Shown here: positions 1-64,000 of the stretch, in pieces
How the letters are laid out: each line of letters begins with the position of its first letter
Numbering within the stretch: position 1 is the first letter of the stretch
NCBI RefSeq assembly: GCF_001056295.1
Contig: NZ_JVMD01000006.1
Location: forward strand, 186,232 to 250,231
Source of the DNA: Corynebacterium halotolerans
GTDB taxonomy: Bacteria > Actinomycetota > Actinomycetes > Mycobacteriales > Mycobacteriaceae
Direction: 5' to 3'
Length of the DNA stretch: 64,000 bases
Made by a program: the position numbers and the translations under genes
The notes under the pieces: generated by a model
Databases searched by the model: none
What the model was told of the DNA's origin: nothing
Seen by the model: the letters and a program-made list of their open reading frames with translations, nothing else

Positions 1-706
1 CGGCGTCGTAGGCGATGTCCCGCGGGTCGACGATGACCTCGATGGTCGGGGAGTGGTCGAGCTCCTTCAGCTCCAGCGGGGTGAACTTCGCCTGCGCCGG
101 CCCGCGGCGGCCGAAGACGTGGATGGTGCGGGCGGCGTTGGCGGACAGGGCGTCGTGGACGTTGTCGGCGATCTCGGTGGGCAGCAGCTCATCGGCGGTT
201 TTCGCCAGGATGCGGGCGACGTCCAGGCCGACGTTGCCCACGCCGACGACGGCGACTGCCTCGGCGGAGAGGTCCCACGACCGGGCGAACTCCGGATGTG
301 AGTCGTAGAAGCCCACGAACTCGCCGGCCCCGTGGTGGCCGTCGAGATCCGCGCCGGGGACGTCCAGGTCGCGGTCGCCGGTGGCGCCGGTGGCGAAGAC
401 GATGGCGTCGTAAAGCCCCCGGAGTTCCCCGACGGTGACGTCGCGCCCGACGTCCACGTTGCCCAGGAGCCGGACCTCGGGCTTGTCCAGCACGCGGTGC
501 AGGCTCTTGACGATGCCCTTGATGCGCGGATGGTCGGGGGCCACGCCGTAGCGGATCAGGCCGAACGGCGCGGGCAGGCGTTCGATGAGGTCGATGGACA
601 CGGGGTGGCCGGATTTGATCAGCGCGTCGGCGGCGTAGATGCCGGCGGGGCCGGAGCCGACGACGGCGACGCGCAGGGGACGGGATTCGGGTGCGGGAAT
701 GGTCAT
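1..706 (-). CDS. fpr2: Ferredoxin/flavodoxin-NADP+ reductase of the FprA type (partial, C-terminus off left edge)
   Basis: Flavoenzyme that passes electrons from NADPH to ferredoxin. Its place beside cysI suggests it supplies reductant to the ferredoxin-dependent sulphite reductase, as proposed for fpr2 of C. glutamicum. The start is an ATG at 704-706; the protein begins MTIPAPESRPLRVAVVGSG and contains the FAD-binding motif VGSGPAG near residue 15 and the NAD(P) motif GVGNVGLDVARILA near residue 155. About 235 codons are visible and the rest lies beyond base 1. It is divergent from the TSUP permease at 806. The nucleotide sequence is very close to that of the complete paralogue at 12858-14222. 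Confidence is high for the family and moderate for the sulphur-specific role. Confidence 0.9.
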   Translation of the reverse strand, partial: MTIPAPESRPLRVAVVGSGPAGIYAADALIKSGHPVSIDLIERLPAPFGLIRYGVAPDHPRIKGIVKSLHRVLDKPEVRLLGNVDVGRDVTVGELRGLYDAIVFATGATGDRDLDVPGADLDGHHGAGEFVGFYDSHPEFARSWDLSAEAVAVVGVGNVGLDVARILAKTADELLPTEIADNVHDALSANAARTIHVFGRRGPAQAKFTPLELKELDHSPTIEVIVDPRDIAYDA

Positions 707-738
707 GGGTGCCGATCGTGGCCAATCGGCGCGGGAAA

Positions 739-773
739 CGCGGGGTTCGATTCACCGTGACACGAACCCCGCG
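739..773. promoter_or_regulatory. Perfect 11-bp inverted repeat in the fpr2/TSUP divergent region
   Basis: CGCGGGGTTCG at 739-749 is exactly complementary to CGAACCCCGCG at 763-773, with a 13-nt spacer. It lies in the 99-bp gap between the divergent starts at 706 and 806, where it could be a regulator operator (CysR is the known activator of this cluster in C. glutamicum) or a hairpin in the fpr2 5' leader. The assignment to a regulator is inference. Confidence 0.5.
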
Positions 774-778
774 CCGAA

Positions 779-798
779 CAGACCGGCCTGTCTAGTGT
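779..798 (+). promoter_or_regulatory. McbR-like operator overlapping the -10 box of the sulphur operon
   Basis: CAGAC-N6-GTCTA at 779-794 differs at one base from TAGAC-N6-GTCTA, the known binding site of the sulphur repressor McbR in C. glutamicum. The -10-like box TAGTGT (793-798) overlaps the right half-site and ends 7 nt before the ATG at 806, which suggests a leaderless transcript. Repressor binding here would block RNA polymerase. The motif is seen; the regulator is inferred. Confidence 0.6.
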
Positions 799-805
799 TC
801 GGTCC

Positions 806-1708
806 ATGGAAAGAATCGCACTGTTCGCGTTGATCGGCCTCGGGGCCCAATTGGTCGACGGCACGCTCGGCATGGCCTTCGGCGTGACGGCGACGACGCT
901 GTTCATGATGACCGGCACCGGCGCCGCCGCGGCGTCGGCCGTCGTGCACGTGGTGGAGGTCGGCACGACGCTGGCCTCCGGCGCGTCGCACTGGCGGTTC
1001 GGCAACGTCGACTGGGGCCGCGTACTGCGGCTCGGCGCGCCGGGCGCCGCCGGCGCCTTCATCGGCGCCACCTTCCTGTCCGGACTCGACGGCGACACGG
1101 CCAAGCCCGTGACCTCCACGATCCTGCTGCTGCTCGGCCTGTGGGTGCTCATCCGCTTCGCCTTCCTGCCCGGCCGCCCCAATGCCGCGGCCAAGCGGTG
1201 GGGATGGGCGAAGCTGGGCCCGTTGGGCCTGGTCGGAGGGCTTCTCGACGCCACGGGCGGCGGGGGTTGGGGTCCGGTGACCACCTCGACGCTCATGAGC
1301 GCCGAGGCCGACAGTCCCCGGAAGATCATCGGCACCGTCTCCGCCGCCGAGTTCCTGGTCACCGCCGCCGCCGTGGTCGGCTTCCTGCCGCTGCTCCACC
1401 GGGAGTTCTCCGACCATGCGCTGCCGATCCTGGGGCTGCTGCTCGGCGGAATGCTGGCCGCGCCCGTGGCCGCGTTCCTGGTCGGCCGCCTGGATCCCCG
1501 GACGCTGGGCATCGTCATCGGCGGCGTGCTGGTGCTGCTCAACCTGCGGACGCTGTTCGGAACCGTCGGTCCGCTGCTCATCGGCTGGGCGGCCGTCGTC
1601 GTCGCGATCCTCCTGTGGTCGCGCCGCCACGACGCCTTGCCGTGGCGTCGTCGGCGGGTCGAGCTGGCCGCCGGCGCGCGCCCGACCGTGAAAGACCGAG
1701 CCGTCTAG
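806..1708 (+). CDS. TSUP (TauE/SafE/DUF81) family permease, probable sulphate/sulphite transporter
   Basis: Integral membrane protein of 300 residues, hydrophobic almost throughout with about eight predicted helices. It has the two similar halves typical of TSUP permeases, with glycine-rich segments such as GGLLDATGGGGWGPV near residue 145. It heads the sulphur assimilation gene run, 42 bp before cysI. In C. glutamicum the sulphate uptake protein CysZ belongs to this superfamily but sits at the end of the cluster, so here the equivalent gene may have moved to the front. Direction of transport cannot be read from sequence; sulphate import is the likeliest given the neighbours, sulphite export the alternative. 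The ATG at 806 is 7 nt from a TAGTGT box, which suggests leaderless translation. Confidence 0.85.
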   Translation: MERIALFALIGLGAQLVDGTLGMAFGVTATTLFMMTGTGAAAASAVVHVVEVGTTLASGASHWRFGNVDWGRVLRLGAPGAAGAFIGATFLSGLDGDTAKPVTSTILLLLGLWVLIRFAFLPGRPNAAAKRWGWAKLGPLGLVGGLLDATGGGGWGPVTTSTLMSAEADSPRKIIGTVSAAEFLVTAAAVVGFLPLLHREFSDHALPILGLLLGGMLAAPVAAFLVGRLDPRTLGIVIGGVLVLLNLRTLFGTVGPLLIGWAAVVVAILLWSRRHDALPWRRRRVELAAGARPTVKDRAV

Positions 1709-1750
1709 AAAAGCCGTCCACCCGATTTACACACCCACGAAAGCGAACCC

Positions 1751-3424
1751 ATGACCACAGCCACGACCACCCGCCGCACCCGGGCGAAGAAGCCCGAGGG
1801 CCAATGGCTCATCGACGGCCGCGAGCCGCTCAACGACGACGAACGCATCAAACGGGAGGACGCCGGCCTGGCCGTGCAGCGCCGCGTCCGCGAGGTCTAC
1901 GCCAAGCAGGGCTTCGACTCCATTCCCGCGGAGGACCTCGCGCCCCGCTTCAAGTGGATCGGCCTGTACACCCAGCGCAAGCAGGACCTGGGCGGAGAGC
2001 ACACGGGCGTGAAGACCAACGCCGAACTGCAGGACCGGTACTTCATGCTGCGCATCCGCCTCGACGGCGGCCAGACCACCACGGCGGGCCTGCGGGCCAT
2101 CGGCGAGATTTCCCGCGACTTCGCCCGCGACACCGCCGATTTCACCGACCGCCAGAACGTGCAGCTGCACTGGATCCGCATCGAGGACATGCCGGAGATC
2201 TGGGACCGCCTGGCCGCGGTGGGCCTGGACACCCATTTCGGGTGCGGCGACGTGCCCCGCGTCATCCTCGGTTCGCCGGTGGCGGGCGTGGCCGCCGACG
2301 AGATCATCGACGGCACCCCGGCGATCCGCCGCATCAAGGACGAGTACCTGTCCACCGACGAGTTCAACAATCTGCCGCGCAAGTTCAAGTCCGCGGTCTC
2401 CGGCAGCCCGCGGCTGGACGTCACGCACGAGGTACAGGACGTCGCGTTCGTCGGCGTGGACCACCCCGAGCTCGGCCCCGGTTTCGACGTGTGGGTCGGC
2501 GGCGGGCTGTCCACGAACCCGATGCTCGGCCGGCGCCTGGGCGCGTGGGTGCCGCTGGAGCGGGTGCCGGAGGTGTGGGCGGGCGTCGCGCGCATCTTCC
2601 GCGACTACGGGTACCGCCGCCTGCGCACCCGGGCTCGCCTGAAGTTCCTGGTCGCCGAGTGGGGCGAGGAGAAGTTCCGCAGGATCCTGGAGGAGGACTA
2701 CCTCGGTTTCCGGCTCGACGACGGCCCGCCGCCCGAGCCGTGGGAGCGCGACCGGGACCACGTCGGCGTGCACCGCCAGAAGGACGGGGCGTGCTACGTG
2801 GGCGTCAAGCCGATCGTCGGCAGGGTGCCGGGGTCGGATCTGATCGCGCTGGCCGACATCGCGGAGAAGCACGGCGTCGGCCGCGTGCGCACGACCGTCA
2901 TGAAGGAACTCGTGCTCCTCGACGTCGCCCCGGAGCAGGTCGATTCCCTCGTCGCCGAGCTCGACGAGCTGGGCCTGTCGGCGAACCCCTCCGCTTTCCG
3001 ACGGGGCATCATCTCGTGCACCGGCCTGGAATTCTGCAAGTTGGCGCTGGTCACCACCAGAACGCGGGCGATCGACCTGGTCGGCGAGCTGGAGCAGCGC
3101 ATCGGCGATCTGGACGTGCCCATCGGCATTTCGCTCAACGGCTGCCCGAACGCCTGCGCCCGCACGCAGATCGCCGACATCGGGTTGAAGGGGCAGATCG
3201 TCGTCGACGGCGACGGCAACCGGGTGGAGGGTTTCCAGGTCCACCTCGGCGGATCGCTGGGGCTCGACGCGAACTTCGGCCGCAAGCTGCGTGGCCACAA
3301 GGTCACGTCGGCGGAGCTGGGCGACTACGTCGAGCGGGTCGTGCGCAACTTCACCGAGCGGCGCGAACCGGGCGAGCAGTTCCGCCATTGGGTCGCCCGC
3401 GCCGCGGAGGAGGACCTGCGATGA
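1751..3424 (+). CDS. cysI: Ferredoxin-dependent assimilatory sulphite reductase
   Basis: Reduces sulphite to sulphide with six electrons, using sirohaem and a [4Fe-4S] cluster in the cytoplasm. The 557-residue protein has the expected tandem nitrite/sulphite reductase layout. The cluster cysteines are visible as CTGLEFC (near residue 421) and NGCPNAC (near residue 462), the C-X5-C...C-X3-C signature that bridges the cluster to sirohaem. The start ATG at 1751 follows a purine-rich stretch (cgaaagcg). Its stop overlaps the cysX start (ATGA), which indicates translational coupling. The length and lack of a flavoprotein partner (CysJ) fit the actinobacterial ferredoxin-type enzyme, with fpr2 as likely electron source. 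High confidence. Confidence 0.96.
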   Translation: MTTATTTRRTRAKKPEGQWLIDGREPLNDDERIKREDAGLAVQRRVREVYAKQGFDSIPAEDLAPRFKWIGLYTQRKQDLGGEHTGVKTNAELQDRYFMLRIRLDGGQTTTAGLRAIGEISRDFARDTADFTDRQNVQLHWIRIEDMPEIWDRLAAVGLDTHFGCGDVPRVILGSPVAGVAADEIIDGTPAIRRIKDEYLSTDEFNNLPRKFKSAVSGSPRLDVTHEVQDVAFVGVDHPELGPGFDVWVGGGLSTNPMLGRRLGAWVPLERVPEVWAGVARIFRDYGYRRLRTRARLKFLVAEWGEEKFRRILEEDYLGFRLDDGPPPEPWERDRDHVGVHRQKDGACYVGVKPIVGRVPGSDLIALADIAEKHGVGRVRTTVMKELVLLDVAPEQVDSLVAELDELGLSANPSAFRRGIISCTGLEFCKLALVTTRTRAIDLVGELEQRIGDLDVPIGISLNGCPNACARTQIADIGLKGQIVVDGDGNRVEGFQVHLGGSLGLDANFGRKLRGHKVTSAELGDYVERVVRNFTERREPGEQFRHWVARAAEEDLR

Positions 3425-3600
3425 TCCCCGGCCGCACCGCCCACCCGAACCCCAACCGCGCCGCGATCATGCACTGCCCGTACTGCGGCGGCGAACGGCT
3501 GTGGCCCGACGCCGAAACCGATTACGCGTGGCGGTGCGGCGAATGCTGCCGCGTCTTCACCGTCAAACTCCACGGACACACGGAAAGGGGAGTGGCGTGA
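3421..3600 (+). CDS. cysX: CysX small cysteine-rich electron-carrier/zinc-ribbon-like protein
   Basis: A 59-residue protein overlapping both neighbours: its ATG (3421) lies in the cysI stop, and its stop (3598-3600) overlaps the cysH GTG start. It carries CPYCGGE at about residues 19-25 and CGECC at 39-43, a compact four/five-cysteine metal site followed by basic and aromatic residues. C. glutamicum has a small gene at this place, named cysX and regarded as a ferredoxin-like partner of the sulphite reductase. The spacing looks more like a rubredoxin or zinc ribbon than a classical 2Fe-2S ferredoxin. The start is fixed by the ATGA overlap. Position and coupling strongly support a role with CysI; the exact metal is unknown. 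Confidence 0.85.
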   Translation: MIPGRTAHPNPNRAAIMHCPYCGGERLWPDAETDYAWRCGECCRVFTVKLHGHTERGVA

Positions 3601-4277
3601 ACGACGTCCTCGATGACCCCGCAACCGCCCGCCGCCTGCTCGAGCTGGCGCTGGACCACGGCCCCGCGCTGGAGGGCCTGCCCGCCGGCGACATCCTCGA
3701 ATGGGGCGCCGAACACCTGCGCACCCCACTGGCCGTCACGCTGTCCATGCAGGACACGGTGCTCGCGGAGCTGGCGTCGCGCCACGCCCCCGACGCCGAC
3801 CTCGTATTCCTGGACACCGGATACCACTTCCCGGAAACGCTCGAGGTGGCCGCGGCCGTCGGCAAGCGATACCGCAACCGGCTGATCACCGTGACCCCCG
3901 ACGCCGCCGATGCCGTCCCGGGGGACCCCACCGCGTGCTGCGCGCAACGCAAGGTCGAGCCGCTGGCGCGGGCCAAGCGCCCGTACGAGGGCTGGGTCAC
4001 CGGCCTCAAGCGGGTCGACGCGCCGACGCGGGCGCGGACGCCGGTGCTGGAGATCGACAAGACCGGGCGCATCAAGCTCAACCCGCTCGCCGCGTGGACG
4101 GACGACGACGTCGAGCGGTACATCGCCGACCACGGCCTCATCGTCCACCCGCTGACGCGCGCCGGATTCCCCTCGATCGGCTGCGCCCCCTGCACCGGCC
4201 GCGTCGCGCCCGGCGCCGACCCCCGCTCCGGCCGCTGGGCCGGCGCCGAGAAAACCGAATGCGGGCTGCACACGTGA
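3597..4277 (+). CDS. cysH: Adenylyl-sulphate (APS) reductase
   Basis: Reduces adenylyl sulphate to sulphite. The 226-residue protein shows PAPS reductase-fold motifs (DTGYHFPETLE near residue 65), the CC pair in the segment TACCAQRKVEPL, the later CAPC pair, and the C-terminal catalytic ECGLHT. The CC...CxxC set binds a [4Fe-4S] cluster and marks enzymes that use APS directly; the absence of an APS kinase gene (cysC) from the cluster agrees with that. The GTG at 3597 is chosen because it overlaps the cysX stop (GTGA) and follows a GGAAAGGGG ribosome-binding site; a longer in-frame reading upstream would overlap cysX and lose family similarity. High confidence. Confidence 0.95.
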   Translation: MNDVLDDPATARRLLELALDHGPALEGLPAGDILEWGAEHLRTPLAVTLSMQDTVLAELASRHAPDADLVFLDTGYHFPETLEVAAAVGKRYRNRLITVTPDAADAVPGDPTACCAQRKVEPLARAKRPYEGWVTGLKRVDAPTRARTPVLEIDKTGRIKLNPLAAWTDDDVERYIADHGLIVHPLTRAGFPSIGCAPCTGRVAPGADPRSGRWAGAEKTECGLHT

Positions 4278-4309
4278 CCGCCCCGGAAACGATGAAGGAA
4301 AGAGACCCC

Positions 4310-5221
4310 ATGACCCCCGTGAAAACCCGACTCGACCCCCGCCTCGCCGAACTGGAGGCGGAGGCGATCGACATCATCCGGCAGACCGCCGGGCAATTCG
4401 ACCGGCCCGCGCTGCTGTTCTCCGGCGGCAAGGACTCCGTGCTCGTGCTCGAGCTTGCCAAGCGCGCGTTCGCCCCGGCGCCCGTGCCGCTGGAACTGCT
4501 GCACGTGGACACCGGCCACAACTTCCCCGAGGTCATCGCCTTCCGCGACCGCGTCGCCGCCGAGCCGGGCATCACGCTGCGGGTCGCCCGCGTGCAGGAC
4601 TGGATCGACCGCGGCGCGCTCGCCGAACGCGCCGACGGCACCCGCAACCCGCTGCAGACCGTGCCGCTGGTGGAGACCATCGCCGAGCGCCGCTACGACG
4701 CCGTCCTGGGCGGCGCCCGCCGCGACGAGGAGAAGGCCCGCGCGAAGGAGCGCGTGTTCTCGGTGCGCGACTCCTTCGGCGGCTGGGACCCGCGCCGCCA
4801 GCGCCCCGAGCTGTGGGGCCTGTACAACGGCCGCCACGCCGCGGGGGAGAACGTCCGCGTGTTCCCCATCTCCAACTGGACCGAGGCCGACGTGTGGGCG
4901 TACATCGACGCGCGCGGCATCGAGCTGCCGCCGATCTACTTCGCCCACCGCCGCGAGGTGTTCCGGCGCGGCGGCATGTGGCTCGCGCCGGGCGAATGGG
5001 GCGGGCCCCGCGACGGCGAAACCGTGGAGGTCCGCACCGTCCGCTACCGCACGGTCGGCGACATGAGCTGCACCGGAGCGGTGGAATCGACCGCCGCCGA
5101 CCTGCCCGCCATCCGCGCCGAAATCGCGGCGTCCACCCTCACCGAGCGCGGCGCCACCCGCGCCGACGACAGGCTCTCCGAATCCTCGATGGAGGACCGC
5201 AAGAAGGAAGGCTACTTCTGA
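4310..5221 (+). CDS. cysD: Sulphate adenylyltransferase subunit 2
   Basis: Catalytic subunit of ATP sulphurylase, which makes APS from ATP and sulphate with CysN. The 303-residue protein has the PP-loop motif LLFSGGKDSVL near residue 38 and the family sequence LLHVDTGHNFPEVIAFRD. The ATG at 4310 follows AAGGAAAGAGA at suitable spacing; an in-frame ATG at 4292 would give six more residues and would leave that site inside the gene. The stop overlaps the cysN start (TGATG), so the two subunits are translationally coupled. High confidence. Confidence 0.96.
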   Translation: MTPVKTRLDPRLAELEAEAIDIIRQTAGQFDRPALLFSGGKDSVLVLELAKRAFAPAPVPLELLHVDTGHNFPEVIAFRDRVAAEPGITLRVARVQDWIDRGALAERADGTRNPLQTVPLVETIAERRYDAVLGGARRDEEKARAKERVFSVRDSFGGWDPRRQRPELWGLYNGRHAAGENVRVFPISNWTEADVWAYIDARGIELPPIYFAHRREVFRRGGMWLAPGEWGGPRDGETVEVRTVRYRTVGDMSCTGAVESTAADLPAIRAEIAASTLTERGATRADDRLSESSMEDRKKEGYF

Positions 5222-6447
5222 TGACCACCGCACTGCGCCTGTGCACCGCCGGCTCCGTCGACGACGGCAAGTCCACGTTCGTCGGCCGGCTGCTGCACGA
5301 CACCAAGAACATCCTCGCCGACCAGTACGAGGCCGTCGCCGCCACCTCCGTCTCCCGCGGCCACGGCGCCCCCGACCTGTCGCTGCTGGTCGACGGCCTG
5401 CGCGCCGAGCGCGAGCAGGGCATCACCATCGACGTCGCCCACCGGTACTTCGCCACCGGCGCGCGGTCGTTCATCCTCGCCGACTGCCCCGGCCACGAGC
5501 AGTACACCCGCAACACCGTCACCGGCATGTCCACGGCGGAGGCGGTGGTGGTGCTGGTCGACGCCCGCAACGGCGTGGTCACGCAAACCAAGCGCCACGC
5601 GACGGTCGCGGCGCTGCTCGGGGTGCGGCACGTCATCGTCGCCGTGAACAAGATCGACCTGCTCGACTATTCGGAGGACGCCTTCCGGGCCATCGAGCGC
5701 GACGTGCGGTCTCTGGCGGAGCGACTGGGGCTTGACGACGTCCACGTGGTCCCCGTTTCGGCCCTCGTCGGCGACAACGTCGTGGACCGGTCGGAGCGCA
5801 CGCCCTGGTACGGGGGCCCGAGCGTCCTGGAGATTCTGGAGGGCCTGGAGACCGGCGCCGGGCGCGGCGGCGATTTCCGGCTGCCGGTCGAGTACGTCAT
5901 CCGCGACGCCGCGACCGAGTACCGCGGGTACGCCGGGCGCATCGCCGCCGGGTCGGTGGCCGTGGGCGACCGCGTCGGATTGTCCGGCGGGCGCGAGGCG
6001 GCGGTCAGCCGAATCACCGTCGCCGGCGAGGACGCGGAATCGGCTGCGGCGGGGGAGTCGGTCGCGCTGAGCCTCGACGCCGAGTTTGACCTGGCGCGCG
6101 GCGATCTGATCTCCGGCGGCGACCGGCCGGAGGACGTCCGCCGCTTCGCCGCTGTCGCCGTGCATCTCTCCGATGCCCCGCTGTCCGTCGGACGCGTGGT
6201 CGAGGTGCGGTACGGGGCGGCGCTGGTCCGCGGCCGCATCGCCTCGGTGGATGCGCTCATCGACGTCGAGACCGGGGAGCCGACGGGCGTGGCCGATTCG
6301 CTGTCCGCCAACGACGTCGCCGAAGTCACGGTGGAGGTGGCGCAGCCTTTGCCCGTCGAGCGCTACCGCCCCGGCGGCCGCGTCGGGGCGTTCCTGCTGG
6401 TGGAACCGGGTACGGGCGACACGCTGACGGCGGGCCTGGTTAGGTGA
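5221..6447 (+). CDS. cysN: Sulphate adenylyltransferase subunit 1 (GTPase)
   Basis: Elongation-factor-like GTPase that couples GTP hydrolysis to APS formation by CysD. The 408-residue protein shows G1 GSVDDGKST near residue 11, G3 DCPGHEQY near residue 88 and G4 NKID near residue 143, followed by beta-barrel domains. It ends at about the normal CysN length and is not fused to an APS kinase domain, in keeping with direct APS reduction by CysH. The start shares bases with the cysD stop, and the stop overlaps the next gene (GTGA). High confidence. Confidence 0.95.
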   Translation: MTTALRLCTAGSVDDGKSTFVGRLLHDTKNILADQYEAVAATSVSRGHGAPDLSLLVDGLRAEREQGITIDVAHRYFATGARSFILADCPGHEQYTRNTVTGMSTAEAVVVLVDARNGVVTQTKRHATVAALLGVRHVIVAVNKIDLLDYSEDAFRAIERDVRSLAERLGLDDVHVVPVSALVGDNVVDRSERTPWYGGPSVLEILEGLETGAGRGGDFRLPVEYVIRDAATEYRGYAGRIAAGSVAVGDRVGLSGGREAAVSRITVAGEDAESAAAGESVALSLDAEFDLARGDLISGGDRPEDVRRFAAVAVHLSDAPLSVGRVVEVRYGAALVRGRIASVDALIDVETGEPTGVADSLSANDVAEVTVEVAQPLPVERYRPGGRVGAFLLVEPGTGDTLTAGLVR

Positions 6448-7208
6448 CGGCGCTCATCCTCGTCGCGCATGGCTCCCGGCACCCGCGGGCGGAGCCGTGC
6501 CTGGCGGCGCTGGCGGAAGCCGTCGCCGCGCGGGTGCCCGCCGCCGACGACGTCCGCGTGGCGTGGCTGGAACTGGTCGACCCCTCCTTGCGCGACTTGT
6601 GCGCCGAGTTCGCCGGCCGGGGCATCCGTGACGCGGTGGTCGTGCCGCTGCTGTTCACCGGGGCCTTCCACCGCACCGTCGACCTGCCCGCGCAGGCGGC
6701 GGACGCCGAAGCCGCGACGGGGGTGCGGCTGGACGTCCGCGATGGCATCGGCCTCGGCGAAGGCGTGAAGAAGGCAGTGGTCCGCTCCTTCCTCGCCGCC
6801 GCCGACGACCCGCGCGATGATGTTCTGCTCGTCGCGGTCGGGTCGTCGTCGCAGGCGGCGAACGATGCCGTGCACCGCTTCGCCGCCGAGCTCGACGGGA
6901 TGGTGCCGGGCACCGTGCGCGCGGCGTTCTCCGTCGGCGCCGGGACGCCGTCGGCGGCGGAAGCGCTGGGCGGCGTCGTCGCAAAGCACCGGCGCCGGGG
7001 CACCGTGGTGGTGCCCTTGTTCACCGCGCCCGGGCTGCTGTGGGACCGCGTGCGCGACCGGGCCGCCGAGGTGCCTGGGACGACGTGTGCCGAACCGCTG
7101 GGGGAGTTGCTCGCCGACGTCGTCCTCGTGCGATGGCTCGATGGTAATTTCGGCGAAAGAACCCGAGGGAAGGAACGCCCGGCGCCGTGTCCGGCAATGA
7201 AGAGATGA
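6444..7208 (+). CDS. CbiX/SirB-type sirohydrochlorin chelatase (CysY-like)
   Basis: Probable ferrochelatase that inserts iron into sirohydrochlorin to make the sirohaem needed by CysI. The 254-residue protein has two CbiX-like halves; the first opens with LILVAHGSRHPRAEP, carrying the conserved metal-binding histidine, and the second starts around residue 120 (DVLLVAVGSSS). In C. glutamicum the gene cysY at this position belongs to the same family. The GTG start at 6444 overlaps the cysN stop, so it is in the same operon. Cobalt or nickel specificity cannot be excluded from sequence, but the context favours iron. Confidence 0.85.
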   Translation: MTALILVAHGSRHPRAEPCLAALAEAVAARVPAADDVRVAWLELVDPSLRDLCAEFAGRGIRDAVVVPLLFTGAFHRTVDLPAQAADAEAATGVRLDVRDGIGLGEGVKKAVVRSFLAAADDPRDDVLLVAVGSSSQAANDAVHRFAAELDGMVPGTVRAAFSVGAGTPSAAEALGGVVAKHRRRGTVVVPLFTAPGLLWDRVRDRAAEVPGTTCAEPLGELLADVVLVRWLDGNFGERTRGKERPAPCPAMKR

Positions 7209-7624
7209 GCGAAGAAGCGGGAGCCCGGACGGGCGGCACCGCCAGCCGTCAGGTGATGTTGATCTGCTCCGGCATCGCGATCGTCCTGTACTCGCTGTTC
7301 GGGGTTGCGCCGTTGTTCGTCGGGTACCACGTGGTGCTCGAGATGCTCCCCTGGTTGCTCGTCACATTGCCGTTGATTCCCGTCCTCGTCGTGGTGTACC
7401 TGATCATCGCGGTGGTCCGGCGGGCGAAGGCGCCGATCATCGCCGGCGGACTGACCCTCGCCGCGAAAGTGGGGTTGTTCTCCAGCATGTTCGTCTCCGG
7501 TTTGGCGGAGTACGCGGAGCCGATGTTCGAGTTCCTGGCGTTCGTCCCGCTCGTCGGATTGATCGCGATGCTCATGGCGGCCTGGCATTTGCCGACGCGA
7601 CCCAATGTGCGCGAATGCGCATGA
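7187..7624 (+). CDS. Small integral membrane protein, unknown function
   Basis: A 145-residue protein that I do not recognise. A short hydrophilic N-terminus is followed by four hydrophobic segments (about residues 22-44, 46-68, 77-97 and 108-130), so it is probably an inner-membrane protein. The GTG at 7187 lies inside the end of the chelatase gene, with GAGGGAAGGA upstream; an ATG at 7205 is the alternative start. The overlap suggests co-transcription with the sulphur genes, but nothing in the protein shows a sulphur role. It ends in a lower-GC stretch that holds the promoter of the next operon. Confidence 0.7.
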   Translation: MSGNEEMSEEAGARTGGTASRQVMLICSGIAIVLYSLFGVAPLFVGYHVVLEMLPWLLVTLPLIPVLVVVYLIIAVVRRAKAPIIAGGLTLAAKVGLFSSMFVSGLAEYAEPMFEFLAFVPLVGLIAMLMAAWHLPTRPNVRECA

Positions 7625-7641
7625 AATCATTAAATGAAACT

Positions 7642-7660
7642 ACCTATATGATGTTAGGTT
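7642..7660 (+). promoter_or_regulatory. Candidate promoter with operator arms around its -10 box
   Basis: ACCTA at 7642-7646 and TAGGT at 7655-7659 form an inverted repeat whose 8-nt spacer contains TATGAT (7647-7652), a near-perfect -10 hexamer. The site is 54 nt upstream of the ABC importer and sits in AT-rich DNA unlike its surroundings. A repressor bound to the arms would cover the -10 box. The TTAGGTT stretch recalls a DtxR half-site, but the dyad orientation does not match DtxR, so the regulator is unknown. Confidence 0.5.
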
Positions 7661-7713
7661 CCTGTTAATCCCTGAATCATGGGCTTAAAGGGCATCGAAA
7701 CAGGAGGCTGCGC

Positions 7714-9309
7714 ATGTCCGTGAAGAAGATCCTCGTCGGCTTCGTGGCGGTGGGCTCGCTGGCCCTCGCCGCGTGCGGGACGGGAGACGCCGGAGACGAC
7801 GGATATCCCACCACGCTGAAGCTGGCGGACAAGGACACCGCCGACAATTTCCACCCCGCATCCGGCTACGGGCAGACCGGCATCAGCCCCATCTACGACG
7901 GGCTGCTCAAGCCCGACGCGTCCGCCGGCTCGGACGTCATCCCCCGCCTCGTGCCCGCGCTGGCCGCCGAGGAGCCCAAGGCCAACGCCGACGCCAGCGA
8001 ATGGACCGTGAAGCTGCGCGAGGGCGTGACCTTCCACGACGGCACCGCCTTCGACGCCGCCGACGTGAAGGCCACCTACGACGTCGCCCGCGACGCGTCG
8101 AAGGGCTCGAAGGTCTCCATGCGCTACGACCTCATCGACGAGGTCAAGGTCGTCGACGACAACACCGTCACCTTCAAGCTGGCCTACCCCTACGGCGGCT
8201 TCGCCTCGCGCCTGACCCTGGCCATCGCCCCGTCCGAGCTGGTCGGCGAGGGCGACGTGGCCAACGGCCCGCTCGGCGAGAAGCCCGTGGGCACCGGCGC
8301 CTACAGCGTCACCGAGCGCACCGGCGACCTGGTCCGATACACCGCCAACCCCGACTACTGGGGCGGCAAGCCCGAGGTCGGCGAATTCCTGGTGACCCTC
8401 GCCTCCGACGACGCCGCCCGCGCCCAGCGCGTGGCCTCCGGCGAACTCGACGGCGCGCACGTGCCGCCGTCGGTGGCCAAGAACTTCGAGGGGCGCAGCG
8501 GCGTCGAGGTGGTCACCGCCACCACCGCCGACTGGCGCGGCATCTCGCTGCCCAAGCACCCGTTCCTCAAGGACCCCGCGGTGCGCCGCGCCCTGAACCT
8601 CGCCGTCGACCGCGACGCCATCGTGTCCGGGCCGCTGCTGGGCAAGGGCCGCGCCATCTCCACCGCCGTGCCGGAGATCTACGGCGACAGCCACAACCCC
8701 GACGCCACGTTCGGCCACGACACCGCCGAAGCCGAGCGCATCCTCGACGAGGCCGGCTGGCGCAAGGGCGCCGACGGCGTGCGCGAGAAGGACGGCGTCC
8801 GCGCCGAAATCCCGCTGTACTACTCCGGCGAGGACACCTTGCGCCGCGACGTGGGCATCGAGTTCTCGGCTCAGATGGCGCGCATCGGCGTGAGCTTCCC
8901 GACCACGGCCTCCACCTGGGACGACATCACCCCGCGCCTGGGCGAGGCGGCGGCCGTCCTCGGCGGCGGTTCCGCCCCGTGGGACGTGGACATGTTCGCC
9001 TACGACCTGCTGCACACCCGCGAGGCCGCCACGTCCGAGTACTCCAACCCCGGCGACTACGGCAGCCCCGAACTCGACGCGAAGCTCGACGAGGCCCGCC
9101 GGGCCACCGACGCCGGCGAGCGCGCCCGCCTCTACCGCGAGGCCCAGGCGATGTACGCCGAGAACCCGTCGAACATCTTCCTGGCCACCATCGACCACGT
9201 GTACCTGGCCAAGGAGAACAAGTGGAACCGCGGCTCCACCATCCTCGAGCCGCACATCCACGGCGCGACGTGGGGCCCGTGGTGGAATCTGCGGGACTGG
9301 AAGAAGTGA
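7714..9309 (+). CDS. ABC importer substrate-binding lipoprotein, Opp/Dpp/NikA family
   Basis: Extracytoplasmic binding protein of a peptide/nickel-type ABC importer. The 531-residue protein starts with a lipoprotein signal ending in the lipobox LAAC (Cys near residue 20) and has the family 5 SBP fold, with HPASGYGQTGISPIYDGLL near residue 48 and a VKLREGVTFHDGT segment. It is preceded by an excellent AGGAGG site (7702-7707). Four transporter genes follow with overlaps or 1-nt gaps. Related systems import dipeptides, nickel or metal-chelate complexes; sequence alone does not decide. The short ATPases and the metal-regulator-like promoter make a metal or metallophore substrate a fair guess. Confidence 0.88.
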   Translation: MSVKKILVGFVAVGSLALAACGTGDAGDDGYPTTLKLADKDTADNFHPASGYGQTGISPIYDGLLKPDASAGSDVIPRLVPALAAEEPKANADASEWTVKLREGVTFHDGTAFDAADVKATYDVARDASKGSKVSMRYDLIDEVKVVDDNTVTFKLAYPYGGFASRLTLAIAPSELVGEGDVANGPLGEKPVGTGAYSVTERTGDLVRYTANPDYWGGKPEVGEFLVTLASDDAARAQRVASGELDGAHVPPSVAKNFEGRSGVEVVTATTADWRGISLPKHPFLKDPAVRRALNLAVDRDAIVSGPLLGKGRAISTAVPEIYGDSHNPDATFGHDTAEAERILDEAGWRKGADGVREKDGVRAEIPLYYSGEDTLRRDVGIEFSAQMARIGVSFPTTASTWDDITPRLGEAAAVLGGGSAPWDVDMFAYDLLHTREAATSEYSNPGDYGSPELDAKLDEARRATDAGERARLYREAQAMYAENPSNIFLATIDHVYLAKENKWNRGSTILEPHIHGATWGPWWNLRDWKK

Positions 9310-10313
9310 GCGTGGCGGGCGGATTCACCGAGCACCGCGACAACCTCGGGGGCCTGGGCCGGATGATCGCCGCGCGAGCGGCGATCATCGCCGCGACGAC
9401 GGTGCTGGTCTCCTTCATCATGTTCGGCCTGGCGGCGCTGTCGCCGTTCGACCCGCTGGCGTCCTATCTGGGCACCGGCTACGCGGAACTGTCGCCGGCC
9501 GAACGCGCCGATGTCGCCGCCGCCATCGGCGCCGACCAGTCGTGGTGGCGCCAGTGGCTCGACTGGTTCACCGGCGTTTTCACCGGTGACCTCGGTTTCT
9601 CGCGCTCCTACGGCCGCCCCGTCGCCGACGTCCTGTCCGAGCGCCTGCCCTGGACGATCCTCCTGTCGGCGACCGGCATGACCATCGCCGTCGCGATGGC
9701 CGTCGCGCTGGGCACGTGGGCGGGCCGCCGCCCCGGCGGCGTGGTGGACAAGGCCGTCGTCGCGTTGGGCGTGTTCATCGGCGCGACGCCGTCGTTCATC
9801 TACGCCCTCGGCGTGGTCCTGATCTTCGCCGTCACCCTCAACGTCATCCCCGCGGGCGGTGCGTCGCCCATCGGCGAGCAGCCGTCGCTGTTCTCCATCG
9901 GCCCCTACCTGATCGCCCCCGCGCTGGTGCTGGCCGTGACGCAGCTGCCGTGGCCGCTGCTGGCCGTGCGGCAGGCGACCGTCGAGGCGATCGGCTCGGA
10001 CGCGGTGGAGAACGCCCTCGTCCGCGGCGTGCCCCGCACGGTGGTGCTGCGCCGCCACATCGCCCCGATGTCGCTGATGCCGCTGGTCACCCTCGTCGGC
10101 GGGCGCCTGTCGGAGCTCGTCGTCGGCGCCGTGATCGTCGAGGCCGTGTTCAGCTGGCCCGGCCTGGCCGAGGCGACCGTCGAATCGGCGAAGGCCGTCG
10201 ACTTTCCGCTGCTGGCGGCGACGACCGTGCTGACCACCGTGCTGGTCATGGGCGGCAGCCTCGTCGCCGACGTGACCTACAAGCTCCTGGACCCGAGAGT
10301 GAGGGACGTGTGA
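9306..10313 (+). CDS. ABC importer permease, DppB/NikB type
   Basis: First membrane subunit of the Opp/Dpp/Nik-type importer. It has about 335 residues with an N-terminal helix (about residues 20-42), a periplasmic region, then the five-helix BPD_transp_1 domain. The coupling region near residue 240 (DAVENALVRGVPRTVVLRRH) is the EAA-type loop that contacts the ATPases. The GTG at 9306 overlaps the binding-protein stop (GTGA); a second GTG at 9312 is an alternative. Its stop overlaps the next gene (TGATG). Confidence 0.88.
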   Translation: MSVAGGFTEHRDNLGGLGRMIAARAAIIAATTVLVSFIMFGLAALSPFDPLASYLGTGYAELSPAERADVAAAIGADQSWWRQWLDWFTGVFTGDLGFSRSYGRPVADVLSERLPWTILLSATGMTIAVAMAVALGTWAGRRPGGVVDKAVVALGVFIGATPSFIYALGVVLIFAVTLNVIPAGGASPIGEQPSLFSIGPYLIAPALVLAVTQLPWPLLAVRQATVEAIGSDAVENALVRGVPRTVVLRRHIAPMSLMPLVTLVGGRLSELVVGAVIVEAVFSWPGLAEATVESAKAVDFPLLAATTVLTTVLVMGGSLVADVTYKLLDPRVRDV

Positions 10314-11116
10314 TGGGCGCGAAGTCCAAGGTGAAATACCTGCCGCTGGCCATTCTGCTGGCCTACGCGTTCCTGGTGCCGCTGATCTCGCCGGCGCCGA
10401 CCGCCGATTTCTCCCGCGCGCTGCTGCCCCCGGGCGGCGAATGGATCGCGGGCACCGACCACTACGGCTTCGACCTGTGGGCGCGCACGGCCGCGGGCCT
10501 GCGGGTGTCGCTGTTCATCGGGCTGGTGTCGGCGTGCACCGCCACGGCGATCGGCCTGATCATCGGCCTGACCGCCGCGGTGCGCGGAGGCTGGGTCGAC
10601 CGCGTGCTCATGCGCGGCACGGACACGGTGAACTCGATCCCGCACCTCATCCTCAGCGTGGTCATCGTGGCTCTGTTCAAGGGGTCGATCCCGGCGTTGG
10701 TGCTGGCCATCGCCCTGACGCACTGGCCGCAGGTCGCCCGCGTGGTGCGGTCGACGGTGCTGGCCGTGCGCGAATCCGAGTTCGTCGCCGCCGCGCGCGG
10801 GGCGGGCGCCCGGGGCCGCAGCGTCCTGGTCGGCCACCTGCTGCCGGTCGCGGCGGGCCAGGCGGTCATCGCCATCGTCATGCTCACCCCGCATGCCGTG
10901 TGGCACGAGTCCGCGCTGTCGTTCCTCGGCCTGGGCCTGCAGCCCGACCAGCCGTCGCTGGGCACCCTGCTCGACCAGGCCCGCGGGGACATCCTGCGCG
11001 GCGCGTGGTGGGCGCTGGCCGTCCCCGGCACGGTGCTGCTCGCCGCATCCCTGTCCCTGCTGACGCTGGTGCCGCGCGACATCCTCGTCGGCCGGTCCGC
11101 GAAGGAGCCCGCATGA
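10313..11116 (+). CDS. ABC importer permease, DppC/NikC type
   Basis: Second membrane subunit, 267 residues. It begins with one helix, then an extracytoplasmic stretch with GTDHYGFDLWARTAAGLRVS, the DppC-family 'GTD..GRD..SR' region in variant form, then BPD_transp_1. The EAA loop reads EFVAAARGAGARGRSVLVGH, and the family ending 'ESALSFLGLGLQPDQPSLG' is present. The ATG shares a base with the preceding stop, and the following ATPase starts inside its stop codon. High confidence for family. Confidence 0.9.
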   Translation: MGAKSKVKYLPLAILLAYAFLVPLISPAPTADFSRALLPPGGEWIAGTDHYGFDLWARTAAGLRVSLFIGLVSACTATAIGLIIGLTAAVRGGWVDRVLMRGTDTVNSIPHLILSVVIVALFKGSIPALVLAIALTHWPQVARVVRSTVLAVRESEFVAAARGAGARGRSVLVGHLLPVAAGQAVIAIVMLTPHAVWHESALSFLGLGLQPDQPSLGTLLDQARGDILRGAWWALAVPGTVLLAASLSLLTLVPRDILVGRSAKEPA

Positions 11117-11871
11117 CCGGAACAGTCAAGGAAGCCATCGCCGGCGTCGTCGATTACACCGTCGCCGTCGGCCCCGAAAGCGACGCCCCGATCGTCCGCG
11201 ACGCGACCGTCCACCTGGTGGCCGGCCGCGTCCACGGCCTGATCGGCGGCTCCGGCGCCGGCAAGTCGACCATCGGCCGCGCGATCGCCGGGCTGCGCCC
11301 CCGCGGCGCCCGCACCACCGGCCGCGTCATCGGCGAGGGCACGGCCGGCCTGGTCCCGCAGGCCCCGGCGTCGTCGTTCACGCCGGTGCGGCGCCTCGGC
11401 CCCCAGCTCGCCGAAATCCTCGCCGCGAACGGGGGCGACGAGGGGGACGTCGCCAAGCTCCTGCACCGCGTCCACCTGCCCGCCGACACCGCCCGCATGT
11501 TCCCGCACCAGCTGTCCGGCGGCATGGCGCAGCGCGCCGCGATCGCCGCGGCGCTGGCCACCGGCCGGCCCGTGATCGTCGCCGACGAGCCGACCAGCGC
11601 GCTCGACCCCGAGCTGACCGCCGGCGTGCTCGGCCTGCTGCGCGAAGTCGCCGACGACGGCCTGGCGGTGCTGCTGATCAGCCACGACATCGAGGATCTG
11701 CGCGTCGCCGGCCTGTGCGACGACGTCAGCGTCATGCGGCGCGGCGAGATCATCGAGCAGGGCCCCGCCGAGCGCGTCTTCGCCTCGCCCGCCCACGACT
11801 ACACCCGCGCGCTGCTGGCCGCGCTGCCGTCCGGCGGCATGCGCCTGACCGCGCCCTACGAAAGGGGCTGA
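11113..11871 (+). CDS. ABC importer ATPase, DppD/NikD type
   Basis: Nucleotide-binding subunit of 252 residues. Walker A is GGSGAGKST near residue 43, the signature motif is LSGGMAQR near residue 135, and Walker B is VIVADEP followed by the H-loop ISHD. It ends with only a short remainder of the C-terminal oligopeptide-transporter extension, so it is at the small end for this family and resembles NikD/CntD-type subunits. The ATG overlaps the permease stop (ATGA). Confidence 0.9.
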   Translation: MTGTVKEAIAGVVDYTVAVGPESDAPIVRDATVHLVAGRVHGLIGGSGAGKSTIGRAIAGLRPRGARTTGRVIGEGTAGLVPQAPASSFTPVRRLGPQLAEILAANGGDEGDVAKLLHRVHLPADTARMFPHQLSGGMAQRAAIAAALATGRPVIVADEPTSALDPELTAGVLGLLREVADDGLAVLLISHDIEDLRVAGLCDDVSVMRRGEIIEQGPAERVFASPAHDYTRALLAALPSGGMRLTAPYERG

Positions 11872-11872
11872 C

Positions 11873-12487
11873 TTGCTGTCCGCACAAGGAGTTTCCGTCG
11901 CCTTCCGGGGGCGGCCCGTGCTTTCCGACGTTTCCGTCGACATCCGGCCCGGCCGCATCCTCGGGCTCGTCGGGCCCAGCGGAGCGGGCAAATCGACGCT
12001 GGCGAAGGTGCTGTCCGGGCGCCTCGACCCCGATGCGGGAACCGTGGCCGGCGGCGGCCCCGTGCGCGTCGCCATGATCGGCCAGGCCCCCCGCGACGCC
12101 TGCGACCCCCGGTGGACGCTGCGGCGGACCATCGGCGAGCCGTTCCGCATCGCGGCGGGCGGGCGCATCGGCCGGGAAGCGCCCGGCGAACGCGAAGCCG
12201 TCGACGCCGCCGCGGATTCCGTGCTCCTCGACGCCGCGCTGCTGGAGCGCCTGCCCGCCGAGGTGTCGGACGGCCAGCTCCAGCGCGCCGTCATCGCCCG
12301 CGCCCTGGTGCAGGAGGCGAAGTACCTGATCTGCGACGAGCCGACGTCCATGCTCGACCCCATCACCGCCGCCGGCGTCGTGTCCGTGCTGCGCGAGCGG
12401 GCCGGCGACGGCGCCGGCGTCCTCTTCATCTCCCACGACCACCGGCTGCTCGGCGCCATCGCCGACGAGGTCATCGAGCTGGGGTAG
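11873..12487 (+). CDS. ABC importer ATPase, DppF/NikE type (short)
   Basis: Second nucleotide-binding subunit, 204 residues, much shorter than full DppF (about 300) because it stops soon after the H-loop (ISHDHRLLGAIADEVIELG). Walker A is GPSGAGKST near residue 34; the signature motif is VSDGQLQR, a variant of LSGGQ; Walker B is YLICDEPTSMLD. The start is TTG at 11873, directly after the previous stop and 5 nt from AAAGGGG; no ATG/GTG alternative keeps Walker A at the normal distance. It completes a five-gene importer operon. Confidence 0.85.
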   Translation: MLSAQGVSVAFRGRPVLSDVSVDIRPGRILGLVGPSGAGKSTLAKVLSGRLDPDAGTVAGGGPVRVAMIGQAPRDACDPRWTLRRTIGEPFRIAAGGRIGREAPGEREAVDAAADSVLLDAALLERLPAEVSDGQLQRAVIARALVQEAKYLICDEPTSMLDPITAAGVVSVLRERAGDGAGVLFISHDHRLLGAIADEVIELG

Positions 12488-12523
12488 GGGCGGGCCGCCG
12501 CCGGCAACTGGCACGATGGGGGA

Positions 12524-12853
12524 ATGGCAAACGACGGACTGATCAAAAAGGCCAGCGCGCTGATCGGCGTGGCGGCGGCGGTGCTCGTCGTCGTCGAATT
12601 CATCGGCGTCGACGCATCGCCCGGCCCGTGGATCGCCTACGTCACGGGCGCCTACGGGATCCTCGCGGCGATCTACTGCATCATGCGGTTCATGCTGGGA
12701 AAGTGGGCGGGGGCGGCGAGCGGACTCATCCTCGCCGCCGGCACCGCGTCGTTCTTCGTTCTCACCGAACCGACGGCCATGAACACCGCCGGATTCGCGG
12801 CCGTCATCATCGGCGCCGCCGCCACCGGCATCACGGCGCTGACGGGAAAGTGA
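12524..12853 (+). CDS. Small membrane protein, unknown function
   Basis: A 109-residue protein that I do not recognise. It has a short basic N-terminus and four hydrophobic stretches (about residues 9-29, 33-58, 62-82 and 87-107) rich in Ala and Gly, so an inner-membrane location is likely. It begins 36 nt after the ABC operon, with CACGAT (12512-12517) placed 6 nt before the ATG like a leaderless -10 box, so it may have its own promoter. It is convergent with fpr1, with only 4 nt between the stops. Confidence 0.65.
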   Translation: MANDGLIKKASALIGVAAAVLVVVEFIGVDASPGPWIAYVTGAYGILAAIYCIMRFMLGKWAGAASGLILAAGTASFFVLTEPTAMNTAGFAAVIIGAAATGITALTGK

Positions 12854-12857
12854 CGGG

Positions 12858-14222
12858 CTACTCGCCGCGGGTGGCGTCGACCATCTCGTCCCACTCGACG
12901 ATCTTCTTGCGCTCGCGGCCCTCGGCCTCGCCCAGCTTCCGCTCGGCGGCGTCGAGGGAGTACCAGCCGTCCCACGTCACGTAGGGCACGCCCTTGGACT
13001 CCAGGAACGCCAGGGCGTCGTCCTCGCCGGGCTTCGACGGGGCGAAGGCGTTGCCGGCGTCGTAATCCTCCAGCAGGTTCGCGACGGTCTCGTTGGCGTC
13101 GCCCTTGGTGTTGCCGATCAGGCCGACGGGGCCGCGCTTGACCCAGCCCGTGGTGTACAGGCCGGTGATGTGCGCCGCGTCCTCGCCGACGCCGTCCAGC
13201 ACGCGGCCGCCGGCGTTCGGGATGACCGCCTTGCCGTCGTCGAACGGGATGCCCGGCAGCGCGTCCGAGCGGTAGCCCACCGCGCGGTACACGGCGCCGA
13301 CCGGCCAGTCGGTGAACTTGCCGGTGCCGCGGACGCCGCCCTCGCCGTCGAGCTCCATGCGCTCGGTGCGGATGCCCGCCACCTTGCCGTCCTCGCCGAG
13401 GATCTCCACCGGCGACTCGAAGAAGTGGATGTACAGCTTGTGCGGCGCGCCCTTCGGCTCGCGGATGGCGTAGTTCTCGATGATCGAGCACACCTGGTCC
13501 ACGATCTTCGACTCGCGGCGGCTCGACTCCGAGGCGGCGTCGTAGTCGATGTCCTCCGGATTCACCACGACCTCGATGGTCGGGGAGTGGTCCAGCTCCT
13601 TCAGCTCCAGCGGGGTGAACTTCGCCTGCGCCGGGCCGCGGCGGCCGAACACGTGGACCTCGCGCGCCTTGTTGGTGCGCAGGGTCTCGTAGACGTTGTC
13701 CGGGATCTCGGTGACGTGCAGCTCGTCGCCCGTCTTCGCCAGGATGCGGGCGACGTCCAGGCCGACGTTGCCCACGCCGACGACGGCCACGGACTCGGCG
13801 GACAGGTCCCAGTCGCGGCGGAACAGCGGGTTGCCGTCGTAGAAGCCGACGAACTCGCCGGCCCCGTGGTGGCCCTCGAGGTCCGCGCCGGGCACGTCCA
13901 GGTCGCGGTCGCCGACGGCGCCGGTCGCGAACACGACGGCGTCGTAAAGCTCCTTGAACTCGTCGAGGGTCACGTCCTTGCCGAACTCCACGTTGGCGAT
14001 GAGCCGGACCTCGGGCTTGTCCAGCACGCGGTGCAGGCTCTTGATGATGCCCTTGATGCGCGGGTGATCCGGGGCGACGCCGTAGCGGATCAGCCCGAAC
14101 GGGGCGGGCATCTTCTCGTACAGGTCGATGCTGACCTCGCGCCCGGACTTCATCAGGGCATCCGAGGCGTACACGCCGGCGGGGCCGGAACCGATGATGG
14201 CGACGCGGAGGGGACGGGACAT
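12858..14222 (-). CDS. fpr1: Ferredoxin/flavodoxin-NADP+ reductase, FprA type
   Basis: Complete 454-residue adrenodoxin-reductase-like flavoenzyme. The FAD motif IGSGPAGVYASDALMKSG starts near residue 10 and the NADP motif GVGNVGLDVARIL near residue 156; GRRGPAQAKFTPLELKELD follows, as in mycobacterial FprA. It moves electrons between NADPH and ferredoxin, for example for sulphite reductase or cytochromes P450. I chose the ATG at 14220-14222 (MSRPLRVAIIG); a longer in-frame reading to 14393 adds a basic, non-homologous tail. The gene is divergent from pta, the same arrangement as fpr1-pta-ackA in C. glutamicum. It is a close paralogue of the partial gene at the left edge. Confidence 0.94.
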   Translation of the reverse strand: MSRPLRVAIIGSGPAGVYASDALMKSGREVSIDLYEKMPAPFGLIRYGVAPDHPRIKGIIKSLHRVLDKPEVRLIANVEFGKDVTLDEFKELYDAVVFATGAVGDRDLDVPGADLEGHHGAGEFVGFYDGNPLFRRDWDLSAESVAVVGVGNVGLDVARILAKTGDELHVTEIPDNVYETLRTNKAREVHVFGRRGPAQAKFTPLELKELDHSPTIEVVVNPEDIDYDAASESSRRESKIVDQVCSIIENYAIREPKGAPHKLYIHFFESPVEILGEDGKVAGIRTERMELDGEGGVRGTGKFTDWPVGAVYRAVGYRSDALPGIPFDDGKAVIPNAGGRVLDGVGEDAAHITGLYTTGWVKRGPVGLIGNTKGDANETVANLLEDYDAGNAFAPSKPGEDDALAFLESKGVPYVTWDGWYSLDAAERKLGEAEGRERKKIVEWDEMVDATRGE

Positions 14223-14365
14223 GCTGAGTTGGACCTGCTCTTCTCGGGGATCGGATCCGTGCGTGCCGGATCGTGGGGCGGATCGAGATTTCCGCACCAT
14301 ACTAATGCTGACGGGCAAGAACCTCCATCTTGTGTGAGGTGAACCTAAGCCGGGGCGTCTTCCGG

Positions 14366-14381
14366 TGTGACTCTGGTCACG
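14366..14381. promoter_or_regulatory. GlxR/CRP-type binding site between fpr1 and pta
   Basis: TGTGA-CTCTGG-TCACG at 14366-14381 matches the CRP-family consensus TGTGA-N6-TCACA except at the last base; GlxR is the corynebacterial member. A further half-site, ATGTGACGGTCAT, follows at about 14394. The 368-bp region 14223-14590 is the divergent regulatory region for fpr1 and pta and holds no other gene that I can support. Control of pta-ackA by GlxR is known in C. glutamicum; binding here is inferred. Confidence 0.55.
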
Positions 14382-14590
14382 TATCACGCCCAAATGTGAC
14401 GGTCATGGTGGACCGATCCGGCTAATAGGGGTACCCAGGTCGTTTTGGCCGTTGCGCGGTCGATGTAAGGTGACTCACAATTCGGGCAGAGAAAGAATCT
14501 TGACTCACTGAACCCCGGGATTCGCGCAGGTGGATCGAACCGGGTCCATAGGCGTGCGCCGAATCCGGCGCACGGGAAAGGACGCAAACC

Positions 14591-16093
14591 GTGAGCGAAA
14601 ACTCGAACGCGGCCACGGCGGTGCTCGTCACCTCCGTCGACCAGGCAGGCGACGATCGCGAGGTCATCGAGGCGGTGTCCTCCGCACTGGGCGGGGCCCG
14701 CGAGGTGCGGACGGTGGGCGCCCAGTGCGGCGTCACCGCCGATGAGGTCGTGGGCAACCCCGACCACGCGCTCGGGCAGATCGTCACCGCCGTCGAGTCC
14801 GAGCGGGCCTCCGGCGAGCAGCCGATGGTGCTCACCGCCACCGGCAACCTCGACTTCGACGCCCGCGTCGCCGCCGTCACCGGCTCCGGCGTGGTCCTCG
14901 TCGCGGACGGCGAGGGCTGCACCGGCGACGCCGCGCTCACCCGCATCCGCATGGCCGTCGCGGAGCTGCGCGCCCGCTACGCCGCGCCGCTGGCCGTCGT
15001 GCTCACGGGCACCGTGGCGGAGAAGCCGAAGCTGGATGTGCCCGTCATTTCGCTTGACGACGCCGACGCGCTCGCGTCCGCCCTCGGCGCCGAAGTCCCG
15101 GTGATCATGACGCCGCAGCGCTTCCAGTGGTGGCTGCTGAAGCAGGCGAAGGAGAACCGCCGCCACATCGTGCTGCCGGAGGGCGAGGACGACCGCATCC
15201 TCATCGCCGCCGGCGAGCTGCTGGCCTCCGACATCTGCGACCTGACCATCCTGGGCGACCCGGAGTTCATCCGCGACCGCGCCCGCGTGCTCGGCCTGGA
15301 CCTGTCCAAGGCCTCGCTCATGGACCCGGCGACGTCGGAGCACCTCGACGCCTTCGCCGAGGAGTTCGCGGAACTGCGCAAGTCCAAGGGCATCACGCTC
15401 GAGGAGGCGCGGGAGACCATGAACGACATCTCCTACTTCGCCACCATGATGATCCACAAGGGCCTCGCCGACGGCATGGTCTCCGGTGCCGCCCACACCA
15501 CGGCGCACACCATCAAGCCGTCGTTCCAGATCATCAAGACCAAGCCGGGCGCCTCGACCGTGTCCTCGCTGTTCCTGATGGTCATGGACGACCGCCTGTG
15601 GGGCTTCGCCGACTGCGCCGTGCTGCCCAAGCCGACGCCGGACCAGCTCGGCGAAATCGCCGTCGTCTCCGCGGAAACCGCGTCGAACTTCGGCATCGAG
15701 CCGCGCGTGGCCATGATGTCCTACTCCACCGGCGAGTCCGGCACGGGCGAGGACGTCGACCGCGTCAAGGAGGGCCTGGCCAAGGCCCGCGAGCTGGCCC
15801 CCGACCTCGCCGTCGACGGCCCGCTGCAGTTCGACGCGGCCATCTCCCCCTCCACCGCGAAGAAGAAGATGCCGGACTCGGCCGTGGCCGGCAAGGCCAC
15901 CGTCTTCGTCTTCCCCGATCTCGACGCCGGCAACATCGGCTACAAGATCGCCCAGCGCTGCGGCGGCGCACTCGCCATCGGACCGATCCTCCAGGGCCTC
16001 AACAAGCCGGTCAACGACCTGTCGCGCGGCGCGACGGTCGCCGACATCGTGAACACCGTCGCCATCACCGCCATCCAGGCAGGAGGGAACTAA
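14591..16093 (+). CDS. pta: Phosphate acetyltransferase
   Basis: Interconverts acetyl-CoA and acetyl phosphate. The 500-residue protein has an N-terminal P-loop-like/DRTGG-type regulatory region (about 1-165) of the long Pta form, and a C-terminal PTA_PTB catalytic domain from about residue 172 to the end, including SGAAHTTAHTIKPSFQIIK and SYSTGESGTGEDVDRV. The start is GTG at 14591, 7 nt after GAAAGGAC; it is followed 3 nt after its stop by ackA, so the two form the classical acetate activation/overflow operon. High confidence. Confidence 0.96.
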   Translation: MSENSNAATAVLVTSVDQAGDDREVIEAVSSALGGAREVRTVGAQCGVTADEVVGNPDHALGQIVTAVESERASGEQPMVLTATGNLDFDARVAAVTGSGVVLVADGEGCTGDAALTRIRMAVAELRARYAAPLAVVLTGTVAEKPKLDVPVISLDDADALASALGAEVPVIMTPQRFQWWLLKQAKENRRHIVLPEGEDDRILIAAGELLASDICDLTILGDPEFIRDRARVLGLDLSKASLMDPATSEHLDAFAEEFAELRKSKGITLEEARETMNDISYFATMMIHKGLADGMVSGAAHTTAHTIKPSFQIIKTKPGASTVSSLFLMVMDDRLWGFADCAVLPKPTPDQLGEIAVVSAETASNFGIEPRVAMMSYSTGESGTGEDVDRVKEGLAKARELAPDLAVDGPLQFDAAISPSTAKKKMPDSAVAGKATVFVFPDLDAGNIGYKIAQRCGGALAIGPILQGLNKPVNDLSRGATVADIVNTVAITAIQAGGN

Positions 16094-16096
16094 GCC

Positions 16097-17293
16097 ATGT
16101 CGCGTCACGCCCTGGTCATCAATTCCGGATCCTCGTCCATCAAGTTCCAGCTCGTCGACCCGTCGAAGGACGCCACCGAGCCGCCCTACGTGTCGGGTCT
16201 GGTCGAGCGCATCGGCGAGGAGAACGGCACCATCGTCCTCAAGGTCGGCGGCGAGAAGATCGAGGTCACCGAGCCGATCACCGACCACGCCGACGGCCTG
16301 GACAAGGCGTTCCAGCTGATGGACGACAACGGCTGCGGCCCCCACTCCGTGGAGATCGCCGCGGTCGGCCACCGCACCGTCCACGGCGGCAAGCTCTTCT
16401 CCGGCCCGCAGCTGATCAACGACCAGATCGTCGAGATGATGCGCGACCTCATCCCGCTGGCGCCGCTGCACAACCCGGCGAACATCGTCGGCATCGAGGA
16501 AGCCCGCAAGCTGCTGCCGGACGTGCCGCACGTCGCGGTGTTCGACACCGGCTTCTTCCACACCATGCCGCCGGCCGCCGCGCTGTACCCCCTCAACGCC
16601 GAGGTCGCCGCCGAGCACGACATCCGCCGCTACGGCTTCCACGGCACCAGCCACGAGTACGTCTCGGGCCAGGTCCCGGCGCTGCTGGGCAAGGATCCGC
16701 GCGAGGTCAACCAGATCACGCTGCACCTGGGCAACGGCGCGTCCTGCGCCGCCATCCGCGGCGGCGAGGCCGTGGACACCTCGATGGGCATGACGCCGCT
16801 GGCCGGCCTGATGATGGGCACCCGCACCGGCGACATCGACCCGGGCATCATCTTCCACCTGTACCGCCAGGGCATGTCCATCGACGAGATCGACAACCTG
16901 TGCAACCGCCGCTCCGGCCTTAAGGGCGTCTCCGGCGTCAACGACTTCCGCGTGCTCCAGGAGCGCATGGACGACAACGACCCCGACGCCTGGGCCGCGT
17001 ACCAGATGTACGTGCACCAGCTGCGCCGCTACATCGGCTCCTACATGCTCATCCTGGGCCGCCTGGACGCCATCACGTTCACCGCCGGCGTCGGCGAGAA
17101 CCACGTGGGCATCCGCCGCGACTCGATGGCGGAGCTGGAGAACTTCGGCATCAAGATCGACCCGGAGCGCAACGCCGGCCCGAACGACGGCCCGCGCGTC
17201 ATCTCCACGGACGACTCCACCGTCAAGGTCCTGGTCGTGCCGACCAACGAGGAGCTGGCCATCGCCCGCTACGCCATGGCCTACGCGACGTAG
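16097..17293 (+). CDS. ackA: Acetate kinase
   Basis: Converts acetate and ATP to acetyl phosphate, and the reverse. The 398-residue sugar-kinase-fold protein opens with [14 protein letters not shown] (N-N-G-S-S-S-K type motif), and contains HRTVHGGK near residue 93, [14 protein letters not shown] with catalytic His near residue 180, and HLGNGAS. It is co-transcribed with pta, the start being preceded by AGGAGGG. A strong terminator follows at 17319-17349. High confidence. Confidence 0.97.
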
Positions 17294-17318
17294 CGCCGCG
17301 CCCCTCACCGGGGACGGG

Positions 17319-17349
17319 AAAACCCGCCGGATTCATCCGGCGGGTTTTT
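17319..17349. terminator. Bidirectional rho-independent terminator between ackA and the L,D-transpeptidase
   Basis: An 11-bp stem, AACCCGCCGGA (17321-17331) paired with TCCGGCGGGTT (17336-17346), closes a TTCA loop. It is flanked by an A-run on the left and TTTTT on the right, so it can end transcription from ackA (+) and from the convergent gene (-). Confidence 0.9.
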
Positions 17350-17368
17350 CGTGTGCGGAGAAGCGGGA

Positions 17369-18028
17369 TCAGTAGATGTAGACCGAGTCGCCGACCTGGA
17401 GGTTCTCGAAGAAGAACTTGGCGGCCTCGTGGGACAGTCGGACGCAGCCGGCCGACTGGACGCCGGTCGAACCCTCGTGGAACGCGTGGCCGTTGTTGGT
17501 GAAGTACACCGCGTACGGCATCGGGGCGTTGTTGAACTCGCGGGAGATCTCGTCCTTGACCTTGCGGGTCACCTTGAAGGAGCCCTTCGGGGTCTCCTGG
17601 CCGGGCTTGCCGTGCGACATGCCGGCCGGGCCGTAGAGCAGCTTGCCGTCCTGCTGCAGCCAGGTGCGGTTGCCGGAGAGGTCGACGCAGGCGCGGGCCG
17701 TGGCCGGGCACGGGGACTCCGGCGGGGCGTCGGCGGCGCGCTCCTCCTGGGTCGGCGCGGGGGCCGGGGCGGGCGCGGGAGCCGGCTTCGGCTCGGGCTT
17801 CGGCAGCAGGGGCTCCACGGCGTCGCGGATCTCGCCCGGAACCTGGGCGCGGTCCATCAGGCCGTCGATGTCGGCCCGCGACGAGCCGGGGGCGACGTTC
17901 CCGAAGTCCGGGAGGGGCTGGGCGCCGGCCACCGTGGGGGCCATGGCGAGGCCCGCGATGACGGCCAGCGGCGCGACCATGCGCGCGATGCGGCGGAGGC
18001 GGGAGGGCTTGCGGTGGTTTCCGGTCAT
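17369..18028 (-). CDS. Secreted L,D-transpeptidase (YkuD domain)
   Basis: Cell-wall enzyme that forms 3-3 peptidoglycan cross-links or attaches proteins. The 219-residue protein has a basic N-terminus and signal peptide (cleavage about AGA-QPLP near residue 36), a proline/alanine-rich spacer (PKPEPKPAPAPAPAPAP) and a C-terminal YkuD domain with the catalytic HEGSTGVQSAGCVRLS (Cys near residue 200). I prefer the ATG at 18026-18028 over the in-frame GTG at 18037, because a TAAAGT box (18036-18041) lies exactly 7 nt upstream, giving a leaderless start. The gene uses its own promoter, downstream of pknG on the same strand. Confidence 0.9.
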   Translation of the reverse strand: MTGNHRKPSRLRRIARMVAPLAVIAGLAMAPTVAGAQPLPDFGNVAPGSSRADIDGLMDRAQVPGEIRDAVEPLLPKPEPKPAPAPAPAPAPTQEERAADAPPESPCPATARACVDLSGNRTWLQQDGKLLYGPAGMSHGKPGQETPKGSFKVTRKVKDEISREFNNAPMPYAVYFTNNGHAFHEGSTGVQSAGCVRLSHEAAKFFFENLQVGDSVYIY

Positions 18029-18035
18029 GAAGCGC

Positions 18036-18041
18036 ACTTTA
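18036..18041 (-). promoter_or_regulatory. Leaderless -10 box (TAAAGT) of the L,D-transpeptidase gene
   Basis: On the minus strand TAAAGT is followed by 7 nt and the ATG at 18028. This spacing puts the transcription start at or next to the initiation codon. A clear -35 box is not evident. Confidence 0.55.
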
Positions 18042-18092
18042 CTGCGCCCGCGCCATGCGCAAAAGCCGAATTCCGGTGCTGGGGGTGCCGGA

Positions 18093-21504
<3,412 letters not shown>

Positions 21505-21505
<1 letters not shown>

Positions 21506-23034
21506 CACAGGTACTCCAGCAGGCGGTGGCGGAAGCCGACGACGACGCAGATGGTCGCGCCGATAGACAGCAGCACGACCACGGCTGACAGGGCGGCCGA
21601 CGCCTGGCGGGCGTCCTCGATTTCGCGGCGCAGCTCCAGGCGGGCGTCGGCGATGGCGGTCTGCAGCGCGGCGTCGAGCTCGCCGAAGGCGTCGGCCGAC
21701 GAATGCGGCAGCGCGCCCTCGACCGTCGCCGCCTCCACCGCGCCGGCGTAGTCGCCGCGGTCGAGGCGCGAGCGCATCTCGGCGTGGCCCTTGCGCCATT
21801 CCAGGAGCGCCGTCCTGGCCTTCCCGGCGGCGGCGCCGGGGTCGCCGGACTCGTCGATGAGGTCGCCGATGTTCGTCGCCGCTTCGTCGAAGTCCGCGAC
21901 CTCGCCGGGCTGGCGGCGCACCAGCGCGAGGGTCTCGGAGGCGCGGGCCTGCTGCGCGGCGATGCGCGCCTCGGTGAGCGTCTGCACCGGCGAGTAGGAG
22001 CCGCCGAAGGACGTCGACCCGCGCCACGACAGCGTCGTCGCCAGCGAGACGGCCAACAGCGCGATGACCATCAGCGCCGTCGCCGCCGTCAGCCCCATGT
22101 TGAACAGCCGGCCGGTGCGGCGCGTCATGCGCCACTGGACGAATAGCAGCATCAGCACCGCCGCCAGCAGGCCGGACAGCGGCACCCACGGCAGGCCGGT
22201 GAGCTTCGCGCGGTCGGCCGCCACCGACTGGCTCGTGTCCTCGTACAGCGCGGCGGCGGCCGGCAGGATCTCCGAACGCATCAGGCCCGACGCTTCGGCC
22301 AGGTACGCCACGCCCACCGGATGGCCCTGGCGCGCGTTGGCGCGGGCCGCCTCCACCAGACCCGTGTACACGGGAATGAGCCGCTGCACGGTCGCGATGT
22401 TGCGCATCGACTCGCCGTCGACCTCCGTGATGCCGGCCGCGGCGCGCGTGCCGGCCAAGGTGGCCTGTGCGATGGCGTCGTCGTAACGCTCCCTGAGCTG
22501 CGGTGCGCTGTCCAGGCCGCCGCGGCTGAACGACGTATTCGCCGACGCATCGGCGATGGTCAACGCCGAGTACAGGTTCTGCGCGGCGTTGGCCTGCGGC
22601 TCCGACGCCGACGACACCGTGGACAGCTGCTGCTGGCGGTGGTTCGTCGACTGCGACATGGCCAGGCCGGCCGCCAGGATGGCGACGATGAGCACCACCG
22701 CCGCCAACGTCAGCCGCCCCGGCGACGTCAGCAGGAAGGACATGGTCCGCTTCGGGAAATCCAGCGCCGGGGCCATCCGCTCGCCGAGGATCGACCCGAA
22801 CGTCGTCGTGCCGCCGCCGAGCTCGAGATCGTCGACGCGCTCGTCCGGATCGCGGTCGTCCTTCGGGGCCTGCGGGGGCGGGTACATCGCCGGCAGAACC
22901 CACGGGGGATCGCCGGACGTGCGCTGCGGAGTCGGCGCCGGCGTGGAGTCGAGCCCCGACCCGCCCGGGGACCGGCGACCCGTGAACCGCGTTCTGCGTG
23001 GTCGGCGCCGGACTTCGGCGGCATCTGCGGCCAT
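21505..23034 (-). CDS. glnX: GlnX membrane signalling protein
   Basis: Integral membrane protein thought to relay the GlnH signal across the membrane to PknG. The 509-residue protein has four predicted helices: about residues 103-123 (LTLAAVVLIVAILAAGLAM), two in the middle (LLAAVLMLLFVQW; ALMVIALLAVSLATTLSW) and one at the C-terminus (VVVLLSIGATICVVVGF). Two predicted extracytoplasmic helical domains lie between them. I chose the ATG at 23032-23034 because GGGAGG lies 9 nt upstream; the reading open to 23169 would run into the mutT start. The order glnX-glnH-pknG with overlapping stops and starts is diagnostic. Confidence 0.9.
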
Positions 23035-23154
23035 TGCGCGTCGCCTCCCGTCGGTGCAGATCAGTCCCCGCGAGCGCGGGGGAGCTCTGTTACAGATGTT
23101 AGTACCGTTGCCATGTGAGGCAAGGCACAGGGAGGGGTGCCCGCGGCGACCGCG

Positions 23155-23160
23155 TACCCT
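23155..23160 (+). promoter_or_regulatory. Leaderless -10 box (TACCCT) of the NUDIX gene
   Basis: TACCCT is followed by 7 nt and the ATG at 23168, with no ribosome-binding site between, so a leaderless transcript is likely. It lies in the divergent region with glnX. Confidence 0.5.
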
Positions 23161-23167
23161 TGGGGCC

Positions 23168-23677
23168 ATGCTTCACGACGGCAATGGCTGGGCCGCTGGC
23201 CCCGACGGCTCCAGATTGTGGGGGAAACTCGGCGCCGCGGGGCTGCTCCTGCTCACCCCCGGCGGGCGGGTGCTCATGCAGTACCGCGCCGAATGGACGT
23301 CGTGCCCGCTGACGTGGGGGGTGCCCGGCGGCGCCCGCGATTCCCACGAGACCGCCGCCGAAGCCGCGCTGCGCGAGTCCGAGGAGGAAACGGGGATCAC
23401 GGCCGATCAGGTCCGCGTCCTCGACGCCGAGGTCACCGCCGGGCCCTACCCGGCCGACCCGGAGCGCCCGGAGCTCACCGGCGACTGGACGTACACCACC
23501 GTGTACGCCATCGCCGACCATGAGCTGGAGACGTTCCCCAACGCCGAGTCGCTGGACCTGCGGTGGGTGCCGTTCGACGAGGTCACCGACCTGCCGCTGC
23601 TGCCGGCGTTCGCGCGGTCGTGGCCCGGCGTGCGCCGCCGGGCGGAGGAACTGCTGCGCGCCGCGCGCGGGGAATAG
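23168..23677 (+). CDS. NUDIX hydrolase (MutT-like)
   Basis: Hydrolyses a nucleoside diphosphate linked to another moiety. The 169-residue protein carries a full Nudix box, GGARDSHETAAEAALRESEE followed by ETGI (about residues 57-80), matching GX5EX7REUXEEXGU. Substrate is not evident; sanitising of oxidised nucleotides or turnover of an ADP-sugar are both possible. The ATG at 23168 lies 7 nt from a TACCCT box. It is divergent from glnX and convergent with the small membrane protein at 23689. Confidence 0.88.
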   Translation: MLHDGNGWAAGPDGSRLWGKLGAAGLLLLTPGGRVLMQYRAEWTSCPLTWGVPGGARDSHETAAEAALRESEEETGITADQVRVLDAEVTAGPYPADPERPELTGDWTYTTVYAIADHELETFPNAESLDLRWVPFDEVTDLPLLPAFARSWPGVRRRAEELLRAARGE

Positions 23678-23688
23678 GGGTTCGGCGA

Positions 23689-24003
23689 CTAGCGGTCGGC
23701 CAGCGCCGCCAGGCCGGAGGCCACGGCGGTGACGGACAGGACGGCGGGCCAGGCCCCGATCTTCTTGGCGGCAGGGTGCGACGCGCCGAAGGCGCCGACG
23801 TACGCGCCGAGCAGCCCGGCGGTGGCCAGCGGGCCCTTGCGGGCGTACCAGGTGCGGGCGGAGTAGATGCCGGCCGCGGCGAGGATGACGCCGCCGAGCG
23901 GGCGGATGCCGGTTTCGCGGGCGGTGAGCCACCCGCCGATCAGGCCCGTCGCGATGAGCGGGGCGGTCTGCACGTCTTCGGCCTTCTTCAGTTTCATGTC
24001 CAT
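23689..24003 (-). CDS. Conserved small membrane protein, unknown function
   Basis: A 104-residue protein with a charged N-terminus (MDMKLKKAEDVQTAP) and three or four hydrophobic stretches rich in Ala and Gly, probably in the inner membrane. I do not recognise a characterised family. The ATG at 24001-24003 is preceded on the minus strand by TACTCT (24011-24016) with a 7-nt gap, the leaderless pattern. It is divergent from thiE (32 nt between the starts), so the two promoters overlap. Confidence 0.7.
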   Translation of the reverse strand: MDMKLKKAEDVQTAPLIATGLIGGWLTARETGIRPLGGVILAAAGIYSARTWYARKGPLATAGLLGAYVGAFGASHPAAKKIGAWPAVLSVTAVASGLAALADR

Positions 24004-24023
24004 GGCGGCCAGAGTATCCGCGC

Positions 24024-24029
24024 TAACCT
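24024..24029 (+). promoter_or_regulatory. Leaderless -10 box (TAACCT) of the thi operon
   Basis: TAACCT ends 6 nt before the thiE ATG at 24036. There is no room for a TPP riboswitch in the 32-nt gap to the divergent gene, and no THI-box sequence is present, so regulation by TPP at the RNA level is unlikely for this operon. Confidence 0.5.
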
Positions 24030-24035
24030 GGCGGC

Positions 24036-24776
24036 ATGCTGAACAATGTTCCGGACGGGGTTTCGGGGGACCGCGCGCGGCGCCGCGCGATGCTCGCCGA
24101 TTCCGCCTTGTACCTGGTCACCGATGCCCGGCGCCACATCGACCCCGGGTTCGGCGAGTTGGCCCGGTTCGCGGATGCCGCGCTGGCGGCCGGCGTGGAC
24201 ATCATCCAGTTGCGCGACAAGGGGTCGGCGGGTGAGCGGGAGCTCGGGGCGATGGAGGCGGCAGAGGAGCTCGCGGCGCTGGCGGTGCTGCGGGAGGCCG
24301 CCGACCGCCACGGCAAGCTCCTCGCCGTCAACGACCGCGCGGACATCGCCATCGCCGCCCGCGCGGACGTGCTGCACACGGGGCAGAAGGATCTGCCCGT
24401 TTCCGTCGCCCGCGCGCTGATCGGCCCGGACATGCTGCTGGGCAAGTCGTGCAACACCCCGGAGCAGGTCGACGCGGCGAGCGCGGACCCCGACCTCGAC
24501 TACTTCTGCACGGGCCCGGTGTGGGCCACCCCGACGAAGCCCGGGCGCGCGGCCGCGGGGTTGGACCTGGTCCGGCACGCGGCGGGGGTCCTGCGTGACG
24601 ACGCCCATGCGCACCCGTTCTTCGCCATCGGCGGAATCGACCCGGGCAATGCCGCGGAGGTCGCGGCGGCGGGGGCCTCGAAGCTCGTCGTGGTCCGAGC
24701 CCTGACCGGGGCGGCCGACGACGCCGAGCTGCGCGGCAACGCGGCGACGCTGCGGGAGGCGGTGGGCGCGCGATGA
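24036..24776 (+). CDS. thiE: Thiamine-phosphate synthase
   Basis: Joins the thiazole and pyrimidine (HMP-PP) moieties to make thiamine phosphate. The 246-residue TIM-barrel protein shows [10 protein letters not shown] near residue 55, VNDRADIA near residue 95, [11 protein letters not shown] near residue 131 and [15 protein letters not shown] near residue 150, all ThiE signatures. It heads a four-gene operon in which each following start overlaps or nearly overlaps the preceding stop. High confidence. Confidence 0.95.
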
Positions 24777-25867
24777 CCGCCCGCAACCCCGCCCACGTCG
24801 CCGTCGTCGGCGCCGGCGTCATCGGCCTGTCCACCGCGTTCCGGCTCGCCCGCGCCGGACACCGCGTGAGCCTCCACGCGCCGAGTGCGGCGACCGGCCC
24901 GAGCTGGGTCGCCGGCGGCATGTTCGGCGCCTTCACCGAGGCGTGGCCGGGGGAGGAGACCATGCTCCACCTCGGCGCGGCGTCGCTGGAGCGTTGGCTG
25001 CCGCTGCTGGAGGACCTCGAGGGCGCGCCGGCGGAGCGGTCGCGCATCCTCACCGGCCGGGGCACGGTGCTGGCGGGCGTGGATGCGGCGGACGCAGCCG
25101 ACGTCGAATCGATCGCCGCCACCACCGAGGCCCACTACCCGGGCGCGCTGCGCCACGTCACCCGCCGGGAGCTGCGCGAGCTGGAGCCGTCGCTGGCCCC
25201 GGTGCTGCGCGGCGCCGTGGTGTGCGACGACGAATGGAGCGTGGACAACCGCCTGCTGCTGTCCGAGCTCGGCGGCGCGTGCCGCGACCTCGGCGTCGAA
25301 CGGTCCCTGATGCCCGTCACCGACGTCGACGAACTGCGCGAGGGCACCGGCGCCGACTTCGTGGTCGTCGCCGCCGGCGCGGGATCGGCGGAGCTCATCG
25401 ACGTTCCCGTCCGCGAGGTGAAGGGGGAGGTGCTCCGGGTGCGCAAGCGCGGTTCGTCGGAAAGCGCCCCCGCGCGCACCATCCGCGCGCGCGTCCACGG
25501 CCGCCCCTGCTACCTGGTGCCCCGCAGCTGGGGCCTTGCCGTCGGCGCGACCGAATACGAGCACGGGCACGACCTCGAGGCGACGGCCGGCGGCGCGCGG
25601 ACGCTTCTCGACGACGCCGCGCTCGTGTTCCCCGGCATCGACGACTACGCGTTCGCCGAGGTCACCGCGGGCCTGCGGCCGTACTCGCCGGACAACGCGC
25701 CGATGATCGGCGAGGTCCGCGAGGGCATCATCGCCGCCTGCGGCCACGGGCGCAACGGTATCCTTTTGGCCGCGGTCACCGCCGACGCCGTCAAGGGCAT
25801 CGTCGAGGGCGAACCGCTGCCCGAGGCCGCGAGCGCGGACCCCAACCGATTCCGCGGGGACGCATGA
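24773..25867 (+). CDS. thiO: Glycine oxidase for thiazole synthesis
   Basis: FAD-dependent oxidase that converts glycine to the imine (dehydroglycine) used by ThiG; it marks the oxygen-dependent route to thiazole. The 364-residue DAO-family protein begins [20 protein letters not shown] (FAD dinucleotide-binding motif, near residue 8) and has the C-terminal [16 protein letters not shown] and [10 protein letters not shown] segments. The ATG overlaps the thiE stop (ATGA), and its own stop overlaps the thiS start. High confidence. Confidence 0.94.
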
Positions 25868-26091
25868 ACGATAAGGACACCATGACCACCACCGTTTCCG
25901 TCAACGGCGCCGACCGCGAACTCGCGGCCGACGCCACCATCGCCGACGTCGTCGACGACATCGCGGGCGGCCCGCGCGGCGTGGCCGTCGCCGTCGACGG
26001 CGTCGTGCTGCCCCGCGAGCGCTGGGGCGCCACCGTCGGGGAGCTCGCGCCGTCGGCCATCGACGTGCTCACCGCGGTCCAGGGGGGTTAG
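25864..26091 (+). CDS. thiS: Sulphur carrier protein ThiS
   Basis: Small ubiquitin-like protein that carries sulphur as a C-terminal thiocarboxylate to ThiG. It has 75 residues from the ATG at 25864, which overlaps the thiO stop; an in-frame ATG at 25882 preceded by AAGGA would give 69 residues, and both are plausible. It ends in the required Gly-Gly (TAVQGG). The usual ThiF adenylyltransferase gene is not found after thiG here, so activation must be encoded elsewhere or be performed by a MoeB-like protein. Confidence 0.92.
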   Translation: MNDKDTMTTTVSVNGADRELAADATIADVVDDIAGGPRGVAVAVDGVVLPRERWGATVGELAPSAIDVLTAVQGG

Positions 26092-26862
<771 letters not shown>

Positions 26863-26904
26863 GCGGCTCTACTTTTTCTCCCGCCCTTCCCGGCCCCCTC
26901 TCCG

Positions 26905-26972
26905 CAGATGCGCCAGTTACGTGCAGATGCGCCCGTTGCAACGGGCGCATCTGCCTGGAACTGGCGCATCTG
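26905..26972. repeat. 68-bp near-perfect palindrome with internal repeats
   Basis: The left half (26905-26938) and right half (26939-26972) are reverse complements except for a 5-nt mismatched block (26919-26923 against 26954-26958): 29 of 34 positions pair. Each arm holds two related units, GATGCGCCAGTT and GATGCGCCCGTT. It lies between thiG and the convergent marR gene and could act as a bidirectional transcription barrier, but lacks the T-run of a standard terminator. It may also be a dispersed repeat or a protein-binding site. The rest of 26863-27078 holds nothing that I can identify. Confidence 0.85.
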
Positions 26973-27078
26973 GCCCAGGGTGAGGCGGGGTGAGTGGTGG
27001 CGAGCGGCGGAATCGACGGGGCGGCCGCACACGGGCCGTCGTGAAGCTGCGACGTTGGCGCCGAGCCGCAGCCGGCGG

Positions 27079-27606
27079 TTAAAACGTCTCGTGCCTCCGC
27101 TGATGCTCCTCGACGAACGTCTCGGAGTGCTCCGCGAGCTGCAGCAGCGGCGGCACGGCCTTGGCCAGCCGGCGGACGTCGTCGGGGCTCATGGTCAGGA
27201 CGATGCGCTCGATGATTTCGCCCCAATGGCCGATCATCTGCTCGAGCAGTTCGGATCCGGTGTCGGAGACGTAAAGGTCCTGCGCGCGGCGGTCGACGGC
27301 GTTGTGCTCCCGCTTGATCAGGTTGTTGTCCAGCAACCGGCGTACGGTGGCCGAGACGTTGGACGGCCGCAGGAACCGCAGCCGCGCGATGTCGGACACG
27401 CCGCAGCCGGGGTGGGTGGAGATGAAATGCAGCACCTCCATCTCGGACTGCGAAATGTCCAGCCGCTGGTTGGGTCGTTCCCCGAGGCGGCGCGTGGCCG
27501 CGAGGAAGTCGTACAGCCCGATCGCGATGCGCCGGATGTTCTCCTTCATCGCCTCGTCGAAGTCCGGATTTATGCCCGGGTTCTCGGCGGAGGAAGCGGA
27601 AACCAT
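27079..27606 (-). CDS. MarR family transcriptional regulator
   Basis: Winged-helix regulator of 175 residues. The helix-turn-helix region is about residues 65-110 (GVSDIARLRFLRPSNVSATVRRLLDNNLIKREHNAVDRRAQDL in part), with the wing motif DRRAQ, and helical termini for dimerisation. It is divergent from an MFS drug-type exporter with 93 bp between the starts, the classical arrangement in which the regulator represses the pump and itself. The ligand is unknown. The ATG is at 27604-27606, with GAAAGGA upstream. Confidence 0.9.
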   Translation of the reverse strand: MVSASSAENPGINPDFDEAMKENIRRIAIGLYDFLAATRRLGERPNQRLDISQSEMEVLHFISTHPGCGVSDIARLRFLRPSNVSATVRRLLDNNLIKREHNAVDRRAQDLYVSDTGSELLEQMIGHWGEIIERIVLTMSPDDVRRLAKAVPPLLQLAEHSETFVEEHQRRHETF

Positions 27607-27672
27607 GGAGTACCTTCCTTTCTCGGATCCGGTATCGCCGCGGGATTGCTGCGGGGTCCGGAATAGTCCCTC

Positions 27673-27688
27673 AACTATATATTCAGTG
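27673..27688. promoter_or_regulatory. Candidate MarR operator in the marR/MFS divergent region
   Basis: AACTATATATTCAGTG at 27673-27688 is an imperfect dyad (10 of 16 positions symmetric) in an AT-rich stretch unlike the surrounding GC-rich DNA. It contains TATATT, a possible -10 element. Its position between the divergent starts fits an operator for the adjacent MarR protein; this is inference. Confidence 0.4.
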
Positions 27689-27699
27689 TAGAAAGTCGA

Positions 27700-28917
27700 G
27701 TGTTACATGCGTGCCGAAATCTCCGGGAAAAATGCGGGCGTCCCCCTGCCCCCCCCCTGGCGACGCTGGCGTTGGCGACGATGGCCGGACCGCTGTCGAT
27801 CGACACCTACCTTCCCGCGTTCCCGCTGGTCGCGGATGATTTGGGTACGACGCAGCCGGGCGTGCAACTGTCGCTGACGCTGTTCATGGCGGGGATGGCG
27901 GCGGGGCAGTTTTTCATTGGCCCGATGTCGGATTCGATGGGCCGCCGGCGGCTTCTGCTGGGCAGCCAGCTCCTGGCGGCGGTCGCGGCGTTCGCGTGCG
28001 CGGCGTCGCCGGACATTTGGGTGATGTGGTCGGGGCGCCTGATCCAGGGCGTCGCGGGCGGCGCGGGGGTGGTGCTGGCGCGGGCGGTGGTCGCGGATCT
28101 GGCGGCGGGCAAGTCGGCGGCGCGGGCGTTTTCGCTGATGATGCTCATCAACGGCATCGCCCCGATCATGGCCCCGCTGATCGGCGCGGTGCTGTTGGTG
28201 CCGTTCGGGTGGCGGTCGATTTTCGTGTTCATGGGCGCGTTCAATCTGGCGGCGATGGGGGTGCTGGCGGTCGTCGTCAAGGAGTCCCTGCCCCCGGAGG
28301 CCCGCAGCGACGGCGGCCTGCGCGGCCTGTTCGGCGGCATCGCGGAGGTGGTGCTGATCCGCGGTTTCCTGGGTTACGTCATCGCGTTCTGGTTCAGCTT
28401 CGGGGCGATGTTCGCCTACATTTCCGGGTCGCCGTTCGTCATGCAGGGGCAGCTCGGCCTGGGCGTGGGCACGTATTCGGTGCTGTTCGCGATGGCGTCG
28501 GCGATGATCGTGCTGGGTTCGGCGGTCAGCGCGCGGCTGGTGAACGCCATCGATCCGCGGCGCCTGCTGGGCTTCGGCATTGCGGTGCTGCTGACGGTGT
28601 CGGTGCTTTTGCTTGCCGACGCCCACGTGGACCCCACGGTGTGGATCATCGCTCCGCTGCTGATGCTCGCGCTCGGGGCGATGGGCTTCGTGATGGGCAA
28701 CGCCACGCCGCTGGCCACGGGGTTGGCGAGGCGGCGCGCGGGGGCGGCGTCGGCGATGCTCGGCGCGGGCCAGTTCCTCGTCGCCGGGGCGGTGTCGCCG
28801 CTGGTCGGCCTGGGCGCCGATGCCGCGGTGACCATGGGCACCGTGATGACGTGCTCCGCCGCCATCGCCCTCGCCGGATTCGCGTGGGCGGTCAGGCGGG
28901 AGAGCTACACGTCGTAG
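27700..28917 (+). CDS. MFS exporter of the Bcr/CflA drug-resistance type, start region irregular
   Basis: Twelve-helix major facilitator, probably a drug/proton antiporter. The first helix carries ATMAGPLSIDTYLPAFPLV, typical of Bcr/CflA, and GPMSDSMGRRRLLLG is the loop 2-3 motif A. The only in-frame start that keeps helix 1 whole is the GTG at 27700, whose first 20 codons look unnatural (LHACRNLREKCGRPP). A better N-terminus (MRAEISGKNAGVPLPPP) is encoded from the ATG at 27707, but in another frame; the frames meet at a run of nine Cs (27740-27748). One more C, or two fewer, would join them. This may be a sequencing error, a frameshift or a phase-variable tract. The C-terminus overlaps convergent xthA by 13 bp. 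Confidence 0.8.
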   Translation: MLHACRNLREKCGRPPAPPLATLALATMAGPLSIDTYLPAFPLVADDLGTTQPGVQLSLTLFMAGMAAGQFFIGPMSDSMGRRRLLLGSQLLAAVAAFACAASPDIWVMWSGRLIQGVAGGAGVVLARAVVADLAAGKSAARAFSLMMLINGIAPIMAPLIGAVLLVPFGWRSIFVFMGAFNLAAMGVLAVVVKESLPPEARSDGGLRGLFGGIAEVVLIRGFLGYVIAFWFSFGAMFAYISGSPFVMQGQLGLGVGTYSVLFAMASAMIVLGSAVSARLVNAIDPRRLLGFGIAVLLTVSVLLLADAHVDPTVWIIAPLLMLALGAMGFVMGNATPLATGLARRRAGAASAMLGAGQFLVAGAVSPLVGLGADAAVTMGTVMTCSAAIALAGFAWAVRRESYTS

Positions 28918-29702
28918 TCGACGACGACGGGCGCGTGGTCCGAGGCGCCCTTGCCCTTGCGTTCCTCGCGGTCGATGAACGCGCCGGTGACGGTGTCCGC
29001 CAGCGCGGGGGTGGCCAGCTGGAAGTCGATGCGCATGCCCTGGCGCTTCTGGAACCGCAGCTGCTGGTAATCCCAGTACGTCCACTGGCCCTCGGTGTGG
29101 GGGCGGGTGACGTCGCGCCAACCCGCGTCCTGCACCGCCTCGAACGCGGCGCGCTCCGGGCCGGTGACGTGCGTCTTTCCCTCGAAGAACGCCATGTCCC
29201 AGACATCTTCATCGCGGGGGGCGATGTTGAAGTCGCCGCCGATCATGGCCTTGTGCGCCGGGTCGTCGTCAAGCGCGGCCCTGCCCGCGTCCCGCAGGGC
29301 CTCCAGGAAGCGGAGCTTGTAGTCGTAGTGCGGGTCGCCGACCTCGCGGCCGTTGGGCACGTAGACGCTGTGGACGCGCACGCCGCCGCAGGTCGCGGCG
29401 ATGTGGCGGGCCTCGGCGAGCTGCTCGGCCTCCTGGTCCTTGGCGAAGCCCGGCTGCCCCGGGAACCCCGCGACCACGTCCTCCAGGCCGACGCGGGAGA
29501 TGATGGCCACGCCATTCCACTGGTTCAGGCCGTGGTGGGCGACCTCGTAACCGAGCTCCTCGAAACGGGCGGACGGGAACTGATCGTCGCGGCACTTCGT
29601 CTCCTGCACCGCCATCACGTCGATCGCATGGCGCTCGAGCACGCCGACCATGCGGTCGAGGCGGGTGCGGGCCGAATTGACGTTCCAGACGCAAATACGC
29701 AT
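28905..29702 (-). CDS. xthA: Exodeoxyribonuclease III
   Basis: DNA repair nuclease (AP endonuclease and 3' exonuclease), 265 residues of the endonuclease/exonuclease/phosphatase fold. Motifs: RICVWNVNSARTRL at the N-terminus, AVQETKCRD near residue 35 (catalytic Glu), GGDFNIAPRDEDVWD near residue 150 and the ending GASDHAPVVVDYDV (catalytic Asp-His). I chose the ATG at 29700-29702; upstream in-frame sequence is basic and unrelated. A TACGGT box lies 6 nt before the ATG, so the transcript is probably leaderless. High confidence. Confidence 0.95.
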   Translation of the reverse strand: MRICVWNVNSARTRLDRMVGVLERHAIDVMAVQETKCRDDQFPSARFEELGYEVAHHGLNQWNGVAIISRVGLEDVVAGFPGQPGFAKDQEAEQLAEARHIAATCGGVRVHSVYVPNGREVGDPHYDYKLRFLEALRDAGRAALDDDPAHKAMIGGDFNIAPRDEDVWDMAFFEGKTHVTGPERAAFEAVQDAGWRDVTRPHTEGQWTYWDYQQLRFQKRQGMRIDFQLATPALADTVTGAFIDREERKGKGASDHAPVVVDYDV

Positions 29703-29708
29703 GCGGCA

Positions 29709-29714
29709 ACCGTA
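29709..29714 (-). promoter_or_regulatory. Leaderless -10 box (TACGGT) of xthA
   Basis: On the minus strand TACGGT is followed by 6 nt and the ATG at 29702. The same hexamer, followed by TTGCC, stands before the leader peptide at 50635. Confidence 0.55.
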
Positions 29715-29721
29715 CCCGCCG

Positions 29722-29747
29722 GGAACAAAGCGGAGGCCACGCGCGTT
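29722..29747 (+). promoter_or_regulatory. Candidate ECF-type promoter for the RDD gene
   Basis: GGAAC (29722-29726), a 17-nt spacer and CGTT (29744-29747) resemble the SigH/SigE-type actinobacterial consensus GGAAY-N17-19-CGTT. It lies 44 nt before the RDD protein start at 29791. This is a weaker case than the three-fold motif further downstream. Confidence 0.4.
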
Positions 29748-29790
29748 GGATGGGTCGACGGATGCGCGAGGCGGAAAGGTGGTATCCGGC

Positions 29791-30435
29791 ATGAAGGCAG
29801 ATCGAATGCGGGTGGACCCGTTCACGACCGCGAACCCCAACGAATTCGACCCGTTCGCGCGCGCGACGACCCACCCCGCGCCCTTCGTGGCACGAACCCC
29901 CGTGCCCGCCGACCACCCGCTGCTCGGCCGGCCGCGCCACCCGTGGATCACCCCGGCCACCGCCGCCGCGGCCGAAGCCCTCGGCTACGACCCCGAAGCC
30001 GTCAACGCGCCCCTGATCAAGCGCTTCGGCGCGGTATTCGTCGACGCCGCCGTCTACGGCGTCCTGCTCGCCGTGCTCATGGTCATCGCCGGCGTCTTCG
30101 GCCCCGCCGACGCCGCCCCGACCGTGGCGGTAGCCGCCCTGTTCGCCGGCCCGGCGGGCTTCTACCTCTACCGCGCGATGGGCGACGCCATCTTCGAGGG
30201 CTCGCCCGGCAAACACGCCCTGGGCCTGCACATGGGCGGGCCCAACGGCCTGCCCGTCTCCGGGACCGACGGCCTGCGCCGCAACCTGTGGATCCTGCCG
30301 TCGATGATCCCCGGCCTCGGGTGGATCGTCAGCCTGGCCATGATGGGCTGGATCGGCCTGAGCGCGGGAAATGACCCGCTCGGCCGCGGAGGGCACGAGC
30401 GGGCCATCGGCACCCGCGTGACCGAGAAGGACTAG
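29791..30435 (+). CDS. RDD family membrane protein
   Basis: A 214-residue protein with a hydrophilic N-terminal 75 residues (containing DPF repeats: RVDPFTT, EFDPFAR) and a C-terminal RDD domain with three hydrophobic segments, from IKRFGAVFVDAAVYGVLLAVL near residue 80; RDD signature residues are R82, D89 and the later EGSPGKHALGL. RDD proteins are small membrane proteins of largely unknown function, some linked to ion transport. The ATG at 29791 follows GGAAAGGTGG; the open frame extends upstream but overlaps the xthA promoter without a better start. Confidence 0.82.
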   Translation: MKADRMRVDPFTTANPNEFDPFARATTHPAPFVARTPVPADHPLLGRPRHPWITPATAAAAEALGYDPEAVNAPLIKRFGAVFVDAAVYGVLLAVLMVIAGVFGPADAAPTVAVAALFAGPAGFYLYRAMGDAIFEGSPGKHALGLHMGGPNGLPVSGTDGLRRNLWILPSMIPGLGWIVSLAMMGWIGLSAGNDPLGRGGHERAIGTRVTEKD

Positions 30436-30451
30436 CCTCCCCGGCCCCGGG

Positions 30452-30943
30452 CTACGTCCCGACCGGATCGATGTTGATCGAGTCGACCACGCCGTCGCCG
30501 TCGAAGTCGTAGTGGCGGGTGTCGAACTCGCCGTCGCCGTCGGTGTCGTACAGGAGCGCGTCGGCCACCCCGTCGGGGTCGAAGTCGTAGGCGCGGGCAT
30601 CCGGCTCGCCGTCCCCGTCGAGGTCGAAGTCGATCTTGTTCGCCATCCCGTCGTTGTCGTAGTCGGAGATGGTCGCGTCCACGTCGCCGTCGCCGTCGAC
30701 GTCGACCTGGATCTCGTCGATCTTGCCGTCGCGGTTCAGGTCGGACTTCGAGACCACCAGATCCGGGTCGATGGAATCGACGATGTCGGACATGTCGCCG
30801 AAGGGCAGGTTCCCGAACTCGGGGGCGGGGGCGTCCGACGCCGGCTGCGGCTGCGGCTGGGGCTGAGTCTGCTGGGGCTGGACCTTCGTCTCGTCGCCGC
30901 GGACGTCGTTGATGAACTGGGTGAAAACGTTGTTGCCGGACAT
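30452..30943 (-). CDS. Acidic DxDxDG-repeat protein (putative Ca2+-binding), small paralogue
   Basis: A 163-residue protein with an N-terminal MSGNNVFTQFINDVRGDETK region, a Gln/Pro-rich linker (about residues 22-35), and from residue 50 a run of eight or so units of the form DxDxDGxxDxxxxD (for example DVDGDGDVDATISDYDNDG). Such units resemble EF-hand loops, dockerin or thrombospondin type-3 repeats and should bind calcium. There is no signal peptide or membrane segment, so it is predicted to stay in the cytoplasm unless exported by a special route. The start is ATG at 30941-30943. A two-box ECF-type promoter lies about 48 nt upstream. It is a paralogue of the next gene. Function unknown. 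Confidence 0.85.
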   Translation of the reverse strand: MSGNNVFTQFINDVRGDETKVQPQQTQPQPQPQPASDAPAPEFGNLPFGDMSDIVDSIDPDLVVSKSDLNRDGKIDEIQVDVDGDGDVDATISDYDNDGMANKIDFDLDGDGEPDARAYDFDPDGVADALLYDTDGDGEFDTRHYDFDGDGVVDSINIDPVGT

Positions 30944-30990
30944 GATGTGCCGTTCCTCTCGGTGGACTGTCGCCTTGTGGCCTGTTCACC

Positions 30991-31023
30991 GATGAGATGC
31001 GCCGGCCGCACGGAAAGTTCCCG
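30991..31023 (-). promoter_or_regulatory. ECF sigma-type promoter, copy 1
   Basis: On the minus strand: CGGGAACTTTCCG (31023-31011) as the -35 region, 16 nt between GGAAC and GCATC, then GCATCTCATC (31000-30991) as the -10 region. The same two boxes precede the acidic genes starting at 31963 and 38414. It is the probable target of the sigma factor encoded at 37429-37977. Confidence 0.75.
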
Positions 31024-31108
31024 GTCGGCGGACATCTTCTTCGCTTTACGACGAAACCGGCGCCCCCGCCGAAATGGCGGGGACGCCGGGGCGTCGTCAA
31101 GCGAAGGG

Positions 31109-31963
31109 TTAGGCGTTCAGACCTTCCGCGCCCGTGTCGGCCGCATCGTCCGAGCCGCCGTAGTTCGGGTCCTCCTCCACCGCGTCGACGATGCCGTCGC
31201 CGTCGGTGTCGGAGTAGCGGATGTCCGTGTAACCGTCGTGGTCGCGGTCGATTTCGAGGGAATCGATGCTGCCGTCGTGGTTCTCGTCCGACCACACGTG
31301 GTCGACGCGGCCGTCGCCGGAGGTGTCCACGTGGAGCTCCGCGAAGTTGTCGCCCACCGGCTCGCGCATCTCGGCGTCGACGATGCCGTCGCCGTCCAGG
31401 TCGAGGGAGAGGGTGTCCACCACTCCGTCGCCGTCGGTGTCGTTCGCCGCGAGGACCTTCGCCGAATCCAGGTCGATGGTCCCGTCCGGGCCGGAGACCT
31501 GGCCGTAGACCTCGTACTCGCCCGAGTCGACGTTGGACGACTGGCCATGGTCGGCGGCGCGCTCGGGAGCCGGCGCGGGGGCCGCCGAGGCCGGGGGAGC
31601 GGTGGTGCCGTTCACGAACTCGTCGACCTCCGCCTTGGTGTTCAGCGTGGTGTCCAGGTTAGCGTCGCCGGTCGTGTCGAACTGAACCGCGTCGACCTCG
31701 CCGTCGCCGTCCAAGTCGGTGACGACGGTGTCGATGTACCCGTCCTTGTCCAGGTCCATGACGATCTGGTCGATGGAGCCGTCGCCATCGAGGTCCGCGG
31801 TGGACTTCACGTCGGCGGCGGACTCCTCCAGAACCTCGTCGAGGCTGATGCCCAGGCCGGACTCGGGGGCGGGGGCCGTGGCGTCCGCCTGCGCCTCAAC
31901 CGGGTTCTGCGGCTGGTTCTGATCGGTGGTGCGGTCGGTGGTGCGGTCGTCGTTTCCGGACAT
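31109..31963 (-). CDS. Acidic DxDxDG-repeat protein (putative Ca2+-binding), large paralogue
   Basis: A 284-residue protein with the same start (MSGN) as its neighbour. A hydrophilic N-terminus is followed by a first block of DxDGDG units (about residues 57-95, DLDGDGSIDQIVMDLDKDG), a Ala/Pro-rich spacer (about 118-140), and a second block of about seven units (about 172-270). No signal peptide or membrane segment is visible. Repeats have the spacing of calcium-binding loops with hydrophobic/beta residues between them. The ATG is at 31961-31963 and the conserved ECF-type promoter begins 54 nt upstream. It is divergent from the dynamin operon. Function unknown; a calcium-dependent scaffold or sensor is conceivable. 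Confidence 0.85.
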   Translation of the reverse strand: MSGNDDRTTDRTTDQNQPQNPVEAQADATAPAPESGLGISLDEVLEESAADVKSTADLDGDGSIDQIVMDLDKDGYIDTVVTDLDGDGEVDAVQFDTTGDANLDTTLNTKAEVDEFVNGTTAPPASAAPAPAPERAADHGQSSNVDSGEYEVYGQVSGPDGTIDLDSAKVLAANDTDGDGVVDTLSLDLDGDGIVDAEMREPVGDNFAELHVDTSGDGRVDHVWSDENHDGSIDSLEIDRDHDGYTDIRYSDTDGDGIVDAVEEDPNYGGSDDAADTGAEGLNA

Positions 31964-32016
31964 TGTCTCGATCCTCTCGGGGGTCGCTTCTGCGGTGGTT
32001 TTCCGCGTTGGTCGAC

Positions 32017-32050
32017 GATGTGATGCGCCGACCGGTGCGGAATGTTCCCG
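32017..32050 (-). promoter_or_regulatory. ECF sigma-type promoter, copy 2
   Basis: On the minus strand: CGGGAACATTCCG (32050-32038) and GCATCACATC (32026-32017), with 17 nt between GGAAC and GCATC. It drives the 284-residue acidic protein and sits in the same intergenic region as the start of the dynamin operon. Confidence 0.75.
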
Positions 32051-32093
32051 TTGCCGGAAGATTATCCACGACTATTTTCGTGGGGGCACCTTT

Positions 32094-32138
32094 ATGATGT
32101 CGAACGACCCATCCGACCCGAAGTTAGGACACGAATGA
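32094..32138 (+). CDS. Possible 14-residue leader ORF overlapping iniA
   Basis: ATG at 32094 opens MMSNDPSDPKLGHE, whose TGA (32136-32138) overlaps the iniA ATG in the ATGA manner seen throughout this window. GGGGG lies 7 nt upstream as a possible ribosome-binding site. The alternative reading is that TATGAT (32093-32098) is the -10 box of the operon, in which case this ORF is not translated. I cannot decide between these. Confidence 0.3.
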   Translation: MMSNDPSDPKLGHE

Positions 32139-33991
32139 CGGCGACGCAGGCCGACGCACGCGCCGCGCTGCGGCGCGAAGTCGAATCGGCGGCGAAGACC
32201 CTGTCGTCCGCGCTGAAGATCCTCGACCGCTACGGGCACCGGGACGCCGCCGAGGCGATCCGCCGGACCTGGGGCGACACCGCCCTGCGCGGCACCGTCG
32301 TGGTCGTCGGCGAGGTCAAGCGCGGCAAGAGCTCGGTGATCAACGCCATCACCGGCGCCCGGGATCTGCTGCCCGTCGACGTCGACGTCTGCACGTCCGC
32401 TCCCGTCCAGGTGCTGCGGTCGGACGAGAACACCGAGGTCATCGACCTGAACTTCGGCGACCACATCGAGCGGGCGCCCCTGGCGGAACTGCGGGAATGG
32501 TCCACCATGACGGGAGCCCGCGTCGCCGACCCCGACACCCCCGAGCTGCCCACCGGCGTGACCGTGCGCGTGTCCGGCGACCACGTGCCCAGGGCGCTGT
32601 TCATCGACACCCCCGGCGCCGGCGGCTTGGACCGCGACGCCATCGACGTGGCCCTGGAACGCGCCCGCGGCGCCGGCGTGCTGCTCATGGTCTGCGACGC
32701 GACGACGCCGATCACCGCGCCGGAAATGGAGATCCTCGCCCGCGCGGCGAAGGCGGCGGGCTCCGTCATCGTCGCCGTGACCAAGACGGACAAGAACCTG
32801 CGGCGCTGGCGGGCCATCGTCGCGGACGACCGCCGGCTGATCCGCCGGCACCTGGGCCGCGACGTGCCCGTCATCGGGGTGTCCAGCCTGCGCGCCGTCG
32901 ACGCCGCCGAAATGACGGACCCCGAGCGCCGCGCCCGCGTCGAGCGCACCTCCGGCATCGCGGAGCTGCGCGGGCGCATCAGCGCCGAAATGGCCCGCGG
33001 CGCGCTGCTGTCCAAGGTGGCCGCGCTGTCCATGGCCGAATCCGCGCTGGAGGGCGTCACCGCCACCATCGACAAGGACCTCGCCGCCGTCGACCGCGCG
33101 GAGGAAGTCGTCCCGGAACTCGAGGCGCGGCGCGACGAGCTGCGCCGCCTGCGTGACCACGGCCAGGAATGGGAGCAGATCCTGGCGCGCAACATCACCG
33201 TCGCCAGGCAGTCGATCATGGCCGGCTTCGACGCCGAAATGGACCGCATCCGCGAGCACTGGATCCGCACGATCAACGGTTCCGGCATGAAGGTGCTGCG
33301 GTCGAAGCCGCAGGTGTTCACCTCGCGGATCGAGGAGGAGCTGTCGGCGGCCGCCGAGACGACCGTCAACCGGCAGCTGGAGGTGCTGCGCCGCGAGGCC
33401 CACGCCCTGTTCGGCGACGACCACGAATGGGAGGCGATGGCCGGGGCGGCGCTGATGAGCATCGCCCCCGGTTCGGGCTCCGACGGCCGGCACTCGGTCG
33501 CGTCGAAGACGGAGAACCTGCTCGACCCGGGCATGGTCACGCTGGGCATCATCTCGGGCCCGGCGATCGCGTCGGCGGGCGGCGGCGCCCTGGCCGCGAT
33601 GGGGCTGGCCACCATCGCCCTGCCCGCGGCCGTCATCGGCGGCGGCTGGCTGGGCGTGAACATGGCGTACCGCGCCATGCGCAACGGCAAGCAGCACCTG
33701 GTCACGTGGACGCGCGAGACGGTGGCGGCGCTGCGCATGAGCGTCAACCGCAACATCGACACGCTGGTGACCACGGTGCGCACGGAGATCGTGCTGCGTT
33801 ACCGGGCCCGACTGCGCCGCGAGGGCGACGAGCTCAAGCGCCGCATCGAGGACGCCCGCGCCGCCGCCCGCGCCTCGGAGGAGGAGCGCCGGCAGACGCT
33901 GGCCAGGCTCAACCGGAACAAGGAGATCGTGGCCAAGATCCGCGGGGACCTGGCCACCTCCGCGGGCACGCTGAGGGGAGTGGGGCGCTGA
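32135..33991 (+). CDS. iniA: Dynamin-like GTPase, IniA type
   Basis: Large membrane-remodelling GTPase of 618 residues. G1 is GEVKRGKSS (59-67), G3 DTPGAGG (158-164), G4 TKTD (216-219). A helical stalk follows, then a hydrophobic Gly/Ala hairpin (about 467-510: GIISGPAIASAGGGALAAMG and on) that should insert in the membrane, and a charged coiled-coil C-terminus (about 540-605). This is the layout of mycobacterial IniA (about 640 residues), a bacterial dynamin with membrane fission activity, induced by cell-wall antibiotics. The ATG at 32135 follows TAGGAC. Its stop overlaps the next gene (TGATG), as expected for an iniA-iniC pair. Confidence 0.85.
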   Translation: MTATQADARAALRREVESAAKTLSSALKILDRYGHRDAAEAIRRTWGDTALRGTVVVVGEVKRGKSSVINAITGARDLLPVDVDVCTSAPVQVLRSDENTEVIDLNFGDHIERAPLAELREWSTMTGARVADPDTPELPTGVTVRVSGDHVPRALFIDTPGAGGLDRDAIDVALERARGAGVLLMVCDATTPITAPEMEILARAAKAAGSVIVAVTKTDKNLRRWRAIVADDRRLIRRHLGRDVPVIGVSSLRAVDAAEMTDPERRARVERTSGIAELRGRISAEMARGALLSKVAALSMAESALEGVTATIDKDLAAVDRAEEVVPELEARRDELRRLRDHGQEWEQILARNITVARQSIMAGFDAEMDRIREHWIRTINGSGMKVLRSKPQVFTSRIEEELSAAAETTVNRQLEVLRREAHALFGDDHEWEAMAGAALMSIAPGSGSDGRHSVASKTENLLDPGMVTLGIISGPAIASAGGGALAAMGLATIALPAAVIGGGWLGVNMAYRAMRNGKQHLVTWTRETVAALRMSVNRNIDTLVTTVRTEIVLRYRARLRREGDELKRRIEDARAAARASEEERRQTLARLNRNKEIVAKIRGDLATSAGTLRGVGR

Positions 33992-35388
33992 TGGATGCCG
34001 TGACCCAGGAGATCGACCGGGCGCTGCACGCCCTGGCCGCGGGCGGCGGCGATCTGCCGGACCACGCCAACCGGTTGGGCGGGATCCTGTTCTCCCCGCC
34101 GCGGGTGCTGGTGGTCGGCCGGCTCAAGGCCGGCAAGTCGACGCTGGTCAATGCGCTGATCGGCGAGAACGTCGCGGCGACGGGCACGTTGGAGACCACC
34201 AACGCCGTCACCGTCTTCCGCCACGGCGCGCCGTCGCGGGCGGAGGTCGTGGGCAACGACGGCCGCCGCGAGCGGGGAGTGCTTGACGACGGCGTGCTCG
34301 TCGACGTCCGCCGCCCCGTGCCTGAGGTCGCCTACGTCGACCGTTTCCTGCCGTCGGCAGCGGTGGAGCGGATGACCATCATCGACACCCCCGGCATCGC
34401 GACGCTGACGGTGGAGAACCGCGACGCCACGGAGCGGGCCCTCATCGACGGGTACGCCCAGACCCGCGACGCCTCCGTCGACGCCGATGCGGCGGTGTTC
34501 CTCTTCGATTCCTCGCCGCGCATGGACGAGCGCCAGTTCATCGGCAAGCTGGGGTTCACGCCCCTGAACACCGTCGGCGTGCTGGCGCGCGCGGATTCCT
34601 TCGGCGAGGGGGCGTTCGGCCGCCGCGACCCGCTGGAGCACGCCGACCGCTACTGCGGGGTGCTGCGCGGGCGGCTGGGCTCGCTGATGGCCGAGGTCGT
34701 GCCGGTGTCCGGGCTGATGGCGGAGTCCGCGGCGACGGGGCGGGTCACCGAGCCCGTGGCGCGAGCCGTGGCGGATCTGGGCCGGCTGGAGCCGGAGGAC
34801 CTCGTGGAGGAGCTGGAGACCGACGAGCCGACGCGCATCGACGCGCGCCTGCGGAACCGGGCGCTGGATCTGCTCGGCGAGTACGGCGTCGCCCGCGGCG
34901 CGGGAGTGGCGGCGCAGGGGGCGGTGGCCCTCAACGAGTGGCTCGAGGAGCGGTCGGGCATCGCCCGTCTGCGGCGCGTCCTGGAGGGCGGGCTGCTGCG
35001 CTACGCGGCGCTGGGCCGGGCGGCGCGACTGCTGCATCAGCTGGAGTTGCTGGGGTATTCGCACCCGCTTTCCGCCCACGTCCGCCACGTGCAGGGGGTG
35101 CTGGCGGGCCGGCCGGCGATGGCGCCGGTCATGCTCTTCACCGCGTACCGGGGGCTGGCGGCGACCTCCCCCGATTCGCCCCTGATGCCTTTGCTTTACG
35201 ACGCCTTGACCGGCGGGAATTCCGCCGAGAAGCTCGGGCTTCCGGCGGCGGCGGATCCGTCGCAGGTGCGGCTGAGGGCGCGGGAAATGTACGACGAGTT
35301 GCAGCGCATGGCGCTTCTGGGACGATCTGCGGCGGAAGAAGACTCCCGAGTTCGCCTGCTCGCGATGGTCTCGGCACTGTTAAGCTGA
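33991..35388 (+). CDS. iniC: Dynamin-like GTPase, IniC type
   Basis: Second, shorter GTPase of 465 residues, partner of the preceding one. G1 is GRLKAGKST (43-51), G3 DTPGIAT (132-138), with ARAD near residue 205 in place of a canonical NKxD. The C-terminal half is helical and lacks a clear membrane hairpin, as in mycobacterial IniC (about 490 residues). Paired bacterial dynamins commonly act as heteromers. The ATG shares its A with the iniA stop, and the Hsp70-like gene follows after 28 nt, so the three probably form one operon. Confidence 0.83.
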   Translation: MDAVTQEIDRALHALAAGGGDLPDHANRLGGILFSPPRVLVVGRLKAGKSTLVNALIGENVAATGTLETTNAVTVFRHGAPSRAEVVGNDGRRERGVLDDGVLVDVRRPVPEVAYVDRFLPSAAVERMTIIDTPGIATLTVENRDATERALIDGYAQTRDASVDADAAVFLFDSSPRMDERQFIGKLGFTPLNTVGVLARADSFGEGAFGRRDPLEHADRYCGVLRGRLGSLMAEVVPVSGLMAESAATGRVTEPVARAVADLGRLEPEDLVEELETDEPTRIDARLRNRALDLLGEYGVARGAGVAAQGAVALNEWLEERSGIARLRRVLEGGLLRYAALGRAARLLHQLELLGYSHPLSAHVRHVQGVLAGRPAMAPVMLFTAYRGLAATSPDSPLMPLLYDALTGGNSAEKLGLPAAADPSQVRLRAREMYDELQRMALLGRSAAEEDSRVRLLAMVSALLS

Positions 35389-35416
35389 CCGAATCGTTGA
35401 GGAACCCGAAAGGAAC

Positions 35417-37432
35417 ATGACCATGTCCGGTTGGCGTTTGGCCATCGACTTCGGAACGTCCAACACGGCCGCCGCGCACCGCGCCGCGGCCACCGGTCAG
35501 GGCGGGCCGGCCGCCGAGGCGCTGGCGTTGTCGCACCACGGCAACCTGCTGCCATCGGCGGTGTTCGCGGATGGCCAGGGCCTGCTCGTCGGACATGTGG
35601 CGTTGAATCAGGCCGAGGGCCGCCCCGATGCGTTCCTGCCGGAGCCCAAGCGCGCCGTCGGTTCCGAGACCGTGCTGCTGGGCGGCACCAGGATGCCGGT
35701 GGCGGAGGTCATCGGCGCGGTGATCGGGTCGGTGCTCGACCGGGCCCGCCGCTTCGCCGGCGGCTCCATGCCGGACGACGTCGTGCTCACCCACCCCGAG
35801 GGCTGGGGGCATACCGAACTGGTCCGCCTGATCGAGGGCGCCGAGCGCGCCGGGATCGAGCGCCGGCGGCTGTCGCTCGTGTCGGAGCCGCGGGCGGCGA
35901 CGTACTGGTACTCGTTCAAGCGCCCGCTGCCGCCGGGGCAGAAGGTCGCGGTGTTCGACCTGGGCGGCGGCACGCTCGACGTGGCGGTGCTGACGCCCGC
36001 CGCCGACGGTTCGCTGCAGGTCATCGCAGCGCGCGGCGACAATTCTCTCGGCGGCCGCACCCTCGACGCCCGCATCCGCTCCTGGGTGGAGGCCGAGCTC
36101 GAGGAGAACGACACCGAGCTCCTGCGCGCGCTGCGTTCGGGGGCGGCGGGGGCGTCGCTGGCGCTGGACCGCGCCATCAAGACGGCCAAGGAAGTGCTGT
36201 CGGAGGCCCCGCGGGCGACCATCACCGTCGCCGCCAAGGGGCGCGAGACCACCCTGATGCTCACCCGCGGCGAGTTCGAGGAGCTGATCAAGCCCGACGT
36301 CGACCGTGCACTGGACGTCACCCGGGCGACGCTTCTCGACGCCGGCCTGCGCCCGGATCCGTCGACGCCGCTGTACCTGACCGGCGGTTCGGCGCGGATC
36401 CCCTACATCCAGGACCGGTTGGGCGAGCTGTGCCAGGTGGCCACGCTCGACGACCCGAAGACGGTGGTCAGCCGCGGTGCGCTGATGGGCCCGACGCGCC
36501 GGGCCGACGACGTCGTCGCCGGCGTGACCACGTGGATCGCCCCCGGTTCCATCGCCGCCGGCGCGGGACCGATGGCGGTCGCCCCGGTGCCGCCGGTCCA
36601 GACTCCGCAGAATGCGCCCCGGCCGCAGCAGCAGCCCCGACCGCAGCCGCATCCCCAGCAGCAGACCCGGCCCCAGCCGCAGCAGTTCCGGCCGCAGCAG
36701 CCCTATGCGCAGATGCCGCCGCATGGCGGCCCCGCCAACCCCTACGCAGGGCAGGGCCGCCCCCAGCAGCCGCAGCAGTTTGCCGCGGTGCCCAGCTCCG
36801 TCTCATCGAAGGATGCGGGCAAGTCGAGGACGACGGTTTTCGCCGTCTTCGGCATCGCCGCACTGCTGCTGGTCGGCGGCGGAATCTGGGCCGCGCGGTC
36901 CGGCGGCGGCGAGGGCGTCGACGGCGGGGAGACCACCACGCCGACGGCGGCCACGACCACGGATGCGGGGGGCTCGAAACCGACCTCGCCGTGGCCGACT
37001 CCGGCGCCCACGGATTACAAGGAGGCGACGGATACCGTTCGGGACCGCCTGCCCGAGGGGCTGGCCCGTGGTTTGCAGCAGTGCAACGCGACCGATACGT
37101 CGATCAGCGTCGGCCTGGTCAGCGAGAAGGTTCCGGGTTACCTGTGCGGGTACGAATACAACGGCGGCGGGAGCACCAGAACGGAGCCGACGATCGGCAG
37201 CATCGCGCCGGACCCCCAGATCGTGGATGCCGTGCGCCGCGCCGGCGAGCGCACCACCAGCGACCTCGAGACGCTGTCCGACAAGGATGGCAAGGCCATC
37301 TACCTCTATTCCTCCGACACGTTCGCGTATTTCCTTTACGTCGACGACGCCGGCGGCTACGTGTACAGGTCCGGCCACGTCGACTCCGCGGAGTACGTCC
37401 GCACATTCCTTCGCAGCAGGGGCCTGATCTAG
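35417..37432 (+). CDS. Membrane-anchored Hsp70/DnaK-like protein
   Basis: A 671-residue protein with an actin-like Hsp70 ATPase domain (about 6-365): AIDFGTSNTAAAH (phosphate 1), VFDLGGGTLDVAVL near residue 179 (phosphate 2), YLTGGSARIPYIQDRL near residue 319 (adenosine). The DnaK substrate domain is replaced by a Gln/Pro-rich linker (about 390-455), one membrane helix (about 473-494) and an extracytoplasmic domain of about 175 residues with two cysteines (QQCN, YLCGY) that may form a disulphide. An inside ATPase joined to an outside domain suggests transmembrane signalling or envelope assembly. It ends in a 4-bp overlap (CTAG) with the convergent sigma gene. RBS GAAAGGAA; start ATG 35417, or ATG 35423. 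Confidence 0.85.
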   Translation: MTMSGWRLAIDFGTSNTAAAHRAAATGQGGPAAEALALSHHGNLLPSAVFADGQGLLVGHVALNQAEGRPDAFLPEPKRAVGSETVLLGGTRMPVAEVIGAVIGSVLDRARRFAGGSMPDDVVLTHPEGWGHTELVRLIEGAERAGIERRRLSLVSEPRAATYWYSFKRPLPPGQKVAVFDLGGGTLDVAVLTPAADGSLQVIAARGDNSLGGRTLDARIRSWVEAELEENDTELLRALRSGAAGASLALDRAIKTAKEVLSEAPRATITVAAKGRETTLMLTRGEFEELIKPDVDRALDVTRATLLDAGLRPDPSTPLYLTGGSARIPYIQDRLGELCQVATLDDPKTVVSRGALMGPTRRADDVVAGVTTWIAPGSIAAGAGPMAVAPVPPVQTPQNAPRPQQQPRPQPHPQQQTRPQPQQFRPQQPYAQMPPHGGPANPYAGQGRPQQPQQFAAVPSSVSSKDAGKSRTTVFAVFGIAALLLVGGGIWAARSGGGEGVDGGETTTPTAATTTDAGGSKPTSPWPTPAPTDYKEATDTVRDRLPEGLARGLQQCNATDTSISVGLVSEKVPGYLCGYEYNGGGSTRTEPTIGSIAPDPQIVDAVRRAGERTTSDLETLSDKDGKAIYLYSSDTFAYFLYVDDAGGYVYRSGHVDSAEYVRTFLRSRGLI

Positions 37433-37977
37433 CCCGCTCCCACGCCCGCCTCGACCAGCGCCGCCTTCAGTTTCGCGCGGCCGCGGTTGAGGCGGGTTTT
37501 CACCGTCGCCACCGCCACGCCCTGATGGTCCGCGATGTCCTGGTACGTGAAGTCGGCGTATTCGCGCAGCACCACGGCTTCGCGGAACTCCGGCGCCAGC
37601 TGCGCCAGAGCGGCGCGAACCACGTCGACCGTCGTCACGCGATCCGACACTCCCGGCGCCCGGTCGACCTCGTCGTCGCCGGCGTCGGACTCCGGGGTTT
37701 CGCGGCGCTTGCGCACCAGCATCAGCGCCGCATTGGCGGCGATGCGGTGCATCCACGTGGAAAAACGCGAATGCCCCTCGAACCGGTTCAAATTGCGCCA
37801 ACCGGCGATGAGCGCATCCTGCAGCGCGTCCTCGGCGTCCTGCCGATGCGACGTGATGGACAGGCACACGGCCCACAGATGATCGCGATGCGGCGCCACC
37901 AACTCCCGGAACGCGCCCGAATCACCCTCGCGGGCGCGGGCCACCAGGTCCAGTTCCACATCGCGATCGCGGCTCAT
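37429..37977 (-). CDS. ECF-type RNA polymerase sigma factor
   Basis: Sigma-70 group 4 factor of about 182 residues. Region 2 is about residues 20-85 (FRELVAPHRDHLWAVCLSI, DAEDALQDALIAGW, FSTWMHRIAANAAL) and region 4 about 120-172 (LAQLAPEFREAVVLREYAD, YQDIADHQGVAVATVKTRLN), joined by an acidic linker. No zinc-binding anti-sigma gene lies beside it. I give the ATG at 37975-37977; GTG codons at 37989 and 37992 are alternatives that overlap the stop of the acidic gene upstream. It is the second gene of an operon whose promoter (38488-38520) matches those of the two DxDxDG proteins, which points to autoregulation. Confidence 0.9.
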   Translation of the reverse strand: MSRDRDVELDLVARAREGDSGAFRELVAPHRDHLWAVCLSITSHRQDAEDALQDALIAGWRNLNRFEGHSRFSTWMHRIAANAALMLVRKRRETPESDAGDDEVDRAPGVSDRVTTVDVVRAALAQLAPEFREAVVLREYADFTYQDIADHQGVAVATVKTRLNRGRAKLKAALVEAGVGAG

Positions 37978-37985
37978 GAACCGTC

Positions 37986-38414
37986 TCACCACTCCATTCC
38001 GGGGTCGGCGTCGCCCATGTCCGGCGACGGATCGACATCGGCGTCGTCCGCCGCGTCGATTCCGGCGAGGTCATCGACGCCGTCACCGGCGCCCGGATCC
38101 CCGGGCAGCACGGGCACGTCGTCGAAGCCGTCGACGTCCGGGTGCACGGCACCGGCGTCCTCGGGGGCGTCGGGGGCGTGACCGTCGTCGATCGGGTCGT
38201 CGAGGGGGTCGTCGGCGTCGTCGGCCAGGGAGATGGCGTCGAGGTCGTCGTCGGCCGGCGCGTCTTCCGGGGCGTCGTCGGGGACGATCGAGTCGTCGAC
38301 GTCGTGGGCGTCCGGGTCGAGGGCGTAATCGAGAAGCCCGTCGAAGACGTCGGCGTCGAGGTGCATCGGCGCGGTCTCGGCCAGGTTCAGGTCCGGCTGG
38401 TTGTCGTCGAGCAT
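37986..38414 (-). CDS. Very acidic protein co-transcribed with the ECF sigma factor
   Basis: A 142-residue protein with about one third Asp/Glu and almost no basic residues. The N-terminus (MLDDNQPDLNLAETAPMHLDADVFDGLLDYALDPD in part) has some hydrophobic spacing; the remainder is Asp/Ala/Pro repeats such as DDAPEDAPADDDLD without full DxDxDG loops. No signal peptide, membrane helix or cysteine is present. Its stop is 8 nt from the sigma ATG (or overlaps the sigma GTG), so the two are translated together. It could be a sigma-binding regulator, a metal buffer, or a functional partner of the two repeat proteins. I do not recognise a family. Confidence 0.75.
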   Translation of the reverse strand: MLDDNQPDLNLAETAPMHLDADVFDGLLDYALDPDAHDVDDSIVPDDAPEDAPADDDLDAISLADDADDPLDDPIDDGHAPDAPEDAGAVHPDVDGFDDVPVLPGDPGAGDGVDDLAGIDAADDADVDPSPDMGDADPGMEW

Positions 38415-38487
38415 GGCACCTCCCTTTCTGGAGGGGAATTATTCCATGGCACGCGCGCGGAAGGAACGCGATTCATGGTGGGTCGCC

Positions 38488-38520
38488 GATGAGATGCTCC
38501 GGGGCGCGGAAATGTTCCCG
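38488..38520 (-). promoter_or_regulatory. ECF sigma-type promoter, copy 3 (sigma operon)
   Basis: On the minus strand: CGGGAACATTTCCG (38520-38507) and GCATCTCATC (38497-38488), with 16 nt between GGAAC and GCATC. It lies 74 nt before the acidic protein and sigma factor, directly after the stop of the acetyltransferase gene. It implies that the sigma factor drives its own operon. Confidence 0.75.
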
Positions 38521-38524
38521 GGAA

Positions 38525-39571
38525 TCAGCCGGTCCAGACCGCGTAACGGTGGCGGTGGTGCTCGCCGAAGCCCAGGCTCCGGTACAGGGCGACGCCCGCC
38601 TCGTTGCCCGAGGCCACCTGCAGGTAGCACTCGTCGGCGCCGTTGGCCGCGCCCCAGTGCATCATGTGCAGGCCCATCAGGGTCCCCAGTCCGCGGCGGC
38701 GCAGTTCGGGGGTGACCTCCACGGCGGAAAAGCCCAGCCAGCGGCGGCCGTCGCCGGACTCGGTGAGCGCCCCGCGGGTGATGGCGACGGTGCGGGGCGC
38801 GCCATCGCCCTCGTCGAGCAGCAGACGGCCGAAGCACATGCGGCCGTCGATGTCCTCGCGCAGCAGCTGCAGCGCCCGGCGCGGCAGGGCCCGGCCGCGG
38901 AAGTGGTACAGCGCCAGCCATTCCTCGTCGGGCTGGTCGAGGACCTCCGCGCGGATGCCGGGCAGCGCGTCCGGGGCCGACGGCTCGGGCAGGTCGTCGG
39001 CCGAGCGCGTCATGACGATGATGTCCGGCCCAATCTCCCACCCCTCGCCGGCGACGAGCTGCTCCGCGGGCCGGCAGATCCGGTCCGGCACGGCGATGCG
39101 CACCGGCAGGCCGTGGCGGCCGTAGAACGCGCGGATCTCGTCGAGCGGCACCGGCGCCGTGCCCGCGCCCGGTCCGATCGGCAGGGCCGAATTGGAGCGT
39201 TCGGTGATGCCGTCGCCCGCGCGCATCAGCCACTGGCCCGCCCACGTGTGCTCGATGCCGGGGAACGCTTTGGCCGTGGCGGTCTCCACTGCGCGGATGT
39301 CCGAGTTGCGCACCACCTTGTCGGGCAGCGCCTTGACCACCAGCACGCGGAAGGGGGAGAAGTCGACGGGTTCGCCCTCCTTCGGACGCACCACCAGCGG
39401 GTCGAGCGATTCGACGTGGCCGATGAGGTCGGTGACCTTCTTGCCGGACACCGCGGCCTCCTCCGGCGTCAGCTCGCGGCGCACGATGACGCGCCTGCCG
39501 ACGGCGACGTCGCCCACGCCCCAGCGGGACGTCGGCAGGCCGGGGGAGTCGGGGTACTCGGGCAGGCTCAT
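38525..39571 (-). CDS. N-acetylglutamate synthase, Cg3035-type GNAT protein
   Basis: Probable first enzyme of arginine synthesis, acetylating glutamate with acetyl-CoA. The 348-residue protein has an N-terminal SH3-like/barrel portion (about 1-75: [25 protein letters not shown]), a middle region and a C-terminal GNAT domain (about 235-348) with the acetyl-CoA loop [15 protein letters not shown] and [17 protein letters not shown]. glutamicum Cg3035, next to def and xthA, has this layout and was shown to make N-acetylglutamate. The ATG at 39569-39571 overlaps the def stop (ATGA), so the two are one operon. A longer upstream reading would overlap def. Confidence 0.85.
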
Positions 39572-40179
39572 TCGGAGCGCCCCTTGTCCAGCGAATCGGG
39601 CTCGTCGTGGCCGAAGGGGTCCTCGTCGACGCCGGGCGTCCACGTGATGCCGCCGGTCGTCCACCCCTCGCGCTTGATCTCCTTCTTGGCCATGCGCTTC
39701 CACCGGCCCGTCAGCACGTCGGTGTAGAGGAAACCGTCGAGGTGGCCGACCTCGTGCTGCAGGCAGCGCGACAGCAGGCCGGTGCCCACCACAGTGACCG
39801 GCTCCCCGTTTTCGTCCAATCCCGTGACCGTGGCGTGCTCGGCGCGGGCCGTCGGAAAGCTCAGTCCCGGGACGGACAGGCAGCCTTCGTCGTCCGAGCC
39901 GTCGTCCGCCGGCATGGTCCGGGGGATCTCGGAGGTCTCCAGCACCGGGTTGATCACGCAGCCGCGCCGGAACTCGCCGGTTTCGTCGGGGCAGTCGTAG
40001 ACGAAAAGGCGCAGATTGCGGCCCACCTGGTTGGCCGCCAGGCCCACTCCGTTGGCGGCGTCCATGGTCTCGTACATGTCCGCGATCAGCTCGGCGAGCT
40101 CCGAGACGTCCCCGGTCACGGGCTCGGTCGGGGTGTGCAGAACGGGATCGCCGCAGACGACGATGGGCAGGATGGTCAT
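39568..40179 (-). CDS. def: Peptide deformylase
   Basis: Removes the formyl group from nascent proteins. The 203-residue metalloenzyme has all three motifs: [10 protein letters not shown] (motif 1, near residue 44), EGCLSVPG (motif 2, near residue 98) and QHEVGHLDG (motif 3, near residue 140). The acidic C-terminal tail is typical of actinobacterial forms. The ATG is at 40177-40179, with TAGAAT 6 nt upstream, so the transcript is probably leaderless. High confidence. Confidence 0.96.
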
Positions 40180-40185
40180 GCTGGA

Positions 40186-40191
40186 ATTCTA
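40186..40191 (-). promoter_or_regulatory. Leaderless -10 box (TAGAAT) of the def operon
   Basis: On the minus strand TAGAAT is followed by 6 nt and the def ATG at 40179. It would serve def and the acetylglutamate synthase gene. Confidence 0.55.
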
Positions 40192-40248
40192 CGCGCCGGG
40201 TGCGGGGTCCCCGGCGGCCCGGGCCCGAACGCGTGCTTAAGTGGAGGG

Positions 40249-40509
40249 ATGGAAACGGGGACGGACACGGGGATGGGCGCCGAGGATTTCCTCCGCCGCG
40301 CGCTGGCCTTCGAGCGGCGGTGGTCGACGTCGGTGCGGCGCGGGCCGAGGCAGGCCGGGCGCCGCGAGGAGGCCATCCGCGCCGAGTTCGGCATGGGCGC
40401 CGTGCGGTACCACCAGCGCCTGAACCTGCTGTTGGATGCGCCGGAGGCGGAGGCCGCGGACCCGGTCACGGTGCATCGGCTGCAGAGGCTTCGCGACGGG
40501 TCGGTGTAG
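40249..40509 (+). CDS. DUF3263 family protein
   Basis: An 86-residue actinobacterial protein of the DUF3263 family, recognised by the core FERRW...REEAIRAEFGMGAVRYHQRLNLLLD and the ending DPVTVHRLQRLRD. The core looks like a helix-turn-helix, so DNA binding is possible, but the function is not known. The ATG at 40249 follows GTGGAGG. It is divergent from def; the same neighbourhood (def, acetylglutamate synthase, LytR_C protein) is found in other corynebacteria. Confidence 0.85.
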   Translation: METGTDTGMGAEDFLRRALAFERRWSTSVRRGPRQAGRREEAIRAEFGMGAVRYHQRLNLLLDAPEAEAADPVTVHRLQRLRDGSV

Positions 40510-40560
40510 ATCCCGGGATGGTGTCTAAACCTTTACTTAACAGTTAGGGGTGTGGGTCGT

Positions 40561-40566
40561 TACGAT
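40561..40566 (+). promoter_or_regulatory. Leaderless promoter of the LytR_C gene
   Basis: TTAACA (40537-40542), 18 nt, then TACGAT (40561-40566), which ends 6 nt before the GTG at 40573. Both boxes are close to the sigma-A consensus, and the region is markedly AT-rich. Confidence 0.6.
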
Positions 40567-40572
40567 GGGGGC

Positions 40573-41301
40573 GTGAACGAGCTACATGACCAAGGCAACT
40601 TCCCCCGCGCCGGCCGCCACCGAAACCCGGGCGATCGGGACGGCGGCCTTCGGGCCGCTCCCGCCGCCGGGTACGACGATTACGACGACTACCGCGGGGA
40701 CGACCGCGCCGACCGCCCCGCCGACTCCGGCGGCGGCATGCCCCTGCGCGGCCTGGCCATGATCTGCATCTTCATCGGCGTCTGCCTCATGGGCTGGGGC
40801 CTCTACGCCTGGACCTCGGGCGGCGAAAACGGCGACGGCGGGGAGAGCGGCGACGGCACCGTCGCGGAAGCCCCCGCCGCCGGCGCCCCCGGAACCGGCG
40901 ACCGCCCCGGAGGCGACCAATCCGCCGCCGGCCCCGGCGGCCGCCCCGACGCCGAGGCTCCGACCCCGCCGCCCGCCCCCGCCGCGCCGGGCGAGATCCG
41001 CCGCGCCGATTACCGCATCACCGTGCTGAACAACTCCAACGAACAGGGCCTGGCGGCCAGCGTCTCCGACTCCCTGTCCCGCGAGGGCTGGGGCCGCGGC
41101 GCGACCGGCAACGCCGCCGAGGGGCAGACCGGCATCTGGGAGCGGACCACCGTCCACTACAACCCCGGCAATGCCGCCGAGAAGGCCGCCGCGGAGCAGA
41201 TCGCGCGCGACAACGGCTGGGACGTCGCCCCCCGCGACCAGCGGCTTTCCAGTGCCCCGGGCGGCATCATCGTGGTCACCGCGGCGGACGCCCGGCGCTG
41301 A
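40573..41301 (+). CDS. LytR_C domain membrane protein
   Basis: A 242-residue protein with a hydrophilic N-terminus (about 55 residues with DDYDDYRGDDRAD), one membrane helix (about 57-80, GLAMICIFIGVCLMGWGLYAW), a Gly/Pro/Ala-rich spacer and an extracytoplasmic LytR_C domain (about 145-240: YRITVLNNSNEQGLAASVSD, TTVHYNPGNAAEKAAAEQIA). LytR_C domains accompany cell-wall glycopolymer ligases, and this one has no catalytic LCP domain, so it may act as a partner of such an enzyme. The GTG start is leaderless behind TACGAT. Confidence 0.85.
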   Translation: MNELHDQGNFPRAGRHRNPGDRDGGLRAAPAAGYDDYDDYRGDDRADRPADSGGGMPLRGLAMICIFIGVCLMGWGLYAWTSGGENGDGGESGDGTVAEAPAAGAPGTGDRPGGDQSAAGPGGRPDAEAPTPPPAPAAPGEIRRADYRITVLNNSNEQGLAASVSDSLSREGWGRGATGNAAEGQTGIWERTTVHYNPGNAAEKAAAEQIARDNGWDVAPRDQRLSSAPGGIIVVTAADARR

Positions 41302-41407
41302 CCGCGGGGGCGGTCCCCGCCTCCGGGGCCGACGCTGAGAACGGGCGGTCGGGCTAGTAGTCTTATCTCGCCCACAGCGAACCCACACGATGGAGACCGT
41401 CACCGCC

Positions 41408-41983
41408 ATGAAGCCCCGCACCCGCCGCACCGCCCACGCATTGGTCGCACTGGCGGCGTCCGCCCTGGCACTGGGCGCATGCGGCTCCGGCGGCGACGGC
41501 GGCGGCGACCGCGGCACCCGCGAAACCACCGCGACGTCCGCGGCCGTCAGCGTCGACCCCGACGCCCCGAAGCTCACCGACCGCGAGGGCTCGTTCAACT
41601 TCGTCCGCATGGCCGACGACGGCCGCTCGCACATCCTGGGCCACGTCAAGGTCCTCTCCGCCGGCGGCTGGCTGGGCCTCGCCGACGACGAAATCGCCTT
41701 CACCTCCCTCGATGACGGCAAGTACCGCGTCATCGCCCGCGGCGCCTCCGGCTGCCCCGGCGTCGGCGAGACCACCGACGAGGGCCTGGGCGTCATCGGC
41801 GAGATCCACGCCGAGAAGGGCTCCGCGAAGGTCTGGAACACCCCCGTCGAAGGCGAGGCCGGCTCCTTCTCCACCGTCGTGCTCGCCGACTCCGACGGCA
41901 CCGTCCTGTCGTGCGGCAAGAGCGTCGACTGGACCGAACCGAGCACCCCGGAAACCTCCGCCACCACCTCCGCGACGTCGTAA
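41408..41983 (+). CDS. Putative lipoprotein, unknown function
   Basis: A 191-residue protein with a lipoprotein signal: basic MKPRTRR, a hydrophobic stretch and the lipobox LGAC (Cys near residue 24). The mature part is acidic, has a predicted beta-rich region (residues 50-170) with two cysteines (GCPG, LSCGK), and a Thr/Ser-rich end. I do not recognise a family. I prefer the ATG at 41408, preceded by GGAGA, to the in-frame ATG at 41390, because it gives a standard signal peptide. The next gene starts 75 nt downstream. Confidence 0.75.
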   Translation: MKPRTRRTAHALVALAASALALGACGSGGDGGGDRGTRETTATSAAVSVDPDAPKLTDREGSFNFVRMADDGRSHILGHVKVLSAGGWLGLADDEIAFTSLDDGKYRVIARGASGCPGVGETTDEGLGVIGEIHAEKGSAKVWNTPVEGEAGSFSTVVLADSDGTVLSCGKSVDWTEPSTPETSATTSATS

Positions 41984-42058
41984 GGCGCCGCCGGGCAAGG
42001 CCCCCGACCTGCGGGGTCGTTTCGCCCGGCGCACCACCCGGTGTGGTGAAATGGCTTC

Positions 42059-43255
42059 ATGATCGAAGAATTCGCCGGATCGCCGCGCCATACGCTCGGC
42101 GTCGAGTGGGAGGTCGCCTTCGTCGACCGCGACACCCGCGAACTGGTGCCGTGCGCGGCCGATGCCCTGGAGATCATCGGCCGCGACCACCCCGGGCACC
42201 GCATCCAGCGCGAATTCCTGGCCAACACCGTCGAGCTGGTCACCGGCGTCCACGACACCGTCCCCGACGCCATGGAGGACATCGGCGAGCAGCTGGAGAT
42301 GGTCCGCGCGGCGGCCGACGAGCTCGGCGTCGACGTCTGGGCCTCCGGCTCGCACCCCTTCTCGCGCGGCACCGGGCAGCGGGTCAGCGAGAAGACCTCG
42401 TATTCGGAGATCATCAACCGCACGCAATGGTGGGGCCGGCAGATGATCATCTGGGGCATCCACGTCCACGTCGGCGTGCGGTCGGAGGACCGCGTGTGGC
42501 CCATCATCAACGCGCTGCTGGTCAATCTGCCGCACATGCTGGCGCTGTCGGCGTCGTCGCCCGCGTGGAACGGCGAGGACACCGGGTACGCCTCCAACCG
42601 CACCCTGCTGTACCGGCAGCTGCCCACCGCGGGGCTGCCGCCGGACGTGCGCGACTGGGAATCGTGGCGCTCGTACATGGCGGACCAGTGGAAGTCGGGC
42701 GTGATCAACCACACCGGCTCGATGCACATCGACATCCGCCCGGCGTCGAAGTACGGGACCATCGAGGTCCGCGTCGCCGACGCGACCTCGAACACGCGGG
42801 AGCTCGCGGCCATCGTCGCGCTGACCCACTGCCTGGTGGTGCTTTACGACGAATTGCTCGACCGGGGCGCCGACCTTCCGTCGATGCAGTACTGGCACAA
42901 CGACGAGAACAAGTGGCGCGCCAGCCGCTACGGCATGGACGCGCTGATCATCGTCGACCGCGACACCAACGAACGGTGGGTCAAGGACGACCTCGCCGAC
43001 CTGCTTGCGCGGATCGCGCCGATCGCCCGGAAGCTGGGCTGCGCGGAGGAATTGGAGGGCGTGCACGACATCATCCGCGGCGGCGCCGGCTACGAGCGGC
43101 AGCGCCGGGCGGCCGGACGGGCGGGGGCGCTGCCGTCGCTGGCGGAGGAGGAGGACGTCCTCGCCGTGGAGGCGAAGCTCGGCCACAGCCCGTGGGTGGC
43201 GGCCGTGGACCTGGCCGTGCGCGAGATGGCGGCCGGGAAACCGCTGGAGGCGTAG
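42059..43255 (+). CDS. Glutamate-cysteine ligase-like carboxylate-amine ligase (YbdK family)
   Basis: ATP-grasp-like GCS2 family enzyme of 398 residues. Typical segments are [17 protein letters not shown] at the N-terminus, [17 protein letters not shown] near residue 57, GIHVHVGV near residue 130 and [21 protein letters not shown] near residue 215. E. coli YbdK has weak glutamate-cysteine ligase activity; corynebacteria use mycothiol rather than glutathione, so the natural substrate is uncertain. The gene ends 9 nt from the convergent mrpG. Confidence 0.88.
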
Positions 43256-43264
43256 GGCGCCGAT

Positions 43265-43642
43265 TCAGTCGCCGCGCGGCCCGGGACGGAGACGGGGCTC
43301 GGCCTCGTCGTCGCGGGACAGCGCCGCGCGGTCGATGAGGCCTTCCTTCTGCGCCACGTGGCCCAGCCGGTTGCCGATGATCGGCGAGGTCATCAGCGCG
43401 AACAGCACGATGAGCAGCATCATGCCCAGGTCGCCCGCGACGGTGGCGCCCCCGCCGCCGTTGGCGAAGATGTGCAGAACCGTGCCCAACAGCGTCATGG
43501 ACAGCCCGAGCGTCTGCGGTTTGGTCGACGCGTGCATGCGGCCGATGGTGTCGCGGAACCGGGCCAGGCCGAAGGCCGTCGCCAAGCAGAAGAAGCCGCC
43601 GCCGAGGATCAGGGTGATGGAGATGACGTCCACGATGAGCAT
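43265..43642 (-). CDS. mrpG: Mrp Na+/H+ antiporter subunit G
   Basis: Last gene of the Mrp (Mnh/Pha) antiporter operon. The 125-residue protein has three membrane helices, with GLARFRDTIGRMHASTKPQTLG (about residues 31-52) as the PhaG/MnhG signature, and a charged C-terminal tail. I chose the ATG at 43640-43642, with GGAGGA upstream; it touches the mrpF stop. The upstream open frame is inside mrpF. Confidence 0.93.
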   Translation of the reverse strand: MLIVDVISITLILGGGFFCLATAFGLARFRDTIGRMHASTKPQTLGLSMTLLGTVLHIFANGGGGATVAGDLGMMLLIVLFALMTSPIIGNRLGHVAQKEGLIDRAALSRDDEAEPRLRPGPRGD

Positions 43643-44037
43643 CAGAAATGGTCCTCCTTCTCGTCGACGTGCTTGAGGTCTTCCTCGCGCGCGGCCTGCT
43701 GGGCGGCGTCGCGCGACGCTTCGCGGGAAGCCTCCCGCGAGGACGCGCGGACCGTCGCCCGGGGGCGCTTGTCCGGCACGCGGAAGCGCGCGACCGACAG
43801 CGAGGAAATGAACCCCAGCAGCGCGATGACCAGCATCGCGTAGGCCACGGACGTGTCCATCGACCACGCGATGTACACGGCGAGCATGCCCTGCGACATC
43901 GCGATCATCGACTCCAGCGACACCAGCCGGTCCATCGAGTTGGGCCCGGCGAGCAGCCGCCCCAGGGCGATGAGCGAGGCGACGAAGTACAGGCCCGCCG
44001 TCACGGCCAGCAGGGTGGAATAGATCTGCGGGTCCAT
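43642..44037 (-). CDS. mrpF: Mrp Na+/H+ antiporter subunit F
   Basis: Small membrane subunit of 131 residues. Three helices cover about residues 5-90, with GPNSMDRLVSLESM (about 31-44) as the MnhF signature. An unusual 40-residue C-terminal tail follows (ASSREASREASRDAAQQ...), charged and probably helical, not typical of MrpF. The ATG is at 44035-44037; its A overlaps the mrpE stop. The subunits of the Mrp complex are needed together for activity. Confidence 0.92.
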   Translation of the reverse strand: MDPQIYSTLLAVTAGLYFVASLIALGRLLAGPNSMDRLVSLESMIAMSQGMLAVYIAWSMDTSVAYAMLVIALLGFISSLSVARFRVPDKRPRATVRASSREASREASRDAAQQAAREEDLKHVDEKEDHF

Positions 44038-44663
44038 CAGTCCTCCTTCCGGTCCGCGGCGTCGGCCCGGACGCCCGCGTGGTCGTGGCCGAAGTCGCCG
44101 GGGGCGGGGGCGTCGTCGAGCTCCCTGTTCTCGAAGGCCCGCACGACCTGACGCTCCAGCCGGCCGAGCTGCGCGATGGTCTTGTCGATGCGCCCGGTCG
44201 ACGACCCGTCGAGCAGGTGCATGGTGACTGTCTTGCGGCGGTTGTCGATGTCGATGACCAGGCCGCCGGGCTGCAGGTTGATCAGCGCGATGGCCGAGGC
44301 GAGCGTGAGGTCGTCGCGAGTGCGCATGGGCACCTCGACGACGGCGCTCGGCGGCGGGTCCGAGCGCCGCAGCGCCAGCCACGCGACGGTGAACGACGCG
44401 ACGATGAAGTCGACGAAGAACGTGGCGAAGAGCCTTATCATCGCCGGCCAATTCACGCTGATGTCGCTGACGGGCACGCGCGGCATGGGCACGAAGATGG
44501 ACACCAGCAGCGCCACGCCGATGCCGCCGGCGACGTTCGCCCACGTGACCTCGCCCCACAGCAGCTGCCACATGACGATCAGCCACACGAACAGGATGAA
44601 CGACGGCTGGCTCTTGCGGCGCTCCTCCCCGAGTTCGCGGATCTTCCGCTTGCCGACGCTCAC
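44037..44663 (-). CDS. mrpE: Mrp Na+/H+ antiporter subunit E
   Basis: Membrane subunit of 208 residues: two or three N-terminal helices (about 23-115) and a cytoplasmic domain with TLASAIALINLQPGGLVIDID (near residue 130), characteristic of MnhE, followed by a hydrophilic C-terminal extension. The start is GTG at 44661-44663, overlapping the mrpD stop (GTGA) and preceded by GGAGGAGGACC. It is in the middle of the antiporter operon. Confidence 0.92.
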   Translation of the reverse strand: MSVGKRKIRELGEERRKSQPSFILFVWLIVMWQLLWGEVTWANVAGGIGVALLVSIFVPMPRVPVSDISVNWPAMIRLFATFFVDFIVASFTVAWLALRRSDPPPSAVVEVPMRTRDDLTLASAIALINLQPGGLVIDIDNRRKTVTMHLLDGSSTGRIDKTIAQLGRLERQVVRAFENRELDDAPAPGDFGHDHAGVRADAADRKED

Positions 44664-46348
44664 CGGTCCTCCTCCTTCTCCACGGAGTCCCCGCCGCCGT
44701 CGCGGGCGCGGGCGGGATCGAGCGTGCGGCCCGGTTCGGGCAGGGCGCTCTGGTCGTCGTGGTCGCGGACGCCGAGCACCGCCGACCGGTAGCCGTCGAC
44801 GTCGGAGACGTTGGCGGCGGCGCGGTCGGAGACGCCGGACAGCGGGCCCGCCATCACCGTGACCGCGACGGACGCGGCGACGAGGAACACCGTCGGGGCG
44901 ACCATGCCGAAGGGCATGCGGCCGACGTCCTCGCGCTCCTCGAGCGACACCACGCGGGTGTCCTCGCGCAGCGGGGAGACCCTGGCCAGGGCGGTGCCGC
45001 CCTCGGGGGCGTCGGAGCGGTCGCGCCAGAACGCCTTCGACCAGACGATGACCATGGTGTACAGGGTCAGCAGCGAGGTCAGCACCGAACCGCCGACGAG
45101 CACCCACGCGGTGGCCGTGCCCGACTGGGCACCGGCCTCGATGAGCATGATCTTGCCCAGGAACCCGGAGAACGGCGGGATGCCGCCGAGGTTGAGCGCC
45201 GGCACCAGGTACAGCAGCGCCAGCAGGGGAGAGGCCTTGGCCAATCCGCCCAGGCGGCGCAGCGACGACGACCCGGCCTGGCGCTCTATGAGGCCGACCA
45301 CCAGGAACAGCGCGGTCTGCACCAGAATGTGGTGGACCATGTAGAAGATGGCGCCGGACAGGCCGAGCTCGTTGCCCAGGGCGATGCCGAAAATCATGTA
45401 GCCGATGTGCGACACCAGCGTGAAGGACAGCAGCCGCTTGATGTCGTTCTGCGCCATGGCGCCGAGGATGCCCATCACCATCGTCGCCAGGCCCGCCCAC
45501 ATGAGCACCCCGTCCAGCGCGCCGTCGGGGAACATCACCGACCGGGAGCGGATGATGGCGTACACGCCGACCTTCGTCAGCAGGCCCGCGAAGACGGCCG
45601 TGACCATCGACGGGGCGGTGGGGTAGGAGTCCGGCAGCCACGACGACAGCGGGAACACCGCCGCCTTCACGGCGAACGCGACCAGCAGCACCGCGAAGAT
45701 GGCGGTGCGGGTGCCCGACGGCAGCTCCTCCATGCGGATGGACACGTGGGCGAAGTTCACCGTGCCCACCGAGGCGTAGACGAAGCCGATGGCCATGAGG
45801 AACACCATCGACGACAGCAGGTTCACCATCACGTAGCTCACGCCCGCGCGGATGCGCGACGCCGATGCGCCCAGCGTCAGCAGCACGTACGACGCCAGCA
45901 GCAGCACCTCGAAGCCGACGTACATGTTGAACAGGTCGCCGGCCAGGAAGGCCATGGACACGCCCATGTTCAGCAGCATGTACGTGGGCACGAACACGGA
46001 GATCGGGTCATCGTCGTCGCCGTCCCGGATGCCCTGCCCGATGCCGAACCAGTGGACGGCGAAGAGCACGAGCTGCGATACGGCGATCATGACCGTCGAC
46101 AGGCCGTCGGCGACCAGCGTGATGCCGATCGGCGAATTCCACCCGCCGACCTGGACCGTGTGGATGCCGTTGACCTGCACCAGGTACACCAGCCAGACCG
46201 CCAGGACCAGCAGGAGGACCAGCGCGGCGATGCTCAGCAGCTGCTGCAGGCGCGGGCGCCGCGAGAACAGCAGCGCCAGTCCCGCGGTGACCGCCGGGAT
46301 GAGCACCGGCATGGGGATGAGGAAGAGGATCATCTGCTCAGTCGTCAC
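44660..46348 (-). CDS. mrpD: Mrp Na+/H+ antiporter subunit D
   Basis: Large membrane subunit related to NuoM/NuoN proton channels, 562 residues with about 14 helices, from the Proton_antipo_M domain (about 125-415: GASASRIRAGVSYVMVNLLSS, AVKAAVFPLSSWLPDSYPTAP with the key lysine). A hydrophilic C-terminal tail of about 45 residues follows. The start is GTG at 46346-46348, with GGAGGACGATTCC upstream; it overlaps the end of mrpC by 11 bp. Confidence 0.94.
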   Translation of the reverse strand: MTTEQMILFLIPMPVLIPAVTAGLALLFSRRPRLQQLLSIAALVLLLVLAVWLVYLVQVNGIHTVQVGGWNSPIGITLVADGLSTVMIAVSQLVLFAVHWFGIGQGIRDGDDDDPISVFVPTYMLLNMGVSMAFLAGDLFNMYVGFEVLLLASYVLLTLGASASRIRAGVSYVMVNLLSSMVFLMAIGFVYASVGTVNFAHVSIRMEELPSGTRTAIFAVLLVAFAVKAAVFPLSSWLPDSYPTAPSMVTAVFAGLLTKVGVYAIIRSRSVMFPDGALDGVLMWAGLATMVMGILGAMAQNDIKRLLSFTLVSHIGYMIFGIALGNELGLSGAIFYMVHHILVQTALFLVVGLIERQAGSSSLRRLGGLAKASPLLALLYLVPALNLGGIPPFSGFLGKIMLIEAGAQSGTATAWVLVGGSVLTSLLTLYTMVIVWSKAFWRDRSDAPEGGTALARVSPLREDTRVVSLEEREDVGRMPFGMVAPTVFLVAASVAVTVMAGPLSGVSDRAAANVSDVDGYRSAVLGVRDHDDQSALPEPGRTLDPARARDGGGDSVEKEEDR

Positions 46349-46832
46349 CGGAATCGTCCTCCTCCACGGGCTTCTCGAAGCTGTCCGGGCCGAACTTGTC
46401 GCCGGCCTCGGTGGGCCGACCCGTAGTCGGGTCGTCCGAGCGGTCGTGGTCCGGCGCCGCCGAGGGGTCGTCCGGGCGGCGCATGGCCACGAACTGGTCC
46501 TCGCGGTCGTCCTGCACCTGATCGCCGACGCGGTACCGGTGCTGGCGGTAGGCCAGCGCCAGCAGGAACGCCGCCAGGCCCATGGTGATGACGATGGCCG
46601 TCAGGATGAACGCCTGCGGCAGCGGATCCGCCGTCTCTCCGCCGGCGCCCGAACCCCGGCCCCAGATCGGCGGGTCGCCCGGATTGCCGGCGATGAGGAT
46701 GAGCAGGTTGATGCCGTTGCCCATCAGCAGGGCGCCCATGAGCATCTTGGTCATGGCGCGGTCCAGGAACAGGTACACGCCGGTCGCGATGAGCACGGCC
46801 ACCGTCGCCAGCAGCACGAAGTTGATGATCAC
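46338..46832 (-). CDS. mrpC: Mrp Na+/H+ antiporter subunit C
   Basis: NuoK-like subunit of 164 residues with three helices (about 2-24, 28-50 and 73-97; MLMGALLMGNGINLLILI, QAFILTAIVITMGLAAFLLAL). An acidic hydrophilic tail of 60 residues follows (DDPSAAPDHDRSDDP...), longer than usual for MrpC. The start is GTG at 46830-46832, overlapping the mrpA stop (GTGA). Confidence 0.93.
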   Translation of the reverse strand: MIINFVLLATVAVLIATGVYLFLDRAMTKMLMGALLMGNGINLLILIAGNPGDPPIWGRGSGAGGETADPLPQAFILTAIVITMGLAAFLLALAYRQHRYRVGDQVQDDREDQFVAMRRPDDPSAAPDHDRSDDPTTGRPTEAGDKFGPDSFEKPVEEDDSGDD

Positions 46833-49819
46833 TTCGCGGCCTCCTTCCCGGACTTGTAGCGGAACTGGCGCGTGCGGCCCAGCTTGGTCAGGGCCACGCG
46901 GCGCGAGCGGGCGCGCTCGGCGCGGCGGTCGGTCTCCACGTCGATGCGGCCGCCGAGGCTGCGCAGGATGTAGGTGACGGTGCCGATGACGATGAGGTAG
47001 ACGCCGACGTCGAAAAGCAGCGGGGACACCAGATGCATCTCGCCGATCAGCGGCAGCTCCAGGTCCACGATGTGGCTGGCCAGGGGCGGCCACCCGACGA
47101 TCATCGGCCAGAACACCGCCAGCGCCGAGGCACCCAGGCCGGTGCCGAGGATCTTGTCCGTCGACCACGGGATGGTCTCGGCCAGCTCGTAGCGGCCGCC
47201 GGCCAGGTAACGCAGCGTGATGGCCAGCGACGCGACCAGGCCGCCGGCGAATCCGCCGCCGGGGGCGTTGTGGCCCGCGAAGAAGAGGTACAGCGACAGC
47301 GCCATCATCGACGGAAACAGGAAGCGCGTGGACACCACGACCATCAGGGGGCGGCGGCCGGCGTCGACCCGCGACCCCGACGTGGCCAGCCAGCGCGGGT
47401 TGCGCTCGCGGCGCGTGCGGCGGGTGGTCACCCGCGGCAGGTTGTGCACCGTGTGCGTGCGGAACACCAGCGACGCGATGCCCACGGCCACGATCACCAG
47501 CACCGAGATCTCGCCGAAGGTGTCCCACGCGCGGATGTCCACGAGCAGCACGTTGACCGCGTTGGCCCCGTGGCCGTCCTCCAGCGCGATCCGCGGGATC
47601 TCCCCCGAGACGGGGTCGGTGCCCCGCGCGGCCATGGCGAACGCGCCGATGACCGCCGCGGCGGCGCCCACGGCGACGGCCAGCCACGCGCGGGCGCGCT
47701 CGAGGCCGGTCGGCTGATCGGTGGTCTTCGGCGGCAGGGTGCGCAGCACCAGCACGAACACGACCATGGTGATGGTCTCGACCAGCAGCTGCGTCAGCGC
47801 CAGGTCCGGGGCGCCGTACAGCGCGAAGACGATGGCCAGGCCGTACCCCGTCACGCCGACCATGATCACGCCCGACAGCCGGTTGCGCATCCGCGTCGCC
47901 GCCAGCGCCGCGATGATGATCAACAGCGCCGCCGCGCCCTGCGGCGCGGTGTCCCACAGCTCCATGCGCAGGTCATCGCGGTCGCCGACCACCAGCGCGG
48001 CGATCGGCAGCAGGATGAAGACGCCCAAGATGGTCGCCTCGGTCAGCGGCAGCGAACCGCGCTGCGTGAACGCGGTGACGCGCAGCGACAGGCGGCGGGC
48101 GAAGTCGAGGATCCAGTCGTAGGCGACGTCGGCGTCGCCCAGCGCCGGCTTCTCGAACTGCAGCTCCCGGACCAGCGTCCGCTGCCAGTGCATGATCGCG
48201 CCGGTCAGCAGGATGACCGCCGTCAGCGCCAGCGGCACCGTGAAGCCGTGCCACAGGGCCAGGTGGGGGTCATCCGCCGAATCCGGGAAGGCGGCGACGA
48301 GGTACGGGCGGATCACGGCGTCGTAAAGCCCGGGCAGCAGGCCCGTCGCCAACCCGGCGACGGCCAGCAGCCAGGCCGGGGCGGTCATGAGCGGGCTCGG
48401 GCGCCGCATTTCCTCGACCGCCCGCGACGTCCCGCCGCCCGACGAATGCGTCTGCGGTTTCGTGGCGAACGCCGCGCGCATGAAATAAAGGGAATAGGCC
48501 ACGGTGAGGATCGACCCCACCACCAGGCCGATCGCGGTGAAGACGCCCGGCATGCCGCGCAGCGGATCGGCCTCCAGCACCGCCCCGAGCGCGGCTTCCT
48601 TGGCCACGAACCCGAACAGCGGCGGCGCTCCCGCCATCGACGCCGCGGCCAGCCCCGCGATGATGGCCAGCTGCGGGCGGCGGGCACCCAGCCCCGACAG
48701 CTGCCGCACGTCGCGCGTGCCCGTCGAATGGTCGATGGCGCCGACGATCATGAACAGCGTCGCCTTGAACATCGCGTGGCCCAGCGTCAGCGCCAGCGCC
48801 GCGAGCATCGCCGCGCGCGTGCCTATCGACGCCACCGTGATGATGAACCCCAGCTGCGACACCGTGCCATAGGCCAGCACCAGCTTCAGGTCCTTCTGCC
48901 GCAGCGCCATCCAGCCGGCCATCACCATGGTGACCAGGCCCAGCGGGATGATCGCCAGATGCCAGGTCTCCGTCGCGCCGAACGTCGGCGACAGACGGGC
49001 GACCAGGAAGACGCCGGCCTTCACCATCGCCGCGGAATGCAGGAACGCCGACACCGGAGTCGGGGCCGCCATCGCGCCGGGCAGCCAGAAGTGGAACGGG
49101 GCGATCGCCGATTTCGTCAGGGCGCCGAGGACCAGCAGCACCACCGCCGTGGCGATCGCCGGGTCGTTCAGCTCCGCCCAGCTCTGCGCATCCGGCGCGG
49201 TGAGCGCCGAGAACTCCCACGATCCCGTCGTGTGGCCCATGAGGATGATGCCCACGAGCATGACCAGCCCGCCCATCGTGGTCACCAACAGGGCCTGGCC
49301 GGCGGAGCGGCGCGACGACGCGCGTTCGGCGTAGTAGCCGACCAGAAGGAACGACAGCACGGACGTGATCTCCCAGAACACGTACATGAGCAGCATGTTG
49401 TCGGCGACGACGAGGCCGTACATCGACCCCGCGAACATCACCATCTGCGCCGCGAACGAACCCATCCGGCGGCGTTTCCCGGGCGGGGCGTCGTGGAAGT
49501 AGCCGCCGCAGTAGACGAGGACCAGCACGCCGACGGCGAGCACCAGCGTGCCGAACAGCGATTCCAGCGGGCCCAGCCGCAGCACGATGTCCAGGTGGAC
49601 GGCCGGCATCCACTCGAACCGCTCGACGGGAACGGGATGCGGCGCTCCGGGCCCGGCCGTCGCATGGCCCACCAGGTGCGAGCCGGTCCAGGCGGCGCCC
49701 GCCGCCAGGGGCAGGGCCAGAACGGGGAACCCGCGCCTGCCGAGACCGCGTATCACCCAAGGTGCCGCCGCCGCAGTGGCGATGAGGAGGCACAGGATGA
49801 TGGTCACTCCACCAATCAT
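46829..49819 (-). CDS. mrpA: Mrp Na+/H+ antiporter subunit A fused to subunit B
   Basis: Largest subunit, 996 residues. Residues about 1-520 form a NuoL-like Proton_antipo domain (LLMYVFWEITSVLSFLLVGY, TKSAIAPFHFWLPGAMAAPTP), about 610-830 the MrpA-specific helices (GAPDLALTQLLVETITM), and about 850-960 an MnhB domain (STRFLFPSMMALSLYLFFAG, NAPGGGFAGGLVASLAITL). This fusion explains why no separate mrpB follows. The complex exports Na+ (and perhaps other cations) in exchange for protons, for pH and salt homeostasis. The ATG at 49819 has no good ribosome-binding site; a GTG at 49807 is an alternative. Confidence 0.95.
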   Translation of the reverse strand: MIGGVTIILCLLIATAAAAPWVIRGLGRRGFPVLALPLAAGAAWTGSHLVGHATAGPGAPHPVPVERFEWMPAVHLDIVLRLGPLESLFGTLVLAVGVLVLVYCGGYFHDAPPGKRRRMGSFAAQMVMFAGSMYGLVVADNMLLMYVFWEITSVLSFLLVGYYAERASSRRSAGQALLVTTMGGLVMLVGIILMGHTTGSWEFSALTAPDAQSWAELNDPAIATAVVLLVLGALTKSAIAPFHFWLPGAMAAPTPVSAFLHSAAMVKAGVFLVARLSPTFGATETWHLAIIPLGLVTMVMAGWMALRQKDLKLVLAYGTVSQLGFIITVASIGTRAAMLAALALTLGHAMFKATLFMIVGAIDHSTGTRDVRQLSGLGARRPQLAIIAGLAAASMAGAPPLFGFVAKEAALGAVLEADPLRGMPGVFTAIGLVVGSILTVAYSLYFMRAAFATKPQTHSSGGGTSRAVEEMRRPSPLMTAPAWLLAVAGLATGLLPGLYDAVIRPYLVAAFPDSADDPHLALWHGFTVPLALTAVILLTGAIMHWQRTLVRELQFEKPALGDADVAYDWILDFARRLSLRVTAFTQRGSLPLTEATILGVFILLPIAALVVGDRDDLRMELWDTAPQGAAALLIIIAALAATRMRNRLSGVIMVGVTGYGLAIVFALYGAPDLALTQLLVETITMVVFVLVLRTLPPKTTDQPTGLERARAWLAVAVGAAAAVIGAFAMAARGTDPVSGEIPRIALEDGHGANAVNVLLVDIRAWDTFGEISVLVIVAVGIASLVFRTHTVHNLPRVTTRRTRRERNPRWLATSGSRVDAGRRPLMVVVSTRFLFPSMMALSLYLFFAGHNAPGGGFAGGLVASLAITLRYLAGGRYELAETIPWSTDKILGTGLGASALAVFWPMIVGWPPLASHIVDLELPLIGEMHLVSPLLFDVGVYLIVIGTVTYILRSLGGRIDVETDRRAERARSRRVALTKLGRTRQFRYKSGKEAAK

Positions 49820-49847
49820 GCTGAAAAGGAGTACGTGTCCGCAACAG

Positions 49848-49879
49848 CGATCACCCTCGGCGAATGCCGAGGGTGATCG
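49848..49879. terminator. Perfect 14-bp hairpin between the LeuA-like gene and mrpA
   Basis: CGATCACCCTCGGC (49848-49861) pairs fully with GCCGAGGGTGATCG (49866-49879) around a GAAT loop. It lies 43 nt after the stop of the LeuA-like gene and about 29 nt before the mrpA start. It has no T-run, so it may end transcription only weakly or be a 5' hairpin of the mrp message. Confidence 0.6.
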
Positions 49880-49921
49880 GAAAGTGCCCGGGTCGGGCGG
49901 GGAAAGCGCGCCGCGTGCGCG

Positions 49922-50470
49922 TCACCCGTGCAGGCGATTCGCCGCGCAGGTCATCGCGGTCATGGTCGCCGCCTCCGGCGTGGTGCCGAAGCCCATGGCC
50001 CAGACGGAGCTCTTGTTGTGCGTCGCGTACAGGAAGGTCGCGGTCGCCTCGAAGATCTCGAACTGGTGGAACTCGAGGATCTCGACGCGGTAGCCGGAGT
50101 CGGCCATCAGGTTGGTCACCGCGGAGACGGGGCCCATCGCGGTGACCTCGCGCAGCTCGGTGCGCTCGGCGTCGGTGCCGCGGCCGGTGGTGATGGTCGC
50201 GCGGTAGGTCGCGCGGCCCGCCAGGCCCTTGACGGAGGTGAACTCGCGGATGGCCAGCGAACCGCCGGTGGGCGAGTAGGTGGTCATGAACGTGCGCCAG
50301 TCCATGCCCCGCGCCTCCTGGCGCAGGCCGCGCGGCAGCCGGTGGCCGAAGCGGGCGCGGAAGGGGTCCTCGGTGAAGGTGCGGGAGGTGGACGCCGCCT
50401 TCGCGGAGGGGCGCTTCCCGCTATAGGTCATCGTCGTCGAGGTGTTCTTGTGCGTGCGGGTGGTGAACAT
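49922..50470 (-). CDS. Stand-alone LeuA-type (alpha-isopropylmalate synthase) regulatory-domain protein
   Basis: A 182-residue protein whose part after about residue 55 resembles the C-terminal leucine-binding/dimerisation region of 2-isopropylmalate synthase: GMDWRTFMTTYSPTGG corresponds to the linker before the domain, AMGPVSAVTNLMADSGYRVEI to the first repeat, and SSVWAMGFGTTPEAATMTAM to the second (compare VWGVGI...TASL in LeuA). There is no catalytic TIM barrel. The first 50 residues are basic and low in order. It may bind leucine or a related ligand, or modulate LeuA. ATG at 50468-50470, RBS AAGGACC at 7 nt. A structured leader precedes it. Confidence 0.7.
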   Translation of the reverse strand: MFTTRTHKNTSTTMTYSGKRPSAKAASTSRTFTEDPFRARFGHRLPRGLRQEARGMDWRTFMTTYSPTGGSLAIREFTSVKGLAGRATYRATITTGRGTDAERTELREVTAMGPVSAVTNLMADSGYRVEILEFHQFEIFEATATFLYATHNKSSVWAMGFGTTPEAATMTAMTCAANRLHG

Positions 50471-50671
50471 TCTGTGCGGTCCTTCGGATAAGTCCAGAGA
50501 AGAAGAAATTTGGTGGACCGACCCATGGATGCGTGGGTGCGTAGCGGCCAGAGACCCCGTGTGGAGGGGTCAGTCCATGCCTCCACCGGGGTTCGTAGCC
50601 TCGGCTACTCGCGTAAGTCGAATGTTCTTCTGCATGTGGGCAACCGTAGAACAACGCGGGTGCGGCCCGCA
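50471..50671 (-). promoter_or_regulatory. Structured 5' leader with promoter, upstream of the LeuA-like gene
   Basis: On the minus strand a -10 box TACGGT (50648-50643) stands 7 nt before a short ORF. The leader RNA can form GTAGCC/GGCTAC (50595-50608), then CCCCGGTGGAGG with CCTCCACACGGGG (50591-50580 and 50567-50555), and a weaker ACCCA/TGGGT pair (50521-50538). The short ORF ends in the loop of the second hairpin. This looks like a translation-coupled attenuator of the kind found before amino-acid genes. No T-box or known riboswitch consensus is recognised. Confidence 0.6.
50570..50635 (-). CDS. Leader peptide, 21 residues
   Basis: ATG at 50633-50635 opens MQKNIRLTRVAEATNPGGGM plus D and stops at TGA 50570-50572. 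The start is 7 nt from TACGGT, hence probably leaderless. The codons Arg-Leu-Thr-Arg-Val-Ala lie just before and in the first hairpin, and the stop codon lies in the loop of the second. It has only one Leu codon, so classical leucine attenuation by codon content is not obvious; stalling by other means is possible. Confidence 0.5.
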   Translation of the reverse strand: MQKNIRLTRVAEATNPGGGMD

Positions 50672-50702
50672 AGAAAACGCGCCGATCGGAGGTGCGGCGC
50701 GT
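50671..50702 (-). terminator. Rho-independent terminator after the M20 peptidase gene
   Basis: On the minus strand ACGCGCCG (50702-50695), a 10-nt loop and CGGCGCGT (50684-50677) are followed by TTTCTT. It lies 41 nt after the stop of the M20 gene and just upstream of the leader promoter, so it insulates the two genes. Confidence 0.85.
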
Positions 50703-50742
50703 CACACCCGGTCCCCACCCGTAACGGGGATTCGGGCGTGAA

Positions 50743-52161
50743 TCACCGCCCGATCGTGGCCAGGATCAGGGCCTCGGCGACGGCGATGTCGCGGATCTCG
50801 CGGGGGTCGACGGACTCGTCCGCCGAATGGATGCGGCACTGCGGTTCCTCCACGCCGTAGAGCACGATGTCGGCGTCGGGCACGGCGTCGAGAAGCGTCG
50901 CGCACAGGGGGATCGACGCGCCCTCGCCCATGCGCTCGGTCTCGCGTCCGTAGGACGCGGCTAGGCAGGCTTCGACATGCTTGACGACGTCGCCTTCGAC
51001 GTTCGCGCTGAACGACGACGCCAGCACGTCGCGCTCGATCTCCATCCGGGCGTTCCACGGCACATGGGACTCCAGGTGCGCGACGAGCTTGTCCTGCGCC
51101 TCCCGCGGATCCATGCCCGGGGGCACGCGGAGGTTGAGGTGCGCGGTGACGGAGGAGGGGATGGCGTTGACGGCGTTGGTAGCCGGCGGGCAGTCGATGC
51201 CGGTGACGATGAGCGCCGGGCGCGCCCACGTCAGATCCGCCACGGTCGCGTCCGAGCCGTCGGAGATCAGCTCCACTCCGTCGAGCACCCCGGCGTCGGA
51301 GCGGAACATCGCGTCGTCGTAGCCCAGGCCCTCCCACGTCTGACCGCAGTCGAGGCCGTCGATGCACGTCGCGCCGTTGTCGTCGCGCAGCGAGTCGAGT
51401 AGGCGCATCATCGCCGCCAGCGCATCGGGGGCGGCGCCGCCGAACATGCCGGAGTGCACCGGCCCCGCCAGCGTTTCCAGGGTGACGTCGACGTCCGCGC
51501 TGCCGCGCAGCGTGGTCACCAAGGTCGGGCGGCCCACGGCCACGTTGCCCACGTCGGCGATGAGGATGACGTCGGCCTGGAAGAGCTCCGGCCGCGTCCG
51601 CGTCAGGTCCTCCAGGCCGGCCGAGCCGCGCTCCTCGGAGCCCTCCACCACGATCCTGATCCCGGGCAGCTCCACGGGCGACGCCGGGTCGTCGGCAAGC
51701 TCCCGCAGCGCGCGCAGTGCGCGCAGGGCCGCGAGGTGCATGACCACGTTGCCCTTGCAGTCCGCCGTGCCGCGGCCATACCAGCGGCCGTCGCGCTCCG
51801 TCAGCGTCCACGGGTCGTCCGTCCATGCGGCGACGTCGCCGGCGGGCTGGACGTCGTAGTGGGAATAGAGGAGAACCGTCGGGCGGCCCTCCGGCGCCGG
51901 GATGTGGCCCGTCAGCGCGATCGAACCGTCGACCGTGACGTGCGAATCGAGGTCCACGCCCGCGTCCGCGAACAGCTCCGCCACGTGGGCGGCGGCGTCG
52001 CGGCAGGCGGCGGCGGTGGCCTCGTCGCCGTGGACGGACGGGAAGGCCACCAGCTCCGACAACTGCTTCCGGATGGTGTCCCGGTCGGCCGCGACGCGGT
52101 CGCGCAGGGCGGAGATCAGGGCGGGGTCGATGTCGGCGTCGTGCATGTCAGCGGTGCTCAT
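50743..52161 (-). CDS. M20 family metallopeptidase/dipeptidase
   Basis: Zinc-dependent peptidase (ArgE/DapE/CPG2 group), 472 residues. Metal-binding and catalytic motifs are YSHYDVQPAG (near residue 100), GRGTADCKGN (near 130), EGSEERGS (near 175), an Asp in LIADVGN, and His in CRIHSADES near residue 450. A dimerisation domain is inserted (about 215-365). It is most like the broad-specificity dipeptidases of actinobacteria. I chose the ATG at 52159-52161, because TATGCT (52169-52174) lies 7 nt upstream; the ATG at 52173 is inside that box. Confidence 0.9.
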   Translation of the reverse strand: MSTADMHDADIDPALISALRDRVAADRDTIRKQLSELVAFPSVHGDEATAAACRDAAAHVAELFADAGVDLDSHVTVDGSIALTGHIPAPEGRPTVLLYSHYDVQPAGDVAAWTDDPWTLTERDGRWYGRGTADCKGNVVMHLAALRALRALRELADDPASPVELPGIRIVVEGSEERGSAGLEDLTRTRPELFQADVILIADVGNVAVGRPTLVTTLRGSADVDVTLETLAGPVHSGMFGGAAPDALAAMMRLLDSLRDDNGATCIDGLDCGQTWEGLGYDDAMFRSDAGVLDGVELISDGSDATVADLTWARPALIVTGIDCPPATNAVNAIPSSVTAHLNLRVPPGMDPREAQDKLVAHLESHVPWNARMEIERDVLASSFSANVEGDVVKHVEACLAASYGRETERMGEGASIPLCATLLDAVPDADIVLYGVEEPQCRIHSADESVDPREIRDIAVAEALILATIGR

Positions 52162-52168
52162 GCGCGCC

Positions 52169-52174
52169 AGCATA
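52169..52174 (-). promoter_or_regulatory. Leaderless -10 box (TATGCT) of the M20 gene
   Basis: On the minus strand TATGCT is followed by 7 nt and the ATG at 52161. This separates the peptidase from the SDR gene that ends 27 nt upstream. Confidence 0.5.
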
Positions 52175-52188
52175 GGCGCGCCCGCGGA

Positions 52189-52929
52189 TCAGGCCCCGTA
52201 CCCCGGCGTCCCGGCCCGCGTGAGCGTGATGTTCTTGACGAACGCCCGGGACGAAAGGTCCAGCAGCGCCGTCGTCATCACCGCGAGGTCGTCCGCGGAG
52301 AGCATGGTCGCGCGGGTCTGCTCGTCGACCCAGTCGGTCATGTCGGTGTCCACGTACCCCGGGGACAGGGTGGTGGCCATGACGCCCGCGCCGGAGTGCT
52401 CGATGGTGTACGTCTCCAGCATGCTGATCAGCGCCGCCTTCGAGGCGCCGTAGGCCGCGTAGCCCTCTTCGGCGTACACGCCCGTCGACGACGCCAGCGC
52501 GACGACCTTCGCCCCCTTGTCGGGGCGCGCCTCCGCGGCGGTGGTCAGCAGGGGCGTGGCCGCCTGCATCATGACGAACGGCGCGCGGACGTTGATGGCG
52601 AACAGCTTGTCGAAGCGCCGCAGCGGCATGTCGGCGAACGGCGCGCGCAGCCCCATGCCGGCGTTGAGGATCAGCGCGTCCAGGGAACCGTACTTCTCGC
52701 CGTGCGCGGCGATCGGCGCCGCCGCGGAATCGGCGTCGGACAGGTCCGCGGGGCAGACCAGCACGTCGGGCGACCCGGCGGCGCGCAGGGCGTCGGCGGT
52801 GTCGGCGAGGGCGTCGGCGTTGCGGGCCACCAGCGTCAGCGCCCAGCCGTCGGCGGCGAGCCGGTCGGCGATGGCCCGGCCGATGCCTCGGGTGGCGCCC
52901 GTGACCAGGGCGGAGGGGGTGTGGGTCAT
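52189..52929 (-). CDS. Short-chain dehydrogenase/reductase (SDR)
   Basis: Classical SDR of 246 residues. The NAD(P) motif is TGATRGIG near residue 10, followed by LNAGMG near residue 90, the catalytic Ser in ALASSTG near residue 147 and YAAYGASKAA (YxxxK) near residue 160. The substrate is unknown; the position after the acyl-CoA dehydrogenase and APH genes suggests oxidation of a hydroxy-acyl intermediate. The ATG is at 52927-52929, 73 nt from the APH gene, possibly co-transcribed. Confidence 0.85.
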   Translation of the reverse strand: MTHTPSALVTGATRGIGRAIADRLAADGWALTLVARNADALADTADALRAAGSPDVLVCPADLSDADSAAAPIAAHGEKYGSLDALILNAGMGLRAPFADMPLRRFDKLFAINVRAPFVMMQAATPLLTTAAEARPDKGAKVVALASSTGVYAEEGYAAYGASKAALISMLETYTIEHSGAGVMATTLSPGYVDTDMTDWVDEQTRATMLSADDLAVMTTALLDLSSRAFVKNITLTRAGTPGYGA

Positions 52930-53002
52930 GATCGGGGGTTTTCCTTTTGTTTCGTTCGGGTGCGCTGTTTCGTTCGGGTGCGGCGTGCTGCGGGGAGAAG
53001 CG

Positions 53003-54070
53003 CTAGCCGCCCAGCGCGGCGAGGCCCAGCGACATGTACTCCGGCACCGTCGACCCGGCGTCGTCTTCGCCCGCGTCGGCGCCCTGGCGGGTGCGGTGGG
53101 CGATGCCGGCGGCGATGACGCCGATCTTGAAGTAGGCCAGCGCCAGGTAGAAGTCCCAGTTCGGCAGGGTGGAACCGGTGGCCGTGGCGTAGCGCTGCGC
53201 GAGGTCGTCGGGGGAGGGGACGCGCTGCGCGGACCAGGCGGCGTCGAAGCCGAGGACCCGGTCGAGTTGCGGGGACCGGTAGGCGCACATCATGGCGACG
53301 TCGGACAGCGGGTCGCCGAGCGTCGACAGCTCCCAGTCGACGATGGCGAGGATCTTGCCCGGGTCGTCGTGGTCGAGCATGACGTTGTCCAGGCGGTAGT
53401 CGCCGTGGACCACCGACGGCGCGGGCGCCTCGGCCTCCACCGCGACGACGCGGTCGAGGAGGGCGTTGCCCAGGCGCTCGACGTCGGGGATCTCCTCGGC
53501 CTTCACGTGGCCCCACTGCTTGAGCCAGCGCTTCGCCTGGCGGGTGAGGTACCCCTCGGGACGGCCGAATTCGCCGAGCCCGGCGGCCCGGTAGTCGGTG
53601 GCGTGGAGGGTGGACAGGGCGCCGACCATGCCGTTGATGGCGGCGTCGAGCTGCGCGTCGGAGAGTCCGTCGAGGTCGGAGGCCGCGCGGATGACGCGCC
53701 CGTCGACGAACCCGGAGACCAGGAACTGCGCCCCGATCACGGACTCGTCGGTGCACAGCGCGATCATCTCGGGCACGGGCACGTCGGTGCCGCCCAGGCC
53801 CCTCATCACGGTGAATTCGCGCTTCATGTCGTGGGCGGAGGGCGTGACGCCGGCCATCGGCGGACGGCGCACGGCCCAGCGGTGCCCGCCCTCGTCCTCC
53901 ACGAGGAACGTCAGGTTGGACTTGCCGCCGGTCAGGCGGGTCGCGGTCAGCTCGCCGACGATCTCCGGCTTGACGACGAGGCCCGCACCGCCGGCGGCCT
54001 TGCCTTCCAGGTAGTCGCGCAACGGGCCCAGCGGCAGCGCCTCGCGGGTCAGGGAATCGGACGCGTTCAC
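53003..54070 (-). CDS. APH/ACAD10-11-type phosphotransferase
   Basis: Aminoglycoside-phosphotransferase-fold kinase of 355 residues. The nucleotide-binding part is TRLTGGKSNLTFLVEDEGGHRW in the N-lobe, the catalytic loop is VVHGDYRLDNVMLD near residue 220, and the metal-binding IVDWELSTLGDPLSD follows. It is the kind of kinase fused to an acyl-CoA dehydrogenase in human ACAD10/11, where it phosphorylates a 4-hydroxy-acyl-CoA. The GTG at 54068-54070 overlaps the dehydrogenase stop (GTGA); the longer open frame has no support. Antibiotic resistance is unlikely given this context. Confidence 0.85.
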   Translation of the reverse strand: MNASDSLTREALPLGPLRDYLEGKAAGGAGLVVKPEIVGELTATRLTGGKSNLTFLVEDEGGHRWAVRRPPMAGVTPSAHDMKREFTVMRGLGGTDVPVPEMIALCTDESVIGAQFLVSGFVDGRVIRAASDLDGLSDAQLDAAINGMVGALSTLHATDYRAAGLGEFGRPEGYLTRQAKRWLKQWGHVKAEEIPDVERLGNALLDRVVAVEAEAPAPSVVHGDYRLDNVMLDHDDPGKILAIVDWELSTLGDPLSDVAMMCAYRSPQLDRVLGFDAAWSAQRVPSPDDLAQRYATATGSTLPNWDFYLALAYFKIGVIAAGIAHRTRQGADAGEDDAGSTVPEYMSLGLAALGG

Positions 54071-55260
54071 TTCGGCACCCCCATCCGGCGGCGGGTGGCG
54101 GACACGGCGCGCTTGGCGATGGACCACCGGTGGACTTCCGAGGGGCCGTCGTAAATGCGGAAGGGACGGACCTCGCGCAGCAGGCGGGCCAGCGGCAGGT
54201 CGTCGGAGACGCCCAGGCCGCCGCACAGCTGGATGGACCGGTCGACGACGCGGTGGATGGCCTCCGCGCCGAAGGCCTTGGCGATCGACGTATTCGTCGT
54301 GCCCAGATCGCCGGCGTCGAGATCCTCGCATGCCCGGCGCAGCAGCGCGCGGGTGGCGGCGAGGTCGATCTCGTTGTCGGCGATCATCTGCTGCGCCATG
54401 CCCAGGTCGCCCAGGCGCTCGCCGAACAGGCGGCGGGTCACGCAGCGCTCGAGCGCGATGTCGTGGGCGCGCTGGGCCGAACCCAGCCAGCGCATCACGT
54501 GGGTCATGCGCGCCGGGCCGAGGCGGACCTGCGCGTAGCGGTAGCCCTCGTCGACCTCGCCGAGCACGGCGTCGTCGCCGAGCTCCAGCCCGTCGAAGAC
54601 GACCTCGCAGTGGCCGCCGACCATCGACGTGTCGGAGGTCTTGATGTGGCGCACGACCTCGATGCCCGGCTCGGTGGCGTCGGCCAGGAACATCGTCGCG
54701 CCGCCGCGATCGCCGGGCTCGCCGGAGGTCCGCGCCATGATGATGAAGAAGCCCGCGCCGTCGGCGCCGGTGATGAAGACCTTCTTGCCGTCGATCCGCC
54801 AGCGGTCGCCCACCCGGGTGGCCTTGGTGGCCAGGGCCGCCGGGTCGGCGCCCGCGCCGGGCGCGGGCTCGGTCATGGCGAACGCCGAACGGACCTCGCC
54901 GCGGGCGAGCGGGGCGAGGAAGCGCTCGCGCTGCTGCTCGTTGGCCACGTGCGCGAGCATGTGCACGTTGCCTTCGTCGGGGGCCGCGATGTTCAGGGCC
55001 GTCGGGCCGAAGGTGGAGTAGCCCGCGGCCTCGAAAACGGGGGCGCGGTCGACCATGTTCAGGCCGTGGCCGCCGTACTCCTTCGGGGCGTGGGGCGCGA
55101 ACACCCCGGCCTTGCGCGCCAGATCCTGCATGTGGACGCGCAGGTCGTCGCCGTAGGTGATGTCGCCGCCGTGCTCTTCTTCCAGCGGCAGGATCTCGGA
55201 TTTGATGAATTCGAGCGTGCGGGCGGCCAGATCTGCGTCCGGTGCCTGGTTGTCAGCCAA
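54067..55260 (-). CDS. Acyl-CoA dehydrogenase family protein (ACAD11-like)
   Basis: FAD flavoprotein of 397 residues. The N-terminal helical, middle beta (AFAMTEPAPGAGAD near residue 125, WRIDGKKVFITGADGA near 152) and C-terminal helical domains are complete, and the ending YDGPSEVHRWSIAKRAV carries the conserved region. It is translated together with the APH kinase, the bacterial two-gene form of ACAD11, so it may act on hydroxy- or branched fatty acyl-CoA. The start is TTG at 55258-55260, preceded by CGAGGA at 7 nt; no ATG/GTG nearby fits. Confidence 0.86.
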   Translation of the reverse strand: MADNQAPDADLAARTLEFIKSEILPLEEEHGGDITYGDDLRVHMQDLARKAGVFAPHAPKEYGGHGLNMVDRAPVFEAAGYSTFGPTALNIAAPDEGNVHMLAHVANEQQRERFLAPLARGEVRSAFAMTEPAPGAGADPAALATKATRVGDRWRIDGKKVFITGADGAGFFIIMARTSGEPGDRGGATMFLADATEPGIEVVRHIKTSDTSMVGGHCEVVFDGLELGDDAVLGEVDEGYRYAQVRLGPARMTHVMRWLGSAQRAHDIALERCVTRRLFGERLGDLGMAQQMIADNEIDLAATRALLRRACEDLDAGDLGTTNTSIAKAFGAEAIHRVVDRSIQLCGGLGVSDDLPLARLLREVRPFRIYDGPSEVHRWSIAKRAVSATRRRMGVPK

Positions 55261-55369
55261 TGTGGGTCCTCGGTTCGGGTGTCGGGTCCGGTCGATTGCG
55301 TCGAGCGGGGCCGGCGGGCAATGCGTTCCGGCCTGTGCGCCGGCGCCGCATGCGCCCGTGACCTTCGTT

Positions 55370-55386
55370 TCATATAAGATATATGA
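55370..55386. promoter_or_regulatory. 17-bp perfect-arm palindromic operator upstream of the acyl-CoA dehydrogenase operon
   Basis: TCATATA (55370-55376), AGA, TATATGA (55380-55386): seven-base arms with a 3-nt spacer, in an AT-rich patch 110 nt before the dehydrogenase start. Its form fits a TetR- or FadR-type regulator of fatty-acid genes. No regulator gene is adjacent. The remainder of 55261-55605 holds no gene that I can support. Confidence 0.6.
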
Positions 55387-55605
55387 CTGTGTAGGGGGTC
55401 ACAATGGGATGGCGGAAACCGGGTGTGGACCGGCGCGTTCGCGGGGGTGGGGATGTGGGGCGGCGGTCGGCGCGGCACGCGTGGTGCCCGAGGGGGATGG
55501 GCCGTCGGGGTGGTCGGAATGGTCCGCGCAGTGCCGCCGGAGCTCGGGCCACTCGGGGCTGCCCGTGGGCGTCGCAAAGCAAAAGCCCCGGCGAACCCGG
55601 CATGT

Positions 55606-55632
55606 CTTGCACTCGCATGTGCCGAGTGCTAG
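55606..55632 (+). promoter_or_regulatory. CIRCE element 1 (HrcA operator)
   Basis: CTTGCACTC, 9 nt, GAGTGCTAG. This differs at only three positions from the CIRCE consensus TTAGCACTC-N9-GAGTGCTAA. It lies 164 nt before groEL2. Confidence 0.88.
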
Positions 55633-55641
55633 AAACGGGGA

Positions 55642-55668
55642 TTAGCACTCGCGTTGAGCAAGTGCCAA
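55642..55668 (+). promoter_or_regulatory. CIRCE element 2 (HrcA operator)
   Basis: TTAGCACTC, 9 nt, AAGTGCCAA. The left arm is perfect, and the right arm has two mismatches to the consensus. Two adjacent CIRCE elements indicate repression of groEL2 by HrcA, relieved by heat shock. Confidence 0.88.
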
Positions 55669-55711
55669 CAACGTGAAACGAAACAGCTGGGCCGGTCGAG
55701 GCCGCGGGTGA

Positions 55712-57424
<1,713 letters not shown>

Positions 57425-57517
57425 GCCCCCGGCCCGCCTGGCCTGTTCGCCCGGTCTCGCCTCCGTCCGCTTCCGGTGGGTTTACCGGGGGAGACGCGGG
57501 CTGGGCCGGAAAGCGCA

Positions 57518-57562
57518 GGTAGAGAAGGCCCTGGTAGAGAAGGCCCTCGTAGAGAAGGCCCC
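57518..57562 (+). repeat. Three tandem 15-bp repeats before the groEL2 terminator
   Basis: GGTAGAGAAGGCCCT occurs at 57518-57532 and 57533-57547, with a third unit, CGTAGAGAAGGCCCC, at 57548-57562. The last unit supplies the left arm of the terminator hairpin, so the array is probably a duplication of the terminator's foot. Confidence 0.9.
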
Positions 57563-57597
57563 GCAGCACACGATTTCGGTGTGGTGCGGGGCCTTTT
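57555..57597 (+). terminator. Rho-independent terminator of groEL2
   Basis: AAGGCCCCGCA (57555-57565) pairs with TGCGGGGCCTT (57585-57595), with further inner pairing of CACAC/GTGTG, and runs into TTTT. It lies 130 nt after the groEL2 stop. Confidence 0.92.
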
Positions 57598-57753
57598 CGT
57601 ATGCCCGGCGTCGTCCATGTCCTGCCGGTGGCCGGTTTCCCGTTCACATTGGCCGTTTCCCACCGGTTGCCGCCATCCTTTGCGGCCATTGCTCCGGTCG
57701 CCGCCATTCGTTTCCTGCCGTTGGCCTACCGCCCTGCCCATCACACTGGCCGT

Positions 57754-57799
57754 CGTCATCTCGAGCGATTTGCAGCCGTCATCTTGAGCGCTTTGCGTC
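57754..57799. repeat. Tandem 23-bp imperfect repeat in the non-coding stretch
   Basis: CGTCATCTCGAGCGATTTGC (57754 on) is repeated with few changes as CGTCATCTTGAGCGCTTTGC (57777 on), period 23. Further downstream (57948-58012) CATGAGATGxCGTGC recurs twice and TGACATGA twice. The whole of 57598-58141 lacks a supportable gene and has lower GC content and many small repeats; it may be decayed sequence. Confidence 0.6.
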
Positions 57800-58047
57800 G
57801 GCCGTCGTGCCGTTTAATCAACACTCATGGAAACCGTCCGTCATAACCGCTGGTGGTCAGGAGTGCTACTCGGGAGCGTTGATCAAATGACACGAACGCC
57901 ATCGCCACGCCCGGGCACCAGGCGAGCTGCCATGCCGCGAAGCCGAATGACATGAGATGACGTGCTTGCGCGTGACATGACGTTCTTGCATATGGCATGA
58001 GATGCCGTGCCACGGGTGTGAATGACAAAAATCGGCGCGGTCAGAGT

Positions 58048-58080
58048 TGTAATTCGTTCTGATCAGGGGTTGGAATTACA
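58048..58080. repeat. 8-bp inverted repeat downstream of the DUF559 gene
   Basis: TGTAATTC (58048-58055) and GAATTACA (58073-58080) are exact complements, with 17 nt between. It lies 62 nt after the minus-strand stop of the DUF559 gene. It is too AT-rich and widely spaced for a typical terminator; a protein-binding site is possible. Confidence 0.45.
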
Positions 58081-58141
58081 CGCGCGGTTCGGGCCGGAGA
58101 TGAGCGCGCACGCTCGGGCTTGGGCGCATGCCGACACCCCG

Positions 58142-59125
58142 CTACCGGTACCGCCAGCCGTTCTCGACCTCGAGATTGAAGTAGATGTCCCGGCAATGCT
58201 TCGCATCCCACCGCGACGGCGAGCGCGGGGCGCCGAGGGCATGGGCGGCCTCGTCGCAGATTTCGTCGACGACGTGCTCGAAGCGGTGCTCGAGGTCGTA
58301 GTCCGTGTACCGGAGAATGGTCACATCCCGACGCACCAAGTTGTTCTGGCGGGCGCGATCGACGCGGAACACCTCCTCATCTGTGTGGAATCGCACGGAA
58401 TCGAACTCCACCACCAGGTTCGCCTCGACGATGTAGATGTCCCACATGTACGGGCCGATGGTCACGTTCAGCCGCACCGTCCACCCGCGCATCTGCACCG
58501 CACGAGCGAGCTGCCCCTCGATCTTCGACCTGCGGTTCTCCGGCGCCCAGGCCAGCAGCGGCAGAACACGGTTCGCGTGCCGCGCGGGCAGCCGGCGCGC
58601 ATCCGCGAGAACCGCGGCCCGCGAATCCATGGTGGGGAACCGCGCGTCGATCGTTTCCGCCACCGCCCGCGCCGGCCACACGTCGAGGAGATTGGCGAGC
58701 GTCTGCGCGACCGTCGTGAACGGCAGCCCGGCGACCGGCGCCCACTGCACCCGACCGCGCGGATGGCCCTTCGCGCCGCGCGGGCTGCTCCGCGTGCGGG
58801 GGACGATCACCTCGAGCTCCGCGGGCTCGCGCTTCTTCAGCCCGTGCGCGAACGCCGCGGTGCGATGGGAGAACACCGCGTTCGGCGATCTGACCAGCAC
58901 CAACTCCATGCGCAGGCGCAGCTTGCCGACGACGACGCGGTACCTCCCCCGCCCCTCTCTCACGAGCCACCCTCTGTCGAGCGCCACCGTGAAATCCCCG
59001 CGCGTCAGCCCCAGTTCCGTCAGTTGCCCCCGCGTCCACGTCGCCGGTGGCTCGGCCGACCGCGCACCGTTCGAATCCCCCGGGCGCGCGTCGCCGCCGC
59101 GGGACCGTCCCCCCGAATGGTCCAT
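58142..59125 (-). CDS. AbiEi-type winged-helix plus DUF559 (PD-(D/E)XK-like) protein
   Basis: A 327-residue protein of a type common in actinobacteria. The N-terminal part (about 30-95: WTRGQLTELGLTRGDFTVAL, GRYRV, RTAAFAHGL) resembles AbiEi antitoxin winged helices; the C-terminal part (about 215-295: MWDIYIVEANLVVEFDSVRF, DRARQNNLVRRDVTILRYTD) is a DUF559/Vsr-like nuclease fold with D, E/D-x-D and the R..N..L helix. No AbiEii-type nucleotidyltransferase toxin is adjacent, so it is an orphan. It could be a DNA-damage or defence nuclease. The ATG is at 59123-59125, with CACGAT 6 nt upstream. Confidence 0.75.
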   Translation of the reverse strand: MDHSGGRSRGGDARPGDSNGARSAEPPATWTRGQLTELGLTRGDFTVALDRGWLVREGRGRYRVVVGKLRLRMELVLVRSPNAVFSHRTAAFAHGLKKREPAELEVIVPRTRSSPRGAKGHPRGRVQWAPVAGLPFTTVAQTLANLLDVWPARAVAETIDARFPTMDSRAAVLADARRLPARHANRVLPLLAWAPENRRSKIEGQLARAVQMRGWTVRLNVTIGPYMWDIYIVEANLVVEFDSVRFHTDEEVFRVDRARQNNLVRRDVTILRYTDYDLEHRFEHVVDEICDEAAHALGAPRSPSRWDAKHCRDIYFNLEVENGWRYR

Positions 59126-59492
59126 GGGCGCATCGTGGCACGGAACCGCCGCGGGCGCCCGGTGGGCCGACTGTCGGGGTGTCTTTCGGCCGTCGTGTCA
59201 TCCGATCGACGCTCCCGAAAACCGCTCCTCGAATCCCCAGGTCGTCGACGCCGCCACCAAGGACCGTCGACCACATGACACGAACCTCGCCGGCGCCCAC
59301 CCCACAGACCGCGTGACGACGGAAACCGGCACCCGATGAGCGTCGCAAAGCAACGAAATTGGCGCGCACCCACCGCGGGGGCACCCTCCCGCCCGCCCGG
59401 ACGCCCCCGAAAAGCGCACCCGCGCCCAAAGCGTGGCCCGCGCCACTGCTCACCGCCCCGAATCGGGGGCGCTGCGCGGGTAGACTCAAGGC
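59126..59492. other. Intergenic region between the divergent DUF559 and ppk2 genes
   Basis: 367 bp with no supportable gene. It holds a widely spaced inverted repeat (CGTGTCAT near 59193 and ATGACACG near 59275) and the ppk2 promoter at its right end. The 14-mer GCGTCGCAAAGCAA at about 59341 also occurs at about 55569. Confidence 0.5.
59481..59486 (+). promoter_or_regulatory. Leaderless -10 box (TAGACT) of ppk2
   Basis: TAGACT is followed by 6 nt and the ATG at 59493. No separate ribosome-binding site is present. Confidence 0.55.
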
Positions 59493-60392
59493 ATGGCTGA
59501 CACGAACGAAGAGGACTTCCACATCGTCGACCTGGCGGCGACCGAGGGATACGTCGTCGACGACTCGGACGAGGACGACCCGGTGCTGGTCACCCCGTCG
59601 GGTGAACCGGTGCAGACGTGGCGCGAGAACTACCCGTACGAAGAGCGCATGACGCGCAAGGAATACGAAAAGACCAAGCGCGCCCTCCAGATCGAGCTGC
59701 TGAAGTGGCAGAACTGGACCAAGGAAACCGGCCAGAAGCACATCATCCTCTTCGAGGGCCGCGACGCCGCCGGCAAGGGCGGCACCATCAAGCGCTTCAA
59801 CGAGCACCTCAACCCCCGCGGCGCCCGCACCGTCGCGCTGGAGAAGCCGTCGCCGCGCGAGTCGACGTCGTGGTACTTCCAGCGCTACATCCAGCATTTC
59901 CCGTCGGCCGGCGAGATCGTCTTCTTCGACCGCTCCTGGTACAACCGGTCGGGCGTCGAGCGCGTGATGGGTTTCTGCACGGAGTCGCAGCACGCCGAGT
60001 TCCTCCGCGAGGTGCCGATGCTGGAGAACATGCTGCTGGGGTCGGGGATTTCGCTGACCAAGCTGTGGTTCTCGGTGACGCAGAAGGAGCAGCGCACGCG
60101 GTTCGCCATCCGCCAGGTCGACCCGGTGCGCCAGTGGAAGCTGTCGCCGATGGACCTCGCCTCGCTCGACCGCTGGGACGATTACACCCGGGCGAAGGAG
60201 GAGCAGTTCCGCTACACCGACACCGACGAGTCGCCGTGGATCACCATCAAGTCGAACGACAAGAAGCGCGCCCGCATCAACGCGATGCGGTACGTGCTGT
60301 CGAAGTTCGAGTACACGAACAAGGACCATGAGCTCGTCGGCGACCCGGACCCGAAGATCGTCCTCCGCGGGCGCGATCAGATCGGCGACTAG
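59493..60392 (+). CDS. ppk2: Polyphosphate kinase 2
   Basis: Transfers phosphate between polyphosphate and nucleotides (GDP/ADP), linking phosphate storage to energy supply. The 299-residue protein has an acidic N-terminus (about 40 residues), then the PPK2 domain with Walker A-like FEGRDAAGKGGTIKRF near residue 89, the lid PRGARTVALEKPS, Walker B-like IVFFDRSWYNRSGVERVMGF near residue 143, and KLWFSVTQKEQRTRF. This is the one-domain class I form, as in C. glutamicum PPK2A/PPK2B. It is transcribed leaderless from TAGACT. High confidence. Confidence 0.95.
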   Translation: MADTNEEDFHIVDLAATEGYVVDDSDEDDPVLVTPSGEPVQTWRENYPYEERMTRKEYEKTKRALQIELLKWQNWTKETGQKHIILFEGRDAAGKGGTIKRFNEHLNPRGARTVALEKPSPRESTSWYFQRYIQHFPSAGEIVFFDRSWYNRSGVERVMGFCTESQHAEFLREVPMLENMLLGSGISLTKLWFSVTQKEQRTRFAIRQVDPVRQWKLSPMDLASLDRWDDYTRAKEEQFRYTDTDESPWITIKSNDKKRARINAMRYVLSKFEYTNKDHELVGDPDPKIVLRGRDQIGD

Positions 60393-60432
60393 CGGCGGTT
60401 TTTCGCTTCGCGCCAGCTGCTTTGCGACGGCC

Positions 60433-60462
60433 CGGCCCCCGCACCATCCGGTGCGGGGGCCG
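60433..60462. terminator. Strong hairpin between ppk2 and the convergent NRPS gene
   Basis: CGGCCCCCGCAC (60433-60444) pairs fully with GTGCGGGGGCCG (60451-60462) around CATCCG. The flanks have only short T-runs (ATTCGTT), so termination strength is uncertain, but the position between two convergent stops (60392, 60486) fits. Confidence 0.7.
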
Positions 60463-60485
60463 ATTCGTTCGCAGGGTGGCGAGCC

Positions 60486-63400
60486 CTACTCCTTCATCGG
60501 CTCGATGGGGTTGCCCTGCCAGCGGGTGCCGGCGGGGACGACGTCGCCGCGCATGACCAGCGACGCCGGGCCGATGGTCGTCGACTCGCCGAGGCGCGAC
60601 GCCGGCAGCGCCACGGAGTGCGGGCCGAGGGTGGAGCCGGGGGCGAGTTCGACGGTGTCGAGGCTCATGACGCGGTCCTGGAACAGGTGCGTCTGCACCA
60701 CGCAGCCGCGGCCGACGGTGGCGCCTTCGCCGATGCGGCACAGGTCCGTTTCGGGCAGCCAGTAGGACTCGAGCCACACGCCGTGGGCGACGTCGGCGCC
60801 GAGCCAGCGCATGGCGCGGTTCAGTCCGCCGGTGCCGGTGCCGGGCACCAGGTACCAGGGGGCGGCGACGGTCTCGACGAAGGTGTCCTGCAGCTCGTCG
60901 AGCCACACGAAGCGGCTCCACAGGGCGTGCTCGCCCTTGCGGTGGGTGCCCACGCAGATCCACTTCATGGCCACGGTGATCAGCATGCCCAGCAGACCCG
61001 CGGTGAGCAGCACCGGCGAGCCGATGAACCACGCCGCCGCCAGGCCGACCAGCACGGCGAGGAACTGCTGGCCGGCCCCGTCCGCGCCGACCACGGCGTC
61101 GGCAAGCGCGGCCACGCCCACCGCGGCGCCCTGCATGGCCAGCAGCACCAGCACGGCCAGGGCCAGCGACGTGATCGGGGCCAGCAGGCGCAGGGTCTCG
61201 ACGGCGCCGCGCGCGGCCTTCACGCCGAAGCCCGGGCTGTAGGTGCGGTCCTCGCCGCCCTCGGCCTCGACGGCCACGCGGCGCAGGCGCTCCGGCGGGG
61301 AGCCCCACCAGTTGGAGCCGGCCTTGGCCTTCTTCGGCGTCGACGACAGCACTGCGACCAGCGAATTCTTGCCCAGCTTGCGGCCCGGCCCGGCGATGCC
61401 GGAGTTGCCCAGGAACGAGCGGCGGCCGATGCGGGTCTCCTCGAGCAGCAGCCAGCCGCCGCCGAGCTCGTACCCGCCGACCATGGTGTCGTCGGCGAGG
61501 AAGGAGCCCTCGCGGATGTCGGCGAACTTCGGCAGCACGACCGCCGTGGAAATCTCGGCGTCGCGGCCGACCTTCGCACCCAGCGCCCGCATCCACCACG
61601 GGGTGAGCAGCGAGGCGTAGAGCGGGAATAGGTCGGTGCGGGCGGCGTCCATCAGGCGCTCGGTCGCCCAGGCCTGCCAGCCCACCCGCGAGCGGACGGG
61701 GTGCACGCCGGGCTTCAGGCCGATGGACAGCAGGCGCACGAGGATCAGCGTCAGCAGCGCGTACACCGCCACTGCGGCGATGGCGGCCGGGGCCGTCCAC
61801 GCGAACGCGAGGCCGACGGCGCCCGCCCCCGTGGTGGCCGACGACGCGCCGGAGCCGATGATCGCCGCCGCCGTGCCCAGCGCCGCCACCGGCACCAGGG
61901 CCAGCACCAGCGCGGACACGCCGTAGACCGGCAGCCAGTAGGAACGGCGCGGCGGGGCCTCGACCGGGAAGCGGCGCTTGGGGCGGCCGACCTTCCGCGC
62001 GGGCGAGCCCGACCAGCGGGCGCCGGCCTTGACCTTCTTCGCGCCGGTGACGCAGGAGCCGGCCTCGACGTGGGCGCCTTCGCCGACGACGGTGCCCGGC
62101 ATGAGGGTGCAGCGCGCGCCGATGCGGGCTTCGTCGCGGATCTCGATGCGCCCGACGTGCACGACGTCGCCGTCGACCCAGTACCCGGAGATGTCGGTCT
62201 CGGGTTCGACGGAGCAGTAGTCGCCGAGGGACACGAAGCCCGTCACCGGCGGCAGGGTGTGCAGCGACACGCCCTTGCCCACTTCGGCGCCGAGCGCCCG
62301 GGCGTACCAGAGCATCCACGGGGCGCCGCCGACGCCGCGGGCACCGGAGGCGTCGGCCAGCCGCTCGGCGGCCCACAGCTTCATGTGCACCTTGCCGCCG
62401 CGCGGGTGGTCGCCCGGCGTGACGCCGCGCATCAGGGCGCGGGTGGCCAGCGCAGTCAGCGGCAGCGTGCCCAGCGGCGTGATGAACAGCAGCGCCAGCA
62501 CCAGCGCCAGCCACCACGGCACGGGCAGCGTGAACGGCGCCCCCATGGCGTGGCCGATGCAGTTGAGCACGGCCAGCCACGTCATCCACTTCGCGGCGCG
62601 GATGGTCTGCAGCGGCACCATGGACAGGGACTGCGCGTGGCGGGTGGAGCGGGGGACGGGCTTGACGACGCGTTTCGGTTCCGCGTCCGCCGCGTCACCC
62701 GCGGAGCCGTCGTCGAGCGTGAGACCGCGGGACTCCAGCTCTTCGGCGAGCCGGCCCAGGCGCGGGTGGTCGTAGAGGTCGCGGACTGCGACCTGCGGGG
62801 CGCGCTCGCGCATCCGGGCGACGACGGTCGCCGCGGCCAGCGACGTGCCGCCGAGGGCGAAGAAGTCCGCCGCCGCACCCGGCGGGGGCACGGCCAGGAC
62901 CTCGGCCCAGATGCCGGAGAGCCAGGCCTCGACGGGCGACAGGCCCGCCAGGGCGGCGTCGTCCACCGCGGCGCCGTCGGTGGGCAGCGGCCAGGGCAGG
63001 CCGTCCTTGTCCACCTTGCCCGAGGTGCGCACGGGCAGCTCGTCCATGACGTGGAGGCGCGGGACCATGGCGGCGGGCATCTCGGCGCGCAGGCGCTCGG
63101 CGGCGGCATCGGCGTCGACGTTGGCGGCGTTGCCGCCGGCGCCGACGTAACCGACCAGGATGTCCTGGCCGCCGGCGGTCTGGCGGACCTGCACGCTGGC
63201 CTGGGTGACGCCCGGCAGGGCGGCCAGGTGGGCCTCGACCTCGCCGAGCTCGATGCGGCGGCCGCCGATCTTCACCTGGTCGTCGACGCGGCCGACGAAG
63301 TGCAGGCCCTCGGGCTCCAGGCGGACGTGGTCGCCGGTGCGGTAGGCGCGGTCCCAGCCGACAGACGGCATGGGGGCGTACTTCTCGGCGTCCTTCTCGG

Positions 63401-64000
63401 GGTCGAGGTAGCGGGCCAGGCCGACGCCGCCGATGACCAGCTCGCCGACCTCGCCGACGGCCACGGGCTTTTCTTCGGAGTCGACGACGACCAGATCCCA
63501 GCCGTCGAGGGCGTGGCCGATGGTCACGGGCGCGCCGGGCTCGAGTTCGGCGGCGCAGGCGACGACGGTCGCCTCGGTGGGGCCGTAGGTGTTCCACACC
63601 TCGCGCTCGGGCGTCGACAGGCGTTCGACCAGCTCGGCCGGGCAGGCCTCGCCGCCGACGATGAGCAGGCGCACGGAATCCAGGGCCTCGGCGGGCCACA
63701 GGCCGGCGAGCGTCGGCACGGTGGACACGGCGGTGATGGAGCGAGAGATCAGCCACGGGCCCAGGTCCATGCCGGAGCGCACCAGCGAGCGCGGGGCGGG
63801 CACCAGGCAGGAGCCGTGAGCCCAGGCGATCCACATTTCCTCGCAGGACGCGTCGAAGGCCACGGACAGGCCGGCGAGCACGCGGTCCTCCGGGCCCAGC
63901 GGGCCGTCGGGGTGGTTGGCCAGGAACAGGCGGGACTCGGCGTCGACGAACGCCGCGGCGCTGCGGTGGGTGACCGCGACGCCCTTCGGCTTGCCCGTCG
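60486..64000 (-). CDS. Pls/PosA-type non-ribosomal peptide synthetase (partial, N-terminus off right edge)
   Basis: About 1170 C-terminal residues are visible. An adenylation domain comes first (A3 core with TGKPKGVAVTHRS near the edge; YGPTEATV; YRTGDHVRLEPEG; GRVDDQVKIGGRRIELGEVE; KVDKDGL), then a carrier domain with FFALGGTSLAAA (phosphopantetheine Ser), then a long membrane region with at least six helices and three tandem segments with left-handed beta-helix/acyltransferase-like repeats (GTVVGEGAHVEAGSCVTGAK, ADDTMVGGYELGGGW, GEGATVGRGCVVQTHLF). This is the epsilon-polylysine synthetase (Pls) layout, a membrane NRPS that makes homopolymers of a basic amino acid or an amide. The substrate cannot be told. 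It is the only gene on the right edge. Confidence 0.88.
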   Translation of the reverse strand, partial: TGKPKGVAVTHRSAAAFVDAESRLFLANHPDGPLGPEDRVLAGLSVAFDASCEEMWIAWAHGSCLVPAPRSLVRSGMDLGPWLISRSITAVSTVPTLAGLWPAEALDSVRLLIVGGEACPAELVERLSTPEREVWNTYGPTEATVVACAAELEPGAPVTIGHALDGWDLVVVDSEEKPVAVGEVGELVIGGVGLARYLDPEKDAEKYAPMPSVGWDRAYRTGDHVRLEPEGLHFVGRVDDQVKIGGRRIELGEVEAHLAALPGVTQASVQVRQTAGGQDILVGYVGAGGNAANVDADAAAERLRAEMPAAMVPRLHVMDELPVRTSGKVDKDGLPWPLPTDGAAVDDAALAGLSPVEAWLSGIWAEVLAVPPPGAAADFFALGGTSLAAATVVARMRERAPQVAVRDLYDHPRLGRLAEELESRGLTLDDGSAGDAADAEPKRVVKPVPRSTRHAQSLSMVPLQTIRAAKWMTWLAVLNCIGHAMGAPFTLPVPWWLALVLALLFITPLGTLPLTALATRALMRGVTPGDHPRGGKVHMKLWAAERLADASGARGVGGAPWMLWYARALGAEVGKGVSLHTLPPVTGFVSLGDYCSVEPETDISGYWVDGDVVHVGRIEIRDEARIGARCTLMPGTVVGEGAHVEAGSCVTGAKKVKAGARWSGSPARKVGRPKRRFPVEAPPRRSYWLPVYGVSALVLALVPVAALGTAAAIIGSGASSATTGAGAVGLAFAWTAPAAIAAVAVYALLTLILVRLLSIGLKPGVHPVRSRVGWQAWATERLMDAARTDLFPLYASLLTPWWMRALGAKVGRDAEISTAVVLPKFADIREGSFLADDTMVGGYELGGGWLLLEETRIGRRSFLGNSGIAGPGRKLGKNSLVAVLSSTPKKAKAGSNWWGSPPERLRRVAVEAEGGEDRTYSPGFGVKAARGAVETLRLLAPITSLALAVLVLLAMQGAAVGVAALADAVVGADGAGQQFLAVLVGLAAAWFIGSPVLLTAGLLGMLITVAMKWICVGTHRKGEHALWSRFVWLDELQDTFVETVAAPWYLVPGTGTGGLNRAMRWLGADVAHGVWLESYWLPETDLCRIGEGATVGRGCVVQTHLFQDRVMSLDTVELAPGSTLGPHSVALPASRLGESTTIGPASLVMRGDVVPAGTRWQGNPIEPMKE

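Follow-up and report, generated by a model that had tools for sequence, protein, structure and literature searches.

Bacterial dynamins are widespread and, to our knowledge, their triggers and working partners are mostly unknown. A locus of Corynebacterium halotolerans, in which two dynamin-type GTPases lie together with an ECF sigma factor, a transmembrane Hsp70 and three very acidic proteins, raises the question of whether such a pair may be served by a regulator and partners of its own, and what the whole might do. The genes, found in a stretch of 64,000 nucleotides (the window), had been predicted to be functionally linked. We find that they form one module, retained jointly across many genera despite rearrangement. 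We propose, at a probability of about 0.5, that the sigma factor activates its own operon and the acidic-repeat genes, and that their products, together with the dynamin pair and the Hsp70, may reshape or reseal the membrane.

Gene content and conservation

Genes were called with our own codon-usage script, and a re-reading of the window returned the genes and strands of the cluster as they had originally been placed. The plus-strand operon encodes, in this order, an IniA-like dynamin GTPase (618 aa, 32135..33991; 32042, further upstream, is a possible alternative start), an IniC-like dynamin GTPase (465 aa, 33991..35388) and the transmembrane Hsp70 (671 aa, 35417..37432). The two dynamin genes have one base in common in the junction TGATG, and 28 nt separate the IniC-like gene from that of the Hsp70. 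The minus strand carries Acid1 (163 aa, 30452..30943), Acid2 (284 aa, 31109..31963) and, separated by a gap of 8 nt, Acid3 (142 aa, 37986..38414) and the sigma factor (about 182-187 aa, 37429..37977). The Asp and Glu residues of Acid1, Acid2 and Acid3 number 42, 74 and 49, against 8, 11 and 0 for Lys and Arg. The original prediction of three acidic proteins therefore holds, but not that of a single DxDxDG kind, as Acid1 and Acid2 are repeat ladders and Acid3 belongs to a separate, sigma-linked family. One near-identity search of a plasmid collection gave no match to the locus.

The same genes are conserved together in other actinobacterial genomes, as the predicted linkage would have it. Among 121 genomes of the family, 35 carry both the sigma factor and a module-type IniC, 5 the sigma factor only, 2 the IniC only and 79 neither (Fisher 1.2e-22). 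Within the stretch fetched for each locus, an IniC-like dynamin is present in 33 of 43 strong sigma loci versus none of 7 weaker ECF loci, which served as controls; a DxDxDG-like gene lies near the end of the stretch in two of these seven. Searching from the dynamin instead, the sigma factor was found in 70 of 80 named loci, the best 80 of 374 obtained with an IniC alignment that was itself built from sigma-carrying loci. The named loci overlap the genomes of the other set, and L027 and L028, seemingly one locus assembled twice, are each counted. Most of the set also occurs together in Micromonosporaceae, Microbacteriaceae and Nocardioidaceae. Across the class the module is rare (2 of 197 genomes), and four more genomes of this set have a sigma match at E<=1e-50 without such a dynamin. 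A chance neighbourhood was considered and rejected, given the co-occurrence of sigma factor and IniC, the joint conservation of the genes and the lack of an IniC-like dynamin in the control loci.

A shared promoter

The claim that one promoter motif is common to the three acidic genes was borne out, GGGAACWTT-N12-16-CATC being present in one copy per acidic gene unit. In 3,154,822 bases of the genome, GGGAACWTTN{12,16}CATC has three matches, starting at 31022, 32049 and 38519 on the minus strand, and the reversed pattern has none. All three stand as predicted sigma promoters before Acid1 (GGGAACTTT-N14-CATCTCATC, 30991..31022), Acid2 (GGGAACATT-N15-CATCACATC, 32017..32049) and the Acid3-sigma operon (GGGAACATT-N14-CATCTCATC, 38488..38519), and the last of these makes autoregulation of the sigma operon likely. 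No copy of the shared promoter precedes the window's dynamin-Hsp70 operon.

Among the 42 matches found in 19 relatives with the sigma factor, 26 are no more than 10 kb from the sigma gene, where 0.19 would be expected; reversing the pattern gives 5 matches across these 19 genomes. For a fuller form of the motif, 38 sites were counted across 43 sigma loci, 48 across 60 named loci of Mycobacteriales and 27 across 18 loci from other orders; counts in L008-L050 and the window are not independent because the motif was derived there, and those of other orders are. No site of the fuller motif occurs in 7 loci that carry other ECF factors or in 13 iniBAC-type loci, and its reversal gives none in any of the five locus groups. 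At least one site is found in only 20 of the 43 sigma loci and 29 of the 60 named Mycobacteriales loci. In the latter, the strict motif precedes 19/62 DxDxDG and 15/40 Acid3-type genes, but only 2/61 IniA-like, 1/59 Hsp70, 0/14 C39-like and 10/615 other genes. In L049, this genome's second module, no promoter site is present, just a near-match before another gene.

The ECF-type promoter of the acidic genes is also found with the sigma factor in other orders. In this set, which excludes L120 and L129 as Mycobacteriales loci, a relaxed motif stands before 31 of 47 acidic genes versus 1 of the 172 remaining genes (Fisher 9e-25). These comprise 19/25 DxDxDG genes, 5/15 other short acidic genes and 7/7 genes for a C39-like protein of relatives (in L029, Peptidase_C39_2 at 43.2 bits, above the cut-off of 24); no C39-like gene is present in 26 kb around the window's cluster. 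The A of CATCnnA is invariant among 57 sites, though that search did not demand it. Because promoter and sigma factor accompany each other from genome to genome and no further DNA-binding family could be identified among the module's proteins, the sigma factor very probably reads the GGGAACWTT...CATCnnA promoter.

The ECF sigma factor and Acid3

The sigma factor contains both regions 2 and 4 (Sigma70_r2, 58.8 bits; r4_2, 52.8 bits) and matched ECF structures. Acid3 combines an N-terminal motif, W/F-x3-L-x2-A-x-D-P-x(n)-D-x2-L-V-P, with an acidic tail, and matched no Pfam or NCBIfam family, anti-sigma domains included, up to E 0.1. A search for proteins of its family gave 31 matches, none with a Pfam domain, the six named ones being called "hypothetical protein". 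One match, at 96%, is labelled Corynebacterium hansenii.

The coupling of the Acid3 and sigma genes in the window is of the kind seen with anti-sigma genes, and in 24 of 44 sigma loci, versus none of 7 controls, the same-strand gene directly upstream of the sigma gene encodes a strongly acidic protein. Three genomes for which no module dynamin is listed (G020, G046 and G063) retain GGGAACTTT as the -35 box of the sigma factor, their -10 box not being a clear match, along with a protein of 46-62 aa reduced to the Acid3 motif (in L045, to its first half only). Since genomes that lack the dynamins keep the sigma factor, the -35 box and the motif-only protein, we propose that the Acid3 motif binds sigma. 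At even odds, in our estimate, it would restrain the sigma factor in the manner of the minimal anti-sigma factor CnrY, with the acidic tail reporting on the module.

Alternatively, Acid3 may be just another acidic effector, and the sigma factor may have no protein partner, its activity being set by transcription alone. This is a lesser but real possibility. Acid3-type genes do not always adjoin the sigma gene, and in some Micromonosporaceae the sigma gene follows IniC. The Acid3 model, trained on the loci in which it was then counted, recognises such genes in only 5 of 19 sigma-carrying loci from the last group of named loci, more being seen by eye; ten Acid3-type sequences of other orders were likewise picked by eye. 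A partnerless sigma factor, however, fits poorly with the motif-only protein retained beside it where the dynamin is absent, and with the acidic gene that so often directly precedes it.

The transmembrane Hsp70 and the DxDxDG ladders

The Hsp70 matches the HSP70 profile at 105.1 bits, best over residues 94-355 within the nucleotide-binding domain, and the alignment shows invariant columns for the GGGT loop and Lys. The nucleotide-binding domain (residues about 1-370) is followed by a low-confidence linker, a hydrophobic segment at about 472-490 and an ectodomain at about 534-667 with two invariant cysteines. The profile match ends at position 368 of 599, so that the transmembrane segment and ectodomain stand in place of a substrate-binding domain. 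Foldseek with the model returned Hsp70/DnaK entries among the 50 matches listed and no information on the ectodomain, which in isolation had no Pfam match. In two relatives, L024 (by Pfam) and its near copy L025, this extracytoplasmic part is fused to a DUF7373 lipoprotein domain; genes for DUF7373-type lipoproteins stand alone in other loci, some behind the shared promoter.

Acid1 consists of successive 13-residue repeats, and Acid2 has two blocks of them. Hydropathy scans found no hydrophobic segment in Acid1 or in the DxDxDG proteins generally, and the ladder family is probably intracellular. The AlphaFold model of Acid1 (mean pLDDT 77.9, with blocks of 83-94 over the repeats) shows strands of four residues every 13 residues, and Foldseek against PDB folds gave weak matches, none at E<=0.001. 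Acid2 matches DUF6802 and EF-hand profiles below their cut-offs (EF-hand_5, 18.7 versus 25.9). Plain membership of either family was rejected on these scores and on the strand ladder of the Acid1 model.

The module might also be imagined as a machine for vesicles or export, in which the dynamins and Hsp70 generate membrane vesicles or a site of export, with the acidic proteins as cargo whose supply the sigma factor sets. The dynamin pair, the transmembrane Hsp70 and the DUF7373 lipoproteins all point to the envelope, the DxDxDG proteins are free of hydrophobic segments, and IniA cuts membrane tubes in vitro (PMC6715688, in the part available). We nevertheless regard this as unlikely, as neither an export motif nor evidence of cargo was found and a sigma-binding motif would favour a cytosolic role for Acid3. 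Acidic cargo of this kind would leave the cell without a signal peptide.

The dynamin pair

The two neighbouring GTPases form a pair of the bacterial dynamin type, with Dynamin_N at 64.8 and 51.2 bits (cut-off 27; 1.3e-17 for the IniA-like protein) and intact P-loops, GEVKRGKSS in the IniA-like and GRLKAGKST in the IniC-like protein. The former aligns with M. smegmatis IniA (6j72) at E 3.8e-13 over residues 47-608 of 618, and a hydrophobic segment starts near residue 463-498 in 8 of 8 relatives sampled. The original naming of the pair as iniA- and iniC-type was not upheld, since the homology to mycobacterial IniA/IniC is distant and the IniC tree (loci L008-L050, L118-L137 and L158-L175 plus the window) separates 59 module rows, the window's among them, from 13 iniBAC-type rows at 100/100. 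The sigma factor is present in 53/59 loci of the module clade versus 0/13 of the iniBAC type, IniC profile scores are bimodal, and of 37 genomes that carry a module-type IniC, 26 have an iniBAC-type one as well.

The locus might also be an anti-phage or conflict module, its dynamins shielding membranes or killing infected cells once the sigma factor triggers them. The IniA-like protein does match the PADLOC models LeoA (3.8e-12) and LeoBC (8.2e-12), the IniC-like protein matches them weakly (4.1e-5 and 1e-4), the distribution is patchy, and relatives carry the protease-type C39-like protein. Such matches would, however, be expected of dynamins generally, and the other seven proteins scanned gave no match or marginal ones (E 0.003-0.006). 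We know of no defence system with an autoregulated ECF promoter conserved across orders, and we consider this reading quite improbable. Finally, that the locus is the iniBAC system under another regulator, with ordinary IniA/IniC orthologues and local passengers, is highly improbable: although the homology to M. smegmatis IniA is near full-length, orthology is rejected on the tree split and bimodal scores, the distribution of the sigma factor and the presence of both types in most genomes with a module-type IniC speak against it, and the iniBAC regulator is an ATPase, IniR (PMC5760070, in the part available).

Proposed mechanism

Returning to a sigma-driven module that acts on the membrane, the Hsp70 would connect its extracytoplasmic domain with a cytosolic ATPase whose task is to power or gate the dynamins, not to fold clients; we place this just short of even odds. 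More tentatively, the DxDxDG ladders may bind divalent cations and serve inside the cell, where damage occurs, as a buffer, a scaffold or a filament associated with the membrane. The overall role that we infer is envelope sensing and membrane repair. A bolder version, somewhat unlikely in all its parts, is a membrane-emergency system of Actinomycetota: the Hsp70, having exchanged its client-binding domain for an extracytoplasmic sensor, would sense damage; Acid3-type peptides, minimal sigma binders of a new class whose tails are hyper-acidic, would release the dedicated ECF sigma factor; intracellular, cation-binding ladder proteins would flood the site; and the dynamins would reseal it.

No description of the combination of sigma factor, dynamin pair, transmembrane Hsp70 and acidic proteins was found in the open-licence literature searched. 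The novelty lies in the system, whose individual parts are members of known superfamilies or resemble them. The module has stayed together in several actinobacterial orders. Its Acid3 may represent a sigma-factor partner of a new kind, its Hsp70 is built as a membrane protein, and its 13-residue repeat ladders make up a family that is probably intracellular. With the dynamin pair apparently having its own sigma factor, promoter and partners, a single gene could suffice to turn the whole regulon on or take it out.

Comparison with known systems

Several known systems resemble parts of the module. The ECF sigma factor CnrH and its class II anti-sigma factor CnrY, which wraps the outer surface of its sigma (PMC8103513, in the part available), share with it a GGAAC-type -35 and the short partner proposed here, whereas Acid3 is extremely acidic, is often encoded upstream of its sigma factor and has no Pfam or NCBIfam match. 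DnaK and HscA have the same GGGT-loop nucleotide-binding domain, and Hsp70/DnaK domains of this kind are the best fold matches, but in the module Hsp70 the substrate-binding domain is replaced by a linker, a transmembrane segment and a two-cysteine ectodomain. DUF6802 and EF-hand proteins likewise have DxDxDG loops; Acid1 and Acid2, below both cut-offs, are strict 13-residue tandem ladders and not helix-loop-helix proteins.

Campylobacter DLP1/2 and LeoA/LeoBC are also adjoining pairs of unequal dynamin GTPases, and paired bacterial dynamin-like proteins are common in operons and able to tether membranes, but neither a sigma factor nor an Hsp70 nor acidic repeat proteins are mentioned with them in the available part of the source (PMC6104087). 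A further comparison is with mycobacterial iniBAC, which is activated by IniR (PMC5760070, in the part available) and whose IniA severs membrane tubes in vitro (PMC6715688). Both have two neighbouring dynamin genes, IniA-like then IniC-like, with distant homology to IniA 6j72, and Hsp70-type genes lie near 12 of the 13 iniBAC-type loci examined. Those 13 loci are without any module promoter site, whereas the module has an ECF sigma factor, a transmembrane Hsp70, acidic proteins and a dynamin clade of its own.

Conservation of the gene set

Gene and family checks of the window recovered every gene of the original prediction in its place. A plus-strand operon encodes an IniA-like dynamin (32135-33991, a start at 32042 being possible too), an IniC-like dynamin (33991-35388) and a membrane-spanning Hsp70 (35417-37432). 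The minus strand carries the genes for two acidic DxDxDG proteins, Acid1 (30452-30943) and Acid2 (31109-31963), and that for the acidic protein Acid3 (37986-38414), 8 nt ahead of the ECF sigma factor gene (37429-37977). The flanking genes are ordinary: on one side an RDD-family protein (29650-30435), on the other a CG3035-family N-acetylglutamate synthase (end at 38525). The genome, 3.15 Mb in size, is that of a Corynebacterium closely related to C. xerosis NBRC 16721 (the dynamins are 91% identical), and a protein search matched Acid3 at 96% identity to a protein labelled C. hansenii.

A search of 121 family genomes with the sigma factor gave 43 matches at E<=2.6e-40 (loci L008-L050). An IniC-like dynamin lay in the fetched stretch at 33 of them, so the predicted joint conservation held up; IniA, Hsp70 and DxDxDG genes usually accompany it there, in varying order and strand. 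Seven control loci of weaker ECF matches contained no IniC-like dynamin, and two had a DxDxDG-like gene near the stretch end. By profile, the 43 loci held IniC in 33, IniA in 31, Hsp70 in 28, DxDxDG in 27 and an Acid3-type protein in 39. A C39-like acidic protein, absent from the window's set, occurred in 8, as well as in 14 of 60 Mycobacteriales loci from the dynamin search and 8 of 20 loci from other orders. Among the 10 sigma places lacking this dynamin are stretches truncated at a contig end; in G045 it is located ~20 kb from the sigma gene. Counted per genome, 35 of the 121 carry both sigma and this type of IniC, 5 sigma only, 2 IniC only and 79 neither (Fisher 1.2e-22).

Starting from the dynamin, the sigma factor was present in 70 of the 80 best loci (of 374), among others in Rhodococcus, Gordonia, Williamsia, Skermania, Hoyosella, Dietzia, Speluncibacter, Gulosibacter, Actinoplanes, Nocardioides, Aeromicrobium and Nakamurella, the last in a stretch ended by a contig end where just IniC, sigma and the Acid3 type are visible. 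In a class-wide draw of 197 genomes, a dynamin at E<=1e-60 occurred in at least 2 (the window genome and G194), each with sigma within ~5 kb; this count is a lower bound because the first look scored few candidates. Four others (G008, G188, G215, G253) had a sigma match at E<=1e-50 without such a dynamin. Comparative sequence evidence establishes the existence of the module, and its distribution across the class is patchy.

Several loci deserve separate mention. The window genome holds a second, divergent copy (L049, G000 C5:272132-280059) with a dynamin pair, a DUF7373 lipoprotein, a transmembrane Hsp70, an acidic protein and a separate sigma factor, 48% identical. Locus L169 (G028) has a dynamin, Hsp70 and DxDxDG cluster in a genome without a sigma match at E<=1e-20, and offers a test case for loss of sigma control. 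L037 (G080) has one in-frame stop codon inside the sigma match, where sigma may be defective, begin at a later start or reflect an assembly error; its IniA is opposite in strand to IniC. L027 and L028 (G045), each counted among the 43, are apparently one sigma locus on two contigs, probably an assembly duplicate. L109, titled Kitasatospora arboriphila NRRL B-24581, is nearly identical to the Williamsia muralis locus and probably misnamed; its counterpart L012 has very short branches to L009/L010 in the IniC tree.

The module dynamins and iniBAC

The dynamins had been labelled iniA- and iniC-type, and this label could not be kept. Family IniC scores are bimodal (E<=4e-76 vs ~1e-33 to 1e-54), and a maximum likelihood tree of 72 IniC rows separates 13 iniBAC-type from 59 module rows with 100/100 support, which makes it very unlikely that the module dynamins are iniBAC proteins; one iniBAC-type row (L158) has a long branch and an unsure exact position. 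Sigma is present in 53 of the 59 module loci vs 0 of the 13 iniBAC-type loci of this tree set, and an iniBAC-type IniC accompanies the module type in 26 of the 37 genomes that carry the latter. Sequence comparison thereby sets the module apart from iniBAC, an operon that IniR is described as activating (PMC5760070). Since M. smegmatis IniA matches the window IniA-like protein (E 3.8e-13, residues 47-608 of 618) and is reported to cut membrane tubes in vitro (PMC6715688), membrane remodelling by the module dynamins may fairly be inferred.

At 12 of the 13 iniBAC-type loci (L159-L168, L174, L175) an Hsp70-type gene is likewise found no more than ~10 kb away. Some of these may be dnaK itself, as in M. 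tuberculosis.

A promoter ahead of the acidic genes

The promoter motif proposed as common to the three acidic genes was borne out: GGGAAC(A/T)TT-N14-15-CATC precedes each, and with spacers of 12-16 the window genome has 3 matches, at exactly these places, and 0 to the reversed pattern. Nineteen sigma-carrying relatives (~89 Mb) gave 42 matches, 26 of them <=10 kb from sigma vs 0.19 expected, and 5 reversed matches; 3 of the 19 lack any match, and G101, G107 and G116 have none near sigma. In a de novo count, GGAAC-N18-CTCC and GGGAA...GCAT/CATC were the top-ranked spaced word pairs. A fuller motif, GGGAAC(A/T)T(T/C)-N12-16-C(A/T)(T/C)CnnA, has 38 sites in L008-L050 (at least one in 20 loci), 48 in the 60 Mycobacteriales loci (29 loci) and, among the 18 loci from other orders, 27 (16 loci). 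Neither the 7 loci with other ECF factors nor the 13 of iniBAC type contain a site, and reversed, the motif gave 0 in each of these five groups. The second copy L049 has no site.

In Mycobacteriales loci the strict motif stands ahead of 19/62 DxDxDG, 15/40 Acid3-type and 1/11 other short acidic genes, and of 2/61 IniA-like, 0/54 IniC-like, 1/59 Hsp70, 1/56 sigma, 0/14 C39-like and 10/615 other genes. The motif had been derived from this order; an independent test came from the 18 loci outside it (Micromonosporaceae, Microbacteriaceae and other Micrococcales, Nocardioidaceae, Nakamurella). There a relaxed motif <=200 nt upstream preceded 31/47 acidic genes (C39-like 7/7, DxDxDG 19/25, other short acidic 5/15) vs 1/172 other genes (Fisher 9e-25), 3/18 IniA-like, 0/21 IniC-like, 0/16 Hsp70 and 0/19 sigma genes, with 0 reversed matches. 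The A of CATCnnA, unrequired by the search, is invariant across 57 CATC sites before module genes in all loci of the dynamin search. From these sequence patterns, the sigma factor very likely drives the promoter.

All 16 matches >10 kb from sigma in the relatives were examined for downstream genes. One in G079 precedes another DxDxDG protein, sites in G079 and G120 a protein of 111 aa that has hydrophobic segments, and sites in G044, G107 and G025 proteins with a hydrophobic, by eye signal-like N-terminus; a G025 site 10.5 kb from sigma precedes a moderately acidic 384-aa protein. The remaining matches, without a convincing downstream gene, may be chance. The genes behind the sigma-distant copies at L142, L143, L144 and L152, for the 111-aa protein and for Ser/Thr-rich proteins with a signal-like N-terminus, are candidate further regulon members.

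The Hsp70 and the acidic proteins

The Hsp70 profile match stops at position 368 of 599, and the predicted model has a nucleotide-binding domain, a low-confidence part (~378-529) including the transmembrane segment, and an ectodomain (block pLDDT 46-87) with two cysteines invariant in 22 sequences. Pfam finds DUF7373 domains behind the Hsp70 domain in a natural fusion (L024:15060-17558, 832 aa), of which L025:15043-17544 (833 aa) is a near copy. Elsewhere DUF7373-type lipoproteins are separate cluster genes (three Pfam-scanned, further ones seen), some with the promoter ahead of them. In the DxDxDG proteins a repeat spacing of 13 residues is commonest (186 cases; next value 18 cases), and the Acid1 model forms a ladder in which a 4-residue strand recurs at 13-residue intervals. 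These proteins are probably cytosolic, because a hydropathy scan of 37 family members showed no hydrophobic segment.

In 24 of 44 sigma loci, vs 0 of 7 controls, the next gene upstream on the sigma strand encodes a strongly acidic protein. These proteins have a common N-terminal motif; 41 sequences were aligned, 10 of them from other orders and picked by eye, and its residues are kept as follows: W 33, L 33, A 40, D 34, P 30; LVP part 30, 29 and 35 of 40. The window Acid3 has F in place of W. The motif extends to other orders, where a model of the Acid3 family finds it in 5 of 19 sigma loci. A family-wide IniC search found no module dynamin in G020, G046 and G063, of the genus shared with G080. 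Their loci (L044, L045, L046) keep sigma and a GGGAACTTT -35, with a -10 box that does not match clearly. The protein encoded ahead of sigma is down to 62, 46 and 62 residues there and consists of the motif, the acidic tail being lost; the 46-residue protein (L045) lacks the LVP half too. From this pattern, sigma and motif kept and the tail gone, we read the motif as sigma's and the tail as the module's.

Proposed mechanism

We found no description of this gene combination in the open-licence papers searched, on which the claim of novelty for the module rests. In the mechanism we propose, Acid3 would act as anti-sigma of the ECF factor, sensing would proceed via the transmembrane Hsp70, and membrane repair would be the outcome. 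Acid3 matches no anti-sigma family in Pfam or NCBIfam. CnrY, described as embracing its sigma factor (PMC8103513), provides a model for how a peptide as short as the Acid3 motif could inhibit one.
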